From Sulfurovum sp. NBC37-1 (GTDB lineage: Bacteria; Campylobacterota; Campylobacteria; Campylobacterales; Sulfurovaceae): 64,000 nucleotides of DNA. Below are positions 1 to 64,000 of this stretch, in pieces (the stretch's first letter is position 1; each line of letters starts with the position of its first letter). The translations under genes were made by a program, and so were the position numbers. Location of the stretch: positions 2,232,001-2,296,000 of the forward strand of contig NC_009663.1 of assembly GCF_000010345.1 (NCBI RefSeq), given 5' to 3'. The notes beneath the pieces are model-generated. The model was not told the origin of the DNA. It ran no database searches and saw only the letters and a list, made by a program, of their open reading frames with translations.

Positions 1-1068
1 AGGTACGATATTGTACAGTGCTATCAGTGCGGGTTCATCTTTTCAGATACAAATGCTGGGCAAGAGTTATATGACATTTATTATCAAAACTTTTCTAAAT
101 ATGAAGATACTGAAATCGGAAGTGGGTCCGGTGGTCAGGCATATGATGAAAAACGCTTGAAGGAAACAATACGGAGTTTAGAAGCTTTTTTAGAGTCGAA
201 AGAGAGCCGAATACTTGATATTGGTTCTGGAAATGGAGGTATGCTGCGTTTGCTTGGGGAAAAAGGTTTTTCCAATTTAAGCGCACTTGATCCATCTAGC
301 AAATGTGTTGCCTATATGAAAGGTCAATCAATAGAGGCTGTTCGCGGCAGCCTTTTTGATGACATGCACCAACATTTTGGTACAAGAAAATTTGACTTGA
401 TTATTTTGTCGCATGTCCTGGAACATATCCGTGATTTACATTTGGCTGTTAAAAATATTTCAGGTCTCCTGGATAAAAACGGTGTAATTTACATTGAAGT
501 TCCCGATGCCAGAAGATACAAAGATTTTTTCCTTGTCCCCTATTACTATTTTGACATCGAACATATCAATCATTTTACGCAGCGATCTTTGACATCGCTC
601 ATGATGCTTTTTGGTCTTAGTGAACGCTGTTCAGGTACGAAAGAACTCGAGATATCCAATACAATACGCTACCCGGCATTATTTACATTCTATACAAACG
701 GCAGATATGATGACGCTGAAGCGGTTATAAAATTTGTGGATCAGTCCAATAAAGAAAAAGGTATTGCAAGCGTACTTGAATCAATAATGCGGCAAAAGAA
801 AAGTATAGTCGTATGGGGAGCAGGGAATTATACTAAACGATTGCTGGCAACTACGAAACTCAAAAATATTAATATTGATTTTTTTGTAGATAAAGATAGA
901 AACAAACAAGGAGCCAGTCTCAATGGTATCGAGATAAAATCTCCGGACGCATTGCATTCATACAGTGGCACAGTTGTGATAGCGTCGGCTTTGTATACCG
1001 ATGATATATATAGGGAAGCTATATCAAGGTTTCCGCAATCAAATATTATAGTATTAGGGATGACATGA
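1..1068 (+). CDS. SAM-dependent (sugar C-)methyltransferase, 5' partial
   Basis: The reading frame is open from base 1, so the start lies outside the window. An early CxxC (visible codons 7 and 10) fits the zinc-binding N-terminal part of NovU/TcaB9-type sugar C-methyltransferases. The class I SAM motif LDIGSGNGG is at codons 72-80. A C-terminal Rossmann-like segment starts near codon 268 (VVWGAGNYTKRLL, then FVDKDRNKQG) and resembles the C-methyltransferase C-terminal domain. The protein probably transfers a methyl group to a nucleotide-linked keto-sugar in the cytoplasm. The stop overlaps the next start (ATGA), indicating translational coupling. The substrate is unknown; a generic methyltransferase is the alternative. 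Confidence 0.75.
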   Translation, partial: RYDIVQCYQCGFIFSDTNAGQELYDIYYQNFSKYEDTEIGSGSGGQAYDEKRLKETIRSLEAFLESKESRILDIGSGNGGMLRLLGEKGFSNLSALDPSSKCVAYMKGQSIEAVRGSLFDDMHQHFGTRKFDLIILSHVLEHIRDLHLAVKNISGLLDKNGVIYIEVPDARRYKDFFLVPYYYFDIEHINHFTQRSLTSLMMLFGLSERCSGTKELEISNTIRYPALFTFYTNGRYDDAEAVIKFVDQSNKEKGIASVLESIMRQKKSIVVWGAGNYTKRLLATTKLKNINIDFFVDKDRNKQGASLNGIEIKSPDALHSYSGTVVIASALYTDDIYREAISRFPQSNIIVLGMT

Positions 1069-2858
1069 TCAAAGTAAGCGAAATAGTGACAGATTTTTTG
1101 GCAGAACATCCTATGGTCTCGAAAAAAATTTTTATGGTTTCCGGCGGTGGGAACATGCATCTGATCGATTCGATCGGACGCCACAAGAGACTCAACTATA
1201 TCTGCAACCACCACGAACAGGCTTGCACCCTTGCGGCGGAAGGATATGCTCGTGTTACGAATAAGGTCGGCGTAGCGATGGTGACGACAGGACCAGGTGG
1301 TACAAATGCGATTACGGGCGTTTATGGTGCATGGGTAGATTCAATCCCGACAATGATAATTTCAGGACAGGTCAAATTTGAGACGACCATTGCCAGTCAG
1401 CCAGAACTGCAACTGCGCCAGTTAGGTGACCAGGAGATCAACATTATTGATCTTGTCAAACCTATTACCAAGTATGCCGTGATGGTAACCGATAAACATG
1501 ATATCCTTTATCACCTCCAAAAGGCAGTTTACGAAGCCAAAAGCGGTAGGCCAGGCCCAGTATGGATAGATATCCCCCTTGATATTCAGGGAACGAAGGT
1601 CAATGAGAACGATCTGAAGCGCTTCATCCCACCGGCACCACCGGAATACGATCTAAAAATCGATGAGGTTCTTGCACTTTTGAAGCAGGCGAAAAGACCG
1701 GTAATCATTGCCGGAAACGGTATCACGCTTTCAGGTGCGAACAAAGCGTTTTTGCGGTTGGTAGAAAAACTGGGAATACCGGTGGTAGGAACGTTTGCGC
1801 GGTATGATATTGTTCAGGATAATCATCCGTTGGCATTCGGGCGTTATGGGACAATTGGGCACAGGGCAGCAAATTTCATTATACAAAACAGTGACCTTGT
1901 TTTAGCAATTGGTGCAAGAATGAATATCCGTTCCATCAGTTACAATTGGGAATATTTTGCCAGAGAAGCAAAGAAGATCGCTATCGATATCGATGCAGCG
2001 GAACTGCAAAAACATACATTGAAACTTGATATAAAAATTCAGGCAGATGCTGGCGTATTTATTCAAACGATGCTTGAATCCAACGCAATTCTCCCTTCAT
2101 ACGGAACATGGGTTGAGCGGTGCAAAAAATACAAAGCAGATTTTCCAACGATAACACCAGAGCGAATCGCTATTAAAAAGTATGTTGATTCTTACCGTTT
2201 TTTTGACGTTCTTTCCGATATCGCCTCAGATGATGCAGTTTTTGTGTTTGCAAATGCCACAGCAAGTGTCTCATCATTTCAGAGCCTGAGAACAAAAGGA
2301 ACACAAAAGATCGTTGAAAACTCAGGCTGTGCTGCGATGGGATATGATTTGCCGGCAGCTATCGGTGCCTGTATAGCAAATGGAAAAAAAGAAGTGATCT
2401 GCGTCAGTGGAGACGGCAGTCTGCAAATGAATTTACAGGAATTACAAACGATTATTCATTATAATTTGCCAATCAAACTGTTTGTGTTGAACAATCGGGG
2501 CTACGCTTCAATCAAAAATACACAAAATAATTTTTTCGGCGGCTTTAAAGTTGGTTCAGAGATTGGAAGTGGTGTCAGTTTTCCTGATACACAGAAAATT
2601 GCCAGAGCATACGGATTCAAAGTGTTTAAAATTTCCGATCAACAAAATCTATATGAAGAGTTAAAAACAATTTATGCTCATGAAAAAGCCTTCATTTGTG
2701 AAATAATGTTAGACCCTGATGAAAAAATGGAACCTAAACTCTCGTCAGAAGTTAAAAAGGATGGTACGCTGGTATCTAAACCTCTTGAAGATATGTTTCC
2801 CTTTTTAGATAGAGAGCTATTTGAACAAAATATGATTATATCGTCCCTGCAGGAGTAA
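1065..2858 (+). CDS. TPP-dependent enzyme, acetolactate-synthase-like, in sugar cluster
   Basis: 597 residues with the three-domain layout of acetohydroxyacid synthase/pyruvate oxidase-type enzymes. The N-terminal PYR domain carries the catalytic Glu (HHEQA, E51), and the C-terminal PP domain carries GDGS (about 449-452) with the downstream NN of the TPP/Mg site. It lies among sugar-nucleotide genes rather than ilv genes. A role like YerE, which adds a two-carbon acetyl branch to a CDP-4-keto-3,6-dideoxyhexose in yersiniose synthesis, is therefore a reasonable inference. It overlaps the preceding gene by 4 bp, and the next gene starts 2 bases after its stop. A housekeeping acetolactate synthase is less likely because no small subunit gene follows. 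Confidence 0.8.
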   Translation: MIKVSEIVTDFLAEHPMVSKKIFMVSGGGNMHLIDSIGRHKRLNYICNHHEQACTLAAEGYARVTNKVGVAMVTTGPGGTNAITGVYGAWVDSIPTMIISGQVKFETTIASQPELQLRQLGDQEINIIDLVKPITKYAVMVTDKHDILYHLQKAVYEAKSGRPGPVWIDIPLDIQGTKVNENDLKRFIPPAPPEYDLKIDEVLALLKQAKRPVIIAGNGITLSGANKAFLRLVEKLGIPVVGTFARYDIVQDNHPLAFGRYGTIGHRAANFIIQNSDLVLAIGARMNIRSISYNWEYFAREAKKIAIDIDAAELQKHTLKLDIKIQADAGVFIQTMLESNAILPSYGTWVERCKKYKADFPTITPERIAIKKYVDSYRFFDVLSDIASDDAVFVFANATASVSSFQSLRTKGTQKIVENSGCAAMGYDLPAAIGACIANGKKEVICVSGDGSLQMNLQELQTIIHYNLPIKLFVLNNRGYASIKNTQNNFFGGFKVGSEIGSGVSFPDTQKIARAYGFKVFKISDQQNLYEELKTIYAHEKAFICEIMLDPDEKMEPKLSSEVKKDGTLVSKPLEDMFPFLDRELFEQNMIISSLQE

Positions 2859-2860
2859 AG

Positions 2861-3988
2861 ATGACCTTAGAGAAGATTTTAAATGATACATTATCTAAAG
2901 AAATTAAATTAACCAAAACCATTGTTTTGTACGGTGCAGGAAATTTTGCAAAGGAGTGTTTAACAACTCTAAAAAAACATAATTATGAGGTTTTGTTTAT
3001 TATAGATAAATACAAAGGTAAACAAAATCTTTTTATTGATTCTGTACCTGTAATATCTTTTGATGATTCTAGACTAACAGAGCAAATAAAAATTAATTCA
3101 AGCTGTATCTTAAGTATTTTTAATGCTTATGTAGATTTAGCTTTAATCCAAGATGATATAAGAGCCGAAAATTTTGTGAATATTATCAATCCTATGGAGT
3201 TTATTGACTTATTTTATGATGATATGGGTGATCATTTCTGGCTAACTTCCGTAAAAAATTTGAAAGCTTACAAAAAAGAAATTCTTGATGCATACAATAA
3301 GCTTGAAGACACACATTCTAAAATATTATTCCAAAATATTATCGAATACAGACTAAAGAAAGAACTTAAGCATATACAATCTCCACAAAATGTACATACA
3401 CAATATATTCCCCTAGATATTAATATAAATTATCCAAAATTAAATTTTATTGATTGTGGTGCTTATGATGGTGATACCATTATACATTTTATTAAAAATA
3501 ATATTGATATTGAGTCTTTTATTGCTTTTGAACCAGATATTTCAAACCTTGAAAAATTAAATAAAAATCTTAAAGAATACGAAGATATTGAAGGTTTCAT
3601 CTACCCCTCTGGTGTTTATAGTAGTTCTAAACAACTACGGTTTAGTGGGGGTCAGGGTTCTGCTTCACATATTGACAATCAGGGGGATGATGTTATTCAG
3701 GTAGTAAGTATGGATGAAGTGTTACTCAATTATAAGGTTAACTTTATAAAAATGGATATAGAAGGTGCTGAGATTGAAGCCCTTCTTGGTGCCAAAAATC
3801 TCATACAGAAGAATACCCCGATTCTAGCTCTTTCTGCCTATCATAAATTTGATGATTTATGGACTATCACAGCGTTACTTTCCCAATGGAAACTTAAATA
3901 TTCATTTTACCTTAGGATATATGAACATAATGGATTTGGACTAGTTTATTATGCTTTACCAAAAAAATACTTATTGAAAAAGGACTAA
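2861..3988 (+). CDS. FkbM-family methyltransferase with N-terminal GAGN domain
   Basis: 375 residues. The N-terminal part (about 20-90) has a nucleotide-binding-like motif LYGAGNFAKE followed by FIIDKYKGKQN. This is the same kind of module seen at the C-terminus of the first protein in the window. From about residue 195 an FkbM methyltransferase domain follows (FIDCGAYDGDT, later FIKMDIEGAE). FkbM enzymes O-methylate sugars or polyketides. The gene is markedly AT-rich compared with its left neighbour. It sits 2 bases after the TPP enzyme and 3 bases before the next gene, so it belongs to the same operon. The acceptor sugar is unknown. Confidence 0.8.
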   Translation: MTLEKILNDTLSKEIKLTKTIVLYGAGNFAKECLTTLKKHNYEVLFIIDKYKGKQNLFIDSVPVISFDDSRLTEQIKINSSCILSIFNAYVDLALIQDDIRAENFVNIINPMEFIDLFYDDMGDHFWLTSVKNLKAYKKEILDAYNKLEDTHSKILFQNIIEYRLKKELKHIQSPQNVHTQYIPLDININYPKLNFIDCGAYDGDTIIHFIKNNIDIESFIAFEPDISNLEKLNKNLKEYEDIEGFIYPSGVYSSSKQLRFSGGQGSASHIDNQGDDVIQVVSMDEVLLNYKVNFIKMDIEGAEIEALLGAKNLIQKNTPILALSAYHKFDDLWTITALLSQWKLKYSFYLRIYEHNGFGLVYYALPKKYLLKKD

Positions 3989-3991
3989 ATT

Positions 3992-4819
3992 ATGATAAAC
4001 GATTTAACACTATTTGATTGTACCATTAGAGAAGCTGGTTACCAAACAGGATGGTTTTTTGATACAAAATTTGCGCATGACATGTATAGTTTTGCACAAG
4101 GAAAAGGTATTGACTATCTCGAGTTAGGGTTCTTCCATGACCAAGAAGCTGATCCAAATCGTGGAATATATAGATACTGCAGCCAAAAAAACGATGAGAT
4201 AAATAGAGTGTTTGATTCTATCAAAGGTAGAACAAAATTGTCTGCTATGAGAGACATACAAAGACCCTTATCTGAGCTCATTCCTAAAAAAGAGAGTGTG
4301 ATTGATGCAATAAGAATCATCAATAGATCACATGAAAATAATTTTGAACAATTAGAAAAAGAAGTTGACAATATAAGAAATAATGGCTACGAAGCATTTG
4401 TTAATTTTACCAGTGCCGGTTACAATGATGAAAAAATGACTATAGAATTTGCCAAATTTTCTAAAAAAATAGGGTTAGATATAATCTATTTTGCAGATAC
4501 TGAAAGTGTCTTTACTCCAGAGTTTGTTTCCAAAACGATAGACATATGTAAAGCGGAAGGCATAGAAGCGGGTATGCATCTGCATGACAAAAATGGAACG
4601 GCTGAAATGCTATTGGAAGTAGCTATCAATAAAGGTTGCAAATATACAGATGCCACACTCTTAGGATTGGGTGGTAAATGGCATGATGGTAATTTAACTA
4701 TAGAACATATGTTAAGACGATTCGGCTTAAACGGTGGATATGAGTTAACACAGCTAAAAACCGACTTGGTACAACAACTCATAAAATACAATAAGCATTC
4801 AACAGCTATTTTAGACTGA
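3992..4819 (+). CDS. DRE-TIM (HMG-CoA lyase/citramalate-type) aldolase-like protein
   Basis: 275 residues. The N-terminal motif FDCTIREAG (residues 8-16) is a variant of the DxTLRDG signature of DRE-TIM metallolyases such as isopropylmalate synthase, HMG-CoA lyase and 4-hydroxy-2-oxovalerate aldolase. The metal-binding HLH is at about 196-198 (MHLHDKNG). The length matches a single TIM barrel without regulatory or CoA-binding extensions. Placed beside a TPP enzyme in a sugar cluster, it may make or use a keto-acid unit for a branched sugar; this is inference. Its TGA overlaps the next ATG (TGATG). Confidence 0.7.
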   Translation: MINDLTLFDCTIREAGYQTGWFFDTKFAHDMYSFAQGKGIDYLELGFFHDQEADPNRGIYRYCSQKNDEINRVFDSIKGRTKLSAMRDIQRPLSELIPKKESVIDAIRIINRSHENNFEQLEKEVDNIRNNGYEAFVNFTSAGYNDEKMTIEFAKFSKKIGLDIIYFADTESVFTPEFVSKTIDICKAEGIEAGMHLHDKNGTAEMLLEVAINKGCKYTDATLLGLGGKWHDGNLTIEHMLRRFGLNGGYELTQLKTDLVQQLIKYNKHSTAILD

Positions 4820-5736
4820 TGAATATTCTCATCACAGGAGCAAATGGATTTATAGCTTCTCATCTAAAAGAATACTTAAGGCATAACTATATATACAATA
4901 TTTTTGCTCCAAACAGTAAAGAGTTAAATCTAATAGATGAAGAGGCCGTAGATAAATTTATAATTGGCAATAAAATAGACATCATCATACATACTGCTAA
5001 CAAAGGTGGAGGCAGAGATAGTATCGATTTCAAAAATCTTACAGAATATAATCTGCGAATGTTTTTCAATATAGCAAAACATGAAAAAAATGTAAAGAAA
5101 ATCATCTCTTTTGGTAGTGGTGCAGAGTATGGCAAGCATAAGCCCATCATCAATGTATCAGAAAATGAATATTGGGATACTCAGCCACTTGATGAATATG
5201 GGCTTTATAAATCTATTATTTCAAAATATATTGAAAAATCAAATAAAATTGTTCAACTTAGAATATTTGGCTGTTATGGCGAATATGAGAATTATAGATA
5301 TAAATTCATCTCTAATGCTATAGTCAAAAATTTACTTCATCTTCCAATTGTTATACACCAGAATGTACTCTTTGATTATATGTATGTGGATGATATGATG
5401 CGCATCATAGATTGGTTTATCCATAATGACAATAAAGAAAAAATATACAATGTTTCAACAGGAACAAAAGTTGATCTTATCTCCTTGGCAAATATAGTAA
5501 ATAAAATAAGCGACTTCAAATCTGAAGTCACCATTTTGAATGCTGGACACAACAATGAATACACATCATCTAACAAAAGATTACTGGATGAGCTAATAAA
5601 CTTTAAATTTTCATCACATACAGAGGCAATAGAAAAAATAAGAAACTATTTTCGCTATAATGCTGATAATATTGATAAAGAGAGTATTTTTAATGATCCA
5701 TTCCTTCAGAAAATAAATACGATGTGGAAAAAATAA
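4819..5736 (+). CDS. NAD-dependent epimerase/dehydratase (extended SDR)
   Basis: 305 residues. The N-terminal Rossmann motif TGANGFIASHL (about residues 6-16) and a YxxxK catalytic pair in YGLYK (about 126-130) mark an extended short-chain dehydrogenase acting on a nucleotide sugar. Likely reactions are epimerisation or 4-keto reduction of the dideoxysugar made with the downstream 3-dehydrase. YerF-like 5-epimerases/4-reductases play that part in yersiniose pathways. The gene is translationally coupled to its left neighbour. The exact substrate cannot be told from sequence alone. Confidence 0.8.
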   Translation: MNILITGANGFIASHLKEYLRHNYIYNIFAPNSKELNLIDEEAVDKFIIGNKIDIIIHTANKGGGRDSIDFKNLTEYNLRMFFNIAKHEKNVKKIISFGSGAEYGKHKPIINVSENEYWDTQPLDEYGLYKSIISKYIEKSNKIVQLRIFGCYGEYENYRYKFISNAIVKNLLHLPIVIHQNVLFDYMYVDDMMRIIDWFIHNDNKEKIYNVSTGTKVDLISLANIVNKISDFKSEVTILNAGHNNEYTSSNKRLLDELINFKFSSHTEAIEKIRNYFRYNADNIDKESIFNDPFLQKINTMWKK

Positions 5737-5738
5737 TA

Positions 5739-7070
5739 ATGAAAAAACAAGCACAGTTAAAGCAAGAGATATTTCATAAAATTAAAGAATACTATCAATT
5801 GGTACACAAACCAGAACAACAAAAAGAATTTATTGAAGGGAATAATCGTGTGAACTATGCTGGTCGTGTATTTGACGAAAAAGAGATAATAAATCTTGTA
5901 GATAGTTCTCTTGATTTTTGGCTTACTTATGGGAAATACTCTAAAAAGTTTGAAGCTGAACTGAGTAATTTTCTAGGTATCAGATGGTCTCTGCTTGTCA
6001 ACTCTGGCAGTTCAGCTAACCTACTAGCATTTTATGCTCTCACCTCACCACTACTCAAAGACAGACAGATACAAAGGGGGGATGAAGTTATCACTGTAGC
6101 TGCAGGTTTTCCTACTACTATATCACCTATAGTACAATATGGTGCTGTACCTGTATTTGTAGATATGGAACTTACACATTTTAATATAGATACGACTCAA
6201 CTGGAAAAAGCTCTATCCTCTAAAACAAAAGCCATTATGCTTGCACACACATTAGGAAATCCCTTTGATATAAAAGCAGTCAAAGCATTTTGTAACAAAC
6301 ATAACTTATGGCTCATAGAAGACAACTGTGATGCCTTGGGTAGCAAGTATAATGGACAGTATACAGGCACGTGGGGTGACATAGGTACTTCCAGTTTTTA
6401 CCCGCCTCACCACATAACCATGGGTGAAGGGGGAGCAGTTTATACAAATAACTCTCTGCTCAAAAAAATACTACTCTCTATGCGTGACTGGGGTAGAGAC
6501 TGCTGGTGTGAAAGTGGTGTAGACAATACCTGTGGTGCCAGATTTTCTCAGCAGTTTGGAAAATTACCAAAAGGCTATGATCATAAATACGTTTACAGCC
6601 ACTTTGGGTTTAACCTCAAGCCTACGGATATGCAGGCAGCCATAGGAGTAGCACAGTTAGAAAAACTTCCCGATTTCACATATAGAAGAATAGAAAATTA
6701 TCAACGACTTTACGATGGATTATCTAATATAAAAGAGTTGGTACTTGTAAGACCACAAAGAGATAGCCAACCTAGCTGGTTTGGATTTTTAATGACCCTC
6801 TCCGATAATGCAAATTTCAGCAGAAATCAGTTATCAAGCTTTTTGGAAAAAAATCTGATACAGACTAGAAATCTGTTTACCGGCAACATCTTAAGGCATC
6901 CACTGTTTGACAGCTTGGTTAAGAATAGAGATTATCGTACAATAGGAGACCTTCCAAATACTGACAAGATAATGAATGATAGCTTTTGGATAGGATTATA
7001 TCCAGGTATGGGCAAAGAGCAAATAGATTATATGATAAAAACCATCAGAGGGTTTATATCACAACAATGA
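5739..7070 (+). CDS. rfbH: CDP-4-keto-6-deoxyglucose 3-dehydrase (RfbH/DdhC, E1)
   Basis: 443 residues from the ATG at 5739. This start is preferred over an in-frame ATG at 5724 because 5724 lies inside the preceding gene and the family is usually about 437 residues. It has the DegT/AHBA aminotransferase fold, but the PLP lysine is replaced by histidine (YPPHHITMGEGG, HH at 224-225), the hallmark of E1 dehydrases. Cysteines at 255, 257 and 265 (DCWCESGVDNTCG), with C197, match the [2Fe-2S] ligands. The enzyme removes the C3 hydroxyl of CDP-4-keto-6-deoxyglucose in 3,6-dideoxyhexose synthesis. The partner genes rfbF and rfbG are not in the window and probably lie upstream. The end overlaps the next start. 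Confidence 0.93.
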   Translation: MKKQAQLKQEIFHKIKEYYQLVHKPEQQKEFIEGNNRVNYAGRVFDEKEIINLVDSSLDFWLTYGKYSKKFEAELSNFLGIRWSLLVNSGSSANLLAFYALTSPLLKDRQIQRGDEVITVAAGFPTTISPIVQYGAVPVFVDMELTHFNIDTTQLEKALSSKTKAIMLAHTLGNPFDIKAVKAFCNKHNLWLIEDNCDALGSKYNGQYTGTWGDIGTSSFYPPHHITMGEGGAVYTNNSLLKKILLSMRDWGRDCWCESGVDNTCGARFSQQFGKLPKGYDHKYVYSHFGFNLKPTDMQAAIGVAQLEKLPDFTYRRIENYQRLYDGLSNIKELVLVRPQRDSQPSWFGFLMTLSDNANFSRNQLSSFLEKNLIQTRNLFTGNILRHPLFDSLVKNRDYRTIGDLPNTDKIMNDSFWIGLYPGMGKEQIDYMIKTIRGFISQQ

Positions 7071-7435
7071 TAAAGCACGAATTTTCTAGATTTATCATTG
7101 TCGGTGTGTTTAATACCGTCTTTGGATATAGCATATATGCCCTGTTTATATGGATTGGGTTTAACTATATATGGGCATCATTTTTTGCCACCATCATTGG
7201 GGTACTCTTTAATTTTCAAACCATAGGAAGATTGGTCTTCAAACGACATAATAATCGTCTGATATTTAGATTTTTTCTGGTATATGGTATTGTCTTTTTG
7301 ATAGGTATTTCTATTATATGGGTACTGAAAAATACTGGACTCAATGATTATACAGCTGGATTAATAGCGATTTTTCCCAATGCCATTATTTCATTTTTAT
7401 TGAATAAGTTTTATGTTTATAGGAGAATAAATTGA
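7067..7435 (+). CDS. GtrA-family membrane protein
   Basis: 122 residues from the ATG at 7067, which overlaps the stop of the 3-dehydrase gene (ATGA). Four hydrophobic segments are visible, with FIIVGVFNTVFGYSIYAL at the N-terminus and a C-terminal NKFYVYRR, both typical of GtrA. GtrA proteins are thought to act in flipping or presenting undecaprenyl-phosphate-linked sugars for O-antigen modification. The next gene is a GtrB-like glycosyltransferase, which supports this. An upstream in-frame extension would run into the preceding gene and was discarded. Confidence 0.88.
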   Translation: MIKHEFSRFIIVGVFNTVFGYSIYALFIWIGFNYIWASFFATIIGVLFNFQTIGRLVFKRHNNRLIFRFFLVYGIVFLIGISIIWVLKNTGLNDYTAGLIAIFPNAIISFLLNKFYVYRRIN

Positions 7436-8382
7436 AAAAAATAAGTATTGTAACAGGATGCTATAATGAAGAAGAAAATGTGGCACTTCTTATTGAAAGT
7501 GTAAAAAATATTATGCAGAATTTTTCTAACTATGAGTATGAACATATCTTCATAGACAATGCTTCTGAAGATGAAACAGTGAAAATTTTACGTGACATTG
7601 CTCAAAAAGACACATGTGTAAAGGTTATTGTAAACTCTACAAATTTTGGTGCAATACGCTCAGGCATGTATGGGCTATTACAAGCCGATGGCGATGCCGT
7701 TATCTCATTGGTCGCTGATTTTCAGGATCCTCCAAAAATGATAGCAGATTTTATCAAAAAATGGGAAGCAGGGTCAGATATAGTCTTAGCTATAAAAAAA
7801 AGTAGTCAGGAAAGTAGTCTAATGTTCAAAATTAGAAATATTTATTATCGTTTACTTGACAAACTCTCAGAAGTACCTGTATTTAAAAACTATACCGGCT
7901 TTGGACTATACGATAAAAAAGTTATAGATGCCATACGGCAAATGCATGACCCTTATCCCTTTTTTCGAGGCATGATTGCTGAGGTAGGCTATACCGTAAC
8001 AAAGATTCCCTACGATCAGCCTATACGTCTTCATGGTGTGACGAAAAACAATCTATATACCCTGTATGATATTGGCATTCTCGGTATCATCAATAATTCT
8101 AAAGTACCGCTTCGTATTGCGACGTTTACTAGCATTATTCTGGGAGTTGTCAGTTTTTTTGTCGGTCTAGGATATCTGATTGTCAAACTGATTTACTGGG
8201 ATCAGATGAGCCTGGGAATCGCTCCTATCCTTATAGGAGCTTCATTCGCCTTTTCTATACTACTATTTTTTATAGGAATTCTTGGGGAATATATCGGTAT
8301 GATCTATACACAAGTGCTGAACCGACCGCTAGTCTTTGAAAAAGAAAGAATAAATTTTGAAAAAAGAGATAAGGCACAATAA
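7432..8382 (+). CDS. GT2 polyprenyl-phosphate glycosyltransferase (GtrB/ArnC-like)
   Basis: 316 residues from a TTG start at 7432, with AGGAG at 7421-7425 and a 4-bp overlap with gtrA. The N-terminal GT-A domain begins KISIVTGCYNEEENV and has the acidic motif DFQDPP. Two transmembrane helices near the C-terminus (about 220-295) are typical of GtrB/DPMS enzymes. It is expected to move a sugar from a nucleotide donor to undecaprenyl phosphate at the inner membrane. The next gene overlaps its last base, so the GtrA, GtrB and membrane-protein genes form one unit. Confidence 0.88.
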   Translation: MKKISIVTGCYNEEENVALLIESVKNIMQNFSNYEYEHIFIDNASEDETVKILRDIAQKDTCVKVIVNSTNFGAIRSGMYGLLQADGDAVISLVADFQDPPKMIADFIKKWEAGSDIVLAIKKSSQESSLMFKIRNIYYRLLDKLSEVPVFKNYTGFGLYDKKVIDAIRQMHDPYPFFRGMIAEVGYTVTKIPYDQPIRLHGVTKNNLYTLYDIGILGIINNSKVPLRIATFTSIILGVVSFFVGLGYLIVKLIYWDQMSLGIAPILIGASFAFSILLFFIGILGEYIGMIYTQVLNRPLVFEKERINFEKRDKAQ

Positions 8383-10268
8383 TGTTAAATAAACAAGAAA
8401 AAGATTCCAAGCAAACTGCAGACAACCGTAAAATCATTTTATTTTTTATAGGTTTTGCTTTAGTTTTCATTTATCTTCTGCCAATTTTTGGGCATCCCTT
8501 ATATGTGATAACCTTTGACAATCTTGATATTGCAATTCCGCAAGCAAAAATTTTAGCAGAGAGCGGGAAAATATTTGCTCCCAACAGTGCCATTATTCCC
8601 AATATGATGAATGGCCTACCAAGAGTTTCCTATGGATCTGAGTTCAATATGCTCTTCTGGCTCTACTATTTTTTCGATGCAGAAATTGCCTTCCGTATTA
8701 ACTTCGTCTTGATTCACATAGTTGCCTATATCTCGATGTATCTATTCTTGCAACGGTACTTCATGTACAAAGGGTCATACCGCAGTCTTATTATTGTGGT
8801 CGCTTCACTCTTTTTCGCAATACTGCCCTTCTACTCAGGCGGCGGACTGACCACTTCCGTTCTACCTCTTTTACTCTATATTCTGCTTAACATACGTAAC
8901 GGCTCAGAAAAACCATACGAGTGGCTACTTCTTGTCTTGATACCTTTTTACAGCAGCTTTATTTTAATGTATATTTTTGTTCTCTTTTATTTATGGGTAG
9001 CATTTACAATAGATACTTTTTTTATCGCAAAACATTTTCAAAAGCGTCTATTTCTTACATTACTCCTTCTTACTGTTTTATATGCCATCACAGAATATCG
9101 ACAATTCTTGTCTATATTGGACCCCGTATTTACTTCACACCGTACAGAATTCAATGTTTACTTTTGTGAAACTTTTCGCAAAGCACATATATATGCCATA
9201 AAATTCTTTTTGGATGGCTGGACACAGCATCAGCAATCTTTAATGATGCCATGGCTTCTACCATTGTCACTAAGTGCTATGATATTCTCAACTCTTAAAC
9301 GCAGATTTACGCAAACAGAATCTATGCTGATCTGGCTTATCATCCTCTTAAGTATTATTGCAGGTATTTGGCACGATGTTCTAACCAACAAATATACACT
9401 TTTAGGCGTCAGTCTACTCTCAGTAATTACGATTATAAGATCTGAAAAAATATTTAAAATATTGGGAATATTAATGCTGCTGAATGTCTTTATTGCCATC
9501 TATAATGGATTATGTTTTTATGAAGGGTTAGCATTCTTCAAAGAGCAGTTTCACATTCTTAATCAATTCAATATTTCAAGAGCAGCTTTTTTTCAGCCTG
9601 TCCTTGTATATTTAATTGTTGCATTCGCATTCGCTTCATTTGCAACCTATCTTAAATACTTTAGACTTTTTATAGTAATAATCATAATATTTCAGTTTTA
9701 TTTTGCAATGTATGTCAGCCGCGTTTCCAGCAAACCTAATGGAAAATATATGACCTTACAGCAATATTACGCTCCTGAAATATTTAATAGTATCAAAAAA
9801 GACTTGAATATTACGTCCAAAAACATATCAAAGTATCATTTTGTCGAATACGGTATTGAACCTTCCGTAGTACTTTATAACGGACTATATACTGTGGACG
9901 GTTACAGTACCAACTATCCGCTCTCGTATAAACATAAATTTAAAAATGTACAGCAAAAAGAATGTTTTAACTTTATGTGGGGAAGCAGCAAGATGTATGA
10001 AACGTGGGGAAGTAAAGCCTACTTGCTATGTATTGAAACCCGTCCGCGAAATTATAGACTCTTTAAGGAACACAACATTACCTCATACCCGTTTTATGCA
10101 TCTCCAGATGAACTGTGCAAGCTAAGAACAAACTTTATAATATCGGGAATAAAACTGAAGAAACCTTCTGCGGACAAAATACAATATGTCAATGACTACA
10201 ACAGCACACAAAGCCCCTGGCATCTCTGGGTTTACAGATTGAACTGTCCAGAGAAAAAAGGAAAATAG
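8382..10268 (+). CDS. Large polytopic membrane protein, YkoS/DUF6044-like, possible GT-C
   Basis: 628 residues with about a dozen hydrophobic segments, then a soluble C-terminal part of roughly 150 residues. The early loop (FDNLDIAIPQAKILAESGKI, then NGLPRVSYGSEFN) resembles the uncharacterised YkoS/DUF6044 family. In Bacillus, YkoS is paired with the GT2 enzyme YkoT, as here with the GtrB-like gene. An early acidic loop plus many helices is also the layout of GT-C transferases, so it may transfer the lipid-linked sugar onto the glycan. That role is inference. It is the last gene of the cluster and ends 11 bp from a convergent pilin gene. Confidence 0.65.
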   Translation: MLNKQEKDSKQTADNRKIILFFIGFALVFIYLLPIFGHPLYVITFDNLDIAIPQAKILAESGKIFAPNSAIIPNMMNGLPRVSYGSEFNMLFWLYYFFDAEIAFRINFVLIHIVAYISMYLFLQRYFMYKGSYRSLIIVVASLFFAILPFYSGGGLTTSVLPLLLYILLNIRNGSEKPYEWLLLVLIPFYSSFILMYIFVLFYLWVAFTIDTFFIAKHFQKRLFLTLLLLTVLYAITEYRQFLSILDPVFTSHRTEFNVYFCETFRKAHIYAIKFFLDGWTQHQQSLMMPWLLPLSLSAMIFSTLKRRFTQTESMLIWLIILLSIIAGIWHDVLTNKYTLLGVSLLSVITIIRSEKIFKILGILMLLNVFIAIYNGLCFYEGLAFFKEQFHILNQFNISRAAFFQPVLVYLIVAFAFASFATYLKYFRLFIVIIIIFQFYFAMYVSRVSSKPNGKYMTLQQYYAPEIFNSIKKDLNITSKNISKYHFVEYGIEPSVVLYNGLYTVDGYSTNYPLSYKHKFKNVQQKECFNFMWGSSKMYETWGSKAYLLCIETRPRNYRLFKEHNITSYPFYASPDELCKLRTNFIISGIKLKKPSADKIQYVNDYNSTQSPWHLWVYRLNCPEKKGK

Positions 10269-10279
10269 TACCCTAAATA

Positions 10280-10609
10280 TTAGAGCGAAATCTTTGCAGC
10301 AGCAAACACAATAGTGCCGGCGGAGGCACTGCAGTTTGGAATGGATCCATTGTATGTTGCAGACTCACTCGTATAGGTAACAAATCCTGAAGCGGCATCA
10401 CATGCCGTGGATATTGGTGGTGAAGAGAGGGTTCCTTTGGCTGTGTAGGTTGCAGCTATGTCGGTCAAACATGTTACGACATTTTGACAATCAGCAGCAT
10501 TTCTTGCATCATCTCTTGTTGCTGCCAGCTTGGGCAGGGCTACGGCTGCCAATATACCAATAATGACAATAACAAAAATCAGTTCAATCATAGTAAAAGC
10601 TTGTTTCAT
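10280..10609 (-). CDS. Type IV pilin/pseudopilin-like protein 1
   Basis: 109 residues from the ATG at 10609, which has an AAGG ribosome site 7 bases upstream. It begins MKQAFTMIELIFVIVIIGIL, a short prepilin leader followed by the conserved N-methylated helix with Glu5. The residue before the cleavage site is Ala rather than the usual Gly. The C-terminal domain is small and has three further cysteines. The first 55 or so residues are almost identical to the next gene upstream, whereas the C-terminal parts differ. It could be a minor pilin or a type II secretion pseudopilin; no assembly genes lie nearby. Confidence 0.82.
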   Translation of the reverse strand: MKQAFTMIELIFVIVIIGILAAVALPKLAATRDDARNAADCQNVVTCLTDIAATYTAKGTLSSPPISTACDAASGFVTYTSESATYNGSIPNCSASAGTIVFAAAKISL

Positions 10610-10679
10610 GAATTTACCTTCAAACAAAAAATATAGTTACTGTTGGAATTAAAAAAAAGAAGAATATATAATTACTAAA

Positions 10680-10704
10680 GACCCCCTCTTATTCGGAAGA
10701 GGTC
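10680..10704 (-). terminator. Hairpin between the two pilin genes
   Basis: Arms GACCTCTT and AAGAGGGGGTC (read on the minus strand) form a stem with a small bulge around CCGAAT, just after the stop of the upstream pilin gene and followed by a T-containing stretch. It probably terminates or attenuates transcription between the two pilin genes. Confidence 0.5.
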
Positions 10705-10729
10705 ACTGTACGTTTATACAGATTAAATA

Positions 10730-11074
10730 TTAGATCGAGATACCGGCTGTTCCACCAAATACCACAGCACTTGTATCAGCGTTACAGTTTGAAATAGCTC
10801 CACCATATGTTGCTGATGTAGCACCAAAAGTAATAAATGAACTTGCATCCGAACAAGCTTTTGTAGAAGAATCCGCTGTCCCTGTAGCCGTATATGTAGC
10901 AGCCAAGTCAGTCAAACATGTTACAACATTCTGACAGTCTTTTGCATTTTTTGCATCATCTCTAGTTGCTGCTAGTTTTGGAATGGCAACTGCTGCCAAA
11001 ATACCGATAATTACAATAACAAAGATCAATTCGATCATTGTGAATCCGCTTCTCATGTTAGATGTTCCTCTCAT
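10730..11074 (-). CDS. Type IV pilin/pseudopilin-like protein 2
   Basis: 114 residues from the ATG at 11074, which follows AGGAG by 7 bases. An internal ATG at 11056 with its own AGAGGA site is an alternative and would give MRSGFTMIEL, the more usual short leader. The leader ends G|FTMIEL, the canonical prepilin peptidase site, followed by the hydrophobic helix. The cysteines fall at nearly the same places as in the neighbouring pilin (DCQNVVTCL shared exactly). The C-terminal half differs, suggesting duplication followed by divergence of the exposed surface. Confidence 0.83.
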   Translation of the reverse strand: MRGTSNMRSGFTMIELIFVIVIIGILAAVAIPKLAATRDDAKNAKDCQNVVTCLTDLAATYTATGTADSSTKACSDASSFITFGATSATYGGAISNCNADTSAVVFGGTAGISI

Positions 11075-11177
11075 GATTAAACTCCTGAAAATAAATTTTA
11101 GTACCAATTCAATAATTGGTCTAATTTTATTATAGGACTATATAGCTTAAAGAGATATAAAAATGTTAAATTTTGGG

Positions 11178-11828
11178 TTAAGCATCCCTCAAAATATAAT
11201 GTAAAAACAATATCTGTGCAAAGACCGGAGCAAAGATATTCAGTACCGGTACATAGTTGAAGAGTGAAGCGATCATAGCAATATAGGTTGATTTTTTTGT
11301 TTTCTCTTTGATGATCTTTTTGTCACTGATGAACAGAGAACTCACATCATAAGCCGTCGGTACTTTTAGGATGATGGACCAGAGCCATAGCATCCAAACC
11401 TGGCCGACTACAGGAATAAAGATCAGAGGAAAGGTAAAAAGGAAAAGCAATAAGAAAATAAGTGCGGCTTTGATGCTCAGCATGACAGAGACGGAAATAT
11501 TTGGCGAACCGACCACCGGTACTTTCGGATAGTGCTTTTTTGCCAGCTTGATAAGCAGTGGTTCTACCATCAGGGAAGTGACCACCGAGATGACAACGAT
11601 GAAAAGCATATAGGCGATCGCCATGGTGGCTACTGATGCACCGGTCGTCTGCAGCCACTCCCAGGGGATCCATGAGAGATAGGTCGTGATGAATTTCGAG
11701 AGGAAACTACCGAAAATCCAGACAAAGAGCGCCGTGACGATTAGCGAAGCGAACGTGATCTTCAGTACGAAAAGGAGGACTTCTCCTGATAAAATATCCT
11801 GTATGCTTTTGGTGATGATTTTGTTCAT
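11178..11828 (-). CDS. EI24-domain membrane protein (CysZ-like)
   Basis: 216 residues with about five hydrophobic segments. The order of segments and the motifs VTSLMVEPLLIKLAKKHYP and FIPVVGQVWMLWLW fit the EI24/CysZ family of inner-membrane proteins. CysZ is a sulfate permease in enterobacteria; other members have no known function. There are no sulfate-assimilation genes nearby, so transport of sulfate is only a possibility. It is separated from the carbonic anhydrase gene by about 180 bp holding a repeat. Confidence 0.7.
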   Translation of the reverse strand: MNKIITKSIQDILSGEVLLFVLKITFASLIVTALFVWIFGSFLSKFITTYLSWIPWEWLQTTGASVATMAIAYMLFIVVISVVTSLMVEPLLIKLAKKHYPKVPVVGSPNISVSVMLSIKAALIFLLLFLFTFPLIFIPVVGQVWMLWLWSIILKVPTAYDVSSLFISDKKIIKEKTKKSTYIAMIASLFNYVPVLNIFAPVFAQILFLHYILRDA

Positions 11829-11870
11829 ATTGCTTTGATTCCTTTTTATCTCAACTTTTATTTATTACCG

Positions 11871-11982
11871 CGTCATCCTGCACCCCAAGGCATTTCCTCT
11901 GGGCAACTCGTTTCAGGATCTTCTTTCTTTTTCAGATTATTTTTGAGTTCTGGAGAGATTCTGAAATACATTCAGGATGAAG
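11871..11982. repeat. Palindromic intergenic repeat with CGTCATCCTG ends
   Basis: The spacer between the EI24 gene and the carbonic anhydrase gene begins CGTCATCCTG and ends TTCAGGATGAAG, an imperfect terminal inverted repeat. Internal copies of TTTCAGGATC and GATTCTGAAAT also pair. This is the look of the dispersed CGTCATCCTGAA-type palindromes found in many proteobacterial intergenic regions. No coding potential is supported here. Confidence 0.6.
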
Positions 11983-12010
11983 TAACTCCATGTTTTGGAA
12001 AGATACGTTC

Positions 12011-12535
12011 CTATTGGTACTCATTCTTGAATTTCACATACCGTTCCGCCGAAGCATACAGCTCAGCGACTTCTTCATTTGTCAATTCCCGCACTACTTT
12101 GGCAGGGCTCCCCATGATGAGTGATCTTGGCGGGAACTTCTTGTTCTTGGTCACGAGACTTCCTGCACCCACGATCGACTCTTTGCCGATGACCGCACCG
12201 TCAAGTATGGTAGCGCTCATCCCTATGAGGCAGGCATCTTCGATGGTACATCCGTGCAGCATCACACGGTGACCTACCGTGACATCGTTGCCGATGTGTG
12301 TAGGGTTTCCATCGGACATATCGGCTTTTTTATGGTGGGTCACATGGATCATGCTCAAGTCCTGAATATTGCTTCTGTCGCCTATGGTGATGAAGTGTAC
12401 ATCACCGCGTACTACACAACCGAACCATACAGCCGAGTCCTCTCCCATCGTGACACGGCCTATGACCGAAGCCCCTTCGGCTATCCAGGCATTCTTTTTG
12501 AGTTGTGGTGTCCATTCTTTGAATTTTAAGATCAT
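12011..12535 (-). CDS. Gamma-class carbonic anhydrase family protein
   Basis: 174 residues of left-handed beta-helix hexapeptide repeats. The metal-site pattern includes MIHVTHHKK and TVGHRVMLHGC, giving the His residues expected from the gamma carbonic anhydrase/YrdA family, and the GMSATILDGAVIGK stretch is typical. The family may hydrate CO2 or act as a structural acyltransferase-like protein, and many members lack measured activity. It starts 9 bp after the end of ppk on the same strand, so the two genes are probably co-transcribed. Confidence 0.88.
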   Translation of the reverse strand: MILKFKEWTPQLKKNAWIAEGASVIGRVTMGEDSAVWFGCVVRGDVHFITIGDRSNIQDLSMIHVTHHKKADMSDGNPTHIGNDVTVGHRVMLHGCTIEDACLIGMSATILDGAVIGKESIVGAGSLVTKNKKFPPRSLIMGSPAKVVRELTNEEVAELYASAERYVKFKNEYQ

Positions 12536-12544
12536 TTTTTTCTC

Positions 12545-14632
12545 CTACGACTCTTTGAGTATTCTGCTTGCCAGCCGGCTGACATAATCCGGTGTCTCTT
12601 TTTTGGTTTTGTCATAAATTTTGTTGACATACTGCTCGAGTACTTCATGGTTGTTGATCGCTTTTCCGAGCATCGGTACTTTGACATAGTTACCATCTTC
12701 CTGCAGTTCCCAGCGAAGCTGGTTATCTGCCAGTTGGAGCATTAGTATCTGCACAATCTTCTGTGTCAGTTTTTCTTCAAGAATAGGCGTCATAAGCTCG
12801 ATACGGCGGATCAGGTTTCGGGGCATCAGGTCTGCAGACGAGATGAAACAGTTGACTTTGTTGTGCTTGAAGTAGTAGATCCTCGGATGTTCAAGATACT
12901 TACCGATGATCGAAGAGACAGTGATGTTCTCGCTCACCCCTTTGATCCCCGGTTTAAGACAACAAATACCGCGGATGATCAGGTCAATCTTGCAGCCTTC
13001 CTGCGAAGCCAGGTAGAGTGACTTGATGATATCTTTATCCACCAGTGAGTTTGCTTTGAGGATGATATGTCCGTTCTTTCCCTGCTTCCCCTCTTTTTCG
13101 ATGAGTTTGATCAGCTTGGGCTTGATCTGCACCGGAGCCATGAACAGAGTATCGAGCTTGGTATAGGTGGAAAAACCAGTCAGAAAATGGAAGAAGTGCG
13201 TTGCATCGTTGCCGAAAGCCTCTTTGGAGGTAAAGTAGGAGATATCCGTATAGATCTTGGCTGTACTGGGGTTGTAATTCCCTGTTGCCAGATGGACATA
13301 GCTTTGCAGCTTCTTCCCTTTTCGTTTGATGACCTGTGCGATCTTCGCATGGACCTTGAGACCCGGGATACCGTAAACGACATGTGCCCCGGCATCTTCA
13401 AGCGCTTTGGCCCAGCGCAGGTTGTTCTCTTCATCGAAACGGGCTTTGAGCTCTACCAGTACCATCACCTGTTTCCCGTCCCTGACCGCATCGATCAGCG
13501 CTTTGATAATGGGTGATTTCTGCCCCGCACGGTACAGGGTCATACGAATGGCAAGCGTATCGGGGTCGGCGGCTGCTTCCTTAATGAACTGTACGACCGG
13601 TTCAAAACTGTCGAAAGGGTGGTAGAGCAGTATATCCTGTTTTTCGATGGCATCGAAAATATTCTCACTGTCCAGAGGCGGCAGTGTTTTGGGGGTGAAG
13701 GTCGGCAGCACAAGATGCGAAAGTGCTTTGTCGCCTACGATCTGCCACAGCGTACCGAGATTCAGCGGTACCCCTTTATAGGAGTAGATATCGTTCTCGT
13801 CGAGATCGAGATGGGAAAGCAAAAAATGTAGAAGCCCTTCATCGGCCCCATCCATCAGCTCCAAGCGGATCAGAGACCCTTTGTTCCTTGAACGCAGACC
13901 TTCCTGAAGAATTTCGAGGAAATCATCCGCTTCTTCCTCTTCTATCTCGATATCGGCATTTCTAGTTACCCTGAACGGAGTAGAAGCAAGATGTGTAAAG
14001 CCCGGAAAAAGTTCAGAGGCAAAATATTCCACTACACTTTCGATGGGAACAAAGGTATGGTCAACATGAATGAAACGCGGAAGGATCCTCGGTATGCGGA
14101 TCAACCCGTGCTTGATATTTTTCGAATCATCCTGGAGCGTCATCGCCAGACCGAAACTGAGATTGTTCAGGTGCGGAAACGGGTGCGTTGCATCCACCGC
14201 GATGGGTATGATAACAGGAAAGATCTCATTGAAAAATATCTCTTCAATCTGTGACTTTTCATCGGCATTCAGTGCGTCGAAATTCTTGACATGCACCCCA
14301 TGGCTGTGCAATTCGGAGATGATGGAGGCATAACAGTTTTCAAGTACTTCCTGCTCTTTGTGCAGGTATTCCCGTATTGCGTCCAGCTGTTCGGTCGGTG
14401 TGAGCTTGTCTGCGCCGGTCTCCTGTATGCGCGCCTTGAAAAGCGCCTTCAGACCTGCAACGCGTATCATATAGAATTCATCGAGATTAGTCCCGTAGAT
14501 CGCAAGGAATTTCAGCCTTTCAAGCGGGGGCAGCTTTTCGTCAAGCGCCTGTGCCAGGACACGTGAATTGAACTGCAGCCATGAGAGTTCACGGTTGAAA
14601 TAGAGTTGTGATGAATCAAGATCTATAGCCAT
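12545..14632 (-). CDS. ppk: Polyphosphate kinase 1
   Basis: 695 residues, full length for PPK1. It starts DLDSSQLYFNRELSWLQFN, the classic N-terminus, and holds IRMTLYRAG, KVHAKI and the catalytic-His segment HLATGNYNPSTAKIYTD. PPK1 reversibly polymerises the gamma-phosphate of ATP into polyphosphate. The carbonic anhydrase gene follows directly. No exopolyphosphatase gene is present in the window. Confidence 0.96.
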   Translation of the reverse strand: MAIDLDSSQLYFNRELSWLQFNSRVLAQALDEKLPPLERLKFLAIYGTNLDEFYMIRVAGLKALFKARIQETGADKLTPTEQLDAIREYLHKEQEVLENCYASIISELHSHGVHVKNFDALNADEKSQIEEIFFNEIFPVIIPIAVDATHPFPHLNNLSFGLAMTLQDDSKNIKHGLIRIPRILPRFIHVDHTFVPIESVVEYFASELFPGFTHLASTPFRVTRNADIEIEEEEADDFLEILQEGLRSRNKGSLIRLELMDGADEGLLHFLLSHLDLDENDIYSYKGVPLNLGTLWQIVGDKALSHLVLPTFTPKTLPPLDSENIFDAIEKQDILLYHPFDSFEPVVQFIKEAAADPDTLAIRMTLYRAGQKSPIIKALIDAVRDGKQVMVLVELKARFDEENNLRWAKALEDAGAHVVYGIPGLKVHAKIAQVIKRKGKKLQSYVHLATGNYNPSTAKIYTDISYFTSKEAFGNDATHFFHFLTGFSTYTKLDTLFMAPVQIKPKLIKLIEKEGKQGKNGHIILKANSLVDKDIIKSLYLASQEGCKIDLIIRGICCLKPGIKGVSENITVSSIIGKYLEHPRIYYFKHNKVNCFISSADLMPRNLIRRIELMTPILEEKLTQKIVQILMLQLADNQLRWELQEDGNYVKVPMLGKAINNHEVLEQYVNKIYDKTKKETPDYVSRLASRILKES

Positions 14633-14738
14633 CTGTTTCCTTCGGAAAAAATTAATATAGGTAATATGAATAATTATTGTATGCGGTGCAGTGGCTCCGC
14701 TTTATATTGAGAGTATTATAGCAAAAAATCGCTCCATC

Positions 14739-14762
14739 GTAGGTTTGGCCGTGCCAAACTAC
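14739..14762. repeat. Palindrome overlapping the uvrB stop codon
   Basis: A 24-bp imperfect palindrome, with arms GTAGGTTTGGC and GCCAAACTAC around a short centre. On the minus strand the uvrB stop TAG lies inside the arm and the stem GTTTGGC/GCCAAAC follows at once. There is no adjacent T-run, so it is either a weak terminator, an mRNA 3'-end stabiliser or a repeat copy. Confidence 0.5.
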
Positions 14763-16732
14763 AGTTTTTTCACCTTCGCGATCTCATCACGCAAACGTGC
14801 CGCCTCTTCAAATTCCAGATTTTTCGCTGCTGCAAGCATTTTTGCCTTGAGTTCCTTGACAAGCTGTTGACGTTCCGCTTTGGGCATTTTGTCAAGTTTG
14901 CTTCGTTTGTTGTAAAGCTCTCCGGCATCTTCCACTTTCAGGTTGGCATCCAACTCCCGTATAGTCGTAGTGGGGGTAATGCCATGCTTTTTGTTGTAGA
15001 CGATCTGCTTCTCTCTTCTTTGCTGGGTGGTCTCAATGGTCGCTTTCATGGAGTCCGTCATCTTCTTGGCATACATAAGTACTTTACCATTGGCATTCCT
15101 CGCCGCCCTTCCGGCAGTCTGTATGAGTGAGGTCTTTGAACGCAAAAAGCCCTCTTTGTCCGCATCGAGTATAGCCACCAGGCTCACTTCAGGAAGGTCA
15201 AGCCCCTCCCTGAGAAGGTTGATCCCCACGAGGATGTCGAATTCTCCAAGACGCAGTGAACGGATCACCTGATTCCGTTCTATCGCATCGAGATCAGAGT
15301 GCATATAGCGCGCTTTTAGACCAAGGTCGTTGTAGTAACTTGTCAACTCCTCCGCCATCTTTTTTGTCAACACGGTGACAAGTATGCGTTCTCCTCTTTC
15401 GATTATCGGTTTCATTCTGTCGTGAAGGTTCTCTACCTGGTAGGTACTGTCGATCACTTCTATCTCCGGATCAAGCAGTCCTGTCGGGCGTACCACCTGT
15501 TCAGCCACTACGGAGGAAAGCTCTATTTCCAATGGTGCAGGCGTTGCGGAGACAAAAAGGTAATGGGGTGCTTTATTGATGTATTCGTCAAACATCAGAG
15601 GTCTATTGTCAAGTGCGGAAGGAAGTCTGAAACCATGATCTACCAGCACCTCTTTCCTGCTTCTATCCCCGGCATACATCCCCCGGAACTGAGAAAGGGA
15701 AACATGTGATTCATCGACGATCACAAGGTAGTCATCATGCATCGCTTCGAAGTAATCCATCATAGAGTATGGAGTCTCTCCAGGTTTCTTACCCGTAAGA
15801 TGGCGCGAATAGTTCTCGATCCCTTTACACATCCCCGTCGCCTCTATCATTTCCAGATCGAATTCCGTTCTCTGTTTCAGACGATTATACTCGATCATCC
15901 GGTCCTCTTTCTGAAAATAGGACAGACGCTCGTCCAGTTCCTCTTCGATGGTTTTGACCGCCCGCGCCAGTTTCTCTTTACTGACGATGAACTGGTTGGC
16001 AGAATAAACAGTGACTTCCTTGAGATCCCTGTTCTTTTCTCCTGTCAGCGAGTTGAACTCATAGATCGCCTCCACCTCATCCCCGAAGAACTCTATGCGT
16101 ATAGCAAATTCATCTGAATAGGCCGGATAGATATCCACTACTTCTCCACTGACCCGGAAATTTCCGATATCGAAGAACTCATCATTTCGTTTGTATCCCA
16201 TGTCGACGAATTTGAGCAGTAGTTCTTTCTGGTTGTACTCCTCTCCCACGACGAGTTTCTGCACGATGGTCTTGTAATCCTCCGGTGAACCCAGACCATA
16301 GTTGGCAGAGACAGATGCGATGACGATGACATCATCATGACTGAGCAGGGAGGCTGTCGTACTCAAACGCAAACGCTCCAGTTCTTCATTGATGGAAGAG
16401 TCTTTTTCTATGAAAAGATCCTGGCGCGGCAGATAGGCTTCCGGCTGATAGTAGTCATAGTAGGAGATGAAATACTCTACATGATTGTTAGGGAAAAAAC
16501 TCTTGAACTCCGAATAGAGCTGTGCCGCCAGTGTTTTATTATGCGTCATAATGAGCGTAGGTTTTTTGGTCTTCTCTATCACCTTTGCCATTGTATAGGT
16601 CTTCCCTGAACCAGTTACCCCAAGTAGTGTCTGGTAACGGTTGCCTGACTCAATGGATTTGACAAGAGAATCGATGGCAGCAGGTTGATCACCGGCAGGA
16701 CTGTAAGGACTATTTACGGTAAAATTAGGCAA
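14759..16732 (-). CDS. uvrB: Excinuclease ABC subunit B
   Basis: 657 residues, standard UvrB length. Near the N-terminus it has Walker [13 protein letters not shown] and the beta-hairpin region [15 protein letters not shown]; the DEAD-like VDESHV, the helicase motif TAGRAARN and a C-terminal UVR domain ([13 protein letters not shown]) follow. UvrB verifies DNA damage and hands the site to UvrC in nucleotide excision repair. It is transcribed divergently from the small coiled-coil gene at 16834. Confidence 0.97.
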
Positions 16733-16833
16733 GGTATCTCCAAAATTATAATAAATGCTTTAAATATAAAAATACTTCTAAAATTTTAATTATTTTCGCT
16801 ATTATAACACAACAAAATATTACGGAGAAGCAA

Positions 16834-17052
16834 ATGTCAGCCCTACAGAAATTACAGGAAAAGATCACCCAATGGAAAGCGGATCACGAAGCACTCAAAA
16901 GAGAAAATGAGCAGTTGAAAACAGAGCTTGCAAACGTATCGGGTTCACAGAGCGAGAAAGACAGTATCATCGAGTCGCTAAAAAGAGAGTTGACGGAAAA
17001 AGATGCTGAGATCGAAAAGATCATCGCACAGGTAGAAGCTTTACTGTCGTAA
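16834..17052 (+). CDS. Small coiled-coil protein, ZapB-like
   Basis: 72 residues, almost entirely charged coiled coil (LQEKITQWKADHEALKREN through KDAEIEKIIAQVEALL), with no membrane segment. Size and heptads resemble ZapB, the division-ring coiled-coil factor. A ribosome site GGAG lies 8 bases upstream of the ATG, and the next gene starts 33 bp after the stop. Naming it ZapB is inference from size, coiled coil and the ZapA-like neighbour; sequence alone cannot prove it. Confidence 0.6.
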   Translation: MSALQKLQEKITQWKADHEALKRENEQLKTELANVSGSQSEKDSIIESLKRELTEKDAEIEKIIAQVEALLS

Positions 17053-17085
17053 AGTTTTGATCTCGAAAAATCTAAAGGATTTTGA

Positions 17086-17307
17086 ATGAAAAATGTAGGA
17101 CTTACCGTCTGCGGAAACAGATATGAGATCAAGCTTGAAGATGAATTTGCAGATTTCATCAACAAAGACCTTTCTAATGCCGGTGTCAACCTGCATACGG
17201 ACAACAAACCCGATAAACTCCTCAAAGCCTATCTTCGTCTGGCCAAGCAGGCCACTTCCTATGAAGATGAGATAGAACTGCTTATCGAGACACTGGACGG
17301 GCTGTAG
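17086..17307 (+). CDS. Small ZapA-like protein
   Basis: 73 residues. The start NVGLTVCGNRYEIKLEDEF has the pattern of the ZapA N-terminal strand pair (V-x-x-x-G-x-x-Y-x-I), and the C-terminal half is helical (LLKAYLRLAKQATSYEDEIELL). It is shorter than typical ZapA (about 100 residues). Its last 26 bases overlap the 3' end of the convergent exonuclease gene. An in-frame Cys is present at residue 9. The role in FtsZ-ring assembly is inference; an unrelated small protein is possible. Confidence 0.6.
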   Translation: MKNVGLTVCGNRYEIKLEDEFADFINKDLSNAGVNLHTDNKPDKLLKAYLRLAKQATSYEDEIELLIETLDGL

Positions 17308-18100
17308 TAGCCTTATCTTTATTCTTTTGGGTTCTCTGCTTCCTGCTTGAAATGGAGAACTGCAGAAGATCATCTGTCGTCTTGACATACTCCGGCAGAT
17401 TCTCAAAACTCTTTTCCATCACTTTTTCGGCACAGAGCGCATCACTGTAGGCACGGTGATGTGTTGCCGTTTCAATTCCGAGAAAATCGATCAGATAGGC
17501 CAAGCCGTAACGTTCACTTTCGAAGGTCCGTTTGGCAAGGTCAATAGTACAGAGTTTCGGATTGCCGATACCTCCCAGGCCGAAGCGCTCGAATGAAGCG
17601 GTCAGAAAGCTGTAGTCAAAGTTCGCATTGTGCGCAACAAAGACCGCATCGCCCATGAACTGTCGCAACTGTGTCAGCGCAGCCCTTCGCGTCGGAGCGT
17701 CTTTCAGATCAATCGGTTCTATACCAGTGATCTTCGTGATATATTCGGGAAGGAAGGCACACTCCACAAAGGTTTCCAACCTGTCGACGATTTCCCCTTT
17801 TTCCACCATCACCGCACCGATCTCTATGACCTGAGAAGTTCCGGGTTTGCTGCCGTTGGTCTCTATGTCTATGACACAATAGCGCTGTTCCTGGTAGGGG
17901 GTAAAGAAGGTCTTAAGCAGATAGCGACCCTTTTCATCCTGTTCAATAGGATAGCCTGAAGCCTGCAGCAGTATGAAGATCGTATCGCTGTCTTCAAGCA
18001 GCGTTGTATGTTTGATGGCAATATGTTGATACTGCTCTTCATTCAGAATTCCACCATGTTTCCGGAATGCGGATGTCAGTTCATCAAAGACTTTTCGCAT
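17282..18100 (-). CDS. DEDDh 3'-5' exonuclease (DNA pol III epsilon-like)
   Basis: 272 residues from the ATG at 18100; longer in-frame starts fall inside trpF. The exonuclease fold begins near residue 73: VIDIETNGS (D78, E80), HNANFDYSFL (D162) and HRAYSD (H215, D220) form the DEDDh set. The first 70 residues are an extra helical region common in Campylobacterota homologues. There is no polymerase domain. It may proofread or process DNA ends; it may equally be the DnaQ subunit. It overlaps trpF by 17 bp on the same strand. Confidence 0.85.
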   Translation of the reverse strand: MRKVFDELTSAFRKHGGILNEEQYQHIAIKHTTLLEDSDTIFILLQASGYPIEQDEKGRYLLKTFFTPYQEQRYCVIDIETNGSKPGTSQVIEIGAVMVEKGEIVDRLETFVECAFLPEYITKITGIEPIDLKDAPTRRAALTQLRQFMGDAVFVAHNANFDYSFLTASFERFGLGGIGNPKLCTIDLAKRTFESERYGLAYLIDFLGIETATHHRAYSDALCAEKVMEKSFENLPEYVKTTDDLLQFSISSRKQRTQKNKDKATTARPVSR

Positions 18101-18674
18101 TGCGCAGGAACCGCTCCACTTTTTGCAGGTCTTTCTTACCCTTGACCGATTCCACTCCGGAACTGACATCGACACCGTAAAAACCGTACTGTTTGACTTC
18201 ATTTACATTGTCCGGTGTCAATCCCCCCGCAAGAATGATCCTGGAACAGTCCACACCGTCGAACCATTCAAGATTCAAACGTTTTCCGCTTCCCCCGTAC
18301 GCTTCACAATAGGCATCAACCAGACGATACCGGTCCGGGAACCGGTGCACATCTTCAGCTGTCCGTGCACGTACCACAGGCAGGGTTTTGAGTGAAATGG
18401 CATCGAGAGATTCTTCATCCACATCAAAATGGATCTGTGCGAGAGAAATATCCGAATATCTGCAGACCGTATCGATGGTCTCCACTCCCTCATTGACAAA
18501 AAGCCCCACCCTCTCTACAAAAGGAGGCAGCTGATCGATGATGCGCTTGGCATCTTTGGGTGTTATGTAACGCGGTGACTCGTTATAAAAGACAAACCCA
18601 AGTGCATCCGCTCCGCATTCCACTGCATGAAGCGCATCTCTCAGATTGGTGATACCGCATATTTTGACTCTCAT
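18084..18674 (-). CDS. trpF: Phosphoribosylanthranilate isomerase
   Basis: 196 residues, a single TIM barrel. The start MRVKICGITNLRDALHAVECGADALGF is diagnostic, as are FVNEGVETI and the C-terminal phosphate site GVDVSSGVES. TrpF converts N-(5-phosphoribosyl)anthranilate to CdRP in tryptophan synthesis. No other trp gene is adjacent, so the pathway is dispersed. It lies between rpe and the exonuclease gene in one minus-strand run. Confidence 0.96.
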   Translation of the reverse strand: MRVKICGITNLRDALHAVECGADALGFVFYNESPRYITPKDAKRIIDQLPPFVERVGLFVNEGVETIDTVCRYSDISLAQIHFDVDEESLDAISLKTLPVVRARTAEDVHRFPDRYRLVDAYCEAYGGSGKRLNLEWFDGVDCSRIILAGGLTPDNVNEVKQYGFYGVDVSSGVESVKGKKDLQKVERFLRNAKSL

Positions 18675-18688
18675 CCTTCTCCCCCCTC

Positions 18689-18783
18689 GTAGGGTGCGTA
18701 ACTACGCACCTTTTGTAAAGCCTTTCGGCAAAAATTTGATTGTTTGCCAATTTTATTATACGGTGCGTGGTTATGCACCCTAC
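18689..18783. repeat. Palindromic element with GTAGGGTGC termini (trpF-rpe spacer)
   Basis: A 95-bp element fills nearly the whole spacer. The left end (18689-18710) and right end (18762-18783) are a 22-bp inverted repeat with about three mismatches. Each end also folds on itself: the left one as GGTGCGTA/TACGCACC with a 2-base loop. The outer sequence GTAGGGTGC is shared with the element inside murD at 58806. It looks like a small REP/MITE-type mobile palindrome. Confidence 0.75.
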
Positions 18784-18784
18784 A

Positions 18785-19426
18785 TTATTTCAATGAGGCG
18801 ATCGCCTCTTTGACCCCGTTGGGATGCTTAAAAACGTAGGACCCTGCCACAACCACATCAACCCCTGCTGCCGCCAACTCTTTTACATTCACATCATTGA
18901 CCCCGCCGTCCACTTCTATCAGACAGTTCGGATTGCGTTTCTCGATCAGCGTTTTGAGACGCTGAGCTTTTTCGATCACGGAAGGAATGAACTTCTGTCC
19001 TCCGAAACCGGGATTGACACTCATAAGCAATACCATGCCGAGATCTTCAAGAAGGAACTCTACCGCTTCAGGCAGTGTATGTGGGTTCAGTACAATCGAC
19101 GGTCTAATACCCAGTGAGCGGATCTTCTGTACCAGTCTGTGCGGATGTTTTTCCTCTTCGATATGAAAAGAAATGAATTCCGGTTTCAACGGTGCAAAAA
19201 GATCGACAAAGAAACTGTTGTTCTCCACCATGAGGTGAATATCCAACGGTTTGGTAGCCGCCTTAGCCACAGCTTCCACAACAACAGGACCGATAGTCAG
19301 GTTGGGGACGAAGTGCCCATCCATCACATCAACATGCACAAGGTCACATCCTCCTTCACAGATCGCTTTGACATCACGTGCAAGATGACCGAAATCCGCA
19401 GAGAGTATACTTGGGGCTACTAACAT
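18785..19426 (-). CDS. rpe: Ribulose-phosphate 3-epimerase
   Basis: 213 residues with the complete family signature: APSILSADF at the start, HVDVMDGHFVPN, DIHLMVE, SVNPGFGGQKF and EVDGGVN. The enzyme interconverts ribulose 5-phosphate and xylulose 5-phosphate in the pentose phosphate or Calvin pathways. The stop lies 2 bp after the palindromic element. The start has a ribosome site about 8 bases upstream (AAGGAAAACC on the minus strand). Confidence 0.96.
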   Translation of the reverse strand: MLVAPSILSADFGHLARDVKAICEGGCDLVHVDVMDGHFVPNLTIGPVVVEAVAKAATKPLDIHLMVENNSFFVDLFAPLKPEFISFHIEEEKHPHRLVQKIRSLGIRPSIVLNPHTLPEAVEFLLEDLGMVLLMSVNPGFGGQKFIPSVIEKAQRLKTLIEKRNPNCLIEVDGGVNDVNVKELAAAGVDVVVAGSYVFKHPNGVKEAIASLK

Positions 19427-19483
19427 GGTTTTCCTTTTTGAAATTGGCGTATTATAGCACAGCGTTGGTAAGAGGTATTCATT

Positions 19484-21739
19484 TCAGACCTCTTCTCCTC
19501 CTTCAAAATTGATGAATATCAGTTCGATCCCATTCTCTTTGATCATTGTACCTATGTCTGTAACTATTCTGTGACGTATATCACTGTACATCGTCTCATT
19601 GTCCGCCTTGACAAAGAAACGCAGTTCAAAAAGGATACCATGGATAGTATAGTCGTTAACACCGGTAAGGATGATCTTCTCATGATCCACATCGGGGTGG
19701 TTGTGGAGGAATTCGGAGACTTTCCGGTCGATCTCATCCAGTAATTCTTTTGGTGTATCGAGCGCAAAGAGGAATTTCGTATCGACCCGCATCGCTTCAC
19801 GTGCGGAATAATTGTCGATCATTTCAGAGGTGATCTTGTTGTTAGGAATGGTCAGAATGGTATCGTAGGTCGTCCGGATCTTCGTCGAACGTATCCCTAC
19901 ATTAATGATCACACCCACGTCATCTCCTATTTTGATACGATCGCCGGTTTTGAATGGCTGGTCTGAAATGATAATGGCAGATCCGAAAAAGTTGGCAATG
20001 GTGTCTTTTGCAGCAATAGCGAATGCCAATCCACCTATCCCCAAACCTGCAAGCACGGTTTTGTACGGGATATGAAGCACTTCCGCCACGACAAACACTG
20101 CTCCGGTGATCAAAAGAATACGAAGAATACTGCCTGAGAGGGAAATAATGATCTCATCCACGTCTGTGGAGGTTCGTCTGGCATGGATCTGCAAGGCAGC
20201 GAACATAATGGATATCAGATTGTAAAGGATCCAGGTTACACCTACGATGATCAACAGATAGGAAAAGGTCTTGATCACAGAGAAAAGGAAATCGGAAAGG
20301 CCCAACTGATGCGCGCCATACAGAAGGATAAAGGCAAAAATGATCAATTGTGCCGGCCTGAGGAAACGCAAAGTGATCATCTCTTTACTCCAGCGTTTTG
20401 TCAGGTAGAATTTTTTTCCGAGGGCAAAGGTGATCCATTTGCTTAGGTAGCTGACAAAAAGGGCAAGCAGAACGATCAGTACAAGCAGAATAATCTGCCA
20501 CAAAGCCGTATCGTACACCTTTTTTATCAGAAGGGGTGAGATCGATTTTGCATACCCCTTCAGGGTGAAATAGAGTGCATTTTCACTTCTGACAACTGTT
20601 TTTACCTTGGGAGGGACATCCTCCATCGCTTCGTACAGTGCCTCGATATTCTCAAGTGTTTCAGGGGTGAACTGCCAGCGTATCTTTCCCTTCACCTCAT
20701 ATGGAGCGATGATGATACTGCCTATAGGATGGTAAAAATAGACATAAGGCATTCTGCTTTTGGGGTTATTGGGTATTTCCTGATACACAAAATCACTCAC
20801 ACGGTCTATCACCCCCAGAAGATAATGCGAAAGCAGCGGTGCCTGCCACTCCCAGATAGCAGGATCCACGGCAGAAAGGTTCAAGGTTGAGATAACATAG
20901 GTTTTACCTCCCTTCTCCCAGCGCTCGTTCTGTTCGATGAACGTACGCATGGTATCTCTGGGGTTGGCCAATTGCAGATTTTTGCTTGGGTCAAGTTCTG
21001 TAAGGCCGTATGCCTGAAGCATTTCTTTCAGCTTCGTATCGATCTCATCTTCTGCAGGAAACTTGATCTTCCAGCCCTTCCCGGTATCCTCTTTTACGAA
21101 CGTTACCTCTACCGTATTATCCGTTCCGGCCTGATGAAACACCACTTTGGTCCGGTTTCCTTCGATGTTCGACGGAAAGTCAAACTTGTGTACGGTACAG
21201 AGATCGAGCATTTGAAAGAATTTTCGTATCAGCATCATACGTTTTCCGTAAAAATATGCCTGCTGTTCCTTGTTGAAAGAGATGAGTTCAATGGCCTTTT
21301 CCAGTGCTTCATAATCGCCATCCCGTACCTGATTTCCCAATTTCAGGAAAGCATACATCGTCGTGAAAGGATGCGAAGTGTCCAGGGAATATTTTTTCTG
21401 GGCCCCTGTCTCTTTGACACGGTTTCCCGCGATCCAGTCACCACTTTGCATGTTGCCGAAGAAGGCATCCCCGTCAGGACTGAGCGTAAACAAAAAATGA
21501 TTGGTATGCTGCCGGTTTACGGAAACACCTTTGAATATCCTTCCCTCTGCCATTCCTCTCAAAATGCCGTTATTGGGCTGATAGGTTCCGTTAACTTCAT
21601 TTCCCTGCTGCTGCAGCTGTACCACAAAGGCACCCTGTTGCCAGAACACATGCCACTTTCCGCTCCACAGTGTCTCAGATGACAAAGCACCCGTCAGGAA
21701 AATCATACATGATATCATGACCAAAAAATATTTTTGCAT
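19484..21739 (-). CDS. Mechanosensitive channel, MscS family, with large periplasmic domain
   Basis: 751 residues from the ATG at 21739, chosen for its AAAGG site and because it opens with a signal peptide (YFLVMISCMIFLTGALSSE). A periplasmic region of about 400 residues follows, then several transmembrane helices and the MscS pore helix (GLGIGGLAFAIAAKDTIANFFGS). The cytoplasmic beta domain (GDRIKIGDDVGVIINVGIRS) and C-terminal vestibule complete it. Expected to release solutes on hypo-osmotic shock. The size resembles the large YnaI/MscK-like members rather than 286-residue MscS. Confidence 0.88.
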   Translation of the reverse strand: MQKYFLVMISCMIFLTGALSSETLWSGKWHVFWQQGAFVVQLQQQGNEVNGTYQPNNGILRGMAEGRIFKGVSVNRQHTNHFLFTLSPDGDAFFGNMQSGDWIAGNRVKETGAQKKYSLDTSHPFTTMYAFLKLGNQVRDGDYEALEKAIELISFNKEQQAYFYGKRMMLIRKFFQMLDLCTVHKFDFPSNIEGNRTKVVFHQAGTDNTVEVTFVKEDTGKGWKIKFPAEDEIDTKLKEMLQAYGLTELDPSKNLQLANPRDTMRTFIEQNERWEKGGKTYVISTLNLSAVDPAIWEWQAPLLSHYLLGVIDRVSDFVYQEIPNNPKSRMPYVYFYHPIGSIIIAPYEVKGKIRWQFTPETLENIEALYEAMEDVPPKVKTVVRSENALYFTLKGYAKSISPLLIKKVYDTALWQIILLVLIVLLALFVSYLSKWITFALGKKFYLTKRWSKEMITLRFLRPAQLIIFAFILLYGAHQLGLSDFLFSVIKTFSYLLIIVGVTWILYNLISIMFAALQIHARRTSTDVDEIIISLSGSILRILLITGAVFVVAEVLHIPYKTVLAGLGIGGLAFAIAAKDTIANFFGSAIIISDQPFKTGDRIKIGDDVGVIINVGIRSTKIRTTYDTILTIPNNKITSEMIDNYSAREAMRVDTKFLFALDTPKELLDEIDRKVSEFLHNHPDVDHEKIILTGVNDYTIHGILFELRFFVKADNETMYSDIRHRIVTDIGTMIKENGIELIFINFEGGEEV

Positions 21740-21853
21740 ACTTTCACCTTTCACTCTCTGTATTATTATAACGAAAAGTTTTTCGCGAGGTTTCATATTG
21801 CATCGATGCGCTATCTGAATAACGGCTTAAGCAAATTTTATGCTCATTTTGTC

Positions 21854-21859
21854 TATAAT
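21854..21859 (+). promoter_or_regulatory. -10 box of rpmB promoter
   Basis: TATAAT lies 56 bp before the rpmB start and follows T-rich tracts, with no recognisable -35 box. That is the usual look of sigma-70 promoters in Campylobacterota. Confidence 0.55.
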
Positions 21860-21914
21860 CGCACAAATTTTTCACGTTTGTTCAAAGCGAACGTAATTCA
21901 ATGAAGGAAATATT

Positions 21915-22124
21915 ATGTCAAGAAGATGTTCAGTATCTGGAAAAGGCCCACTGGTAGGAAACAACGTTTCTCACGCAAACAACAAGACAAAAAGAAGACA
22001 GCTTCCAAACTTGAGATCGGTAAAGATCACAATGGAAGACGGAACAACTAAAAGAGTTAAGGTTGCAGCTTCTACACTTAGAACCATGAAGAAAAAAGCT
22101 GCGCAAGCTGCAGCGGCAAATTAA
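21915..22124 (+). CDS. rpmB: 50S ribosomal protein L28
   Basis: 69 residues. [27 protein letters not shown] is the standard L28 start (residues here given as the family motif SRRC...SGKGP...[10 protein letters not shown]), and the remainder fits a basic ribosomal protein. An Ala-rich tail ([10 protein letters not shown]) is present. The ribosome site GAAGGAAAT precedes the ATG. The K+ channel gene follows 33 bp later on the same strand. Confidence 0.96.
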
Positions 22125-22157
22125 TCTTTCAGATAGGAGAGGGTATACTCTCTTATC

Positions 22158-23288
22158 ATGACTTCTATAGAAAAGCTTAAAAAGTTTCTCGGCTGGAGAA
22201 GCGCGCAAAAACCCCACATTACACTGAATGATGAATTTTATGCTCATTTAGCACCGTTCAGATTCCCTCTTATACTTACCGTTCTTATTATGCTTTTGGG
22301 CACAATAGGCTATATGGTCATCGATCATTTTCCACTTATGGATGCCATCTACCAGACCGGGATCACATTTACGACGGTTGGTTTTGGTGAAATACGGCCT
22401 ATTTCGGATATGGGACGTATCTTTACCATCACCCTCATCATATTCGGGTTTATCGTCTTCTCTATCGCCGTGGGTATCATTGCCGAAGTGGTCAAGAAGG
22501 GAGACTTCCAAAAAATTGTCAAGGAGCGTAGAATGCTTTACGAGATCGCCAGACTGAAACAGCACTTTGTTGTCTGTTACCACAACGAATTCACCATACA
22601 GGTCACCAAACAGCTGCGTGCCAACCATATCCCCTTTGTGGTCGTCGACCCGAGAGAAGATATGGAAGAAATCGCCAAAAAGCACCACTACCCATACTTC
22701 GTCACGGCAGAAGCACACACGGAAGAAGGGATACTGAAATCACATCTCTCTTCAGCCAAGGGTGTCATTACCCTGGCGGACAATGTTGCGGACAATATTG
22801 CAACGATCGCTTCAGCCCGTCTGTACGAAAGTGAAATAGGCCGTAAGCGGAAATTTCTCATTATTGCCAATGCCAAAAGCAATGAAGATGACCAGAAACT
22901 GCTGAAACTCGGTGCCAACAAAGTGGTGACAGCCACCAAACTGATGGCAGAACGTATCAATGCCATGGCGGCACGCCCTGATATGGAGAACCTTTTACAG
23001 GAGTTCCTCTACAAAAAAGATACGCCGCTTGATATGGAAGAAGCGAAGGTTTCCAAAACATCCTGGCTTGTCCTCAAGAAGATCAAGACAGCACGTTTCA
23101 GGGACATCGCCAATGTGACCATTATCGGTATCAGACAGAAAGACGGTGTGTTCATCCCTATGCCAAAGGGCGATACAATCATCATGCCCGAATCCAAACT
23201 GCTTCTGATCGGCACGGAAGACGGGATCAGGCATGCCAAGAAGATCATCCGTAAAAAAGAAAAACCCGAAGAGCTGAAATACATATAA
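22158..23288 (+). CDS. Potassium channel with RCK (TrkA-N/TrkA-C) domains
   Basis: 376 residues. Two transmembrane helices flank the pore loop with the selectivity filter TTVGFGE (72-78). An RCK Rossmann domain follows from about residue 127 (HFVVCYHNEFTIQVTKQLRAN), then a TrkA-C-like domain with MPESKLLLIGTEDG near the end. It resembles MthK/Kch-type ligand-gated K+ channels of the inner membrane. The usual GxGxxG of the RCK domain is altered to CYHNEF, so nucleotide binding may be lost. It follows rpmB closely. Confidence 0.88.
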   Translation: MTSIEKLKKFLGWRSAQKPHITLNDEFYAHLAPFRFPLILTVLIMLLGTIGYMVIDHFPLMDAIYQTGITFTTVGFGEIRPISDMGRIFTITLIIFGFIVFSIAVGIIAEVVKKGDFQKIVKERRMLYEIARLKQHFVVCYHNEFTIQVTKQLRANHIPFVVVDPREDMEEIAKKHHYPYFVTAEAHTEEGILKSHLSSAKGVITLADNVADNIATIASARLYESEIGRKRKFLIIANAKSNEDDQKLLKLGANKVVTATKLMAERINAMAARPDMENLLQEFLYKKDTPLDMEEAKVSKTSWLVLKKIKTARFRDIANVTIIGIRQKDGVFIPMPKGDTIIMPESKLLLIGTEDGIRHAKKIIRKKEKPEELKYI

Positions 23289-23346
23289 CATTAGAAATTA
23301 AAAATTTTGACATAAATCTACATTCATGTCAAAAAAGGAAAACATT

Positions 23347-24543
23347 ATGTCTAACTATAAAATTACACCACTAGAGAACGGTCTTGAGAATGTTCAAGGC
23401 TTTTACTGCGATGCTGTCAATGTCGGCATGCGACCTGATCCCGATCAGGGGGATGTAGCCTTCATCCGTTCCGAAGTACCCTGTGATATTACATCCGTTT
23501 TTACTTCCAATACGTTTCAGGCTGCGCCTATCAAACACTATCAGCATTATGGAGAGGATTTTCAGACTAATTTCGTGCTCATCAACGCCAAGAATGCCAA
23601 TGCGATGACGGGAGAGAAAGGCATTGAAGATATTGACACTATCCTGTCAACACTCTCCTCCAAAACAGATGTACTCAACCCCGTTATGAGCTCTACAGGG
23701 GTGATCGGCTACCGCCTTCCGGTTGACAGGATCGTTAAAGCATTTGACACACTGGATTTCAATGCAAAGCATTCAGATAAGACCGCACGTGCCATTATGA
23801 CAACGGACAGTTTTAAAAAAGAGCTTGCCTACCGTATAGAACTTTCTGACGGCAGTCAATTCAATATTGCCGCCATCTGCAAAGGTGCGGGGATGATCAA
23901 TCCGGCTATGGCTACGATGCTCTGCTTCATCATTACCGATGCGGATATTCCAAAATCCGATATGAATACCTTACTGCATGAGGGGACAGAGCAGTCATTC
24001 AACCGTATCTCTGTCGATGGCGACACTTCCACCAACGATACGGCTATGCTCCTCGCCAATGGACAAAGTGCCACCTACGACAAACAAGCTTTTGCCAGTG
24101 TTCTGAACAAACTCATGTTCGAACTGGCCATGATGATACTCAAGGATGGAGAAGGTGCCAACAAACTGGTTGCCTTTGAAGTCAAAGGCGCACTCAATGA
24201 AGAGGAAGCACAGAAGGCTTCCGCAGCATTGAGCAATTCTTTGCTTGTCAAAACGGCACTCTTCGGAGAAGACCCTAACTGGGGGCGTATCGCTTCGACT
24301 ATAGGTGCAAGTGGGGTGGCCTGTGACGACACAAGACTGACCATTCACTATGATGATCTGCTTATCTATTCCGACACCTTCAGAGAACTTGATAAAGAGC
24401 GCGAAGATCATGCTTACAGGATCATGAAACAGGATCAGTTCACAGTCACCTGTGACCTTGGCATGGGAGAGGGAGCCTATACCTCCTACGGGTGTGACCT
24501 GAGCTATGAGTATGTAAAGATCAATGCCGAGTACAGAACTTGA
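23347..24543 (+). CDS. argJ: Bifunctional ornithine acetyltransferase/N-acetylglutamate synthase
   Basis: 398 residues from the ATG at 23347, which has AAGGA at the right distance; an ATG 21 bases upstream has no such site. The self-cleavage region is KGAGMINPAMATML, with the nucleophilic Thr after MA. VDGDTSTNDT and the C-terminal LGMGEGAYTSYGCDLSYEYVKINAEYRT are diagnostic. ArgJ recycles the acetyl group in arginine synthesis and may also make N-acetylglutamate. The precursor splits into alpha and beta chains. Confidence 0.96.
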   Translation: MSNYKITPLENGLENVQGFYCDAVNVGMRPDPDQGDVAFIRSEVPCDITSVFTSNTFQAAPIKHYQHYGEDFQTNFVLINAKNANAMTGEKGIEDIDTILSTLSSKTDVLNPVMSSTGVIGYRLPVDRIVKAFDTLDFNAKHSDKTARAIMTTDSFKKELAYRIELSDGSQFNIAAICKGAGMINPAMATMLCFIITDADIPKSDMNTLLHEGTEQSFNRISVDGDTSTNDTAMLLANGQSATYDKQAFASVLNKLMFELAMMILKDGEGANKLVAFEVKGALNEEEAQKASAALSNSLLVKTALFGEDPNWGRIASTIGASGVACDDTRLTIHYDDLLIYSDTFRELDKEREDHAYRIMKQDQFTVTCDLGMGEGAYTSYGCDLSYEYVKINAEYRT

Positions 24544-24605
24544 TTTAACATAGCTCTAAACACAAAAACGATAAAATACATCCAAAATATACATTAGGAG
24601 TAACA

Positions 24606-24830
24606 ATGTTACACGAATATAGAGACGAGATCCACGAACTTAAACAGCAAAATGCACACTTCGCAAAAATCTTCGAAAAGCATAATGAGCTTGACCAGAA
24701 AGTAGAAGATGCAGAAGCAGGTCGTATCCCAATGACAGACATAGAACTTGAAACATTGAAAAAAGAGAAACTTCTTCTTAAAGATGAAGCTTATAAAATG
24801 ATTATGGATTACAGAAAATCCAAAGCATAA
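24606..24830 (+). CDS. YdcH/DUF465-family small protein
   Basis: 74 residues, helical and charged, with HELKQQNAHFAKIFEKHNELDQKV and LKKEKLLLKDEAYKMI matching the YdcH (DUF465) pattern. No function is established for the family. The ribosome site TTAGGAGTAACA precedes the ATG. It is followed by a short GC-rich hairpin and then dbpA. Confidence 0.85.
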   Translation: MLHEYRDEIHELKQQNAHFAKIFEKHNELDQKVEDAEAGRIPMTDIELETLKKEKLLLKDEAYKMIMDYRKSKA

Positions 24831-24840
24831 TCCTGTTTTA

Positions 24841-24857
24841 GCGGGCTGTTCGCCCGC
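24841..24857 (+). terminator. GC-rich hairpin after ydcH-like gene
   Basis: Arms GCGGGC and GCCCGC around a 5-base loop, 11 bp after the stop codon. No T-run follows, so it may be a weak terminator or an mRNA 3'-end stabiliser. Confidence 0.45.
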
Positions 24858-24919
24858 ACTATTCACCTCCTACTTTTTATTTCATTCATATCCCATAAGC
24901 ACTACCAGGAAACCACTCC

Positions 24920-26281
24920 ATGACAGCATTCAATACGATACCCAATATACCCGAAGCCCTTTTAGGCACCCTTGAAACACTCGGTTTCACTACAATGACA
25001 GAGATACAGCAAAAGAGTATCGGTCCTATCCTGAAGGGAAAGGACATCCTTGCACAGTCCAAGACCGGGTCGGGGAAAACACTGGCGTTCGGCATTCCCG
25101 CTGTTATGGGTACTGATGTAAAAAGCAACAAACCGCAGACCATTGTCATTACTCCGACCAGAGAACTGGCAGAACAGGTTGCCATGGAACTAAGAAAGAT
25201 CGCTGCCTACAAAGCCAATCTCAAAATACTGACACTCTATGGTGGTGTTCCACTGCGGGCACAGGCTGACTCATTGGCAAAGGGAGCACATATTCTCATA
25301 GGGACCCCTGGACGGATACAGGACCATCTTGCCAAAGGGACATTGACACTTGAAAGTATCAAGACCCTGGTACTTGATGAAGCGGACCGTATGCTCGATA
25401 TGGGATTTTATGAGGAGATCATCAAAATTGGCTCCAATATGCCAAAACAGAAACAGACACTACTCTTCTCGGCAACCTTCCCTCCCAAGATAGAATCTCT
25501 GGCAAAAGCCCTGCTTAAAGATCCTCTGACCATTAAAGTAGATACGGTACAGGAAGCTATGAAGATCAATGAGCTTGTCTATGAGACACCAGACAAGTTC
25601 AAAACACTCAATGCCCTCATAGGCTCCTATAAACCAGACTCACTTCTCATTTTCTGCAACACAAAGGCAGAAGTCATTTCCCTGGCGGACAGACTGCAAC
25701 AGCGTGGCCACTCAGTCATTGATATACACGGTGATCTCGACCAGAGGGAACGCAATGAAGCGGTCATTCTCTTTTCCAACCGATCCAAAAGGATTATGGT
25801 CGCTACAGATGTTGCCTCACGCGGACTGGATATCAAAGATATTTCACTGGTGATCAACTACGACCTGCCTTTTGACAAAGAGGTCTACACACACCGTATC
25901 GGCCGGACAGGACGTGCCGATGCCACCGGTATGGCAATATCTCTCTATGCTCCCAATGACAGCGAAAAATGTTCCTGGATCACTTCTCAGGCAAAACAGG
26001 CAGACCCTAAGGATCTTCGTGTCGATGCAAACTTCAAAATGCTTTCCGAATTCGATACCATTTGCCTCAATGGAGGGAAGAAGACCAAGTTGCGTGCAGG
26101 AGATATACTGGGAACATTCTGCAAAGAGATAGGTATCGATAATACAGAGATAGGCAAGATTATCATCACTGATACAAAAGCATATATCGCTTTGCATCAT
26201 ACCGTGGTTGATAAAGTCCTGAAAGCACTAAAAAGAGTGAAAATCAAAAAGAAAAAGTATATTGCCTGGAGAGTGGATTAA
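24920..26281 (+). CDS. dbpA: DEAD-box RNA helicase DbpA
   Basis: 453 residues. Core motifs are complete: Q motif TEIQQKSI, AQSKTGSGKT, PTRELAEQ, DEAD (LDEADRML), SAT (LFSATFP) and HRIGRTGR. The C-terminal domain (LRAGDILGTFCKEIGIDNTE... IGKIIITDTKAYIAL) is the DbpA RNA-binding domain that targets helix 92 of 23S rRNA in large-subunit assembly. Its last 4 bases overlap the convergent dedA-like gene. Confidence 0.93.
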   Translation: MTAFNTIPNIPEALLGTLETLGFTTMTEIQQKSIGPILKGKDILAQSKTGSGKTLAFGIPAVMGTDVKSNKPQTIVITPTRELAEQVAMELRKIAAYKANLKILTLYGGVPLRAQADSLAKGAHILIGTPGRIQDHLAKGTLTLESIKTLVLDEADRMLDMGFYEEIIKIGSNMPKQKQTLLFSATFPPKIESLAKALLKDPLTIKVDTVQEAMKINELVYETPDKFKTLNALIGSYKPDSLLIFCNTKAEVISLADRLQQRGHSVIDIHGDLDQRERNEAVILFSNRSKRIMVATDVASRGLDIKDISLVINYDLPFDKEVYTHRIGRTGRADATGMAISLYAPNDSEKCSWITSQAKQADPKDLRVDANFKMLSEFDTICLNGGKKTKLRAGDILGTFCKEIGIDNTEIGKIIITDTKAYIALHHTVVDKVLKALKRVKIKKKKYIAWRVD

Positions 26282-26895
26282 TCCCCATCCAGGATCTCTT
26301 CTTTGCGTTTGTGTCTTACGATATAGAAAATGGTAATAAAGGCCACGGAGATCAATGCGATCAGTGTTGCCGTATGGAGATACTCGGAGATGAGCTTCTC
26401 GTTTGAACCCAAAAGGTAGCCCAACGCAACCAGCACCACGATCCAGATACCGGCACCCAGTGCCGAATAGAGTGAAAAACGCATAATATCCATACGTGCC
26501 AATCCTGCCGGCAGGGAAATGAGCTGACGTATACCCGGGATCAGTCTTCCGTTGAAAGTGGAGAGTTCTCCGTGTCTGTTAAAAAATGTTTCCAATTTGT
26601 CTAGAGTCTCTGCTTTGATAAAAAAGTATTTACCGTATTTTAACAGAAAGCGTCGACCAAAATGCATTGCGAGATGGTAATTGAAAAGTGCTCCACCTAC
26701 AGAGCCTAAGATACCGATCAGCACGACAAGATAGACATTCATCTCCCCATTGTAGGCAAGATAGCCTGCCGGTATCATAATAATCTCGCTGGGAAAAGGG
26801 AAGAAAGTGCTCTCGAGGAACATCAGAAGAAAGATACCCCAGTACCCCATACTCCCTATTGCATCAACGAGAGCAGCGGCTATTTCATGTATCAT
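26278..26895 (-). CDS. DedA-family (VTT domain) membrane protein
   Basis: 205 residues with about five hydrophobic segments. ESTFFPFPSEIIMIPAGYLA and GRLIPGIRQLISLPAG are typical DedA sequences carrying the Glu and Arg residues needed for function. DedA proteins act in lipid-carrier flipping and membrane homeostasis. It starts 6 bp after accA ends on the same strand, so it is the last gene of the acpP-fabF-accA run. Confidence 0.92.
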   Translation of the reverse strand: MIHEIAAALVDAIGSMGYWGIFLLMFLESTFFPFPSEIIMIPAGYLAYNGEMNVYLVVLIGILGSVGGALFNYHLAMHFGRRFLLKYGKYFFIKAETLDKLETFFNRHGELSTFNGRLIPGIRQLISLPAGLARMDIMRFSLYSALGAGIWIVVLVALGYLLGSNEKLISEYLHTATLIALISVAFITIFYIVRHKRKEEILDGD

Positions 26896-26901
26896 ACAGA
26901 G

Positions 26902-27840
26902 TTATTTTTCAGAATAGGCACCAACAGCGGTCAGTCGTTTATAGCGCTGATCCAGCATCTCATCAAGAGAGAGTTCCCTGAGTGCTTTGACACTTTCCAG
27001 GAAATATGTTTTAATGGCTTCCGCCGTGGTGACCTTGTCACGGTGCGCACCGATAAGCGGTTCATCAAGTACGTCATCGACCAGTTTATGTTCCAGAAGA
27101 TCGCTTGGGGTAATCTTCAATGCTTTGGTCGCCGTCTCTACCTTGGAAGGATCGTTCCAGAGGATTGCCGAACATCCCTCGGGAGAGATAACGGCAAAAA
27201 CAGAATAACGCAGCATAGCGAGTTTGTCTGCCACACCGATAGCAAGCGCACCGCCAGAACCACCTTCTCCGATCACGATGGAGATCATAGGCACCTTCGT
27301 TGCCGAAAACTCAAAAAGGTTCCTTGCGATTGCTTCACTCTGCCCTCTTTCTTCAGCACCCAGGCCCGGATAGGCACCCGGAGTGTCTATAAGCATCAGT
27401 ACAGGAATATCGAATTTTTCTGCCAGTCTGACTGCACGGAGTGCCTTTCTGTACCCTTCCGGGTTTGGCATACCGAAATTTCTCTTGATCTTGTTCTTGA
27501 CACCACGGCCTTTCTGCTCACCGATGAGCATGGTCTTCTGACCGCCGATCCATCCGATATAACAGAGAATAGCCGGGTCATCACGGAACGCACGGTCCCC
27601 GTGGATCTCATAGGCATCATCCATCAGTAGTTTGATGTAGTCAAGTGAATAAGGCCTGTCGGGGTGACGCGCCAGTTGAAGTTTTTGATAATCACTTAGA
27701 GAACCAAAGGTCTTCTCAATCTCTTTTTCAAGCTCTTTCTGATATTTTTCTACAGCTTCCAGGTTAGCAATGGCATGGGCCGATACAATCTCGTGTTGTA
27801 TCTTCTCTATTTTACTTTCAAAATCCAGATAGGTTGCCAT
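26902..27840 (-). CDS. accA: Acetyl-CoA carboxylase carboxyltransferase subunit alpha
   Basis: 312 residues, full length. The N-terminus [15 protein letters not shown] and the core [36 protein letters not shown] and [10 protein letters not shown] identify AccA. Together with AccD it transfers CO2 from carboxybiotin to acetyl-CoA, the first step of fatty-acid synthesis. It sits 9 bp after fabF, consistent with co-expression. Confidence 0.97.
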
Positions 27841-27849
27841 GCTTTGTCC

Positions 27850-29067
27850 TTATACTTTTTTAAAGATGACGACACCGTTTGTACCACCAAAACCAAAAGA
27901 GTTACTCATAACCACATTGAGATCCGCTTTTCTTGCCTCATTTGGCACATAGTCAAGATCACAGTTCTCATCTGGAGTTGTATAGTTAATGGTCGGAGGT
28001 ACTATACCATCTCTCATCGCCATAAGTGAGGTAACGGCTTCAATAGCACCTGCAGCCCCAAGACAATGTCCCACCTGCCCTTTAATGGAACTTACAGGAG
28101 GACAATTCTCTTTACCACCGAACAGCTCTTTGAGTGCAGCTGTTTCATTCTTGTCGTTGACCGGCGTGGACGTTCCATGTGCATTGACATAGTCCACTTT
28201 AGGTTCACCGGCCATTTTATAGGCCATTGTCATAGCACGAAGCGGACCGTCCATGGTTGGTGTAGTGATGTGATTCGCGTCACCGCTTTCACCAAATCCA
28301 ATGAGCTCTCCATAGATTGTCGCACCGCGTGCCACCGCATCTTCGTAGACTTCAAGTACCAGTGCGCCCGCACCTTCACCCATAACAAACCCGTCACGGT
28401 CGGCATCGAACGGTCTTGAAGCAGTCTGGGGATCGTCATTTCTTGTAGAGAGCGCTTTCATTGCTGCAAAGCCGCCTACACCTACAGGACAGACAGCAGC
28501 TTCCGCACCTACTACCAACATTTTGTCAGCTGTTCCCACGATAATGGACTTTGCTGCTTCTGCAATGGCATGCGTGCTTGCCGCACAAGCAGTTACAGAG
28601 GATAAGTTCGGCCCCTTAAGATTTTGATAGATCGAGACAAAACCGCCGAGCATATTTACCAGAGAGGAAGGGATGAAGAAAGGAGAGATCCTTCTTGGCC
28701 CTCTATTCTCACAGATGACCGAGTTCTTTTCGATATTCGCTAATCCACCAATACCTGATGCAGATGCAACTCCGAAAGTTTCTCTATCTATGTCATCCGT
28801 GATCTTGGCATCCTCCATTGCTTCCGCTGCTGCTTTGAGTCCAAGTTGAATGAACCTGTCTGCCTTTTTTACCTCTTTGGCATCCATAACGCTCAACGGA
28901 TCAAAGTCCCTGACTTCACCCGCGATTCTTGCCGTATGCTTTTCAGGGTCAAACAGTTCTATGGTATGAATACCACATTTACCCTCAACAATGGCGGAAA
29001 ATGCACTCTCTTTATCAAGTCCAAGGGAGTTGACCATTCCCAAACCTGTTACTACTACTCTTCTCAC
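27850..29067 (-). CDS. fabF: Beta-ketoacyl-ACP synthase II
   Basis: 405 residues. The active-site Cys is C161 in TACAASTHAIAEA; the two histidines are in VNAHGTSTP and GQVGHCLGAAG. VVTGLGMVNSLG is the usual start. FabF elongates acyl chains by condensing malonyl-ACP. It lies between acpP and accA on the same strand, the common fatty-acid block order in Campylobacterota. Confidence 0.97.
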   Translation of the reverse strand: MRRVVVTGLGMVNSLGLDKESAFSAIVEGKCGIHTIELFDPEKHTARIAGEVRDFDPLSVMDAKEVKKADRFIQLGLKAAAEAMEDAKITDDIDRETFGVASASGIGGLANIEKNSVICENRGPRRISPFFIPSSLVNMLGGFVSIYQNLKGPNLSSVTACAASTHAIAEAAKSIIVGTADKMLVVGAEAAVCPVGVGGFAAMKALSTRNDDPQTASRPFDADRDGFVMGEGAGALVLEVYEDAVARGATIYGELIGFGESGDANHITTPTMDGPLRAMTMAYKMAGEPKVDYVNAHGTSTPVNDKNETAALKELFGGKENCPPVSSIKGQVGHCLGAAGAIEAVTSLMAMRDGIVPPTINYTTPDENCDLDYVPNEARKADLNVVMSNSFGFGGTNGVVIFKKV

Positions 29068-29168
29068 TGGCTCTCCTGTCTCTGCTTAAATAAGATATAT
29101 ATCAACACATCATGAAATGGATTGAGATATATGTTATACATCCTCCCCGCAAAGGGAGTGTGCATGGG

Positions 29169-29396
29169 TTATACGTTTTCGATGAACTTGATCGCATCAC
29201 CGACAGTAGCGATCGCTTCTGCCTGATCATCAGGAATTTCGATATCGAACTTCTCTTCAAGTGCCATTACCAACTCAACGACATCAAGACTGTCCGCCCC
29301 AAGGTCCTCTACAAATTTAGAATCTTCTTTTACCTCGTCCGGGCTCACATTCAGTTGCTCTACAACTACTTCTTTTACATCATCAAACAATGCCAT
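29169..29396 (-). CDS. acpP: Acyl carrier protein
   Basis: 75 residues, acidic. The phosphopantetheine attachment serine is S36 in [13 protein letters not shown] strong ribosome site (AAGGAG) lies 8 bases upstream, and a TATAAT box is found at 29430-29435 on the minus strand. It carries growing acyl chains in fatty-acid synthesis. fabF follows about 100 bp downstream. Confidence 0.97.
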
Positions 29397-29483
29397 TGAT
29401 TTCTCCTTAAGTTTGTTAAAATACAGGGTATTATATCAAAAAAAGAATAACAAAGCTTGAAAGGATTGGGCTTTTTAGAGAAA

Positions 29484-30008
29484 TTAGGGCTGTAAAAGCA
29501 ACTTTTTTACAGCTGGATCACGGAGGGTTTTACCTTTCAATATCAGACTCTCCATAGTTTGAAAAGAGATAAGATCTTTTGTTTTCTTTTCATAAGCACC
29601 AAAACCATAATGCATTGGTGTGCTATCGGTACGTGAGTACCAGGCTTTTCGCGCATCGACCCATCTATGTGTATCAAGGGATCTGACGAACATCTTCGAA
29701 TCTGCAGAAGAGTGCTTCTGTATCCATTTGACCAGACATCCAATATCATCAAAGAAATAGGTCATACCCTCATTCGTTATGAGCTCTGCTGCATAATCAG
29801 GATCATTCACGAACATATTACACTGTGAACACTGATAAGTTTTGGGAGTAATGTCAATGGGCTGGCGTGCAGTATTGCCTTTAAAGACCTTCTTCCCTTC
29901 CGGCATTTTCATTGCACTGCCACATTTCCCCGGGCCACATTTCATTGTTGCAGGTGAAAATGTCACTGTCACTATCAGTATCAGCAATGTTGTAAATAAT
30001 GTACGCAT
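29484..30008 (-). CDS. NosL-family copper chaperone-like protein 1
   Basis: 174 residues with an N-terminal signal-like hydrophobic stretch. The Cys-Met motif CSQCNM (about residues 59-64) matches the Cu(I)-binding CxxCxM of NosL. FFDDIGCLVKWI, DARKAWYSR and MHYGFGAY follow the NosL order. It probably delivers copper in the periplasm, but it lies 2 kb outside the compact nos run. There is an extra Cys-rich N-terminal patch (MKCGPGKCG). A copper-binding protein of another route is possible. Confidence 0.8.
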   Translation of the reverse strand: MRTLFTTLLILIVTVTFSPATMKCGPGKCGSAMKMPEGKKVFKGNTARQPIDITPKTYQCSQCNMFVNDPDYAAELITNEGMTYFFDDIGCLVKWIQKHSSADSKMFVRSLDTHRWVDARKAWYSRTDSTPMHYGFGAYEKKTKDLISFQTMESLILKGKTLRDPAVKKLLLQP

Positions 30009-30022
30009 TTTACAGCCTTTTC

Positions 30023-30544
30023 CTAATAAAGTCTATGTATCTCTTCGAGCATATTGTCCACGGTAATATCATCGCCATGGGACTTTAAAAAGTCGGTCAG
30101 ATACTTCTCGGAAGCTTCCATCCCGCCCTCTTTTTCGATCTCGACCAGTTTTTTATAGATCGGGTCCAATATATCTGTCACATGTTTGGATATTTTCTTC
30201 CTTGAAGCTTTGTATCCTACCGGTTCTCCATTTTCGTCTCTGAGTATGTCGAAATCGGTAAATACCCAATAGTATCTCCCGTCCTTGGCAAGATTTTTGA
30301 CCGCGGCGATAAAGTTATGCCCGTTCTGTATCCTGTCCCAGAGTATCTTAAAGAGTATTCTTGGCATGTCAGGATGCCGAACAATGCTGTGCGGCTGGCC
30401 GATAAGCTCCTCTTTGGTATAGCGAGAGATCTCTGCAAAGTAGTCATTCACATACGTGATAATACCCTTCAGATCGGTCTCACTCTCTATATAGACATTG
30501 TTTTTAAGTACTATCTCTTCATTGATGGGTTCTGGTCTTTTCAT
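30023..30544 (-). CDS. PAS-domain signalling protein (CetB/Aer-type)
   Basis: 173 residues. The PAS core (about 18-125) has the features of energy-taxis PAS domains: LKGIITYVNDYFAEISRYT, IGQPHSIVRHPDMP, WDRIQNGHNF and DGRYYWVFTDFD. There is no kinase, HAMP or chemotaxis-signalling domain, as in Campylobacter CetB, which binds FAD and works with CetA. No cetA partner is adjacent. The redox role and the partner are inference. It lies between two NosL-like genes. Confidence 0.8.
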   Translation of the reverse strand: MKRPEPINEEIVLKNNVYIESETDLKGIITYVNDYFAEISRYTKEELIGQPHSIVRHPDMPRILFKILWDRIQNGHNFIAAVKNLAKDGRYYWVFTDFDILRDENGEPVGYKASRKKISKHVTDILDPIYKKLVEIEKEGGMEASEKYLTDFLKSHGDDITVDNMLEEIHRLY

Positions 30545-30613
30545 GGTTAAATCCTTTTTATTAAAATCATTTTTGATGCAAAGAACTATTGCTATAATCC
30601 CACTCTTTTTTTT

Positions 30614-30673
30614 CAGCCTTCATGGCTCAGCTTTCGCAGCCAAAATCGACACGCAGGTGTCGATTTTTTAACA
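30614..30673. repeat. Structured repeat, copy 1 (partial)
   Basis: Contains a hairpin with 11-bp arms (AAAATCGACAC/GTGTCGATTTT) and loop GCAG. A 41-bp segment (30632-30672) recurs with one change at 30718-30758, 86 bp away. The outer stem of the other copies is not formed here, so this copy looks truncated or fused to copy 2. Confidence 0.7.
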
Positions 30674-30680
30674 GGGTTTC

Positions 30681-30766
30681 CAGCCTCCGCGGCTTCACTT
30701 CGTTACGACCGCTCCAGTTTCGCAGCTAAAATCGACACGCAGGTGTCGATTTTTTAACGCTGCTCA
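30681..30766 (-). repeat. Structured repeat, copy 2
   Basis: Complete copy directly after the stop of the gene at 30764-31243. Inner hairpin as in copy 1 (loop GCAG on the plus strand). A 5-bp outer stem, GCAGC at 30722-30726 with GCTGC at 30759-30763, encloses it, with TAAA-type bases between the stems. A second helix GCGG/CCGC follows on the minus strand. The hairpin plus T-run could also terminate transcription. Confidence 0.7.
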
Positions 30767-31243
30767 CATATCCAGATACCGGATCAAACCTTTGCTTAAC
30801 TTTGAAAACGGCAGGATTTTGGTTCCCCCATGCTTCATCATGAAAAGTTTGGCATTCTCTTCCGATACAAACGGGATGAGATCATCTCCGTGCGGTCCGT
30901 TAACTCTACTGCCAAAGACGTAGACCGCTTTGGTAGCATCTACTCTCTGTCCGCTGATAAAATCCTGCACATACATCGTTTTGATACCGGTCGGCAGCAA
31001 ATGATGCTTGATGAAATACTCCTGATGCTGGTAGGCCTGCATCATCGCTTTGACCGAAACGAACTGCACCTTTTTCTTGTTTTTAAGTTCTGCTTCACAG
31101 AGCCATTTTTCATATTTTTTCAACGGCAGCTGGTAGACAGGATCCGATGCATTCTGGTCAAGCAACAGAACCTTGGTGTTAAAGGATGTCCCTGCGATAC
31201 CTATACCGCTACACAGCAACAGACTTAAAATAGTTTTTTTCAT
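30764..31243 (-). CDS. NosL-family-like protein 2, lacking the Cys-Met site
   Basis: About 159 residues from MKKTILSLL (a start 6 bases upstream is also open), with a signal peptide. The later NosL-type pattern is clear: VQDFISGQRVDATKAVYVFGS, GPHGDDLIPF and a HGG near the end. The N-terminal CxxCxM copper site is missing; only one Cys (WLCEAE) is near. It lies 4 bases downstream of nosY on the same strand, so it is likely part of the nos operon. Function may differ from copper binding. Confidence 0.75.
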   Translation of the reverse strand: MKKTILSLLLCSGIGIAGTSFNTKVLLLDQNASDPVYQLPLKKYEKWLCEAELKNKKKVQFVSVKAMMQAYQHQEYFIKHHLLPTGIKTMYVQDFISGQRVDATKAVYVFGSRVNGPHGDDLIPFVSEENAKLFMMKHGGTKILPFSKLSKGLIRYLDM

Positions 31244-31252
31244 CGACACTCC

Positions 31253-32083
31253 TTATAAAAGATCTTTTTTTCTAAAAGCAATATAGCCAAAATAAGCCAA
31301 AAGTGCACCTATGATAATAGGATAAATAATCGCATAGATCATCAAAAATGTCGATCCGAGTGTATCGAGCAGATAATAGGCTACAGGCCCGATAACCGTC
31401 AATTCGGGATCGAAGAGCGAAATAGCCCCTATCCGGAACACTTCTATGGGGTTGAGCATGGCCAGCGTGACGATCAATCCATCACTCATTCTGTTCTGCA
31501 GCATCAGTCCCATCAGTGCAATGTCGATGAATGCCAGCATGGCTATCCATACGACAAAAGAACTCCCCAATGCAATATCCGTTGACTTGACGATAGTTGA
31601 GAGGAAGAATGCTAAGCCCAAAAAAACAAAACTCAAAGAAAAAAGCAGCGTCGAGTAAAGAAATACCATATGCCATGGCATCTCTCCACCTTTAAAAAGA
31701 CCGAAAATGACCCCGAGGATCAGCGCAAGAAAGACCGGCATGAAGACTGTCAAAAAACGTCCCAACATCTTGCCCCAGTAGTAATCGTTCAATGATACAG
31801 GGAATGAGAGCATATATTCCAGCACATTACTCTCCCTGTCTCCCGAGATCGATTTGACCGTGGTAATCAGTATAAATATAGGCAGAATGATGATCGTAAC
31901 CTGTATAAAGATCAGTAGCATACGGCTAAGGCCGGTAAACCCCATCACGACGGAGTCAGAGACGCCCGAAATGAAAAAGAGTGCCATCAGGCCGCCGAAC
32001 ACTACCGAATAGACATAAAACCATTTTGAACGCAGTGACTCTTTCACATCCAGGTATGCTACCAGAAAAAGATTTTTCATCAA
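31253..32083 (-). CDS. nosY: ABC transporter permease of the Nos system
   Basis: 276 residues with six hydrophobic segments and the ABC-2 motif LEYMLSFPVSLNDYYWGK. NosY pairs with the ATPase NosF to move a sulfur-containing unit or otherwise support assembly of the CuZ site of N2O reductase, together with NosD in the periplasm. Its start overlaps the end of nosL by 4 bp. Confidence 0.9.
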   Translation of the reverse strand: MMKNLFLVAYLDVKESLRSKWFYVYSVVFGGLMALFFISGVSDSVVMGFTGLSRMLLIFIQVTIIILPIFILITTVKSISGDRESNVLEYMLSFPVSLNDYYWGKMLGRFLTVFMPVFLALILGVIFGLFKGGEMPWHMVFLYSTLLFSLSFVFLGLAFFLSTIVKSTDIALGSSFVVWIAMLAFIDIALMGLMLQNRMSDGLIVTLAMLNPIEVFRIGAISLFDPELTVIGPVAYYLLDTLGSTFLMIYAIIYPIIIGALLAYFGYIAFRKKDLL

Positions 32084-32553
32084 TAGCTCCTTACTTTTTT
32101 ACTGTTTTGTTTTTCTGTCTCTCTTATCTTTTGGGCCACTGTGGCAAAATCAAATGTTTTCGCATTTTTTTGCAGTGTCTTTTTTGTATACGCAGCAAAG
32201 CCAAAAGCCATAGGGGTAATGGCACCATACGTATATTTTGCTTTTCGTGCATCTATCCATTCACCTGTCTTTGCATCGGTGATCCAGATGATCGCTTTAT
32301 CTTTCCATGGGATCTTCTCTTCATCCATCCACAGTACGGCGCAGCCGATATCATCGAACTTGTAATCTTTCCCTGTTTTGGGGTCAATGATCTGCACTGC
32401 GAATTTACGTTCGCTGATCGCCATTTTACAACGTTCGCACATATCTCTGTCCCAGTGCATCTGCTGTACCGCTCCTACCGGTTTCTTTTCACATCCCGAA
32501 AAGCCAAGTAAAAGAAATATCCCCATCAAGAGAGAGAAACTAAATTCTTTCAT
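32080..32553 (-). CDS. nosL: NosL copper chaperone lipoprotein
   Basis: 157 residues with a lipobox (LLGFSGC, lipidated Cys at about residue 20). The Cu(I) site CERCKM is at about 39-44, followed by FDDIGCAVLWM and DARKAKYTYG. NosL supplies Cu(I) for NosZ maturation. It overlaps nosF by 14 bp at its start and nosY by 4 bp at its end. Here nosL lies between nosF and nosY rather than at the end of the operon. Confidence 0.93.
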   Translation of the reverse strand: MKEFSFSLLMGIFLLLGFSGCEKKPVGAVQQMHWDRDMCERCKMAISERKFAVQIIDPKTGKDYKFDDIGCAVLWMDEEKIPWKDKAIIWITDAKTGEWIDARKAKYTYGAITPMAFGFAAYTKKTLQKNAKTFDFATVAQKIRETEKQNSKKVRSY

Positions 32554-33181
32554 CTTCTACCACCTTTCCCAGGTCCATATAGATCTTCCGATTGACCAGC
32601 CCTTCTATCTCATCGAGTCTGTGTGTAATGAAAAGGGTTGAACACTCTGTGTCGATCTCCGTAAGAAGCTCATAGAATTTTTCCCGCCCTTTGGGGTCAA
32701 GATTGGCTGTGGGTTCATCAAAAATAAGCAGATCACTCTTCTTGGAAAGTGCAATCGCAATCAGAAGTTTCTGCTTCATCCCTCCGGAAAGTTTGAAAAA
32801 AGGCTTGGAGATATGTTTTTCAAGATCAAGATCCATTCTGTCGGACTCTTCAAATATTTTTATTCTCGAAACCCCCGAACTTTGTTCTACATACAATAGC
32901 AACTCTTCCAGACTTAATTTAACCGGCGGGGGGAGCTGCGGGATGAAAGAGATGTTCTTCAACACATCTACCCTGTTTTTGACAGGATCAAATCCATTGA
33001 CGCTTATCTTTCCGCTGTCGATATGGTAAAACCCGAGCATGGCCCTAACCAGTGTAGTCTTCCCCGCACCGTTGGGGCCCATCATCGCAATGCGGTCACC
33101 CTGTTCGATGTCCAGGTTTACATTGTCCAGTACTTTGCTTCCCATAAATGTCTTGTTGACATTTTCAGCTTGAACCAACAT
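32540..33181 (-). CDS. nosF: ABC transporter ATP-binding protein of the Nos system
   Basis: 213 residues. Walker A GPNGAGKTT (35-43), signature LSGGMKQK, Walker B LLIFDEPTANLD and the switch His (FITHRLDE) are intact. NosF is the ATPase of the NosFY complex, which works with NosD in CuZ assembly. It begins directly after nosH ends (1-base gap), and overlaps nosL. Confidence 0.95.
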   Translation of the reverse strand: MLVQAENVNKTFMGSKVLDNVNLDIEQGDRIAMMGPNGAGKTTLVRAMLGFYHIDSGKISVNGFDPVKNRVDVLKNISFIPQLPPPVKLSLEELLLYVEQSSGVSRIKIFEESDRMDLDLEKHISKPFFKLSGGMKQKLLIAIALSKKSDLLIFDEPTANLDPKGREKFYELLTEIDTECSTLFITHRLDEIEGLVNRKIYMDLGKVVEDERI

Positions 33182-34093
33182 CTATACCATATCCTTCAAT
33201 CTGAAATCATAATTATATGCATCGGTATGACATACATCGAAACACCTTCCGCAGAGAGTACAGTCGCCATTGACCACCAGCTGTGTCTCAACGCCTTTTT
33301 CTTTACGCTCTTTGTCGTATTTGGGCTTGATGAATTCCAGCACATGGTCCTCAAAACAGGCATTCAGACAGGCACCGCAGTGGTCACACTTATTCATATC
33401 CCATTTGACTTTGGTCATGCTGACCCAGCCAAGCATATTGTAGGTCGTTCCTACAGGGCAGACATATTTGCACCATGCTCTTCTCGAGTAAAAAATCTCT
33501 ATAGTAAGTACGACCAGTACCCATACCAAAGCCAGGCTCCATCCGTACGTGATCGCACGGCTGATATAGCCGATTGGATTGAGTACTTCAAAGACCAGAT
33601 AACCGTCTATCGCTGCAGCAGCCAAAAAGATCGCCCAGAATACAAAACGCACATTCGGTGTGAATTTGTGCTCTTTGATGATCTTCTTTCGTACAAGTAT
33701 CTGATGGATGCGCTCTCCTATTTCACTCAGAAGTCCGTAAGGGCATACCCATGAGCAGTATGCTTTTCCTCCAACTAGAAAATAAAATACGATCAGCGTT
33801 ACAGACCCGATGATCACATTCGTATGAAAATGGTGCTCTGCAGCAAAGATCTCCAGCGCGGTGAAAGGGTCGATCAAGTGAAATCCAAAGAGTCTCGATC
33901 CGTTCAGTGTACCTTCCAGCATCTGCAGGTCGATATGGAAAGAGAGGAAGAAAAGAAGGTTGATAATGATAATACTCAACCATCTCCATGCCCTAAGTGT
34001 CAGTCTGAACTTACCAGCCTGTGTCTTATAATACAAGGTACTCAGGAGCGGTGCATTGATCAGCTCCCTGACACTACCGTTATATCTGTCCAT
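33182..34093 (-). CDS. nosH: NapH-like polyferredoxin membrane protein NosH
   Basis: 303 residues with four or five transmembrane helices, two CxxxCP motifs at helix ends (CSWVCPYG, CKYVCPVG), and two C-terminal [4Fe-4S] sites (CDHCGACLNAC, CTLCGRCFDVC). In Wolinella-type nos clusters NosH with NosG is proposed to take electrons from menaquinol in place of NosR. That makes it a candidate quinol dehydrogenase subunit for N2O respiration. Confidence 0.92.
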   Translation of the reverse strand: MDRYNGSVRELINAPLLSTLYYKTQAGKFRLTLRAWRWLSIIIINLLFFLSFHIDLQMLEGTLNGSRLFGFHLIDPFTALEIFAAEHHFHTNVIIGSVTLIVFYFLVGGKAYCSWVCPYGLLSEIGERIHQILVRKKIIKEHKFTPNVRFVFWAIFLAAAAIDGYLVFEVLNPIGYISRAITYGWSLALVWVLVVLTIEIFYSRRAWCKYVCPVGTTYNMLGWVSMTKVKWDMNKCDHCGACLNACFEDHVLEFIKPKYDKERKEKGVETQLVVNGDCTLCGRCFDVCHTDAYNYDFRLKDMV

Positions 34094-34146
34094 TTGCTAT
34101 CCTTTATGAAGCTTCCAAGCAGTTTGGAACTGCTTGGGCTTTACTG

Positions 34147-34674
34147 TTACTGCTCTTTGAGCTTCTGCTCGAATGAACCGATCTCGTCTGCAAGTGCCTG
34201 CATCTGGCTCTCATTCATTTTGCTGAGCAATCCATACATCACGTAATTCTTTCTTTTTCCGGATTTGAAATCTGTCAGATCCTGATGCACGGTTTCTGCA
34301 CTCAGGCCTACCAGTTTCGGGCCAATGATCCCTTCACCGTTCACTCCGTGACAGGAAGAACATTTCTGCTTATAAAGCGGGCTTACACTGAATGCTGCGA
34401 CATTTCCAGCTTTATTTTTCAGAGCCTGAAGTTTCTCATCCAGCTCTTTCTTTTTCTTTGCCTGTTCTTTTTCGATATCAGCATTGCTCATTTTTTCTAC
34501 AGGAGCTTCCTGTGTTACAGGCTGTGTACCTGTATCAAGTTTTACTTTTATCTGTGTTTTGGCGATCATTTTCTGGATCTCTTCCAACTTGTTCACTTCT
34601 CTGTCTGACTGATAGACCATAAACATTGCTCCCAATGCAAGTACGGTTACGATTGCAGCTAATATGTGTTTCAT
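34147..34674 (-). CDS. nosC2: Monoheme c-type cytochrome NosC2
   Basis: 175 residues. A single N-terminal membrane segment (ILAAIVTVLALGAMFMV) is followed by a charged helix and a c-type domain with heme site CSSCHG (about residue 109) and a late Met region (MNESQMQAL). It resembles NosC1 next to it. These cytochromes are thought to carry electrons from NosGH to the cytochrome domain of NosZ. It begins 2 bases after nosC1 ends. Confidence 0.9.
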   Translation of the reverse strand: MKHILAAIVTVLALGAMFMVYQSDREVNKLEEIQKMIAKTQIKVKLDTGTQPVTQEAPVEKMSNADIEKEQAKKKKELDEKLQALKNKAGNVAAFSVSPLYKQKCSSCHGVNGEGIIGPKLVGLSAETVHQDLTDFKSGKRKNYVMYGLLSKMNESQMQALADEIGSFEQKLKEQ

Positions 34675-34676
34675 TT

Positions 34677-35246
34677 CTATTTACTCCTCATCTCTTTGAT
34701 TTGTGTGTTGAATCTCTCTATCTCTTTGGCGATACTCTGTAGTCTCTGCTCATCGATACGGTTTACCAGTTCTTTCATCAATGCATTCTTTTTTTCTCCG
34801 GTCTTAAATGCTTTGATCTGGCTAAAGATAAAGGTGGCATTCTTGTCCAGCAGTGCCGGTCCGATCACACCATTGGCATAATCATCATGGCAGGCAGAAC
34901 AAAGCAGACGGTAATCCGGACTGAGCTGTTGAACCATCAGAGTGATCTGTACTCGTTCATACGGTGACCTGATATCTCTGTAGGCATCAAGTTCTGTTCT
35001 TACTTTCGAAGTTTCGGAATTATACTCACTACTGCCTTTTTTCTCTTTATTGTAGGAATAGTAGAACTGTCCACTGTTCTCTTTGGAATCATCTTCTTTT
35101 TCCAGGGCTTTTACAGCACCTTCAGTCACAACGATACCTTTGGCACTGGCTTCTTTACCAGCTGACTCTTTTGGCTTCTCTTCACCGCAACCAGCCAAAA
35201 TGAGCAGACTGACTCCCAGTGAAAGGACCAATGTTTTATTACGCAT
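34677..35246 (-). CDS. nosC1: Monoheme c-type cytochrome lipoprotein NosC1
   Basis: 189 residues from the ATG at 35246. This start gives a lipoprotein signal (LLILAGC), while longer in-frame starts run back into nosG. The heme site is CSACHD (about residue 112), in a cytochrome c domain like that of NosC2. The lipid anchor would hold it on the periplasmic side. It overlaps the end of nosG by 8 bp. Confidence 0.9.
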   Translation of the reverse strand: MRNKTLVLSLGVSLLILAGCGEEKPKESAGKEASAKGIVVTEGAVKALEKEDDSKENSGQFYYSYNKEKKGSSEYNSETSKVRTELDAYRDIRSPYERVQITLMVQQLSPDYRLLCSACHDDYANGVIGPALLDKNATFIFSQIKAFKTGEKKNALMKELVNRIDEQRLQSIAKEIERFNTQIKEMRSK

Positions 35247-36063
35247 TTTGACTTCCTTTATTTTTTTCATAGACATCTGCATAGGTGGCATACGGAAGTA
35301 TCTGTAAAACCTTGGTAGGACAGAGTTCCACACAGGCACCGCATCCGACACATGCTTCGCGTATCTCGGGGAACAATCCACCATCTTTTGAGATCATGCC
35401 TATTGCCTGGCTCGGATCAGGCTCAAAAGGACAGAGATCTGCACAAAGACTGCATGTTTTTCCTTCCTGTGCGCTCAACTTCTGCAAAAGCTCTTTTTGA
35501 AGTATGACCTTCTCAGGATCATTGGGGTTCATAACTACTTTTCTGTTTTGACGCTCTGTATCACTGATCACTTTGGTATGGTCGTAGATCCGGCCGATCA
35601 TCTCATTGGTCACCTTCTTGTTATCCAGGGCAATACAGGCACTTTCATTGACCACGATTGCCATACCCATGTGTACTTTTTCGATCACATTCGCTTCATG
35701 ATCGAGTGCCCCAGTGGGGCATGCCAATACACAGGGAAAGGCTTCACAGAGATAACATCCCCTTGCCAGAGGATCAATATAAGCCGTTCCCACACCTGCT
35801 TTCCCATCTATATCTTCCAGCATAATAGAATCATAGGGACAGACCTGGAGGCACTGCCCGCACTTGATACACATTGAAAGATACTGCTCTTCAGGTACAG
35901 CTCCGGGAGGACGCAGCCGTCCCTTTGTCAGTTTGAAGTCTTTTGCTGCCCAGATGCCGCCTGCAGCAGCTATGCCGAGTACACCCAGGCCTACGGCCTG
36001 CTTCATGAACTGGCGTCTTTTTTTCTCTTCTTTTGAAATAGTTTTCTGTACTTTCTCTTCCAT
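35239..36063 (-). CDS. nosG: NapG-like iron-sulfur protein NosG
   Basis: 274 residues. A twin-arginine motif (RRQFMK) precedes a hydrophobic stretch, so the folded Fe-S protein is probably exported by Tat. Four Cys clusters for [4Fe-4S] centres are seen: CIKCGQCLQVCP, the CYLC/CVLACP set, CSLCADLCP and CVGCGACVELCP. With NosH it forms the likely menaquinol-oxidising module. It starts exactly where nosD ends. Confidence 0.93.
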   Translation of the reverse strand: MEEKVQKTISKEEKKRRQFMKQAVGLGVLGIAAAGGIWAAKDFKLTKGRLRPPGAVPEEQYLSMCIKCGQCLQVCPYDSIMLEDIDGKAGVGTAYIDPLARGCYLCEAFPCVLACPTGALDHEANVIEKVHMGMAIVVNESACIALDNKKVTNEMIGRIYDHTKVISDTERQNRKVVMNPNDPEKVILQKELLQKLSAQEGKTCSLCADLCPFEPDPSQAIGMISKDGGLFPEIREACVGCGACVELCPTKVLQILPYATYADVYEKNKGSQNA

Positions 36064-37287
36064 TTATACCTGTCCTTCATGCATTTTGGGATGCTTGTCA
36101 CTCAACAGCAGTACCGGTTCCGAAAAAGGAGCCAGTTTTGCCAGAAAATTCAATATCGAGATCACAGGGGACCCGTAAAAGAACTTGATATTCGGATTGA
36201 GCAGCCATACTTTATCCGCATATGCATAATAGTTATACGGTCCGTCGCCTATGCCGTCACCATTCTTGTCAAATCCTTCATAATCATCCCAGTAATTTCC
36301 GTCAAACTCATTTTCGGTTATTCTCGTATTATACGAATCATTCATTACATTTTCGATATTCCCTTTGAAAATATTATCGACAAACCTGTTATGAAGACTC
36401 AATGAGTGAAAATGTATCCCCTCACTGTTGTAAATAATACGATTGCCTTCAATGAGATTCGTCGTATCAGGTTCATAGGGCGACCGGTCAATGAACAACC
36501 CTCTGGCGCAATAGATGATTGTATTGTCTTTGAGTACAAAATTACTTGCATCTTTCATACCGATTCCCAGTCCGGTTGTTCCCAGTGAATTCTGTATCAG
36601 GTTTCCTGTTGCGATCGTGTCCTGAGAATACATAAAAAAGATACCTACTGAATTATGTTTATAGACATTGTCTTTGACAATATTCTTTCCGGTATACATA
36701 AAATGCAGAGAATACCTTCCGTACTCTCCTCGGTTCTTTTCTATAAGGTTCCCGTGTGAATACCATACAACAAAATCACGTGACTTGTAAAGATGGTTCC
36801 CGCTCAGATGGTTGTCATTACTGTACCACAGGCGGATACCATCTCCCCGGATACCGAGGTCAAACGGTTTGGACTCGATATAATTATCATTAATCTCCGA
36901 ATTACTCACTTCGGACATATCGATCCCGAACAGGCAGTCAACGATTTTGTTGTTTTCTACATGACACTGTGTCGTTTTTTGCATGGAAATACCTGCATCG
37001 ACCTTTTCATGTTCTTCACCACTGTGTCTGATGGTTAGGTTTTTCACGGTAACACCGGAACTCGTGATAGTCACCACAGTACCTTTTCCGTCACCTTCGA
37101 TGATGGCTTTCTGATCTTTCCCGTCTATGATAAGCGGTTTGTTTATCACGATATTTCCATGATAAAGCCCCGCCGGTAACTCCAGGCGGGAGCCCGGTTT
37201 TGCCTGATCAATAGCATCCTGCAATACATTGCCTGATAGAGACAGTGAACTGATTGCGATAGTGAATGCTATGATCTTCTGTAACAT
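36064..37287 (-). CDS. nosD: Periplasmic NosD, CuZ maturation factor
   Basis: 407 residues with a signal peptide (IIAFTIAISSLSLSG). The body is a right-handed parallel beta-helix built of short repeats rich in N and G (for example VSNSEINDNYIES, GNLIEKNRGEYG). NosD works with NosFY in building the CuZ centre. It begins one base after nosB ends. There is a short extension after the helix (about 380-407). Confidence 0.94.
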   Translation of the reverse strand: MLQKIIAFTIAISSLSLSGNVLQDAIDQAKPGSRLELPAGLYHGNIVINKPLIIDGKDQKAIIEGDGKGTVVTITSSGVTVKNLTIRHSGEEHEKVDAGISMQKTTQCHVENNKIVDCLFGIDMSEVSNSEINDNYIESKPFDLGIRGDGIRLWYSNDNHLSGNHLYKSRDFVVWYSHGNLIEKNRGEYGRYSLHFMYTGKNIVKDNVYKHNSVGIFFMYSQDTIATGNLIQNSLGTTGLGIGMKDASNFVLKDNTIIYCARGLFIDRSPYEPDTTNLIEGNRIIYNSEGIHFHSLSLHNRFVDNIFKGNIENVMNDSYNTRITENEFDGNYWDDYEGFDKNGDGIGDGPYNYYAYADKVWLLNPNIKFFYGSPVISILNFLAKLAPFSEPVLLLSDKHPKMHEGQV

Positions 37288-37288
37288 C

Positions 37289-38071
37289 TTAGGCTGCTTG
37301 TTCGCTTTTCTGATATTTACGTTTTGCCGCCAGTGCCAAAATACTCAACACAGAGATAGCTACCAGGAGCCAGAAACCAATCGTCGGGTAAGAGTGTGTC
37401 GTAAACTGTGCGACTTTACCGTCCCCGAAGACCGTAGGGGTGAAGGGCTTGATCTTGAAAGCCCCCCAATCATGCATATGATGTCCGAACCAATAGAGCC
37501 AATAGGAGTAGAAACCTATGAAAACGATCGGCAATGCCACAGGGATTAGCATCAGAAGATTGAAGATCCTGTTGTTGTAGATCATGAACATGGCCAAAAG
37601 CCATGCTACGAAGATCAAAGCATATGGAGCCAACAAACGAAGATATGGTGCCCCTCTCTCCATCGGATCCATTCCGATATAGTGGTTGATCGTATTCATT
37701 TCATGAACATCACCGCTGAATCCGTCAAAATGATAAAAGACTGGGATCCCTTCAGGAAATGCATCTTTAGGGTAATTCGGTGCTTCGAGCGACACATACC
37801 AGATCGGTGCGGTCACTACATTCAACTCCATATCATCCTCGATCATTTTCTTCAGATTGTTCGCATCCTCTTTGGGGATATTGGGCGAAACATACCTGCC
37901 CTTCTGATAATAATCCCAAGTCTTGACGGTAAGGTCGGAGAGCTGGTCTCCCTTGCCCTGTCTTCCCATCTCTACCACATTGTGCGTGAACACCGCGGGG
38001 ATCACGAACCAGTAAAGCAGAATGCCCAATGCCAGCAGTGTAAATATTCTTGACTTTGCCAAAGAACTCAT
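37289..38071 (-). CDS. nosB: NosB membrane protein
   Basis: 260 residues with an N-terminal transmembrane helix, a periplasmic region and several C-terminal helices; the C-terminus is basic. It lies between nosZ and nosD as in Wolinella succinogenes, and the identification rests mainly on this position. The function of NosB is unknown, but it is typical of clade II nos clusters. An FNR-type promoter lies upstream. Confidence 0.82.
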   Translation of the reverse strand: MSSLAKSRIFTLLALGILLYWFVIPAVFTHNVVEMGRQGKGDQLSDLTVKTWDYYQKGRYVSPNIPKEDANNLKKMIEDDMELNVVTAPIWYVSLEAPNYPKDAFPEGIPVFYHFDGFSGDVHEMNTINHYIGMDPMERGAPYLRLLAPYALIFVAWLLAMFMIYNNRIFNLLMLIPVALPIVFIGFYSYWLYWFGHHMHDWGAFKIKPFTPTVFGDGKVAQFTTHSYPTIGFWLLVAISVLSILALAAKRKYQKSEQAA

Positions 38072-38147
38072 ATGTATCCTTTCTTAATAGATATACCAAA
38101 AAACTTGAATAGATCGAGTTTTTTGAGATAGCTATTATCTTTTACAT

Positions 38148-38189
38148 ATTCTACCGTTTTATTCTATGAATAGACTTGATATCTATCAA
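38148..38189 (-). promoter_or_regulatory. FNR-type box and -10 of nosB promoter
   Basis: TTGATATCTATCAA (38176-38189) is a perfect FNR palindrome (TTGAT-N4-ATCAA). On the minus strand a -10 box TAGAAT lies at 38153-38148, which puts the start of transcription near 38141 and the box centre near -41.5. This is the class II activator position, so nosB and the genes after it probably have their own anaerobic promoter. Confidence 0.7.
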
Positions 38190-38233
38190 GATAAATTATA
38201 TTTTGAAAATATAAGTGGGAATTATAATGTAGG

Positions 38234-38260
38234 CTACAAAGGGCTTTAAGCCCTTTGTAG
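38234..38260 (-). other. Stem-loop just after nosZ
   Basis: Perfect 11-bp arms CTACAAAGGGC and GCCCTTTGTAG with a 5-base loop, 10 bp after the nosZ stop. No T-run follows on the minus strand. It may terminate part of the nosZ transcript or stabilise its 3' end, keeping nosZ expression above that of the downstream genes. Confidence 0.6.
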
Positions 38261-38270
38261 AATGTAGATC

Positions 38271-40871
38271 TTAAAAGAGGTTTGCGTTCTCGTCGATCCA
38301 CTTAAGATATTCGATAATATCTTTAGTCTGTTCTTCCGTCATACCCTGGTTAGGCATACGTAGGTTGAAGTAGTTGATCATAGATTTGATATAGTCATCA
38401 TCATACATTTTTTCAGGATGCATGATCCACTGTGCAGCCCATGCTTCACCATTCTCGTGTCTCTGGAGTACACCTGTCAGGTCTGGACCTGAAGATACTT
38501 TACCAATAACGTGACATCCGTTACATCCACCTTCAAGATACGCTGCTTCACCACGCTTAGCAGCAGGGCTCATAGGTTTAGCTACTTTTTTGACCAAAAG
38601 GTCTTTCGCTCTGATACCAACGTCCGCCGTCTTAACCATATACTGCCAGATCATGTTTTCGAAGAGGATCGCTTTATCCAGATTTCCTGCTTTAACAGCT
38701 TCATCTGCTTTCTTCTTCTGCTCAGGGATCTTACCATACTGATCCAATGCATCTGTTACCAATGCTTTAATGGTCGGGAACTTCTCATAATGGTTCTCTT
38801 TAAGGAACTTCACAACACTCTGGATAACTTTGTCTGTCGCATTGTTCACTGCTACAGTCTGGTCATACTCTTTTTTGAGCTGCTCAGGACTCATTGCTGC
38901 CATTTTAAGTTTCTTGGCTGCTGTATACTTCTTGTTCGGATCTTTGACCAAGAGGTAACCCATCATCTCAAGGTGCAGTGCAGAACAGAATTCTGTACAG
39001 TAGTAAGGGAATACACCTTCAAGATCTGCTTTGAATGTTACAGCAACTGTTTTACCCGGCTCAAGAGATGTATGTACATTATACGTATCTACTGTAAAAC
39101 CATGTGTCTCATCTTCAGCTCTTTCAAGGTTTGTGAGATAGAAGGTTACTGTATCACCTTTGTTCACTGTTACATGTTCAGGGTTGATGTGTGATCTGAC
39201 CACTGTTCCGTAAACATAGACATGGTTTCCTTTTCTTACGATCTTTTCCTGACCGGCGAGTGTTTTACCTTCATGTACCTTACCTGTAAAGGCATTGGTT
39301 CCCATCTTATAACGTACTTCTGTCTTCAGTTTGCTTGCTCTGATGGCTACTGCCTGGTGAGGCTCACCCAATGGAACAGGCATATCGTAGAGCAGTTGCA
39401 TCTTTTTACCACGAATATCGATCAACTGGTGATTCTGAGGGTGCAATGGCCCGATCTCGTTAAATCTGTCAATCGCAAGTTTGTTCAATGCGATGATGTA
39501 ATCTCCCTGAGGATCTTCCGTTTTACCTTCCATACCACAAAGGTGACCGATGTTGTAGTTAACATTCTGTCTGTCTTCCACTTTACAGGTCTTGTAGTTC
39601 CATTTGACAACCTGGCTGTCAACATAGAGAGACGTATAGATCTCACCGTCTTTCCAGTTCTTACCATACTGGTTATGTAATGGCCCGAGGCCCAACTCAG
39701 CCTGACAGTGCATTGTTTTCTTCAGATCAAGAATAGGAATACCGTACGGATCTTTACCTACATACGCTTTATGCTTGATCGCATCCTGTATCTTGTCAAA
39801 ATCATACACGGTCGCATGTGTATCAAGTTTACCACAGACAACAATGCTTTTACCGTCAGGTGATACATCGACACCGTGAGGTGATTTTGGCTCTGGAATA
39901 AGGAAAAGCGCATCATTCTTGATCGCAACTTCCATAGGAATAACTCTGGTACCATTGACCATTTTTACATTTTTAGGATCTTTTGCAAGTTCAGCCAGTT
40001 TTTTCCAGTTATATACATGAAGGAAATCCGTATCGTTACGGCTCATACCCGCTTCGAATGGAGGAAGACCTTTTTCAATACCACCTGTATATAGCTCGGA
40101 GTTGAATGAGTTGGTGAATCCCCATCCGAAACTTGCTTCTTTACCTGCATCGGAAAGATCCTGCATATAAGGAGGCATTTCGATCGTAAACGATTTTTTC
40201 GGATCTATTCTTCCTATTTTCGGGTCAAACTTCCAAACTGTTACACCACCACGATACGTCTCTTTGTACTCTTCGATCGGGTGATAGTTGTTGTCAAGCG
40301 GAGCGCCGTACTGACACGCTTCCAGGATGTGCTCGGAATTCGGTGTAAAGAATGCTCCACCGTGGTCAGATTTGAAAACAGGATTCACAACGATCTGCTT
40401 GGTAACGAAGTCCTTCAAATCAATAACAGCAAGACGTGGATTGGCTTTATCATTGATAACCAGCCATTTACCGTCATATCTACCGTTTGTTTCGGAAAGT
40501 GCCGGGTGGTGTGTGTCACCCCACGTAATCTTCTTTCCTCTGATATTACCCTGGGCAAGGACTTTTTTGGTGTCATCATCATAACCCCAACCCTGCCAAG
40601 GTTCCGGTGTAAATACACCGATGTATTTGAGAATTCTCATTGACGGAACACCATACACCATTATCTGTCCGGACTGACCGCCCGAAGAGAATACGATATA
40701 TTTGTCACGTCCACCGCTTGGTGTATAGGTTTTAGCCGCTGCCAACAGGTCAGCCTGCGTCAAACCTCTCTCTTTCATCACATTATCCAGGGCACTTGCA
40801 CCAAAAAGTGTAGATACACTCAATGCAGACCCAAGAAAAAGCGATGTCAATTTGCTTAACTTGTAGCTCAT
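38271..40871 (-). CDS. nosZ: Nitrous-oxide reductase with C-terminal cytochrome c (cNosZ, clade II)
   Basis: 866 residues. The signal is Sec-type (LFLGSALSVSTLFGASA), not Tat, as expected for clade II. CuZ ligands: H121, H122, H170, H332, H399, H443 and H505. CuA ligands: H590, C625, E627 (backbone), C629, H633 and M636 (CTEFCSALHLEM). A C-terminal cytochrome c domain has heme site CNGCH at 783-787 and a late Met (RMPNQGM). It reduces N2O to N2 in the periplasm, taking electrons through the fused heme. It is the first gene of the nos run. Confidence 0.97.
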   Translation of the reverse strand: MSYKLSKLTSLFLGSALSVSTLFGASALDNVMKERGLTQADLLAAAKTYTPSGGRDKYIVFSSGGQSGQIMVYGVPSMRILKYIGVFTPEPWQGWGYDDDTKKVLAQGNIRGKKITWGDTHHPALSETNGRYDGKWLVINDKANPRLAVIDLKDFVTKQIVVNPVFKSDHGGAFFTPNSEHILEACQYGAPLDNNYHPIEEYKETYRGGVTVWKFDPKIGRIDPKKSFTIEMPPYMQDLSDAGKEASFGWGFTNSFNSELYTGGIEKGLPPFEAGMSRNDTDFLHVYNWKKLAELAKDPKNVKMVNGTRVIPMEVAIKNDALFLIPEPKSPHGVDVSPDGKSIVVCGKLDTHATVYDFDKIQDAIKHKAYVGKDPYGIPILDLKKTMHCQAELGLGPLHNQYGKNWKDGEIYTSLYVDSQVVKWNYKTCKVEDRQNVNYNIGHLCGMEGKTEDPQGDYIIALNKLAIDRFNEIGPLHPQNHQLIDIRGKKMQLLYDMPVPLGEPHQAVAIRASKLKTEVRYKMGTNAFTGKVHEGKTLAGQEKIVRKGNHVYVYGTVVRSHINPEHVTVNKGDTVTFYLTNLERAEDETHGFTVDTYNVHTSLEPGKTVAVTFKADLEGVFPYYCTEFCSALHLEMMGYLLVKDPNKKYTAAKKLKMAAMSPEQLKKEYDQTVAVNNATDKVIQSVVKFLKENHYEKFPTIKALVTDALDQYGKIPEQKKKADEAVKAGNLDKAILFENMIWQYMVKTADVGIRAKDLLVKKVAKPMSPAAKRGEAAYLEGGCNGCHVIGKVSSGPDLTGVLQRHENGEAWAAQWIMHPEKMYDDDYIKSMINYFNLRMPNQGMTEEQTKDIIEYLKWIDENANLF

Positions 40872-40928
40872 TATTTCCTCCTAAAGAATTTTAGTCAACA
40901 ATGCAACAGCATTATTGCCCATAGCTCC

Positions 40929-40971
40929 ATTATAGCTTATTATTATTATTAAGATAATTGATTTACGTCAA
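40929..40971 (-). promoter_or_regulatory. FNR-type box and -10 of nosZ promoter
   Basis: TTGATTTACGTCAA (40958-40971) matches TTGAT-N4-ATCAA at 9 of 10 positions. A perfect TATAAT lies on the minus strand at 40934-40929. The predicted start is near 40922, placing the box centre near -42. An FNR/Crp-family activator such as NssR is the likely regulator. Confidence 0.65.
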
Positions 40972-40972
40972 G

Positions 40973-40991
40973 AATTTAACACTAATTTAAC
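40973..40991 (-). promoter_or_regulatory. 11-bp direct repeat upstream of nosZ
   Basis: GTTAAATTAGTGTTAAATT on the minus strand contains GTTAAA twice with an 11-bp period, right beside the FNR-type box. The same arrangement occurs before the copper receptor gene and before tonB. Period and form suggest tandem binding by an OmpR-family regulator. Confidence 0.5.
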
Positions 40992-41131
40992 ATTTGGGTA
41001 GAAAGGGATATCTTTTTTGCTGGTATTTTAAAATATTTAAGAAAAAAGGATTGTCAGGATCAGCATGCAGGAATCAGAACAAAAAAACAATAGCAGGGAT
41101 GCGGCTGAGCATCAGCTCACCCTGCACAGTA

Positions 41132-43144
41132 TTAAAACTTATAACTCAGGTTTGTATAGATATAACGTCCTGGTTCATTCATAAGCATTACTTCACCGCC
41201 ACCTGAAATAAGTGTCAGGTCCTCATAGGTGTTCGAAACGGCATAAGTTTTGTCAAAGAGGTTATCTACACCTACCGTTACTTCAAAGTGATCCGCAAAC
41301 GTTTTGCTTCCTTTAAGATTGAGCACGGCATATCCGGGAAGGTACTGCTCACCATTGTCTGCATCATAGTCATCCCATGCACTTGCCGCAACAACTTCGG
41401 CGCGCAGCAGATAGTCGCCAGGCTCTTCAAGGTTGATCCCCGCAATCAGTTTCATTGGCGGGATCTCCGGCATATTGGTTCCGGTCTGTCCACTAAGAGG
41501 GTTATCCTTTTCACCTTTCTGGAAGGAGAGTGCCCCGTCAACATACAGGTTATCCGTCACGATATAGCTTCCGCTTACTTCAAAACCATACAGTGTCGCA
41601 TCCATATTCTCAAAACGGTGAATCATTTTATCGGCATTGTAGAAGATGAAATCTCCCAGTTCGCTGTAGAAGAATTTTGCTTTGAGTGTTGCATCTTCAA
41701 ACTGTGTCTCTCCGCCAATGTCAAATTCCGTATTGGTCACAAGGTCCAGATCAGGAGTTCCAAGTACCTTGCCTTTTTTCTGAAAATAGAGTTCCCGTCC
41801 GTCCGGTACTCTTGACGAACGGCCTACGCCTCCAAAGAGTTTTGTCTTTTCATCCATATGGTAGGTTAACAATATATTTCCGTTCAACGCGTTGTAGTCA
41901 TTACTTTGCAATGTTCCCAGACCGGGTTCTACCGATGTATCGTCATATCTCAAGCCAAGATCGACTTCAAACTTGTCAAAATGTATCTTGTCTTTGGCAA
42001 AAAAGGCGATATTTTCCGTATCGACATCAGGGATACTCACCCCTTTATACATATCGTTCTTTCCATAATAGGCACCGTTCCAGTTACGCAGACTGTAATC
42101 GATACCCAGCGTCACTTCATGATTGTCAAGATCGAATCTGTTTTTGATCTTGGCTCCCTGCGTGTCAGTAGTCAGCCAGTTCTTCATCAACATCATATTG
42201 GATGCTTTTCTGTACTTATTGCTCATAGGATGATCCACGTCTGATTTGTACAGCTGTATATCAAGCTCTTTGGAGTAGCGTCCCAGTTCGTTGAGGACAT
42301 ATTCCGCATTATAGATATTGGAATCATCATACAAGGCATCCATTGGTGTCGTCGGGTAGAGGACATCATCACTTCTGTTGCCCGTATAGCTCAGTTTCAG
42401 CTGCTGGTTATCCGTAATATCCCAGTACATCTTTGCCAGAACAGTCTTCTTTGTAAAAGCATCCATATCACGATATTGAGGCAGGAGTGCTTGCCCTTTC
42501 AACTTTTTGTCATGGACCGGATTGCCGTTCAGGTTATCGGCGATATAGTTATCCATCTGCTGGGCAAAATTATTACCGTCGCCATCTTCATACTGACCTC
42601 CGCGTTCGCCCGAAGCACTCAGAAGGAATCTGATACGATCCGTACCGCCGCTGATCATGGCCGAAGCTTTTTTGTAATCCCAACTACCGAAATTCAAAGC
42701 TGCATCACCATGAAGCTCTTTGGTAGGCTTGAGCGTTTCTACATCCACGTTTGCGCTCAATGCACCAAAACTCTCTACATCAAAAGGACCGTCATCTATA
42801 GCGATATAGTCAATGTTGTTTGCCAGGACATGTGAAATAGGAGGGTCCATCCTGTTCGGACAGGCACCGTAGATCTTTGCGCCATCTATTGTAACATTGA
42901 TATTGTCCTTCTTCTGTCCACGGACAATAATATCGTTTGCGATCCCACTTCTTCGTACCAACGTCACAGAGGATGACTGCTTCATCAAAGCTTCGGCCAC
43001 ATCGGCTGACCTGATATCCTCCCCATGTACATCTTTGACCACTTCCGTATCGACCTTTGCTTCCACGTCGATCGTGCCAAGCTCTACTTCTGCTGCATAC
43101 AGCGACATGGCACACACCAAAGAGAGATAGATTCCCTTTTTCAT
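41132..43144 (-). CDS. TonB-dependent copper receptor (OprC/NosA-like)
   Basis: 670 residues with a signal peptide. The plug domain carries ACPNRMDPPIS (94-104), whose Cys and Met residues match the copper site of OprC/NosA. The barrel ends in an aromatic C-terminus (YIYTNLSYKF), the outer-membrane sorting signal. It is expected to import copper across the outer membrane for NosZ. The gene lies 260 bp from the nosZ start and is followed upstream by tonB on the same strand. Confidence 0.9.
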   Translation of the reverse strand: MKKGIYLSLVCAMSLYAAEVELGTIDVEAKVDTEVVKDVHGEDIRSADVAEALMKQSSSVTLVRRSGIANDIIVRGQKKDNINVTIDGAKIYGACPNRMDPPISHVLANNIDYIAIDDGPFDVESFGALSANVDVETLKPTKELHGDAALNFGSWDYKKASAMISGGTDRIRFLLSASGERGGQYEDGDGNNFAQQMDNYIADNLNGNPVHDKKLKGQALLPQYRDMDAFTKKTVLAKMYWDITDNQQLKLSYTGNRSDDVLYPTTPMDALYDDSNIYNAEYVLNELGRYSKELDIQLYKSDVDHPMSNKYRKASNMMLMKNWLTTDTQGAKIKNRFDLDNHEVTLGIDYSLRNWNGAYYGKNDMYKGVSIPDVDTENIAFFAKDKIHFDKFEVDLGLRYDDTSVEPGLGTLQSNDYNALNGNILLTYHMDEKTKLFGGVGRSSRVPDGRELYFQKKGKVLGTPDLDLVTNTEFDIGGETQFEDATLKAKFFYSELGDFIFYNADKMIHRFENMDATLYGFEVSGSYIVTDNLYVDGALSFQKGEKDNPLSGQTGTNMPEIPPMKLIAGINLEEPGDYLLRAEVVAASAWDDYDADNGEQYLPGYAVLNLKGSKTFADHFEVTVGVDNLFDKTYAVSNTYEDLTLISGGGEVMLMNEPGRYIYTNLSYKF

Positions 43145-43187
43145 CGTAACTCCTCCAAAATTGTTTTGGGTATTGTGGCATGCTTCT

Positions 43188-43204
43188 GTTAATTATGTGT
43201 TAAT
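43188..43204. promoter_or_regulatory. 11-bp direct repeat upstream of the copper receptor gene
   Basis: GTTAATTATGTGTTAAT (plus strand) carries GTTAAT twice with an 11-bp period, 44-60 bp before the start codon. It closely matches the site at 44011-44027, which has exactly the same distance to tonB. Confidence 0.5.
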
Positions 43205-43238
43205 TTTATCTTTTTTATAAGGAAAGTAATGAAATTTG

Positions 43239-43967
43239 CTATCTTAGCTGATACCGAAGCGTCAAATTGACCGTTTTGGGAAGAGAAAAGGGAACATTTT
43301 TCGTAGAGATGGGAAATGCCTTTTTCACCGCCTTGCGTGCCGAGCTGTGAAAGACTTTGGGACCGCTGACCAAAATGTTCCCTACATGACCGTTGGGAAG
43401 TATGGTAAAATGCACTTTAACCGACCCCTGCATGCCTCTGCGTTTGGCAATACGCGGGTAACTTTTGTTCCGGTTGATCCGTTGTCTCACCGTAGCCAGA
43501 AAACGGTTTTTCTCTGAGGCACTGGCATGTCCGCTTCCCCGGCGTTTTACTCCTACCCTGCTGCTTTGTGCCGTACGTGTTCTGATCTTTTTTTTCTTGA
43601 CTTTTTTCTTCTTTTTGATCTCTTTCTTTTTTGGCTTTGGCTTTTTTACTTCAGGTACAGGAAGTACTTTGGGTTTGACAGGTTCCGGGATGACCTTTTC
43701 AACCACCGGCTCCTCTTTAACAATCGGTTCAGGCTCTGGTTCGGGTTCAGGCTCCGGTTCTTCTTCTACAACCGATTCTTCTTCCACCTCCTGGGTTTCG
43801 GGAACCACTTCGGGAACGAATTCGCTCAGGCAGAGCTGGATGGCACTGTCCTGCGCTGCCTGATCTGCAATAATATAGGTACGTATCAGGTAGAAGTACC
43901 CCCCGAAAAGCAGGGCGTAGAGAAGTGTGGTAATGATGAAGGATACCAGATTGCGATGTTTGACCAC
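43239..43967 (-). CDS. tonB: Energy-transducing protein TonB
   Basis: 242 residues from a GTG start at 43967 with AAGGGA upstream. One N-terminal transmembrane helix (LVSFIITTLLYALLFGGYFYL) is followed by a long Pro/Glu- then Lys-rich spacer and a C-terminal TonB domain (SYPRIAKRRGMQGSVKVHFTI). It spans the periplasm and passes proton-motive energy to receptors, most likely the neighbouring copper receptor. No exbB or exbD is in the window. Confidence 0.93.
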   Translation of the reverse strand: MVKHRNLVSFIITTLLYALLFGGYFYLIRTYIIADQAAQDSAIQLCLSEFVPEVVPETQEVEEESVVEEEPEPEPEPEPEPIVKEEPVVEKVIPEPVKPKVLPVPEVKKPKPKKKEIKKKKKVKKKKIRTRTAQSSRVGVKRRGSGHASASEKNRFLATVRQRINRNKSYPRIAKRRGMQGSVKVHFTILPNGHVGNILVSGPKVFHSSARKAVKKAFPISTKNVPFSLPKTVNLTLRYQLR

Positions 43968-44010
43968 TACTTCCCTTTTGTATAAAAATGTTGAAGTGTA
44001 TCAAAGATAT

Positions 44011-44027
44011 ATTAAATATGTGTTAAT
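44011..44027. promoter_or_regulatory. 11-bp direct repeat upstream of tonB
   Basis: ATTAAATATGTGTTAAT (plus strand) carries TTAAA/TTAAT with an 11-bp period, 44-60 bp before the tonB start. It shares TATGTGTTAAT with the copper-receptor site. Confidence 0.5.
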
Positions 44028-44048
44028 CTGAATCAATAGCAAAAAAAC

Positions 44049-45449
44049 CTATGCCAGATAGATCACCTCTTCAGGCTCCACGATATGTGCTTTGGCATGC
44101 AGTTCATTCTCAAGTACAGAGCGCAGGATCACCTCTTTGTCCTCTTCTCCATGCACAAGATAAATACGCTTAAGATCTTCGATCTGCGATATCCATTTGA
44201 CAATGCCTTTCTGGTCCGCATGGGCGGAGAATCCGTTAATGGTATGAATACTCGCCTTGATGAGGATATCTTCATTGTAGATCTTCACCCATCGTGCTCC
44301 GTCAACGATATGTCTTCCCAAAGTACCGACGGCCTGATAGCCGACAAAAATAACGGCATTCTTCTTGTTCCATAAACGGTTTTTGAAATGATGCAGTATT
44401 CTGCCGCCGTTGCACATACCGCTGCCCGCGATGATGATCGCACGGGTATCCATGTCGTTGATGGCTTTGGAAGCTTCTACATCAAGGGTATAGACAAGGT
44501 TCTCAAAATCGAAGATCGTTCCATCTTCTTTCTTGATCTCCTGACACTCGGAACTCAACAGTTCGGAATAGTTCCTGTACACTTCCGTTGCACGGGTCGC
44601 CATAGGGCTGTCGACAAATATTTTGCACTGCGGCAACTCTTTTCTCCTGTGCATCTGCTTCAGGATGCAGAGAAGTTCCTGTGTCCGTTCCACGGCGAAT
44701 GAGGGGATGATGACATTTCCCCAGTCTTTCATGGTCTTGATGATCACGCTTTTGAATTCCGTAACAGTATCTTCTACACCTTGGTGGTCACGGTCGCCGT
44801 AGGTGGACTCTACATACAGATAGTCGGCATGAGTACACGGAGCAAGGTCTTTCATGACGATCTCGGTATCGTTGCCTATATCTCCGGAGAAGACTATTGT
44901 ATGGTCCACGCCGTTCTCTTTATAACGTATTTCAATGAAAGCGGCCCCGAGAATATGGCCGGCATCCCGGTAGGTGATCTCTATACCATCCTCCAGAGTG
45001 AAAGACTTGTCATATTCCGGATAGTGCCAGCCAAACTCGAACACATCTTCCACATCTGCTTCTGCGTATAAGGGTTCCATGACACCCTCTTCTTTTCCCT
45101 GCCGCTGGGCCTTTTTGTATTTGGTGTTAAAATCTTCCTTCATGATCTTGGCACTGTCAAGCAGAATGATCTCGGCAAGGTCATGTGTCGCGTGGGTCGC
45201 ATAGATCTTTCCGGTAAATCCCTCCTTTACCAACTTCGGTATGCGCCCAACATGGTCCAGATGGGCATGGGTGACCAACAGATAGTCCACTTCGGAAGGA
45301 TTAAAATCAAAAGGACCGTAGTTACGCTCCTCTTCCTGCCCCTGGAACATCCCGCAATCCACAAGAATTTGAGGACCTCCGTCTATCGTAAACAGGTGAC
45401 AGGAGCCGGTCACCACTTCCGCTGCACCGTAGGAGACGACTGTAGCCAT
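44049..45449 (-). CDS. Metallo-beta-lactamase/beta-CASP RNase-like protein
   Basis: 466 residues from the ATG at 45449, which has AAGGA 7 bases upstream. The metal site VTHAHLDHVGR, SGDIGND and the late GFSAHADQ, followed by YLVHGEEDK, mark a beta-CASP nuclease of the CPSF-73/Ysh1-like group. Family members cut RNA, so a role in mRNA processing or decay is likely but unproven. It is transcribed away from the antiporter-ATPase gene. Confidence 0.88.
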   Translation of the reverse strand: MATVVSYGAAEVVTGSCHLFTIDGGPQILVDCGMFQGQEEERNYGPFDFNPSEVDYLLVTHAHLDHVGRIPKLVKEGFTGKIYATHATHDLAEIILLDSAKIMKEDFNTKYKKAQRQGKEEGVMEPLYAEADVEDVFEFGWHYPEYDKSFTLEDGIEITYRDAGHILGAAFIEIRYKENGVDHTIVFSGDIGNDTEIVMKDLAPCTHADYLYVESTYGDRDHQGVEDTVTEFKSVIIKTMKDWGNVIIPSFAVERTQELLCILKQMHRRKELPQCKIFVDSPMATRATEVYRNYSELLSSECQEIKKEDGTIFDFENLVYTLDVEASKAINDMDTRAIIIAGSGMCNGGRILHHFKNRLWNKKNAVIFVGYQAVGTLGRHIVDGARWVKIYNEDILIKASIHTINGFSAHADQKGIVKWISQIEDLKRIYLVHGEEDKEVILRSVLENELHAKAHIVEPEEVIYLA

Positions 45450-45588
45450 GAAGGTTCCTTTCAATTAGATTAGATTCTCATTCTACTCTTTCTTATTTTA
45501 CACTATGCTTTTATGGCACGACTTGGCTTTGGCATATATTTATCCAAATCAGTGGTATAATAAAACATTTCAGAAACAAGGCTAAATA

Positions 45589-48500
45589 ATGAGCAGTGAG
45601 ATAGTAGGGCAATTTTTATTGTTGTTGGCACTGCTTTTCGGACTGACCTATATTTTGGCCGGTTTTATGGAACGTTTGCGGATCCCGGGTATATTGGCTG
45701 CACTTTTTGTCGCCATGGGTGCACACTATACCCCGATCGGTGATTTGCTTTCCCATGGTATCTTCAATGAGATCTTTACCCTGCTTGCCGAACTGGGCGT
45801 ACTTTTTTTGCTTTTCTTTATCGGTCTGCAGATCGATATGCAGGAGATGCGTTCGCAAAGTAAAAACATCATAATAGCCACGGTATTGAACACCATCATC
45901 CCTTTTGGACTGGGTATAGCAGTGATGCGCTACCTGGGGTATGACTGGATGGTATCTTTTGTGGTGGGATTGACCCGTATGCCCACAGCCGAAGCGGTGA
46001 TAGTACCCATACTGGATGAATTCAATCTTATCAGAACCAAGGTTGGCAACTATATTGTAGGTGCGGGTGTCCTTGATGATGTGATAGAAGTCTTCCTTAT
46101 CGCTTTTGTTTCTCTGTGGATTGGCGATAAAAGCGGGTTGGTCCCAAATGATTCCACTGCGATAATCGACCTTGTACTCAATATTATCATCTTTATTGCT
46201 GCTGCCTGGGTGGTACACAAATGGATCCTTCTTCCTCTCTCTCATTGGTTAAAGATACGGGTTGCCAATCTCATTTTATTAATGATCATCGTTCTTTTTG
46301 TTTTTGGTGGGTTTGCAGAACGAACGGATCTTGGTCTGGTTGTAGGTGCCATTGTGGCAGGTATGCTCATGCGTCCGGTCTTTACTATGGCAGGGGATGT
46401 AGGCATTCAGGCCACCAAGGCAGTGCGAGCCGTGAGCTACGGCTTTTTTGGCATTGTCTTTTTCTTATGGATAGGTATGAGTGTTGATCTCAGCGGTATG
46501 ATTAAAGCACCTGAACTTGCAATCCTGCTCTTTCTGGCTGCCTTCGTAGGTAAGATCATCGGTATTTTTCTCATGGTCCCCATGGGACAGCTTAACAGCA
46601 AAGAAGCATGGACGATCGGTATCGGACTGAACGCCCGGCTTACTACCGAGATCATCGTGGCAAAACTTTTACTCGATGCACAGTTGATAGACATCCAGCT
46701 CTTTACTGCACTGGTAGCGGCTTCTTCTGTCTCTACGATCGTAGTACCGCTTCTTTTCTCTCTGTTGGTTTCGTTCTGGAAAGAAACGCTGATGCAGTCT
46801 GCTGTATCCAAAACAAAAAAGAAAAAAATAGAAAAACCTGAAAAAGAACAAATACCGTGGTATGCCCAAAAGTTCGACACGGTATACAAGACCCTGGGTA
46901 CTGATCCGCAAAAAGGTCTAAGCAAAGATGAAATAGTTCAGCGTCAGGCACACTATGGTCCAAACCGTATCCGTTCAGTACACAAAGAAAAATGGTACTG
47001 GATACTCTTCAGACAGTTTACGGATGTTCTGATCATCATCCTGCTTATTGCCGCGGCAATTTCCTTTGCCATAGGAGAAGTAGGTGATGCCGTCACTATC
47101 ATGATCATTGTTATTTTGAATGGTATTCTCGGATTCATACAGGAGTATAAAGCTGAAAAAGCCATAGAAGCACTCCAAAAAATGCTTTCCCTGCGCTGTA
47201 AGGTTTTGAGAGACGGAGAGAAAAAGGAGATCGATTCAACCAAACTGGTCCCCGGTGATATCGTTTTTCTCGAAATCGGAGATAAAATACCGGCAGATCT
47301 CCGGCTCATTGAGGCAGTCAACCTCAAAGTAGACGAGTCCGCGCTGACCGGAGAGTCCGTTGCTTCTTTGAAAAACACAAAAGCTGTACCTCAAAAGAGT
47401 GCATTGGGGGAACGGAGCTCCATGGCATGGATGGGCACCAATGTGGTCAATGGCTATGCCAAAGGCATCGTCGTTGCTACGGGTATGCAAACTGAATTCG
47501 GGAAGATCGCAAAAATGACCAGTGAGGTGGGCAGCACACAGACACCTTTACAGAAAAAACTGGCGGTTTTGGGTAAAAAACTCGGGATCTTCTCTGTTGC
47601 CATCGCAGCGTTTGTCGCCATCATCGGATACCTTCTGGGCAAAGATATGATGGAAATGTTTCTGACGGGCATCTCTCTCGCCGTAGCGGTCGTACCTGAA
47701 GGTCTGCCGGCAGTTGTGACCATTACACTGGCACTCGGTGTCAAAGCGATGGTCCGCCAAAAAGCCCTGCTTCGCCGTTTGCAGGCAGCTGAAGCACTGG
47801 GTAGTGCCAACGTCATCTGTACTGATAAAACAGGCACACTCACACAAAACCAGATGACCGTACAAAAAGTATGGCTTTTTAGCGGTGAAATAGATGTAAC
47901 AGGAAGCGGATATGATCCAAAAGGCCACTTTGAAAAAGATAAGAAAAAGGTGGATTACAAAAAGAGACAGGATCTGATTGAACTGCTCAAAACCGGGCTT
48001 GTCTGTACCCATGCCGGGCTGACCAAGGAAAAGGATGAATGGAAGATCACCGGTGAACCCACAGAAGCATCATTGATCGTTGCAGCCTATAAAGCCTGGC
48101 TGACGCCGGAAGTGGACGAAAAGATCACCACAGAGTTCTCTTTCAATTCTCAGAGAAAACGCATGAGTGTCATCGTTCAGGAAAAAGGCAAAAATATCGC
48201 CTATATCAAAGGAGCACCCGAAGTACTCCTGGAACGTTCAAACTACTATTTCGACGGGGAAAAAGTACAAGCGCTTGATGCACAGAAGAAAAAAGCCTTC
48301 GAGGATGCCTACAGCCAACTGGCACGAAACGGCCTGCGTACACTCGCACTGGCAAAACGTGTATTGCCTAAAGGGATCAAACTCGATGCCGATGCGGTGG
48401 AGAACGATTTGGTTCTCCTGGGAGTCGTCGGCATCATCGATCCGCCAAGACCCGAAGTACATCATGCCATACAAACAGCCAGAACGGCAGGTATCAATGT

Positions 48501-49557
48501 AGTGATGATCACCGGAGATGCACCACTTACTGCCATGGCGATCGCAAAAGAGGTAGGTTTGGATGCCAAGCATGGTATTACAGGCAGCCAACTGGATACG
48601 CTTGATGATGACGCTTTGAAAAATGCGATACATGAAGGAGCGATTTTTGCCAGAACTACCCCGGCAGACAAAATACGAATTGTCAAAATACTGCAGGATG
48701 AAGGCCTGGTTACGGCCATGACCGGTGACGGGGTCAATGATGCACCCGCACTTAAAAAAGCCGATATCGGTATTGCCATGGGAATGAGAGGAACAGATGT
48801 CGCCAAAGGTGCAGCAGACATGATACTGCTTGATGACAATTTCGCCTCCATCATCAATGCAGTCAGAGAAGGACGCAGGCAATATGATAACATCAAGAAA
48901 TTTGTCACCTATCTGCTCTCATCGAATATCGGAGAGGTCATAGCGATCTTTGTCAATATCCTTCTGGGAGGACCGCTGATCCTCCTGCCTGTGCAGATCT
49001 TATGGATGAACCTGGTCACGGACGGGATGACCGCTGTGGCATTGGGCATGGAAAAAGCTGAAAAAGGTACCATGCATCGTCTGCCAAGGGCCAGCAGTGA
49101 ATCTTTCCTCCAATACAGAGGAATTCTCATGATCATACTGTTGGGCGGATATATCGGTGGTGCTACACTATGGATATTCCATCATTATCTCAGTTCCGGC
49201 CTGCCTGAAGCACAGGCCATCGGGCTGGCACAGACCGCTGCTTTCACAGCTATCATCATTTTGGAGAAAATGAATGTATTCAACTACCGTTCTCTGCATG
49301 CCCCTATCTACACTATGGGCTTTTTCAGCAATATCTGGCTGATCGCTGCATGGCTGGTGACCGTTTCTTTGCAGGTAGCAGCCGTTTATGTACCATTTCT
49401 GCAGGATGCCCTGCATACCGTTCCGCTTGGCTGGAAAGACTGGCTTCTGATCTTTGAGATCTCCCTGCCGATCTTTGTCGTGACCGAACTTTACAAAACA
49501 GTAGAATGGTTCTTGTTAAAATCCAAAAACGCACATACAGAGAAAGAAGGAGCCTGA
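45589..49557 (+). CDS. Fusion: CPA2 cation/proton antiporter + P-type Ca2+-ATPase
   Basis: 1322 residues in one uninterrupted frame. Residues 1-405 are a Kef/CPA2-type antiporter with about 12 helices, including the TM4/TM5 motifs TRMPTAEAV and GVLDDV (D163, D164). After a Lys-rich linker (408-422), residues 425-1310 form a P2A ATPase: TGES 587-590, PEGLP 703-707, phosphorylated D746 in CTDKTGT, KGAPE 874-878 and TGDGVND 1045-1051. SERCA-type Ca2+ ligands are all present: E704, N1113, E1116, N1141, T1144, D1145 and E1226. A TATAAT box is at 45556-45561. It probably exports Ca2+, perhaps with H+ exchange coupled in the same protein. Confidence 0.9.
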   Translation: MSSEIVGQFLLLLALLFGLTYILAGFMERLRIPGILAALFVAMGAHYTPIGDLLSHGIFNEIFTLLAELGVLFLLFFIGLQIDMQEMRSQSKNIIIATVLNTIIPFGLGIAVMRYLGYDWMVSFVVGLTRMPTAEAVIVPILDEFNLIRTKVGNYIVGAGVLDDVIEVFLIAFVSLWIGDKSGLVPNDSTAIIDLVLNIIIFIAAAWVVHKWILLPLSHWLKIRVANLILLMIIVLFVFGGFAERTDLGLVVGAIVAGMLMRPVFTMAGDVGIQATKAVRAVSYGFFGIVFFLWIGMSVDLSGMIKAPELAILLFLAAFVGKIIGIFLMVPMGQLNSKEAWTIGIGLNARLTTEIIVAKLLLDAQLIDIQLFTALVAASSVSTIVVPLLFSLLVSFWKETLMQSAVSKTKKKKIEKPEKEQIPWYAQKFDTVYKTLGTDPQKGLSKDEIVQRQAHYGPNRIRSVHKEKWYWILFRQFTDVLIIILLIAAAISFAIGEVGDAVTIMIIVILNGILGFIQEYKAEKAIEALQKMLSLRCKVLRDGEKKEIDSTKLVPGDIVFLEIGDKIPADLRLIEAVNLKVDESALTGESVASLKNTKAVPQKSALGERSSMAWMGTNVVNGYAKGIVVATGMQTEFGKIAKMTSEVGSTQTPLQKKLAVLGKKLGIFSVAIAAFVAIIGYLLGKDMMEMFLTGISLAVAVVPEGLPAVVTITLALGVKAMVRQKALLRRLQAAEALGSANVICTDKTGTLTQNQMTVQKVWLFSGEIDVTGSGYDPKGHFEKDKKKVDYKKRQDLIELLKTGLVCTHAGLTKEKDEWKITGEPTEASLIVAAYKAWLTPEVDEKITTEFSFNSQRKRMSVIVQEKGKNIAYIKGAPEVLLERSNYYFDGEKVQALDAQKKKAFEDAYSQLARNGLRTLALAKRVLPKGIKLDADAVENDLVLLGVVGIIDPPRPEVHHAIQTARTAGINVVMITGDAPLTAMAIAKEVGLDAKHGITGSQLDTLDDDALKNAIHEGAIFARTTPADKIRIVKILQDEGLVTAMTGDGVNDAPALKKADIGIAMGMRGTDVAKGAADMILLDDNFASIINAVREGRRQYDNIKKFVTYLLSSNIGEVIAIFVNILLGGPLILLPVQILWMNLVTDGMTAVALGMEKAEKGTMHRLPRASSESFLQYRGILMIILLGGYIGGATLWIFHHYLSSGLPEAQAIGLAQTAAFTAIIILEKMNVFNYRSLHAPIYTMGFFSNIWLIAAWLVTVSLQVAAVYVPFLQDALHTVPLGWKDWLLIFEISLPIFVVTELYKTVEWFLLKSKNAHTEKEGA

Positions 49558-49560
49558 TCT

Positions 49561-50838
49561 ATGGACTACATACTGGTAAAATCTCTATTGATCGCAGTTT
49601 TGCTCGGCTTTGCCATAGGACTTCAGCGTACGATGTCCCATCTCTACAGTAACGATGTCGGATTCGCCGCAGGTTCACGTACATTTGCACTGATATCACT
49701 TCTGGGATTTATGTCAGGATGGATGTACCAATTTGCCCCTTCCCTTATAGTGGTCGTCTCTGCCTCTATAGCAGGTATCATCATACTTTCGTATTATATG
49801 AAGAACATCCATTACAAGAAAATGGGGATGACCTCCCAGATCGCCGCGATCATCACCTACTTGCTTGGGCTGATGACCTATTTCCATCTGGAGCAATATG
49901 CTATTTTCATCGGGGTTATGATGATCGTCCTGCTTGACATCAAACCAAGACTGCAGAGAATAGAAAAGAACATCACTCCCACAGATCTGAATGCCAGTAT
50001 CCTGCTACTTGCTATGACCTTTTTGATCCTTCCCATCCTGCCCGATGAGATGATCGGCCCCTATAAGCTCTTCAATCCCTACAAAACATGGCTCATGGCC
50101 GTTATCATTGCAGCGATCTCCTTTGTGGGCTACATTGCTATCAAGATCCTTGGGAACAAGCAGGGCGTACTGCTTACAGGGCTTTTCGGCGGGCTTATCT
50201 CTTCTACTGCTGTTTCAATCTCCCTCTCAAAGATGTATACAGCGCAAAAAGAGTATCTGAACAATTATGCGGCAGGTATTGCCATCGCCTGTACCCTGAT
50301 GTATCTGCGTGTACTTTTTGAAGCACTGGTAATTAATATGGAAGTTGCCTGGCATTTGCTCCTGCCTTACACTCTGGCTGCCTTGAGCGGTTTCGCCTAT
50401 GTCTATATCGTCTATAAACAGGCTACCCAAACAGCACCGGGTATACAGAACGAAATACTAAATAAGAATCCCCTGCAGCTCAGTGAAGCCATCAAATTCG
50501 GTATACTTTTCGGAGTCATCTATGGTGCCATTACCATAGTCAAACAAGGATATGGAGATATCGGTGTTTACATTGTCTCTTCCTTTTCGGGCATTACCGA
50601 TGTCGATGCCATTACCCTTTCACTCTCACAGCTTGAAGCCGACAATAAACTGCCTATACTGACTGCCGTCAACGGGATCATTATCGCTTCTGTCGTCAAC
50701 ACTTATGTCAAGCTGGGGATCGTTTTCTGGATGGGTGGCAGAAAGTTGGGCATCAGAGTATTATGGTTCGTCCTGATCACCACAGGCATGATAGGGGCAG
50801 GCGTCTGGATAAACATCCTCCTGCCGTTCATAACCTGA
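49561..50838 (+). CDS. MgtC/DUF4010-like membrane protein
   Basis: 425 residues, almost wholly hydrophobic. The N-terminal part has LLGFAIGLQRTMSH and SRTFALISLLGFMSG, as in MgtC/SapB proteins, and the C-terminal part (about 170-420) is a DUF4010-like domain (TGLFGGLISSTAVSISLS, SSFSGITDVDAITLSLSQL). The function of the family is unknown; MgtC-type proteins influence Mg2+ and membrane energetics. It begins 3 bases after the fusion gene, so the two are co-transcribed. Confidence 0.83.
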   Translation: MDYILVKSLLIAVLLGFAIGLQRTMSHLYSNDVGFAAGSRTFALISLLGFMSGWMYQFAPSLIVVVSASIAGIIILSYYMKNIHYKKMGMTSQIAAIITYLLGLMTYFHLEQYAIFIGVMMIVLLDIKPRLQRIEKNITPTDLNASILLLAMTFLILPILPDEMIGPYKLFNPYKTWLMAVIIAAISFVGYIAIKILGNKQGVLLTGLFGGLISSTAVSISLSKMYTAQKEYLNNYAAGIAIACTLMYLRVLFEALVINMEVAWHLLLPYTLAALSGFAYVYIVYKQATQTAPGIQNEILNKNPLQLSEAIKFGILFGVIYGAITIVKQGYGDIGVYIVSSFSGITDVDAITLSLSQLEADNKLPILTAVNGIIIASVVNTYVKLGIVFWMGGRKLGIRVLWFVLITTGMIGAGVWINILLPFIT

Positions 50839-50846
50839 CAAAAAGT

Positions 50847-52133
50847 TCAATGTGAACTGTTTTTCGGCTCGGAGGCCTCTTCCGCCTGTGTGACATACTT
50901 TTTGCGTATATCGAACTGCAAACTGGTCAGGTAACCGACCAGCACCACACTGACACCCGTAGCCACCAGAATGTTGTAATCAAAGGTCAGTTCGAGGGCA
51001 AGCACCACTGCTGTCAACGGCAGTTTCATCACCACCCCCATAAAGACCGCAGAACCCACTGCTGCAAAAAAGAATGGCTCAAAAGGAAAATGGGAATAAA
51101 AGGTAATGATCTCACCGTAACCGTATCCGACCAGTGCTCCAATGCTCATCAGCGGCAGGAAGAGCCCACCTACAGCATTGGCATATAAAGCGACCGTTGT
51201 CCCGATAATACGCAAAATGATAATCAGAAATATAAAATAGACTGAGATCGATTCCTTATTATTGATAAGGTGCATCACTATCTCTTTCCCCGAAAATCCT
51301 GCATGCGGTTCGATGAGCAGCACCGTTCCTACAACGCTGCCGCCTATCAGAGAGAACACCATATTTCTCATTGTACGGAACTTCTTAAAGATCTCAAGGT
51401 CTATGATATGCAGAAGTCGTTTTTTCATAAAAAGGTAGAGATAGACAAAGAATGTGATGAATGGGATGAAGATCAGGATCGGCATGACATAATAGTAATC
51501 AAATTCTTTGCCCAGGGAACTGTGAAATGAGATGGAGTCCAAAAATTTCACTGAGATTGAAAAAGCGACCACTGAACTCAGAATCACATATCCTATATAC
51601 TGTTTGATAAACTGGTAGGCGATATTCTCTATGGAAAAGACGATTCCCGTAAGCGGAGAAACGAAGATCGCGGCGATACCGCTGCTCGCTCCCACACTGA
51701 TCATCATCTTGACCAGCATTGTCGGAAGATTGAACAGACGGTGTATCTGATAGGCCACCATCGCTCCCATACCTGCAGACGGGCCCTCCGTACCCACGGC
51801 ATATCCACTGGAAACCGAAAGCGTGGATGCAATAACCTTGAGAAAAAGTGTTTTGACATTGATAATCAACTTGTTCTGACTCACAGAATCAGCGATCTCC
51901 GTCAAACCATATTCGCGGATGTAATTGTCTTTGGAGATCAAATAATTGACAATAAAGATCGCTACGGTCGGTACTACATAAAGATACCAGGTAGGTAATA
52001 CAGGGATCGTTTCAAAAGGGTCCCCCATGAACAGCAGCCGTGTTGTAAATGCAATCAGCATTTCATAAAAGGTAATGAAAAATCCACTGATAACACCCGT
52101 CAACAATGTTGCGATTATCAGTTTGGCAATCAT
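50847..52133 (-). CDS. ClC-family chloride channel/transporter
   Basis: 428 residues with about ten helices. The anion-gate motif is GTEGP (E116 keeps the gating Glu) instead of GREGP/GKEGP, and GGLFLPLMSIGALVG matches the GxFxP motif. The first selectivity motif GSGIP is not evident. There are no CBS domains. The protein may be a Cl- or F- transporter or channel. It ends 8 bp from the convergent MgtC-like gene. Confidence 0.87.
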   Translation of the reverse strand: MIAKLIIATLLTGVISGFFITFYEMLIAFTTRLLFMGDPFETIPVLPTWYLYVVPTVAIFIVNYLISKDNYIREYGLTEIADSVSQNKLIINVKTLFLKVIASTLSVSSGYAVGTEGPSAGMGAMVAYQIHRLFNLPTMLVKMMISVGASSGIAAIFVSPLTGIVFSIENIAYQFIKQYIGYVILSSVVAFSISVKFLDSISFHSSLGKEFDYYYVMPILIFIPFITFFVYLYLFMKKRLLHIIDLEIFKKFRTMRNMVFSLIGGSVVGTVLLIEPHAGFSGKEIVMHLINNKESISVYFIFLIIILRIIGTTVALYANAVGGLFLPLMSIGALVGYGYGEIITFYSHFPFEPFFFAAVGSAVFMGVVMKLPLTAVVLALELTFDYNILVATGVSVVLVGYLTSLQFDIRKKYVTQAEEASEPKNSSH

Positions 52134-52200
52134 GCTCTTACTCTATCCTCTTGTTCTGCATAGTTCATTATATACTTTTTTGAATAAAAAGCTCTCAAGT

Positions 52201-53055
52201 TCAGACATGAACCCGACCGAGATCAAGCAATACTCTGGTCCCTTCGCCTTTTTTCGATCTGATCTGTATCTCTATTTCTTCATCGTCACAGTAGGCTTTG
52301 ACCAGGGCCAAGCCGATCCCCTTACCTTCTTTTTTTCTGTCACTCTGATAGTAACGTTCATACACCTTCAGAAGTTCGGCCTCATCCATTCCCACACCTT
52401 CATCGCCGATCGTAAGCACATCTCCATCGAGTACCACAGAAATCAGGGATGTTTTATCCGAATACTTCATCGCATTCATCAGCAGATTATCTATCATCTT
52501 CTCAAAGCCAATCCTGTCGACCCTGATCATCATCTCATCGACATCAAGATGAAAACTGTTGCGTCCGAATGATTCAAATGCCTCTATGCGTTCATGAAGT
52601 AAATGATACAGATTCACGTCCTCTTTTTCTATAGGATGGATCTCTTTTTGAATACTGTAGACCAACTCTTCATACAGTCGTTCCAGTCTATCGGAGGATG
52701 CTTCAATACGCTCCAGTCGTTTGAGGGACCTCTCTTCCTTCTGTAAATGTTTTTTCAGCATAGATACATTGGCTTTAATAGTCGCGACAGGGATATTCAG
52801 TTCATGCAGTATCTCCGAACTTAGATGCGAAAGGTTGGCATCAAGTTCCGCTTTGGGTGCCAGAACATGAGAGGAGATAATATAGCCCCATCCCCCGGCA
52901 AGAATAAGCACAAGCAGTACCGCCATAAGAAAATTCACTTCGGAAAAACCCTCATTCTTTAAAAACCAATAGACAAAACTCAAAAGTATCGCCACACTGG
53001 AAAAATAGCCAAGAGCTGCAAGCAGAATCTGTTTTTTATGGTTCGATATCTTCAC
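52201..53055 (-). CDS. Sensor histidine kinase
   Basis: 284 residues. Two N-terminal transmembrane helices with almost no periplasmic loop (about 10-32 and 43-60) are followed by a phospho-accepting H84 (ILHELNIP) and a HATPase domain with N-box (NLLMNAMKYSD), GDEGVGMD and GKGIGLALVKAYC. With no sensory loop it may sense the membrane itself. It starts 6 bp after its response regulator. The signal is unknown. Confidence 0.9.
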   Translation of the reverse strand: MKISNHKKQILLAALGYFSSVAILLSFVYWFLKNEGFSEVNFLMAVLLVLILAGGWGYIISSHVLAPKAELDANLSHLSSEILHELNIPVATIKANVSMLKKHLQKEERSLKRLERIEASSDRLERLYEELVYSIQKEIHPIEKEDVNLYHLLHERIEAFESFGRNSFHLDVDEMMIRVDRIGFEKMIDNLLMNAMKYSDKTSLISVVLDGDVLTIGDEGVGMDEAELLKVYERYYQSDRKKEGKGIGLALVKAYCDDEEIEIQIRSKKGEGTRVLLDLGRVHV

Positions 53056-53061
53056 GTTTCC

Positions 53062-53712
53062 CTACTCTGCCCACCGGTAACCTACACCACGGATGTTGAC
53101 AATATTCTCGGGGAAATATTTTTTCAACTGCGTGATATAGACCCGAAGCGCACCGTCACTGGCACTCTGCCCCGCTGCCCAGAGTCTGCCCTTGATCTCA
53201 TCACTGCTGACCACTTCGCCTTTAGCCTGTATCAGCAGCAGCAGCAGTTCGATCGCTTTTTTTGTCACATCAAGTGTTTCCCCGTCCAGATAGAGTGTCT
53301 TGGCAGCCGTATCGAGACTGTATTCGCCTATAATTATTCGCTCCTGACGGATCTGACGACGCAGTACAGCCTGTATGCGAAGCATCAGTTCATCCAGGTC
53401 GATCGGCTTTTTCATATAGTCATCCGCCCCTTTTTCAAAGCCTTCCGAAAGAGAAGCTTTGTCCTCTCTGGATGTCAGGAAGATCGTCGGCGTGGTATCG
53501 CCGCTCTGACGCAGTTTCTGCAAGAGGTCAAAACCGTTCTCATAGGGAAGATTGACGTCGAAAAGATAAAGATCGAAGACCTGTTTGTAGCTCATCTCCA
53601 ATGCAGAATAAGGGTCCATGGCTGTCTCTACTGCATATCCCTCTTCTTCCAGAAAATCTTCCAGAGTCTCGTTAAAAAGCTGATCATCTTCCAGTACAAG
53701 TATACATACCAA
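53062..53712 (-). CDS. OmpR-family response regulator
   Basis: 216 residues from a TTG start at 53712, chosen because AAGGA lies 7 bases upstream and the receiver begins at once (VCILVLEDD). The receiver has acidic E8, D9, D10, phospho-acceptor D52 (LFDVNLPYENG) and the Lys in DYMKKPID. The C-terminal winged helix (about 125-216) ends VNIRGVGYRWAE. It acts with the kinase encoded just downstream. Its targets are not shown; the neighbouring transporters or the direct repeats near the nos genes are possibilities. Confidence 0.92.
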   Translation of the reverse strand: MVCILVLEDDQLFNETLEDFLEEEGYAVETAMDPYSALEMSYKQVFDLYLFDVNLPYENGFDLLQKLRQSGDTTPTIFLTSREDKASLSEGFEKGADDYMKKPIDLDELMLRIQAVLRRQIRQERIIIGEYSLDTAAKTLYLDGETLDVTKKAIELLLLLIQAKGEVVSSDEIKGRLWAAGQSASDGALRVYITQLKKYFPENIVNIRGVGYRWAE

Positions 53713-53784
53713 CTGTTTTTCCTTTATGTTTACAATGGTTTCTAAAAATATTTTCACCCGATACGACAAAGGAATACGCTACCC

Positions 53785-53886
53785 ATGGAATGGACGCTTG
53801 CGTTTGTGACTGCCAGAGTATTGGATGAAAAACACACCACACTTATGGATGATTATACCTCAAAACTGTATAATTTTGAACAATGA
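53785..53886 (+). CDS. Possible small ORF (33 codons)
   Basis: An ATG at 53785 opens 33 codons (MEWTLAFVTARVLDEKHTT, continuing) ending 19 bp before the next gene. AAGGA lies about 12 bases upstream, a little far. It fills the gap between the divergent regulator and the membrane protein gene. No family was recognised and it may not be translated. Confidence 0.3.
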   Translation: MEWTLAFVTARVLDEKHTTLMDDYTSKLYNFEQ

Positions 53887-53904
53887 AATACAGAAGGTAC
53901 ACTT

Positions 53905-54564
53905 TTGAAACAGAAACATTCATTTTTCAAACACAGTGAAGGCAAGATACTGATCATAGGACTGGGACTTTTAGGACTTTTTGTTTTGCTGATCTTCTTG
54001 AGTGCCCTCTTTTTTCCCCGGACCGTACAGCCTCTTTTAAGTATCACGGCAACCAATCTCATTTTTGGAAGAATGGCAGGCCTCTCCATAGGTATTTCAG
54101 CACAGATGGATACCCTATTATTGATATTCTTCAACTTTTTCATTGAGTCGATCATGGTCCTGATACTTTATCCCTTGTTTGTACAGAGCTGGAACAAACT
54201 TGAAATCATTACCTACAAACCCCTCCATAACTTTTTTGAACGTTCACAGAAAACAGTAAAGAAGTACCAGCCCTATATCAAAAAATACGGTATCCCCGGG
54301 CTGATAATCTTCGTGCTCAGCCCGATCGCCATGACGGGGCCGGTCGTAGGCAGTTTTATAGGTTATATCATCGGGTTCAGCCACCGTAAAACACTGACGA
54401 CCATTCTTTCGGCAACCCTTATAGCCATTATACTATGGGTCTACCTCATCGGTCATTTCAAAGATTTTCTTGTCACGTACAGTCATATCATCTCTATTGG
54501 GTTCCTGACAGTGGCTATTTTAATGGGAGTGTGGTATTTGATGAAGAGGTATGTGTTAAAATAG
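53905..54564 (+). CDS. Sm_multidrug_ex-like small membrane protein
   Basis: 219 residues from a TTG start at 53905 with AGAAGG upstream. Four to five hydrophobic segments occur; SPIAMTGPVVGSFIGYIIGFSH before the fourth is the glycine-rich family motif. It resembles the putative small multi-drug export protein family, whose function is unproven. Residues 65-85 might form an extra helix. The repeat at 54592 follows. Confidence 0.7.
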   Translation: MKQKHSFFKHSEGKILIIGLGLLGLFVLLIFLSALFFPRTVQPLLSITATNLIFGRMAGLSIGISAQMDTLLLIFFNFFIESIMVLILYPLFVQSWNKLEIITYKPLHNFFERSQKTVKKYQPYIKKYGIPGLIIFVLSPIAMTGPVVGSFIGYIIGFSHRKTLTTILSATLIAIILWVYLIGHFKDFLVTYSHIISIGFLTVAILMGVWYLMKRYVLK

Positions 54565-54591
54565 GTTCATGTAAATGCCGTCAGATTATAC

Positions 54592-54678
54592 CAGCCTACG
54601 CGGGTCGCTTTGCTCCACCACTTCGGTTCCGACACTAAAAACGTGAAGCAGTTCACGTTTTCTTAACGCGTCTCACAT
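54592..54678 (-). repeat. Structured repeat, copy 3
   Basis: Same layout as copy 2 with different stem sequences. Inner arms AACGTGAA/TTCACGTT with loop GCAG (plus strand). Outer arms pair fully only on the minus strand (GACGC with GTGTC, one G-U), where it directly follows the fabG stop. A GTGG/CCGC helix comes next. Ends TCTCACATAT, overlapping the fabG stop codon. Confidence 0.7.
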
Positions 54679-55416
54679 ATACATCCCGCCGTTGACTTTT
54701 AGGGTTTCTCCTGTAATGTAGGAAGCATGGTCAGAGAGCAGGAAAGCGACTGCTTCGGCTACTTCTTTCGGTTCACCGAATCTTCCCATCGGGATCTTTG
54801 CGGTAAAAGCGTCTTTCACCTCATCTTTAAGCACATCGGTCATCTCCGTTGCGATGAATCCCGGAGTGACTGTATTGTAACGAATGTTCCTTGGCGCGGC
54901 TTCTATGGCAAAACTCTTCGTCATTGCGATCGTTCCGCCTTTGCTTGCCGCATAATTGGTCTGCCCGGCATTGCCTGTCTCACCTACGATGGAAGCGATG
55001 TTCACGACTGAGCCAAAACGCTTTTTCCCCATCACCTTGACCGCTTCACGGCAGCCGATGAAGGTCGATTTGAGATTGGCCTCTATGACCGACATGAAAT
55101 CTTCCGTTTTCATACGCATTGCCAGTTTATCATTGGTGATCCCCGCATTATTCACAAGATAGGAGAGTTCTCCATCCGCAGTAACGATCGACTTGATCGC
55201 AGCGACGAATGCCTCTTCGTCACTCACATCAAAACCGATCACTTCGGCCTTGCCTCCGGCAGCCTCTATAGCAGCCTTTACTGCATTGGCCTCAGCCTCG
55301 CCGCTTCTGTAGTTCACCCATACCTTGAGGCCCATCTGGGCCAGTGTCTTTGCTATCTGCGCACCGATCCCGCGGCTTGCACCTGTTACCAGTACATTAT
55401 TTCCCGAAAATTTCAT
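54673..55416 (-). CDS. fabG: 3-oxoacyl-ACP reductase
   Basis: 247 residues, classic short-chain dehydrogenase. NADP motif TGASRGIGAQIA, NNAGIT, active Ser/Tyr/Lys in SIVGETGNAGQTNYAASKGG, and a C-terminus ITGETLKVNGGMYM that is characteristic of FabG. It reduces 3-oxoacyl-ACP in fatty-acid elongation. It is separated from the other fab genes at 27850-29396. Confidence 0.94.
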   Translation of the reverse strand: MKFSGNNVLVTGASRGIGAQIAKTLAQMGLKVWVNYRSGEAEANAVKAAIEAAGGKAEVIGFDVSDEEAFVAAIKSIVTADGELSYLVNNAGITNDKLAMRMKTEDFMSVIEANLKSTFIGCREAVKVMGKKRFGSVVNIASIVGETGNAGQTNYAASKGGTIAMTKSFAIEAAPRNIRYNTVTPGFIATEMTDVLKDEVKDAFTAKIPMGRFGEPKEVAEAVAFLLSDHASYITGETLKVNGGMYM

Positions 55417-55518
55417 TCTTGTCCTTTCTTAATTTTGGAAGTGAAAACTTTACCAGAGTGTATCCTGTGGATGGTTTCACTCATTATTTTAGTGAGGCTG
55501 AAGCTTTCTCGTCCCTGT

Positions 55519-55863
55519 TTATTTGTCACATTCAAAAAGTTTATTCTTGATATCCTCGAATATCTTGTAATCCTCTTCGCTGATATCATCCGAATAGATA
55601 ATATGGTTCAACTGTTCAAGCAGGTGAAACTTCGAGAGCTTGTCATCGCAAAGCGCCTGATTGATGATCTCTATATGCCTGTCAAGGTCATACTCTTCAT
55701 CTTTTATTTTGTAAAGAAATGCTTTTGCCTCTTCGGGAGAACAGTCAAAATCCTGCCCCATGATCTTGCAAAAAAGCGGTGCTTCTTTCTCAATATCCCG
55801 ATGATCCACTTTGATAATATGCGCCAGCAGTGTCCCTACGGATTCTTTTATTTTCTTTTCCAT
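55519..55863 (-). CDS. TerB-like small acidic protein
   Basis: 114 residues, all helical and acidic. The pattern LLAHIIKVDHRDIEKEAPLF and later HIIYSDDISEEDYKIFEDI resembles TerB/DjlA-type metal-binding helical domains, but key residues cannot be confirmed. A tellurite role should not be assumed. It stands alone between fabG and gpmI. Confidence 0.65.
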   Translation of the reverse strand: MEKKIKESVGTLLAHIIKVDHRDIEKEAPLFCKIMGQDFDCSPEEAKAFLYKIKDEEYDLDRHIEIINQALCDDKLSKFHLLEQLNHIIYSDDISEEDYKIFEDIKNKLFECDK

Positions 55864-55938
55864 TTTGATACCTTTAAGCTATGATGTCACAAAGTAATTA
55901 ATGAACTCTTCTTATCATTGTACCAAAATATTATTGCG

Positions 55939-57423
55939 CTATGCAATCAGCGGTTCATCCATCTCTTCAGGAATGTCCAGTCCCATCAGTTTCAGCACCG
56001 TAGGCGCGATATTGTTTAAACCTCCGCCTTCCTTGACCTTATCCACACCATCTGCAAGTATGAAACACCATACTTCACCTACCGTATGGTTGGTCAGAAC
56101 GTGCCCTTCAATATCACACATCTCTTCACAGTTACCGTGGTCACTGGTCAACACGACAGCATATCCGTCCTCTTTGGCTTTTTCAATGATCTTTCCAAGT
56201 TCACTGTCCACCGCTTCGACTGCCTGCCGTGCCGCATCGTAATTGCCCGTATGCCCGACCATGTCACCGTTGGCAAAATTCACCACAATGAATTCATAAG
56301 CCTCATCCATAGCTTTCCGGACCGCTTCACCGACCTGAGGTGCAGACATTTCCGGTTTCATGTCGTAAGTCTTGACATCCGGACTGGGAATGAGCACACG
56401 GCTCTCCCCTATCATCGGTTCTTCTATACCGCCATTCAAAAAGAAAGTGACATGGGCATACTTTTCTGTCTCTGCCGTATGCAGCTGTCTCAAGCCAGCC
56501 CTCGATATCACTTCTGCCAAAGTATTTTTCGGTGCCTCTTTGGGGAAAAGTACCGGATAAGGGAAAGAGGCATCATACTGTGTCATCGTTGCAATATGCA
56601 GGGGGATGAACTTACGATCGAAAGTATCGAAGTTCGGATCTCCCAGGGCAGTTGTTATCTCACGCACTCTATCGGAACGGAAGTTGGTCACGATGACTGC
56701 ATCTCCTTCCTTCATCCCCTCATACCCCTCAAAGGCTACAGGCTCAATGAACTCATCCGTTTCATTCCTCGCATAACTCTCATCGACATAGGATTCAGGG
56801 CTCATTGTCGTTTTTGGAGTCGCTTCCGCAATGGCACAATACCCTTTTTCTACCCGCTCCCAGCGATTGTCCCTGTCCATAGTGTAAAAACGTCCACCTA
56901 TCGTAGCAATGGAGATATCTTCATCGCAGATCGCTTCAATCTGTTCAATATAGCGCTTTGCAGACGTCGGACTTACATCCCTACCGTCCGTAATGAGGTG
57001 CAGGAAAACTCTTTTGCCTCTGTGTTTTGCCAGTTTGGCAAAACCGATCGTATGCTCGATATGAGAATGCACCCCACCGTCACTCAACAGTCCAATCAGA
57101 TGTACACGGTCACTCGTTTCAAGTATCTCTTTAAGTGCCTGGTTCTCCTCGATGCTACCGTCTTCCAGTGCCAGTGATATCTTGACAAGATCCTGATACA
57201 GGACCCGTCCGGACCCGATCGTCATATGTCCCACTTCAGAGTTCCCCATCTGTCCCTCAGGCAATCCGACACTCAGACCATGTGTCGATATCAGAGCATA
57301 CGGTGCCGTTTTGAAAAGCCTGTCATAGGTAGGCTTTTTGGCTCCCTCGAATGCATTGCAGCCTCCCTGTGGTTTATACCCGATACCGTCTGTGATGATC
57401 AACACTGTTTTCTGTAGTTCCAT
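55939..57423 (-). CDS. gpmI: 2,3-bisphosphoglycerate-independent phosphoglycerate mutase
   Basis: 494 residues, alkaline-phosphatase superfamily. Catalytic Ser62 is in MGNSEVGH, metal sites in [15 protein letters not shown] and LTNHT, with [10 protein letters not shown] for substrate binding. It interconverts 3- and 2-phosphoglycerate using two Mn2+ ions. It is transcribed divergently from mraY. Confidence 0.97.
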
Positions 57424-57490
57424 GACTGTCTCTTTTTTATTGAAATAATAGTAAAATAAGCTTGTTTAAACCTAAAAATGAAAGTCGCCT

Positions 57491-58549
57491 ATGCTCTATG
57501 AATTGAACAATCTGCTCCACATGCACCTTTTTGGCTATATCTCAGTACGTGCCGGTCTTGCTTTTCTTCTGGCATTTCTGCTTGTCCTGATTCTCATGCC
57601 CAAATATCTCGCCTGGGCTATTTCCAAAAATGCCAACCAGCCCATCAGCAAATATGTAGCAGCCCATGCCGGGAAAAGTAAAACCCCTACTATGGGAGGT
57701 GCTGTTTTCATTACCGCCACGGTCATTTCCGCATTCATCGTGATCGATCTGGAAAACATTTATGTATGGATAGGACTTTTTACCCTGATCGGTTTCGGAC
57801 TGGTAGGCTTCAAAGACGACATCGGGAAGATCCTCTCCGGTGACAATCTTGAGGGGCTAACGCCCCGCGGGAAAATGGGTCTTCAGATCGTTATTGCCCT
57901 TATTTCTACAGGTCTGCTGATTTACTCCGGTTTCCCTACCGAATTCTACGTACCCTTCGTCAAAACACCGCTTTTTGACATGGGCTATTTCGCGATCCCT
58001 TTCTGGATACTGATGTTCCTTGCTGTTACCAACGCGGTGAACCTCACCGACGGACTTGACGGGCTGGCTACAGTGCCATCCATCATCTCTCTCGTCTCCC
58101 TCGGGGTCATTGTCTACATTACCGGTCACGCCATCATCAGCCACTACCTCCTCATGCCCCATATCAAAGGCGTAGGGGAGGTTCTTGTGCTTACTACGGC
58201 ACTTGCCGGCGCATTGATGGGTTTTTTGTGGTACAACTGCTACCCTGCGGAGATATTCATGGGCGACACAGGAAGCCTCTCTATCGGCGGATTCCTCGCA
58301 TACCTCGCCATCCTGGGCAAAAGTGAAGTACTTCTGATCCTCATCGGTTTCGTTTTCGTCATGGAAACCCTTTCTGTCATTCTACAGGTCGGAAGCTACA
58401 AACTACGAAAAAAACGCATTTTTTTGATGGCACCGCTGCACCATCACTTCGAACTTAAAGAATGGGCAGAGAACAAGATCATCGTCCGCTTCTGGATGAT
58501 TGCCTTCATCACCAACCTACTCGCGCTCATAACGCTGAAGATCAGATAA
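57491..58549 (+). CDS. mraY: Phospho-N-acetylmuramoyl-pentapeptide transferase
   Basis: 352 residues with about ten transmembrane helices. The motifs [28 protein letters not shown] and the C-terminal [13 protein letters not shown] are diagnostic. MraY makes lipid I by transferring phospho-MurNAc-pentapeptide to undecaprenyl phosphate. murD begins 1 base after its stop. Confidence 0.97.
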
Positions 58550-58550
58550 T

Positions 58551-59840
58551 ATGAAACCCACTCTATTCGGATACGGTCTTACCACAAAGGCGATCGCCAG
58601 AAAACTTGGCGGTGGTTGTACTTTCTTCGATGACAAGACAAATGAACCTTACACGGATGAAATGGGAAACCATATCTATCCTTCATCCATGTTCGATCCG
58701 GATAAAAGCGAACTTGAAGTCACCACACCAAGCCTCAAACCGGATCATCCGCTTATCCAAAAAGCGAAACATCTATTGAGCGAATACGACTACTTCCTTT
58801 CTCCTGTAGGGTGCTGTCCCCCGACGGCACCGGGAACCCCAAGCTGTGATACTGCTGCTGTGAGGACACAGCACCCTACGTATACCAAACCGTTCACCGT
58901 TTGGATCTCCGGCACAAACGGAAAGACCACCACCACACAGATGCTCACCCACTTGCTGGAACACAGGGGAGCGGTGAGCGGTGGTAACATCGGTACACCG
59001 TTGGCAGACCTGGACACAGAGGCACCTGTCTGGGTACTGGAGACAAGCTCTTATACCCTTCACCATACAAGGACCGCTTCACCCAACATCTACTTGCTGC
59101 TTCCCATCACTCCGGATCATCTTGACTGGCACGGTACGGCAGAAGCCTATGCAGCTGACAAGCTCAGACCCCTGCTCACCATGAGAGAGGGAGAGCTTGC
59201 GCTTGTACACAAAGGTCTGAATTTGCCCGAGACCGATGCTTTCGTGGTCGAATATGACTCCATCGACTTTCTTTCAGACTATTTCAATATCAATCCAGCC
59301 CGCATCAACTTCAAAGCAGCTTTCCTCGAAGATGCCATGCTGGCATTGGCGATCACACGGATTCTCTTTGATGAGGTCGATTATGACCGTATCAACACTT
59401 TCAAAATGGACCTCAACAGGCAGCAGGAAATTCATGATGCAAAAGGAAGACTCTGGGTAAATGACTCCAAAGCCACCAATGTCGATGCTGCCATCCAGGC
59501 CATCAGGGCTTATGACGATCATCATATCCATCTCATCGCCGGCGGGGATGACAAAGGTGTCGACCTGCATCCTTTTTTCGATGCCATGTCACAAGTTTCC
59601 CTTACATTATATACCATTGGAACAAACAGTGACAGACTGCTTTCTCTTGCCAACGAATATAACATTGAAGCAGCAGAGTCGAAAACACTTGAAAATGCTG
59701 TCACCAATATTGACAAAAAGATGGACGCAAATGATGTTGGACTGCTCTCTCCCGCCGCTGCAAGTTTTGACCAGTTCAAAAATTATGCCCAAAGAGGAGA
59801 AATTTTTATAAACTTGGTAAAAAAGTTAAGTAAAGATTAA
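58551..59840 (+). CDS. murD: UDP-MurNAc-L-Ala:D-Glu ligase with repeat-encoded insertion
   Basis: 429 residues. ATP site GTNGKTTTTQ (121-130), mid-domain NIGTPLADLD and VNDSKATNVDAA are typical of MurD, which adds D-glutamate to UDP-MurNAc-L-Ala. Residues 86-110 (starting VGCCPPTAPG) are not expected between the N-terminal and central domains. They are encoded by a 74-bp palindromic element whose 12-bp ends pair perfectly. The frame continues through it. The N-terminal domain is of the short Campylobacterota type. Confidence 0.92.
   Translation: MKPTLFGYGLTTKAIARKLGGGCTFFDDKTNEPYTDEMGNHIYPSSMFDPDKSELEVTTPSLKPDHPLIQKAKHLLSEYDYFLSPVGCCPPTAPGTPSCDTAAVRTQHPTYTKPFTVWISGTNGKTTTTQMLTHLLEHRGAVSGGNIGTPLADLDTEAPVWVLETSSYTLHHTRTASPNIYLLLPITPDHLDWHGTAEAYAADKLRPLLTMREGELALVHKGLNLPETDAFVVEYDSIDFLSDYFNINPARINFKAAFLEDAMLALAITRILFDEVDYDRINTFKMDLNRQQEIHDAKGRLWVNDSKATNVDAAIQAIRAYDDHHIHLIAGGDDKGVDLHPFFDAMSQVSLTLYTIGTNSDRLLSLANEYNIEAAESKTLENAVTNIDKKMDANDVGLLSPAAASFDQFKNYAQRGEIFINLVKKLSKD
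58806..58879. repeat. Palindromic GTAGGGTGC element inside murD
   Basis: GTAGGGTGCTGT at 58806-58817 and ACAGCACCCTAC at 58868-58879 are perfect 12-bp inverted repeats around a 50-bp core. The element shares GTAGGGTGC with the trpF-rpe spacer element. It is translated in frame as about 25 extra residues of MurD. Confidence 0.75.
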
Positions 59841-59851
59841 AACTAAACCGT

Positions 59852-59857
59852 TATAAT
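59852..59857 (+). promoter_or_regulatory. -10 box upstream of tRNA-Phe
   Basis: TATAAT lies 27 bp before the tRNA 5' end and 12 bp after the murD stop. A -35 box is not clear. Confidence 0.45.
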
Positions 59858-59883
59858 TTCAGCCACTTACCAAAACAGTCAGT

Positions 59884-59959
59884 GGCTCCGTAGCTCAGTT
59901 GGTAGAGCAATGGATTGAAAATCCATGTGTCGGCGGTTCGATTCCGTCCGGCGCCACCA
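59884..59959 (+). tRNA. tRNA-Phe (GAA)
   Basis: Cloverleaf can be drawn fully: D stem GCTC/GAGC, anticodon stem ATGGA/TCCAT with loop TTGAAAA (anticodon GAA at 59917-59919), T arm GGCGG TTCGATT CCGTC and encoded 3' CCA. The acceptor stem pairs except for a T-C mismatch at position 4-69. It follows murD closely. Confidence 0.93.
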
Positions 59960-60239
59960 TCCGATCACTTTCCAATTCACAAATCTTCAAAACATATATT
60001 TAGATGATGACTTATAGATATGTTTGCATTCTGTCACCCTATAAACTGAAGCACTTACATAATACTTCATTATCAGTCTCTTATCTTCAGGTAATACCGT
60101 TTAAAAATTGTTTACAATTCTTAAGAAAAGAGGTATTTTTTTTAAAAAAAATTTTAAAATATTTTTTAAAATTACGGAAAGCACGTATTTCAGGGCAATA
60201 TAGATGATTAATAACTCCATTAACTTTTTATTAATTAAC
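59960..60239. other. AT-rich spacer before porin gene
   Basis: No supported gene. A plus-strand open frame at 60004-60207 has no good ribosome site and reads as low-complexity. ATTAA repeats spaced 11 bp at about 60219-60235 lie just ahead of the porin -35 box and could be a regulator site or simply an AT-rich UP element. Confidence 0.5.
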
Positions 60240-60269
60240 TTGACATTTATAAATATATTGTGCTATAAT
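60240..60269 (+). promoter_or_regulatory. Strong sigma-70 promoter of porin gene
   Basis: TTGACA (60240-60245) and TATAAT (60264-60269) with 18-bp spacing. This is the best -35/-10 pair in the window. The ribosome site AAGGAG (60290-60295) lies 6 bases before the ATG. Confidence 0.8.
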
Positions 60270-60301
60270 TCGTTTGTATTCAAAAAATCAAGGAGATTAC
60301 A

Positions 60302-61759
60302 ATGAAAAAAGCATTATTACTTTCAGTAGTGGCTTCAGTAGCAGTTATGGCGGGTGGCGATATCGCTCCAGCACCAGTAGTAGAGGAAACTTCCAACTGG
60401 GATTGGAGTGGAACAGCGAAGGTTTATTACCAAACAATGGATCATGAGAATTATTGGTTCAATGCAGGAGGAGCTGCTAAAGTTGTAGGACCATCTGGTG
60501 ATATGTTCGACAGATATACATCTGCAGCAGATGCCGGTATCCAACTCAGAGTAAACAACAAAGATGTTATTGCCGGTATCGGTTTTGGTGCAGAACTTAC
60601 AGGTCTTTCAACTCTTAACCTTGTAAACTTCGGTGTCGTTACTGCAAGTATGCAGAGTGCTGCAGATGGTGATGTTACAGGTAACCCCGGTGATCCTGAC
60701 AATATGCTTAGCAGTGCATGGGTAAGCCAGGCTTACTTAACATACGGGTTTGGAAATACTTCATTCAAGCTTGGTCGCCAAGAACTTCCTAAGTCTCTTT
60801 CACCATTTGCTTTCTCTGAAGGTTGGAATGTCTTCAAAAACACATTTGAAGCAGCATTGGTAGTCAACACTGACCTTCCGAACACAACATTGGTAGGTGC
60901 ATATGTAAACAGAGCCAACGGTTCACTTAGCTGGGCAGGTTCCATCGTAGCAATCACAGCTTACACAGGTGCTAACCATGGTGCAGGTGATCTTTCTGAC
61001 TGGAGAAATGTTGGTGACAACGGTACATACATGCTGACTGCCCAGAACAAATCTATCGAAGGTTTGACTGCGACAGGTACATTCTATTATGCTCCTGGAT
61101 TTGCAAAAAATGGTGTAATCAGTACAAATAATTCTTATATGTCAGGTGTAGGTTATGCACTGGCTGGTGCTTCAATTAACAACGGTAACGATTCTGATGC
61201 AATGGTACTTTGGGGTGATCTTGCATATAAAAATTCTGACTTCCCTATAGAAGGTGCTATTCAAGGTGGTTTTATCGATGCAGACAATACTCTTGACATC
61301 GATAAAACAACTGCATTTGGTGGAAAACTTGCTGGACACTTCGGTGATTTCACAGTAGGTGCGGCCTACACAACTGTAGATATTGATGATGATATCGCTG
61401 TATTGACAGTAAATAACTTCGGTACAGGTGTTAAATCTCCACTTTATACTCAGATGGTACTTAACCAAATCTTTATTGATGGCCATTTTGGTGATTCTGA
61501 CACATGGCAAGTTAAAGGTTCTTACAAGGGTCTAGGTGGTAAATTCATAGCTGCTTATGGAAGTTCAAGTTGTGACTTTAAAGCTAATGACTATAATGAG
61601 CTAGATCTTATCTATGCAACAAAATTCAACACTGCATATGGTGACATTGGTCTTAAAGCAATGTGGATCAATCAAGACTTTGATGGTTTCACTGTAAACA
61701 AAGTTGAAAGTGATGACACAAACAACGTTCTTCGTTTGATCGCTTCTTACGACTTCTAA
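60302..61759 (+). CDS. Outer-membrane porin (major porin type)
   Basis: 485 residues with a signal peptide (LLLSVVASVAVMAGG). The mature part is Gly/Asn/Asp-rich beta-barrel sequence ending in an aromatic residue (RLIASYDF). It resembles Campylobacter MOMP-like and other Campylobacterota porins. The strong promoter and ribosome site suggest high expression. A short acidic segment, APAPVVEETS, follows the signal and might bind ions or peptidoglycan. Confidence 0.87.
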   Translation: MKKALLLSVVASVAVMAGGDIAPAPVVEETSNWDWSGTAKVYYQTMDHENYWFNAGGAAKVVGPSGDMFDRYTSAADAGIQLRVNNKDVIAGIGFGAELTGLSTLNLVNFGVVTASMQSAADGDVTGNPGDPDNMLSSAWVSQAYLTYGFGNTSFKLGRQELPKSLSPFAFSEGWNVFKNTFEAALVVNTDLPNTTLVGAYVNRANGSLSWAGSIVAITAYTGANHGAGDLSDWRNVGDNGTYMLTAQNKSIEGLTATGTFYYAPGFAKNGVISTNNSYMSGVGYALAGASINNGNDSDAMVLWGDLAYKNSDFPIEGAIQGGFIDADNTLDIDKTTAFGGKLAGHFGDFTVGAAYTTVDIDDDIAVLTVNNFGTGVKSPLYTQMVLNQIFIDGHFGDSDTWQVKGSYKGLGGKFIAAYGSSSCDFKANDYNELDLIYATKFNTAYGDIGLKAMWINQDFDGFTVNKVESDDTNNVLRLIASYDF

Positions 61760-61795
61760 GAATCACTTCTTAACGTTGTACTTTCAGAGTTCAGG

Positions 61796-61880
61796 CAGCC
61801 TACAGTGGTACTCACGTACAACACTTACGGTTCCGAGCCTAAAGAGTCAAAGTGGTTTGACTCTTTTTACGGCTCTCACC
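61796..61880. repeat. Structured repeat, copy 4
   Basis: Inner arms AAAGAGTCAAA/TTTGACTCTTT with loop GTGG, outer arms GAGCC (61835-61839) and GGCTC (61871-61875), then a helix AGTG/CACT enclosing GTAC-GTGA-GTAC on the minus strand. It follows the porin gene but matches copies 2 and 3 in the opposite orientation. On the plus strand the hairpin and T-run could end the porin transcript. Confidence 0.65.
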
Positions 61881-62043
61881 TGGCTCTATCCTCCCTTTCT
61901 ATTTTTTTCTTCATTTATATTTTTCCAACCTTATAACAGAAACCATATTTAGCTATAATGCTGCAAAAGTTTAAATTTACACTATAGAGAATTCATTATG
62001 TCAAATACTATAAGAATTAAAATTCAATGCAGGGAGGCACTAA

Positions 62044-63363
62044 ATGCCGAGTCGTAAAAAACTACACCTTATCAGCCTCGGCTGCACCAAGAACCTCGTC
62101 GACAGCGAAGTGATGCTCGGGCGTCTCAAAGAGTATGAGATCACCGATGACAATACGGAAGCCGATGTCATCATCGTCAATACCTGCGGGTTCATCGATG
62201 CGGCCAAAGAAGAGAGCATCAACACGGTGCTCAACCTGCATGACGAACGAAAAGAAGACTCCATTCTTGTTATGAGCGGCTGCCTCTCCGAGCGCTACAA
62301 AGAAGAACTTCAGCAGGATATGCCCGAGATCGATATTTTCACTGGTGTGGGTGATTACGAGAAGATTGATGAGCTCATCGCTTCCAAGCAGAGTACATTC
62401 TCTCCGGAAGTCTACCTGGCGACTGAGACATCGGGAAGGGTCATTACCGGGTCGAACTACCATGCCTATATCAAAATCGCTGAAGGATGCAACCAGGCAT
62501 GCTCTTTCTGCGCCATTCCGAGCTTCAAGGGCAAACTGCACTCGCGTTCACTTTCTTCCATCGAGAAAGAGGTACGCATGCTGGCAGAGCAGGGCTACTA
62601 CGACTTTTCTTTCATCTCCCAGGACTCTTCTAGCTACGGGAGAGATATGGACCTCAAAGACGGGCTTATCGACCTCATCAAAGTAGTCGAAGCCATTGAG
62701 GGTGTACGATCGGCACGCATTCTGTATCTCTATCCAAGTACAACAACTTTTGAACTCATAGACACCATTGCTGACTCCAAGATCTTCCAGACCTATTACG
62801 ACATGCCCATTCAGCACATCGACGATGCCGTTCTTAAAACTATGAAACGCGGTTTCGGGGAACAAAAGACCATCGAACTTCTTGAACACATGAAAAGCAA
62901 ACCTAACGCTTTCCTAAGGACTTCTGTCATTGCCGGGCACCCGGGAGAGAGCCAGAGGAGCTTTGAAAAGCTCTGCAGCTTCATGGAGGAGTTCGGTTTC
63001 GACCGATTCAACACTTTCCACTACTCCAACGAAGAGACAACGACTGCCTACCAGATGGAACAGATCCCTCAGGATATCATCAACGAGAGAGCTGAGATAC
63101 TTGGGGAGATCGCGGAAAGATCTACACTCAGATCGCTTGAAAAGATGGTAGGAAAAACAGTAGAACTCGTCATAGACGGAGAAAGTGATGAACACGAATA
63201 CCTCCTGAGTGCAAGGCCCCTGCAGTGGGCAGTGGACATCGACGGAGAGATCCTCATCAATGATACATCCGATCTTCCTGTGAAGTATGGAAAAGTATAT
63301 GAAGCAAAAGTGACGGAACTTGTTGGGATGCAGCTTTTGGCAACTTTGATTAAGGAATGCTAA
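62044..63363 (+). CDS. rimO: Ribosomal protein S12 methylthiotransferase
   Basis: 439 residues. N-terminal MTTase domain (LHLISLGCTKNLVDSE, NTCGFIDAA), radical-SAM cysteines C149, C153 and C156 in EGCNQACSFCAIPS, and a C-terminal TRAM domain. RimO adds a methylthio group to Asp of ribosomal protein S12. It requires two [4Fe-4S] clusters. A strong site AGGGAGG lies upstream of the ATG. Confidence 0.97.
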   Translation: MPSRKKLHLISLGCTKNLVDSEVMLGRLKEYEITDDNTEADVIIVNTCGFIDAAKEESINTVLNLHDERKEDSILVMSGCLSERYKEELQQDMPEIDIFTGVGDYEKIDELIASKQSTFSPEVYLATETSGRVITGSNYHAYIKIAEGCNQACSFCAIPSFKGKLHSRSLSSIEKEVRMLAEQGYYDFSFISQDSSSYGRDMDLKDGLIDLIKVVEAIEGVRSARILYLYPSTTTFELIDTIADSKIFQTYYDMPIQHIDDAVLKTMKRGFGEQKTIELLEHMKSKPNAFLRTSVIAGHPGESQRSFEKLCSFMEEFGFDRFNTFHYSNEETTTAYQMEQIPQDIINERAEILGEIAERSTLRSLEKMVGKTVELVIDGESDEHEYLLSARPLQWAVDIDGEILINDTSDLPVKYGKVYEAKVTELVGMQLLATLIKEC

Positions 63364-63442
63364 CACACGCAGTGTGATGCGTGTTCTTGTCCTTCCGAAC
63401 ACCCTTGGAAGCAAAGCGATTTGAGAGGAAGGACGCTTTTTT
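63361..63442 (+). terminator. Terminator region after rimO (possible divergent repeat copy)
   Basis: A 7-bp hairpin (ACACGCA/TGCGTGT) directly after the stop, then arms GTCCTTCC (63389-63396) and GGAAGGAC (63427-63434) followed by GCTTTTTTT. The loop contains GGAAGCAAAGCGA, close to GGAGCAAAGCGA in structured repeat copy 3, so it may be a distant member of that family. Confidence 0.65.
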
Positions 63443-63509
63443 TGTTTCGTTTTTTCTAAACAAATGAAGAGAATAGCAATGCCACAGTTTGGCTAAAAGG
63501 TATTTTTAA

Positions 63510-64000
63510 ATGACATTAGATACAAAAAATCTCAAAAATAAAAAGAATCTCCTAGCCTTCTCTGCCGGAGTCGACTCCTCAGCCCTGTTTTTTCTACTCA
63601 TAGAAAACAACATCAGATTCGACATCGCTATTGTAGACTACAACATCAGAGAACAGAGTAAAAACGAGTTAGCCCATGCCAAAGCGTTGGCAAAAGAACA
63701 TAAACTCTTCTGTCATACCATTCAAGCACCTATGTTTGATACACACTTTGAAAGCAAAGCACGAAAATTCCGTTATAAATTCTTTGAGTCACTCATTCAG
63801 ACAGAGGGATATGACAACCTCATCACTGCCCATCAGCTTAATGACCAGCTTGAATGGCTGCTGATGCGCCTGACTAAAGGAGCAGGGGTTTCTGAGCTTA
63901 TAGGGCTGGAACCTGTAACACATAGAGAGAATTATACTTTAGTCAGACCTCTCCTTGAGTACAGCAAAGATGAACTGCTTATTTATCTGAAAGAAAATAA
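63510..64000 (+). CDS. tilS: tRNA(Ile)-lysidine synthetase, 3' partial
   Basis: The gene runs off the window (163 full codons seen). The PP-loop motif FSAGVDSSA (about residues 17-25) is a variant of SGGVDS. TAHQLNDQLEWLLMRL and GLEPV are TilS features. TilS puts lysidine on C34 of tRNA-Ile(CAU), making it read AUA. AAAAGG lies 9 bases before the ATG. Confidence 0.93.
   Translation, partial: MTLDTKNLKNKKNLLAFSAGVDSSALFFLLIENNIRFDIAIVDYNIREQSKNELAHAKALAKEHKLFCHTIQAPMFDTHFESKARKFRYKFFESLIQTEGYDNLITAHQLNDQLEWLLMRLTKGAGVSELIGLEPVTHRENYTLVRPLLEYSKDELLIYLKEN

Follow-up and report, generated by a model that had tools for sequence, protein, structure and literature searches.

Gene Organization of the Locus

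The window analyzed here is a stretch of 64,000 nucleotides of Sulfurovum sp. NBC37-1 (NC_009663.1, positions 2,232,001 to 2,296,000), a genome represented by a single contig of 2,562,277 bases. One forward-strand frame in this window was found to encode an antiporter followed by a P-type ATPase. The frame, its functional residues, and the gene that follows it are given below in window coordinates.

45589..49557, + strand: antiporter-ATPase fusion ORF; ATG start, 1322 aa, without internal stop
45589..46797, +: NapA-like CPA2 antiporter domain, residues 1-403 (PF00999; model compared with NapA)
45991..45993, +: E135, TM4 crossover; subfamily-specific acid (34 of 34 in the family; mostly T in other CPAs)
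46075..46080, +: D163-D164, CPA2 ion/proton site, equivalents of NapA D156-D157 (family-invariant)
46087..46089, +: E167, one turn past DD; subfamily-specific acid (34 of 34 in the family; V/A/G in other CPAs)
46552..46554, +: K322, TM10, equivalent of NapA K305 (invariant)
46648..46650, +: E354, TM11 crossover; TTE in place of the usual GE motif (34 of 34 in the family)
46798..46878, +: Lys-rich linker, residues 404-430 (alignment of fused homologues)
46858..49500, +: P2A Ca2+-ATPase domain, residues 424-1304 (Pfam, NCBIfam, and PDB matches)
47698..47700, +: E704, site II, equivalent of SERCA E309 (alignment, family conservation)
47824..47826, +: D746, phosphorylated Asp of DKTGT (motif)
48925..48936, +: N1113 and E1116, equivalents of SERCA N768 and E771 (alignment to SERCA)
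49009..49023, +: N1141, T1144, and D1145, equivalents of SERCA N796, T799, and D800 (alignment to SERCA)
49264..49266, +: E1226, site I, equivalent of SERCA E908 (alignment to SERCA)
49561..50838, +: membrane protein with MgtC and DUF4010 domains, 425 aa (55.0 and 212.7 bits, over cut-offs)

Pfam recognized Na_H_Exchanger (PF00999) at residues 19-392 of the fusion (1.5e-40, 139.6 bits), followed by Cation_ATPase_N (424-492), E1-E2_ATPase (532-723), Hydrolase (742-1059), and Cation_ATPase_C (1129-1304). All five matches exceed their own cut-offs, and the P-type ATPase domains are complete and in order. It had been proposed in a preliminary description of this DNA that an intact CPA2 antiporter and an intact P2A ATPase share one chain; the complete domains, catalytic motifs, and ligands bear this out, and D163-D164 and the phospho-acceptor D746 were found at the positions given there. 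The fusion appears to be a new architecture built from known families. Codons 405-425, named earlier as the place where a break might be revealed, contain no stop or frameshift, and a 97%-identical relative (G064) reads through them with an identical linker. Many independent genomes, single-contig ones among them, read through the junction, which rules out a sequencing error or an overlooked stop there. The host genome encodes other P-type ATPases and has six other Na_H_Exchanger matches; none of fusion length was found among the matches listed. A full-chain structural model (residues 1-1195 only; pLDDT 53.7, pTM 0.36) was too poor for domain contacts to be read.

Several neighboring genes were identified. 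The segment at 38271-43967 encodes a nitrous oxide reductase-like protein with a cytochrome c domain, a TonB-dependent receptor, and TonB. The best NCBIfam match of the receptor is a copper receptor, below the cut-off; this set of genes may serve to supply copper for NosZ. The gene at 44049-45464 (−) encodes a divergent beta-CASP ribonuclease; its best NCBIfam match is the type VII CRISPR Cas14 (419 bits against a cut-off of 800), and it is probably an ordinary beta-CASP RNase. A CLC-type chloride channel/exchanger gene (50847-52133, −) is convergent with the MgtC-DUF4010 gene; it is retained in the closest relative (L077) and was not seen beside the other loci.

Antiporter Half

Both sequence and structural model point to NapA, the CPA2 Na+/H+ antiporter of Thermus thermophilus (4bwz). 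The model (pLDDT 72) matched NapA with a Z score of 38.6 and an rmsd of 3.4 over 378 aligned residues, and 13 helices were predicted. With this number of helices the antiporter C-terminus is expected in the cytoplasm, as in NapA, on the side from which a P-type ATPase has to start. The cut-off of TIGR00932 (CPA2) was not reached (102 vs 238.3 bits), suggesting a divergent CPA2-like subfamily.

A DD pair is usual in NapA-like members of CPA2. Its presence here had been read as a sign of ion exchange rather than of a degenerate domain. D163, D164, and K322 are invariant across the antiporter family, and a degenerate domain was ruled out by the invariant residues together with the dN/dS values given below. 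The DD pair thus points to an active antiporter without singling out its ion. The upstream region was scanned for a riboswitch that might name the ion, and no Rfam match was detected.

Three further acids distinguish the family. At the positions of E135, E167, and E354, the residues are mostly T, V/A/G, and G/A/S, respectively, in 30 further Na_H_Exchanger loci from this order, in a comparison that includes a few poorly aligned rows from a wrong frame. Based on the alignment with NapA, we infer that these acids sit where TM4 and TM11 cross and one turn away from DD. Given such extra invariant intramembrane acids, the ion of the antiporter could be a divalent cation.

Ca2+-ATPase Half and Linker

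The ATPase half had been described as SERCA-type with every Ca2+ ligand in place. This holds for the two-site ligand set: all SERCA side-chain ligands checked for sites I and II are present, in M4, M5, M6, and M8, and do not vary among the 38 family ATPases with coverage of these sites. Overall similarity, in contrast, is closer to the PMR1/SPCA type, the best matches being TIGR01522 in NCBIfam and ATP2C1 in PDB, with LMCA1 also near. The scores fall just below the cut-offs of both TIGR01522 (PMR1-type; 768.8 vs 798.3 bits) and TIGR01116 (SERCA-type; 667.7 vs 703.4 bits). The catalytic motifs DKTGT (D746), TGES (E589), and TGDGVNDAP (at 1045) are intact, as had been stated, and D746 and E589 are conserved in the family. 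The D800 position is Ala or Asn in P-type ATPases at the same loci outside the fusion family. The pump half is most straightforwardly read as a putative two-site Ca2+ pump.

From W397, the last tryptophan of the antiporter, to the ATPase there are 39-43 aa in the main fused clade; in a second fused lineage (L159) the spacing looks similar by eye. Residues of the linker change fast among homologues; its length is constant. Its Lys-rich composition agrees with the positive-inside rule.

Distribution of the Fusion

A search for the same architecture in Campylobacterota, which the preliminary description had recommended, revealed about 20 fused loci spread over five family codes, some of them in single-contig genomes, so homologues are not always encoded as separate genes. 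Fifteen are complete frames of >1300 aa; further examples are L032, L033, L041, and L045 from the named collection, and G1246. The nearest named relatives are Sulfurovum and related vent Campylobacterota. The distribution is patchy: a close relative of the antiporter was present in 18 of 397 genomes (4.5%) drawn evenly from the class. Of the Na_H_Exchanger matches listed from 60 genomes in this order, only members of the fusion family had frames >1200 aa. No fusion was found among 369 genomes of Gammaproteobacteria and about 300 from the Desulfobacterota side, and none of 459 plasmid records covered 80% of the query. Both the antiporter and ATPase halves are under purifying selection (dN/dS about 0.05-0.12), and the linker is relaxed.

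Split Operons and Origin of the Fusion

Relatives in which antiporter and ATPase are separate, overlapping or adjacent genes were identified in Campylobacterota (L093, L095-L099); they are about 50% identical in the antiporter and about 60% in the ATPase. The gene order antiporter, Usp (universal stress protein), ATPase was observed in Gammaproteobacteria/Desulfobacterota (L100, L101, and L124, with Usp genes at 13661-14065, 1828-2229, and 7448-7837, respectively). Within this set the antiporter directly adjoins the ATPase at L126, with no Usp between them, and at L103, L123, and L125 the antiporter and Usp are followed by a contig end or by no ATPase match.

The fusion derives from such an operon. 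A single origin was abandoned when L159, a fused frame of 1309 aa, was found inside the split clade (support 100/99) as sister to the split locus L096 (82% identical). This nesting suggests that fusion, by operon read-through, probably happened twice. Alternatively, one old fusion could have been followed by repeated fission. Under either history the two forms interconvert, with the fused one retained repeatedly. Rooting the antiporter tree on L004 was rejected because that sequence is too distant to trust.

Each half also occurs alone. The antiporter without the ATPase was detected at three loci (L089, L094, and L112), in the complete single-contig genome G209, in G049 (72% complete), and in G024. 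On the tree L089 and L112 cluster with the fused genes, which indicates that the ATPase was lost there; the placement of L094 (G024), which forms a long branch, is unsure. ATPases without an adjacent antiporter (L104-L106, G547/G062) fall within the fused clade. One of them (L106, 12548-15409) has instead a short extra N-terminal stretch containing a single hydrophobic helix, which may be a remnant. Internal stops or frameshifts interrupt the fused genes at L088 (G204), L108 (G082), and L035. G209, of the same genus as G204, lacks the ATPase half entirely.

The MgtC-DUF4010 Partner

The MgtC-DUF4010 gene, which went unmentioned in the earlier description, begins 3 nt past the stop codon of the fusion. 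It lies within a few tens of bases downstream in nearly all Campylobacterota loci checked, including those with the antiporter only. The exceptions are L033 and L089 (200-300 bp), L091 and L092 (1.8 kb), and L093, which is without the gene. Seeming absences at L081, L082, L084, and L092 were overturned by tblastn. Next to the gamma and delta operons that were inspected, no MgtC-DUF4010 gene was detected. Judging from gene arrangement, this protein is functionally tied to the antiporter at least as strongly as to the pump. No described function of DUF4010 was found in the open-access literature searched, and a sequence search of PDB returned no solved relatives of the protein.

Possible Function of the Fused Transporter

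What is shown above concerns the architecture of the chain, its conservation and operon origin, the intact ligands, and the way the halves can part; which ions move, in which direction, and with what cooperation is inferred. We favor, while giving it no better than an even chance, a co-localized two-ion extrusion module over an obligately coupled exchanger. The C-terminal 900 residues would act as an ATP-driven P2A exporter moving Ca2+ out and H+ in, and the N-terminal 400 residues as a NapA-like H+-coupled antiporter moving a cation out and H+ in. The flexible cytoplasmic linker of about 40 residues would ensure 1:1 synthesis and side-by-side placement of the halves. Both activities would most likely share the local currency of H+ and membrane potential and act jointly against mixed cation stress (Ca2+ plus Na+/K+), with MgtC-DUF4010 as a third component, probably regulatory or transporting. 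Obligate coupling is unlikely because the halves are separable in nature, and the antiporter, kept without the ATPase and still beside MgtC-DUF4010, appears to act on its own.

The extra invariant acids of the antiporter, in which it differs from NapA and KefC, fit this reading less well. They could reflect export of one divalent ion by both halves, the antiporter exchanging Ca2+ (or Mg2+/Mn2+) for H+ with high capacity and low affinity and the ATPase pumping with high affinity, which is possible but on balance unlikely. E135, E167, and E354 would join D163/D164 near the TM4/TM5/TM11 crossover in 34 of 34 family members, against very few of the 30 other CPAs, and monovalent CPA2 antiporters do not usually have so carboxylate-rich a site. 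Both constant partners have links to divalent ions, one being a Ca2+-ATPase and the other an MgtC-family protein, and Gdt1 has been reported as a Ca2+/H+ antiporter alongside Pmr1 (PMC4830978). The nearest structures, NapA and KefC, nevertheless move Na+ and K+, and the closeness of the acids is drawn from the NapA alignment. We know of no characterized CPA2 member that is a divalent antiporter. It is likewise doubtful that pump and antiporter are functionally coupled around such a divalent site, with Ca2+ exported by both ATP and proton motive force.

A simpler proposal, that fusion serves co-expression and stoichiometry only and the transporters have no mutual influence, agrees with the unconstrained linker sequence, the separate loss of either half, and the maintenance of split versions; it seems rather unlikely given a fusion that seemingly occurred twice with near-equal linker length and was kept across five family codes. 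Influence of one half on the other could also be regulatory: the linker joins the ATPase at the N-terminus leading to the A domain, and KefC has its regulatory RCK domain at the same position after the antiporter, so the antiporter might mainly sense pH or ions and gate the pump by way of the N-terminus of the actuator domain, or gating might run from pump to antiporter, much as SLC9C1 and SOS1 antiporters carry regulatory domains. We regard this as very unlikely, as the catalytic residues of the antiporter are invariant and, unlike a mere sensor, it persists without the ATPase. Finally, it had been suggested that the antiporter recycles H+ imported by the pump. Ca2+-ATPases do counter-transport H+ and both halves are intact, but H+ enters as Ca2+ leaves through SERCA-type pumps, and it also enters through NapA/KefC-type antiporters under proton motive force. 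With H+ normally imported by both halves, recycling is doubtful and would need an antiporter reversed by an inward Na+ gradient; the separability of the halves also argues against tight matching, making this the most improbable of the proposals.

Comparison with Known Systems

Ordinarily a primary pump and a secondary antiporter are distinct proteins, linked solely through shared ion gradients. The antiporter half shares with NapA its fold, 13 helices, DD pair, and K305 equivalent; it is 22% identical, and NapA lacks a fused ATPase and the equivalents of E135, E167, and E354 and has GE where the fusion family has TTE. KefC, a K+/H+ exchanger (8bxg), also combines the CPA2 fold with a cytoplasmic module after the antiporter, but has QD instead of DD, and its C-terminal module is an RCK domain, not an ATPase. 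The pump half has the full domain set and catalytic motifs of SPCA1/PMR1 (8iwp), LMCA1 (6zhf), and SERCA1. It is nearest overall to SPCA1 with a ligand set as in SERCA, and differs from these P2A Ca2+-ATPases in its N-terminal antiporter and its scores below the TIGR01522 and TIGR01116 cut-offs. Other chains that combine an antiporter with a large extra functional module are SLC9C1 and SOS1, in which the module is regulatory, whereas here it is a second active transporter.

Bacterial SERCA relatives have been reported to adjoin Na+-H+ exchanger genes (Front Genet 2020, PMC7016017). This is the same pairing as neighboring genes, and the portion of that report consulted makes no mention of fusion. 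In the yeast Golgi, Pmr1 and Gdt1/TMEM165 place a Ca2+-ATPase and an H+-coupled antiporter in one compartment, although as separate genes and with an antiporter of the unrelated family UPF0016 (PMC4830978). No description of an antiporter-ATPase fusion was found in the open-access literature searched, and absence there is no proof of novelty.

The operon of antiporter, Ca2+-ATPase, MgtC-DUF4010, and sometimes Usp provides a functional context for DUF4010. As fused, split, and half-deleted versions exist in related genomes, the value of tethering is directly testable, and this conserved, probably recurrent fusion represents a natural experiment on whether a pump and an antiporter in a single chain work differently.
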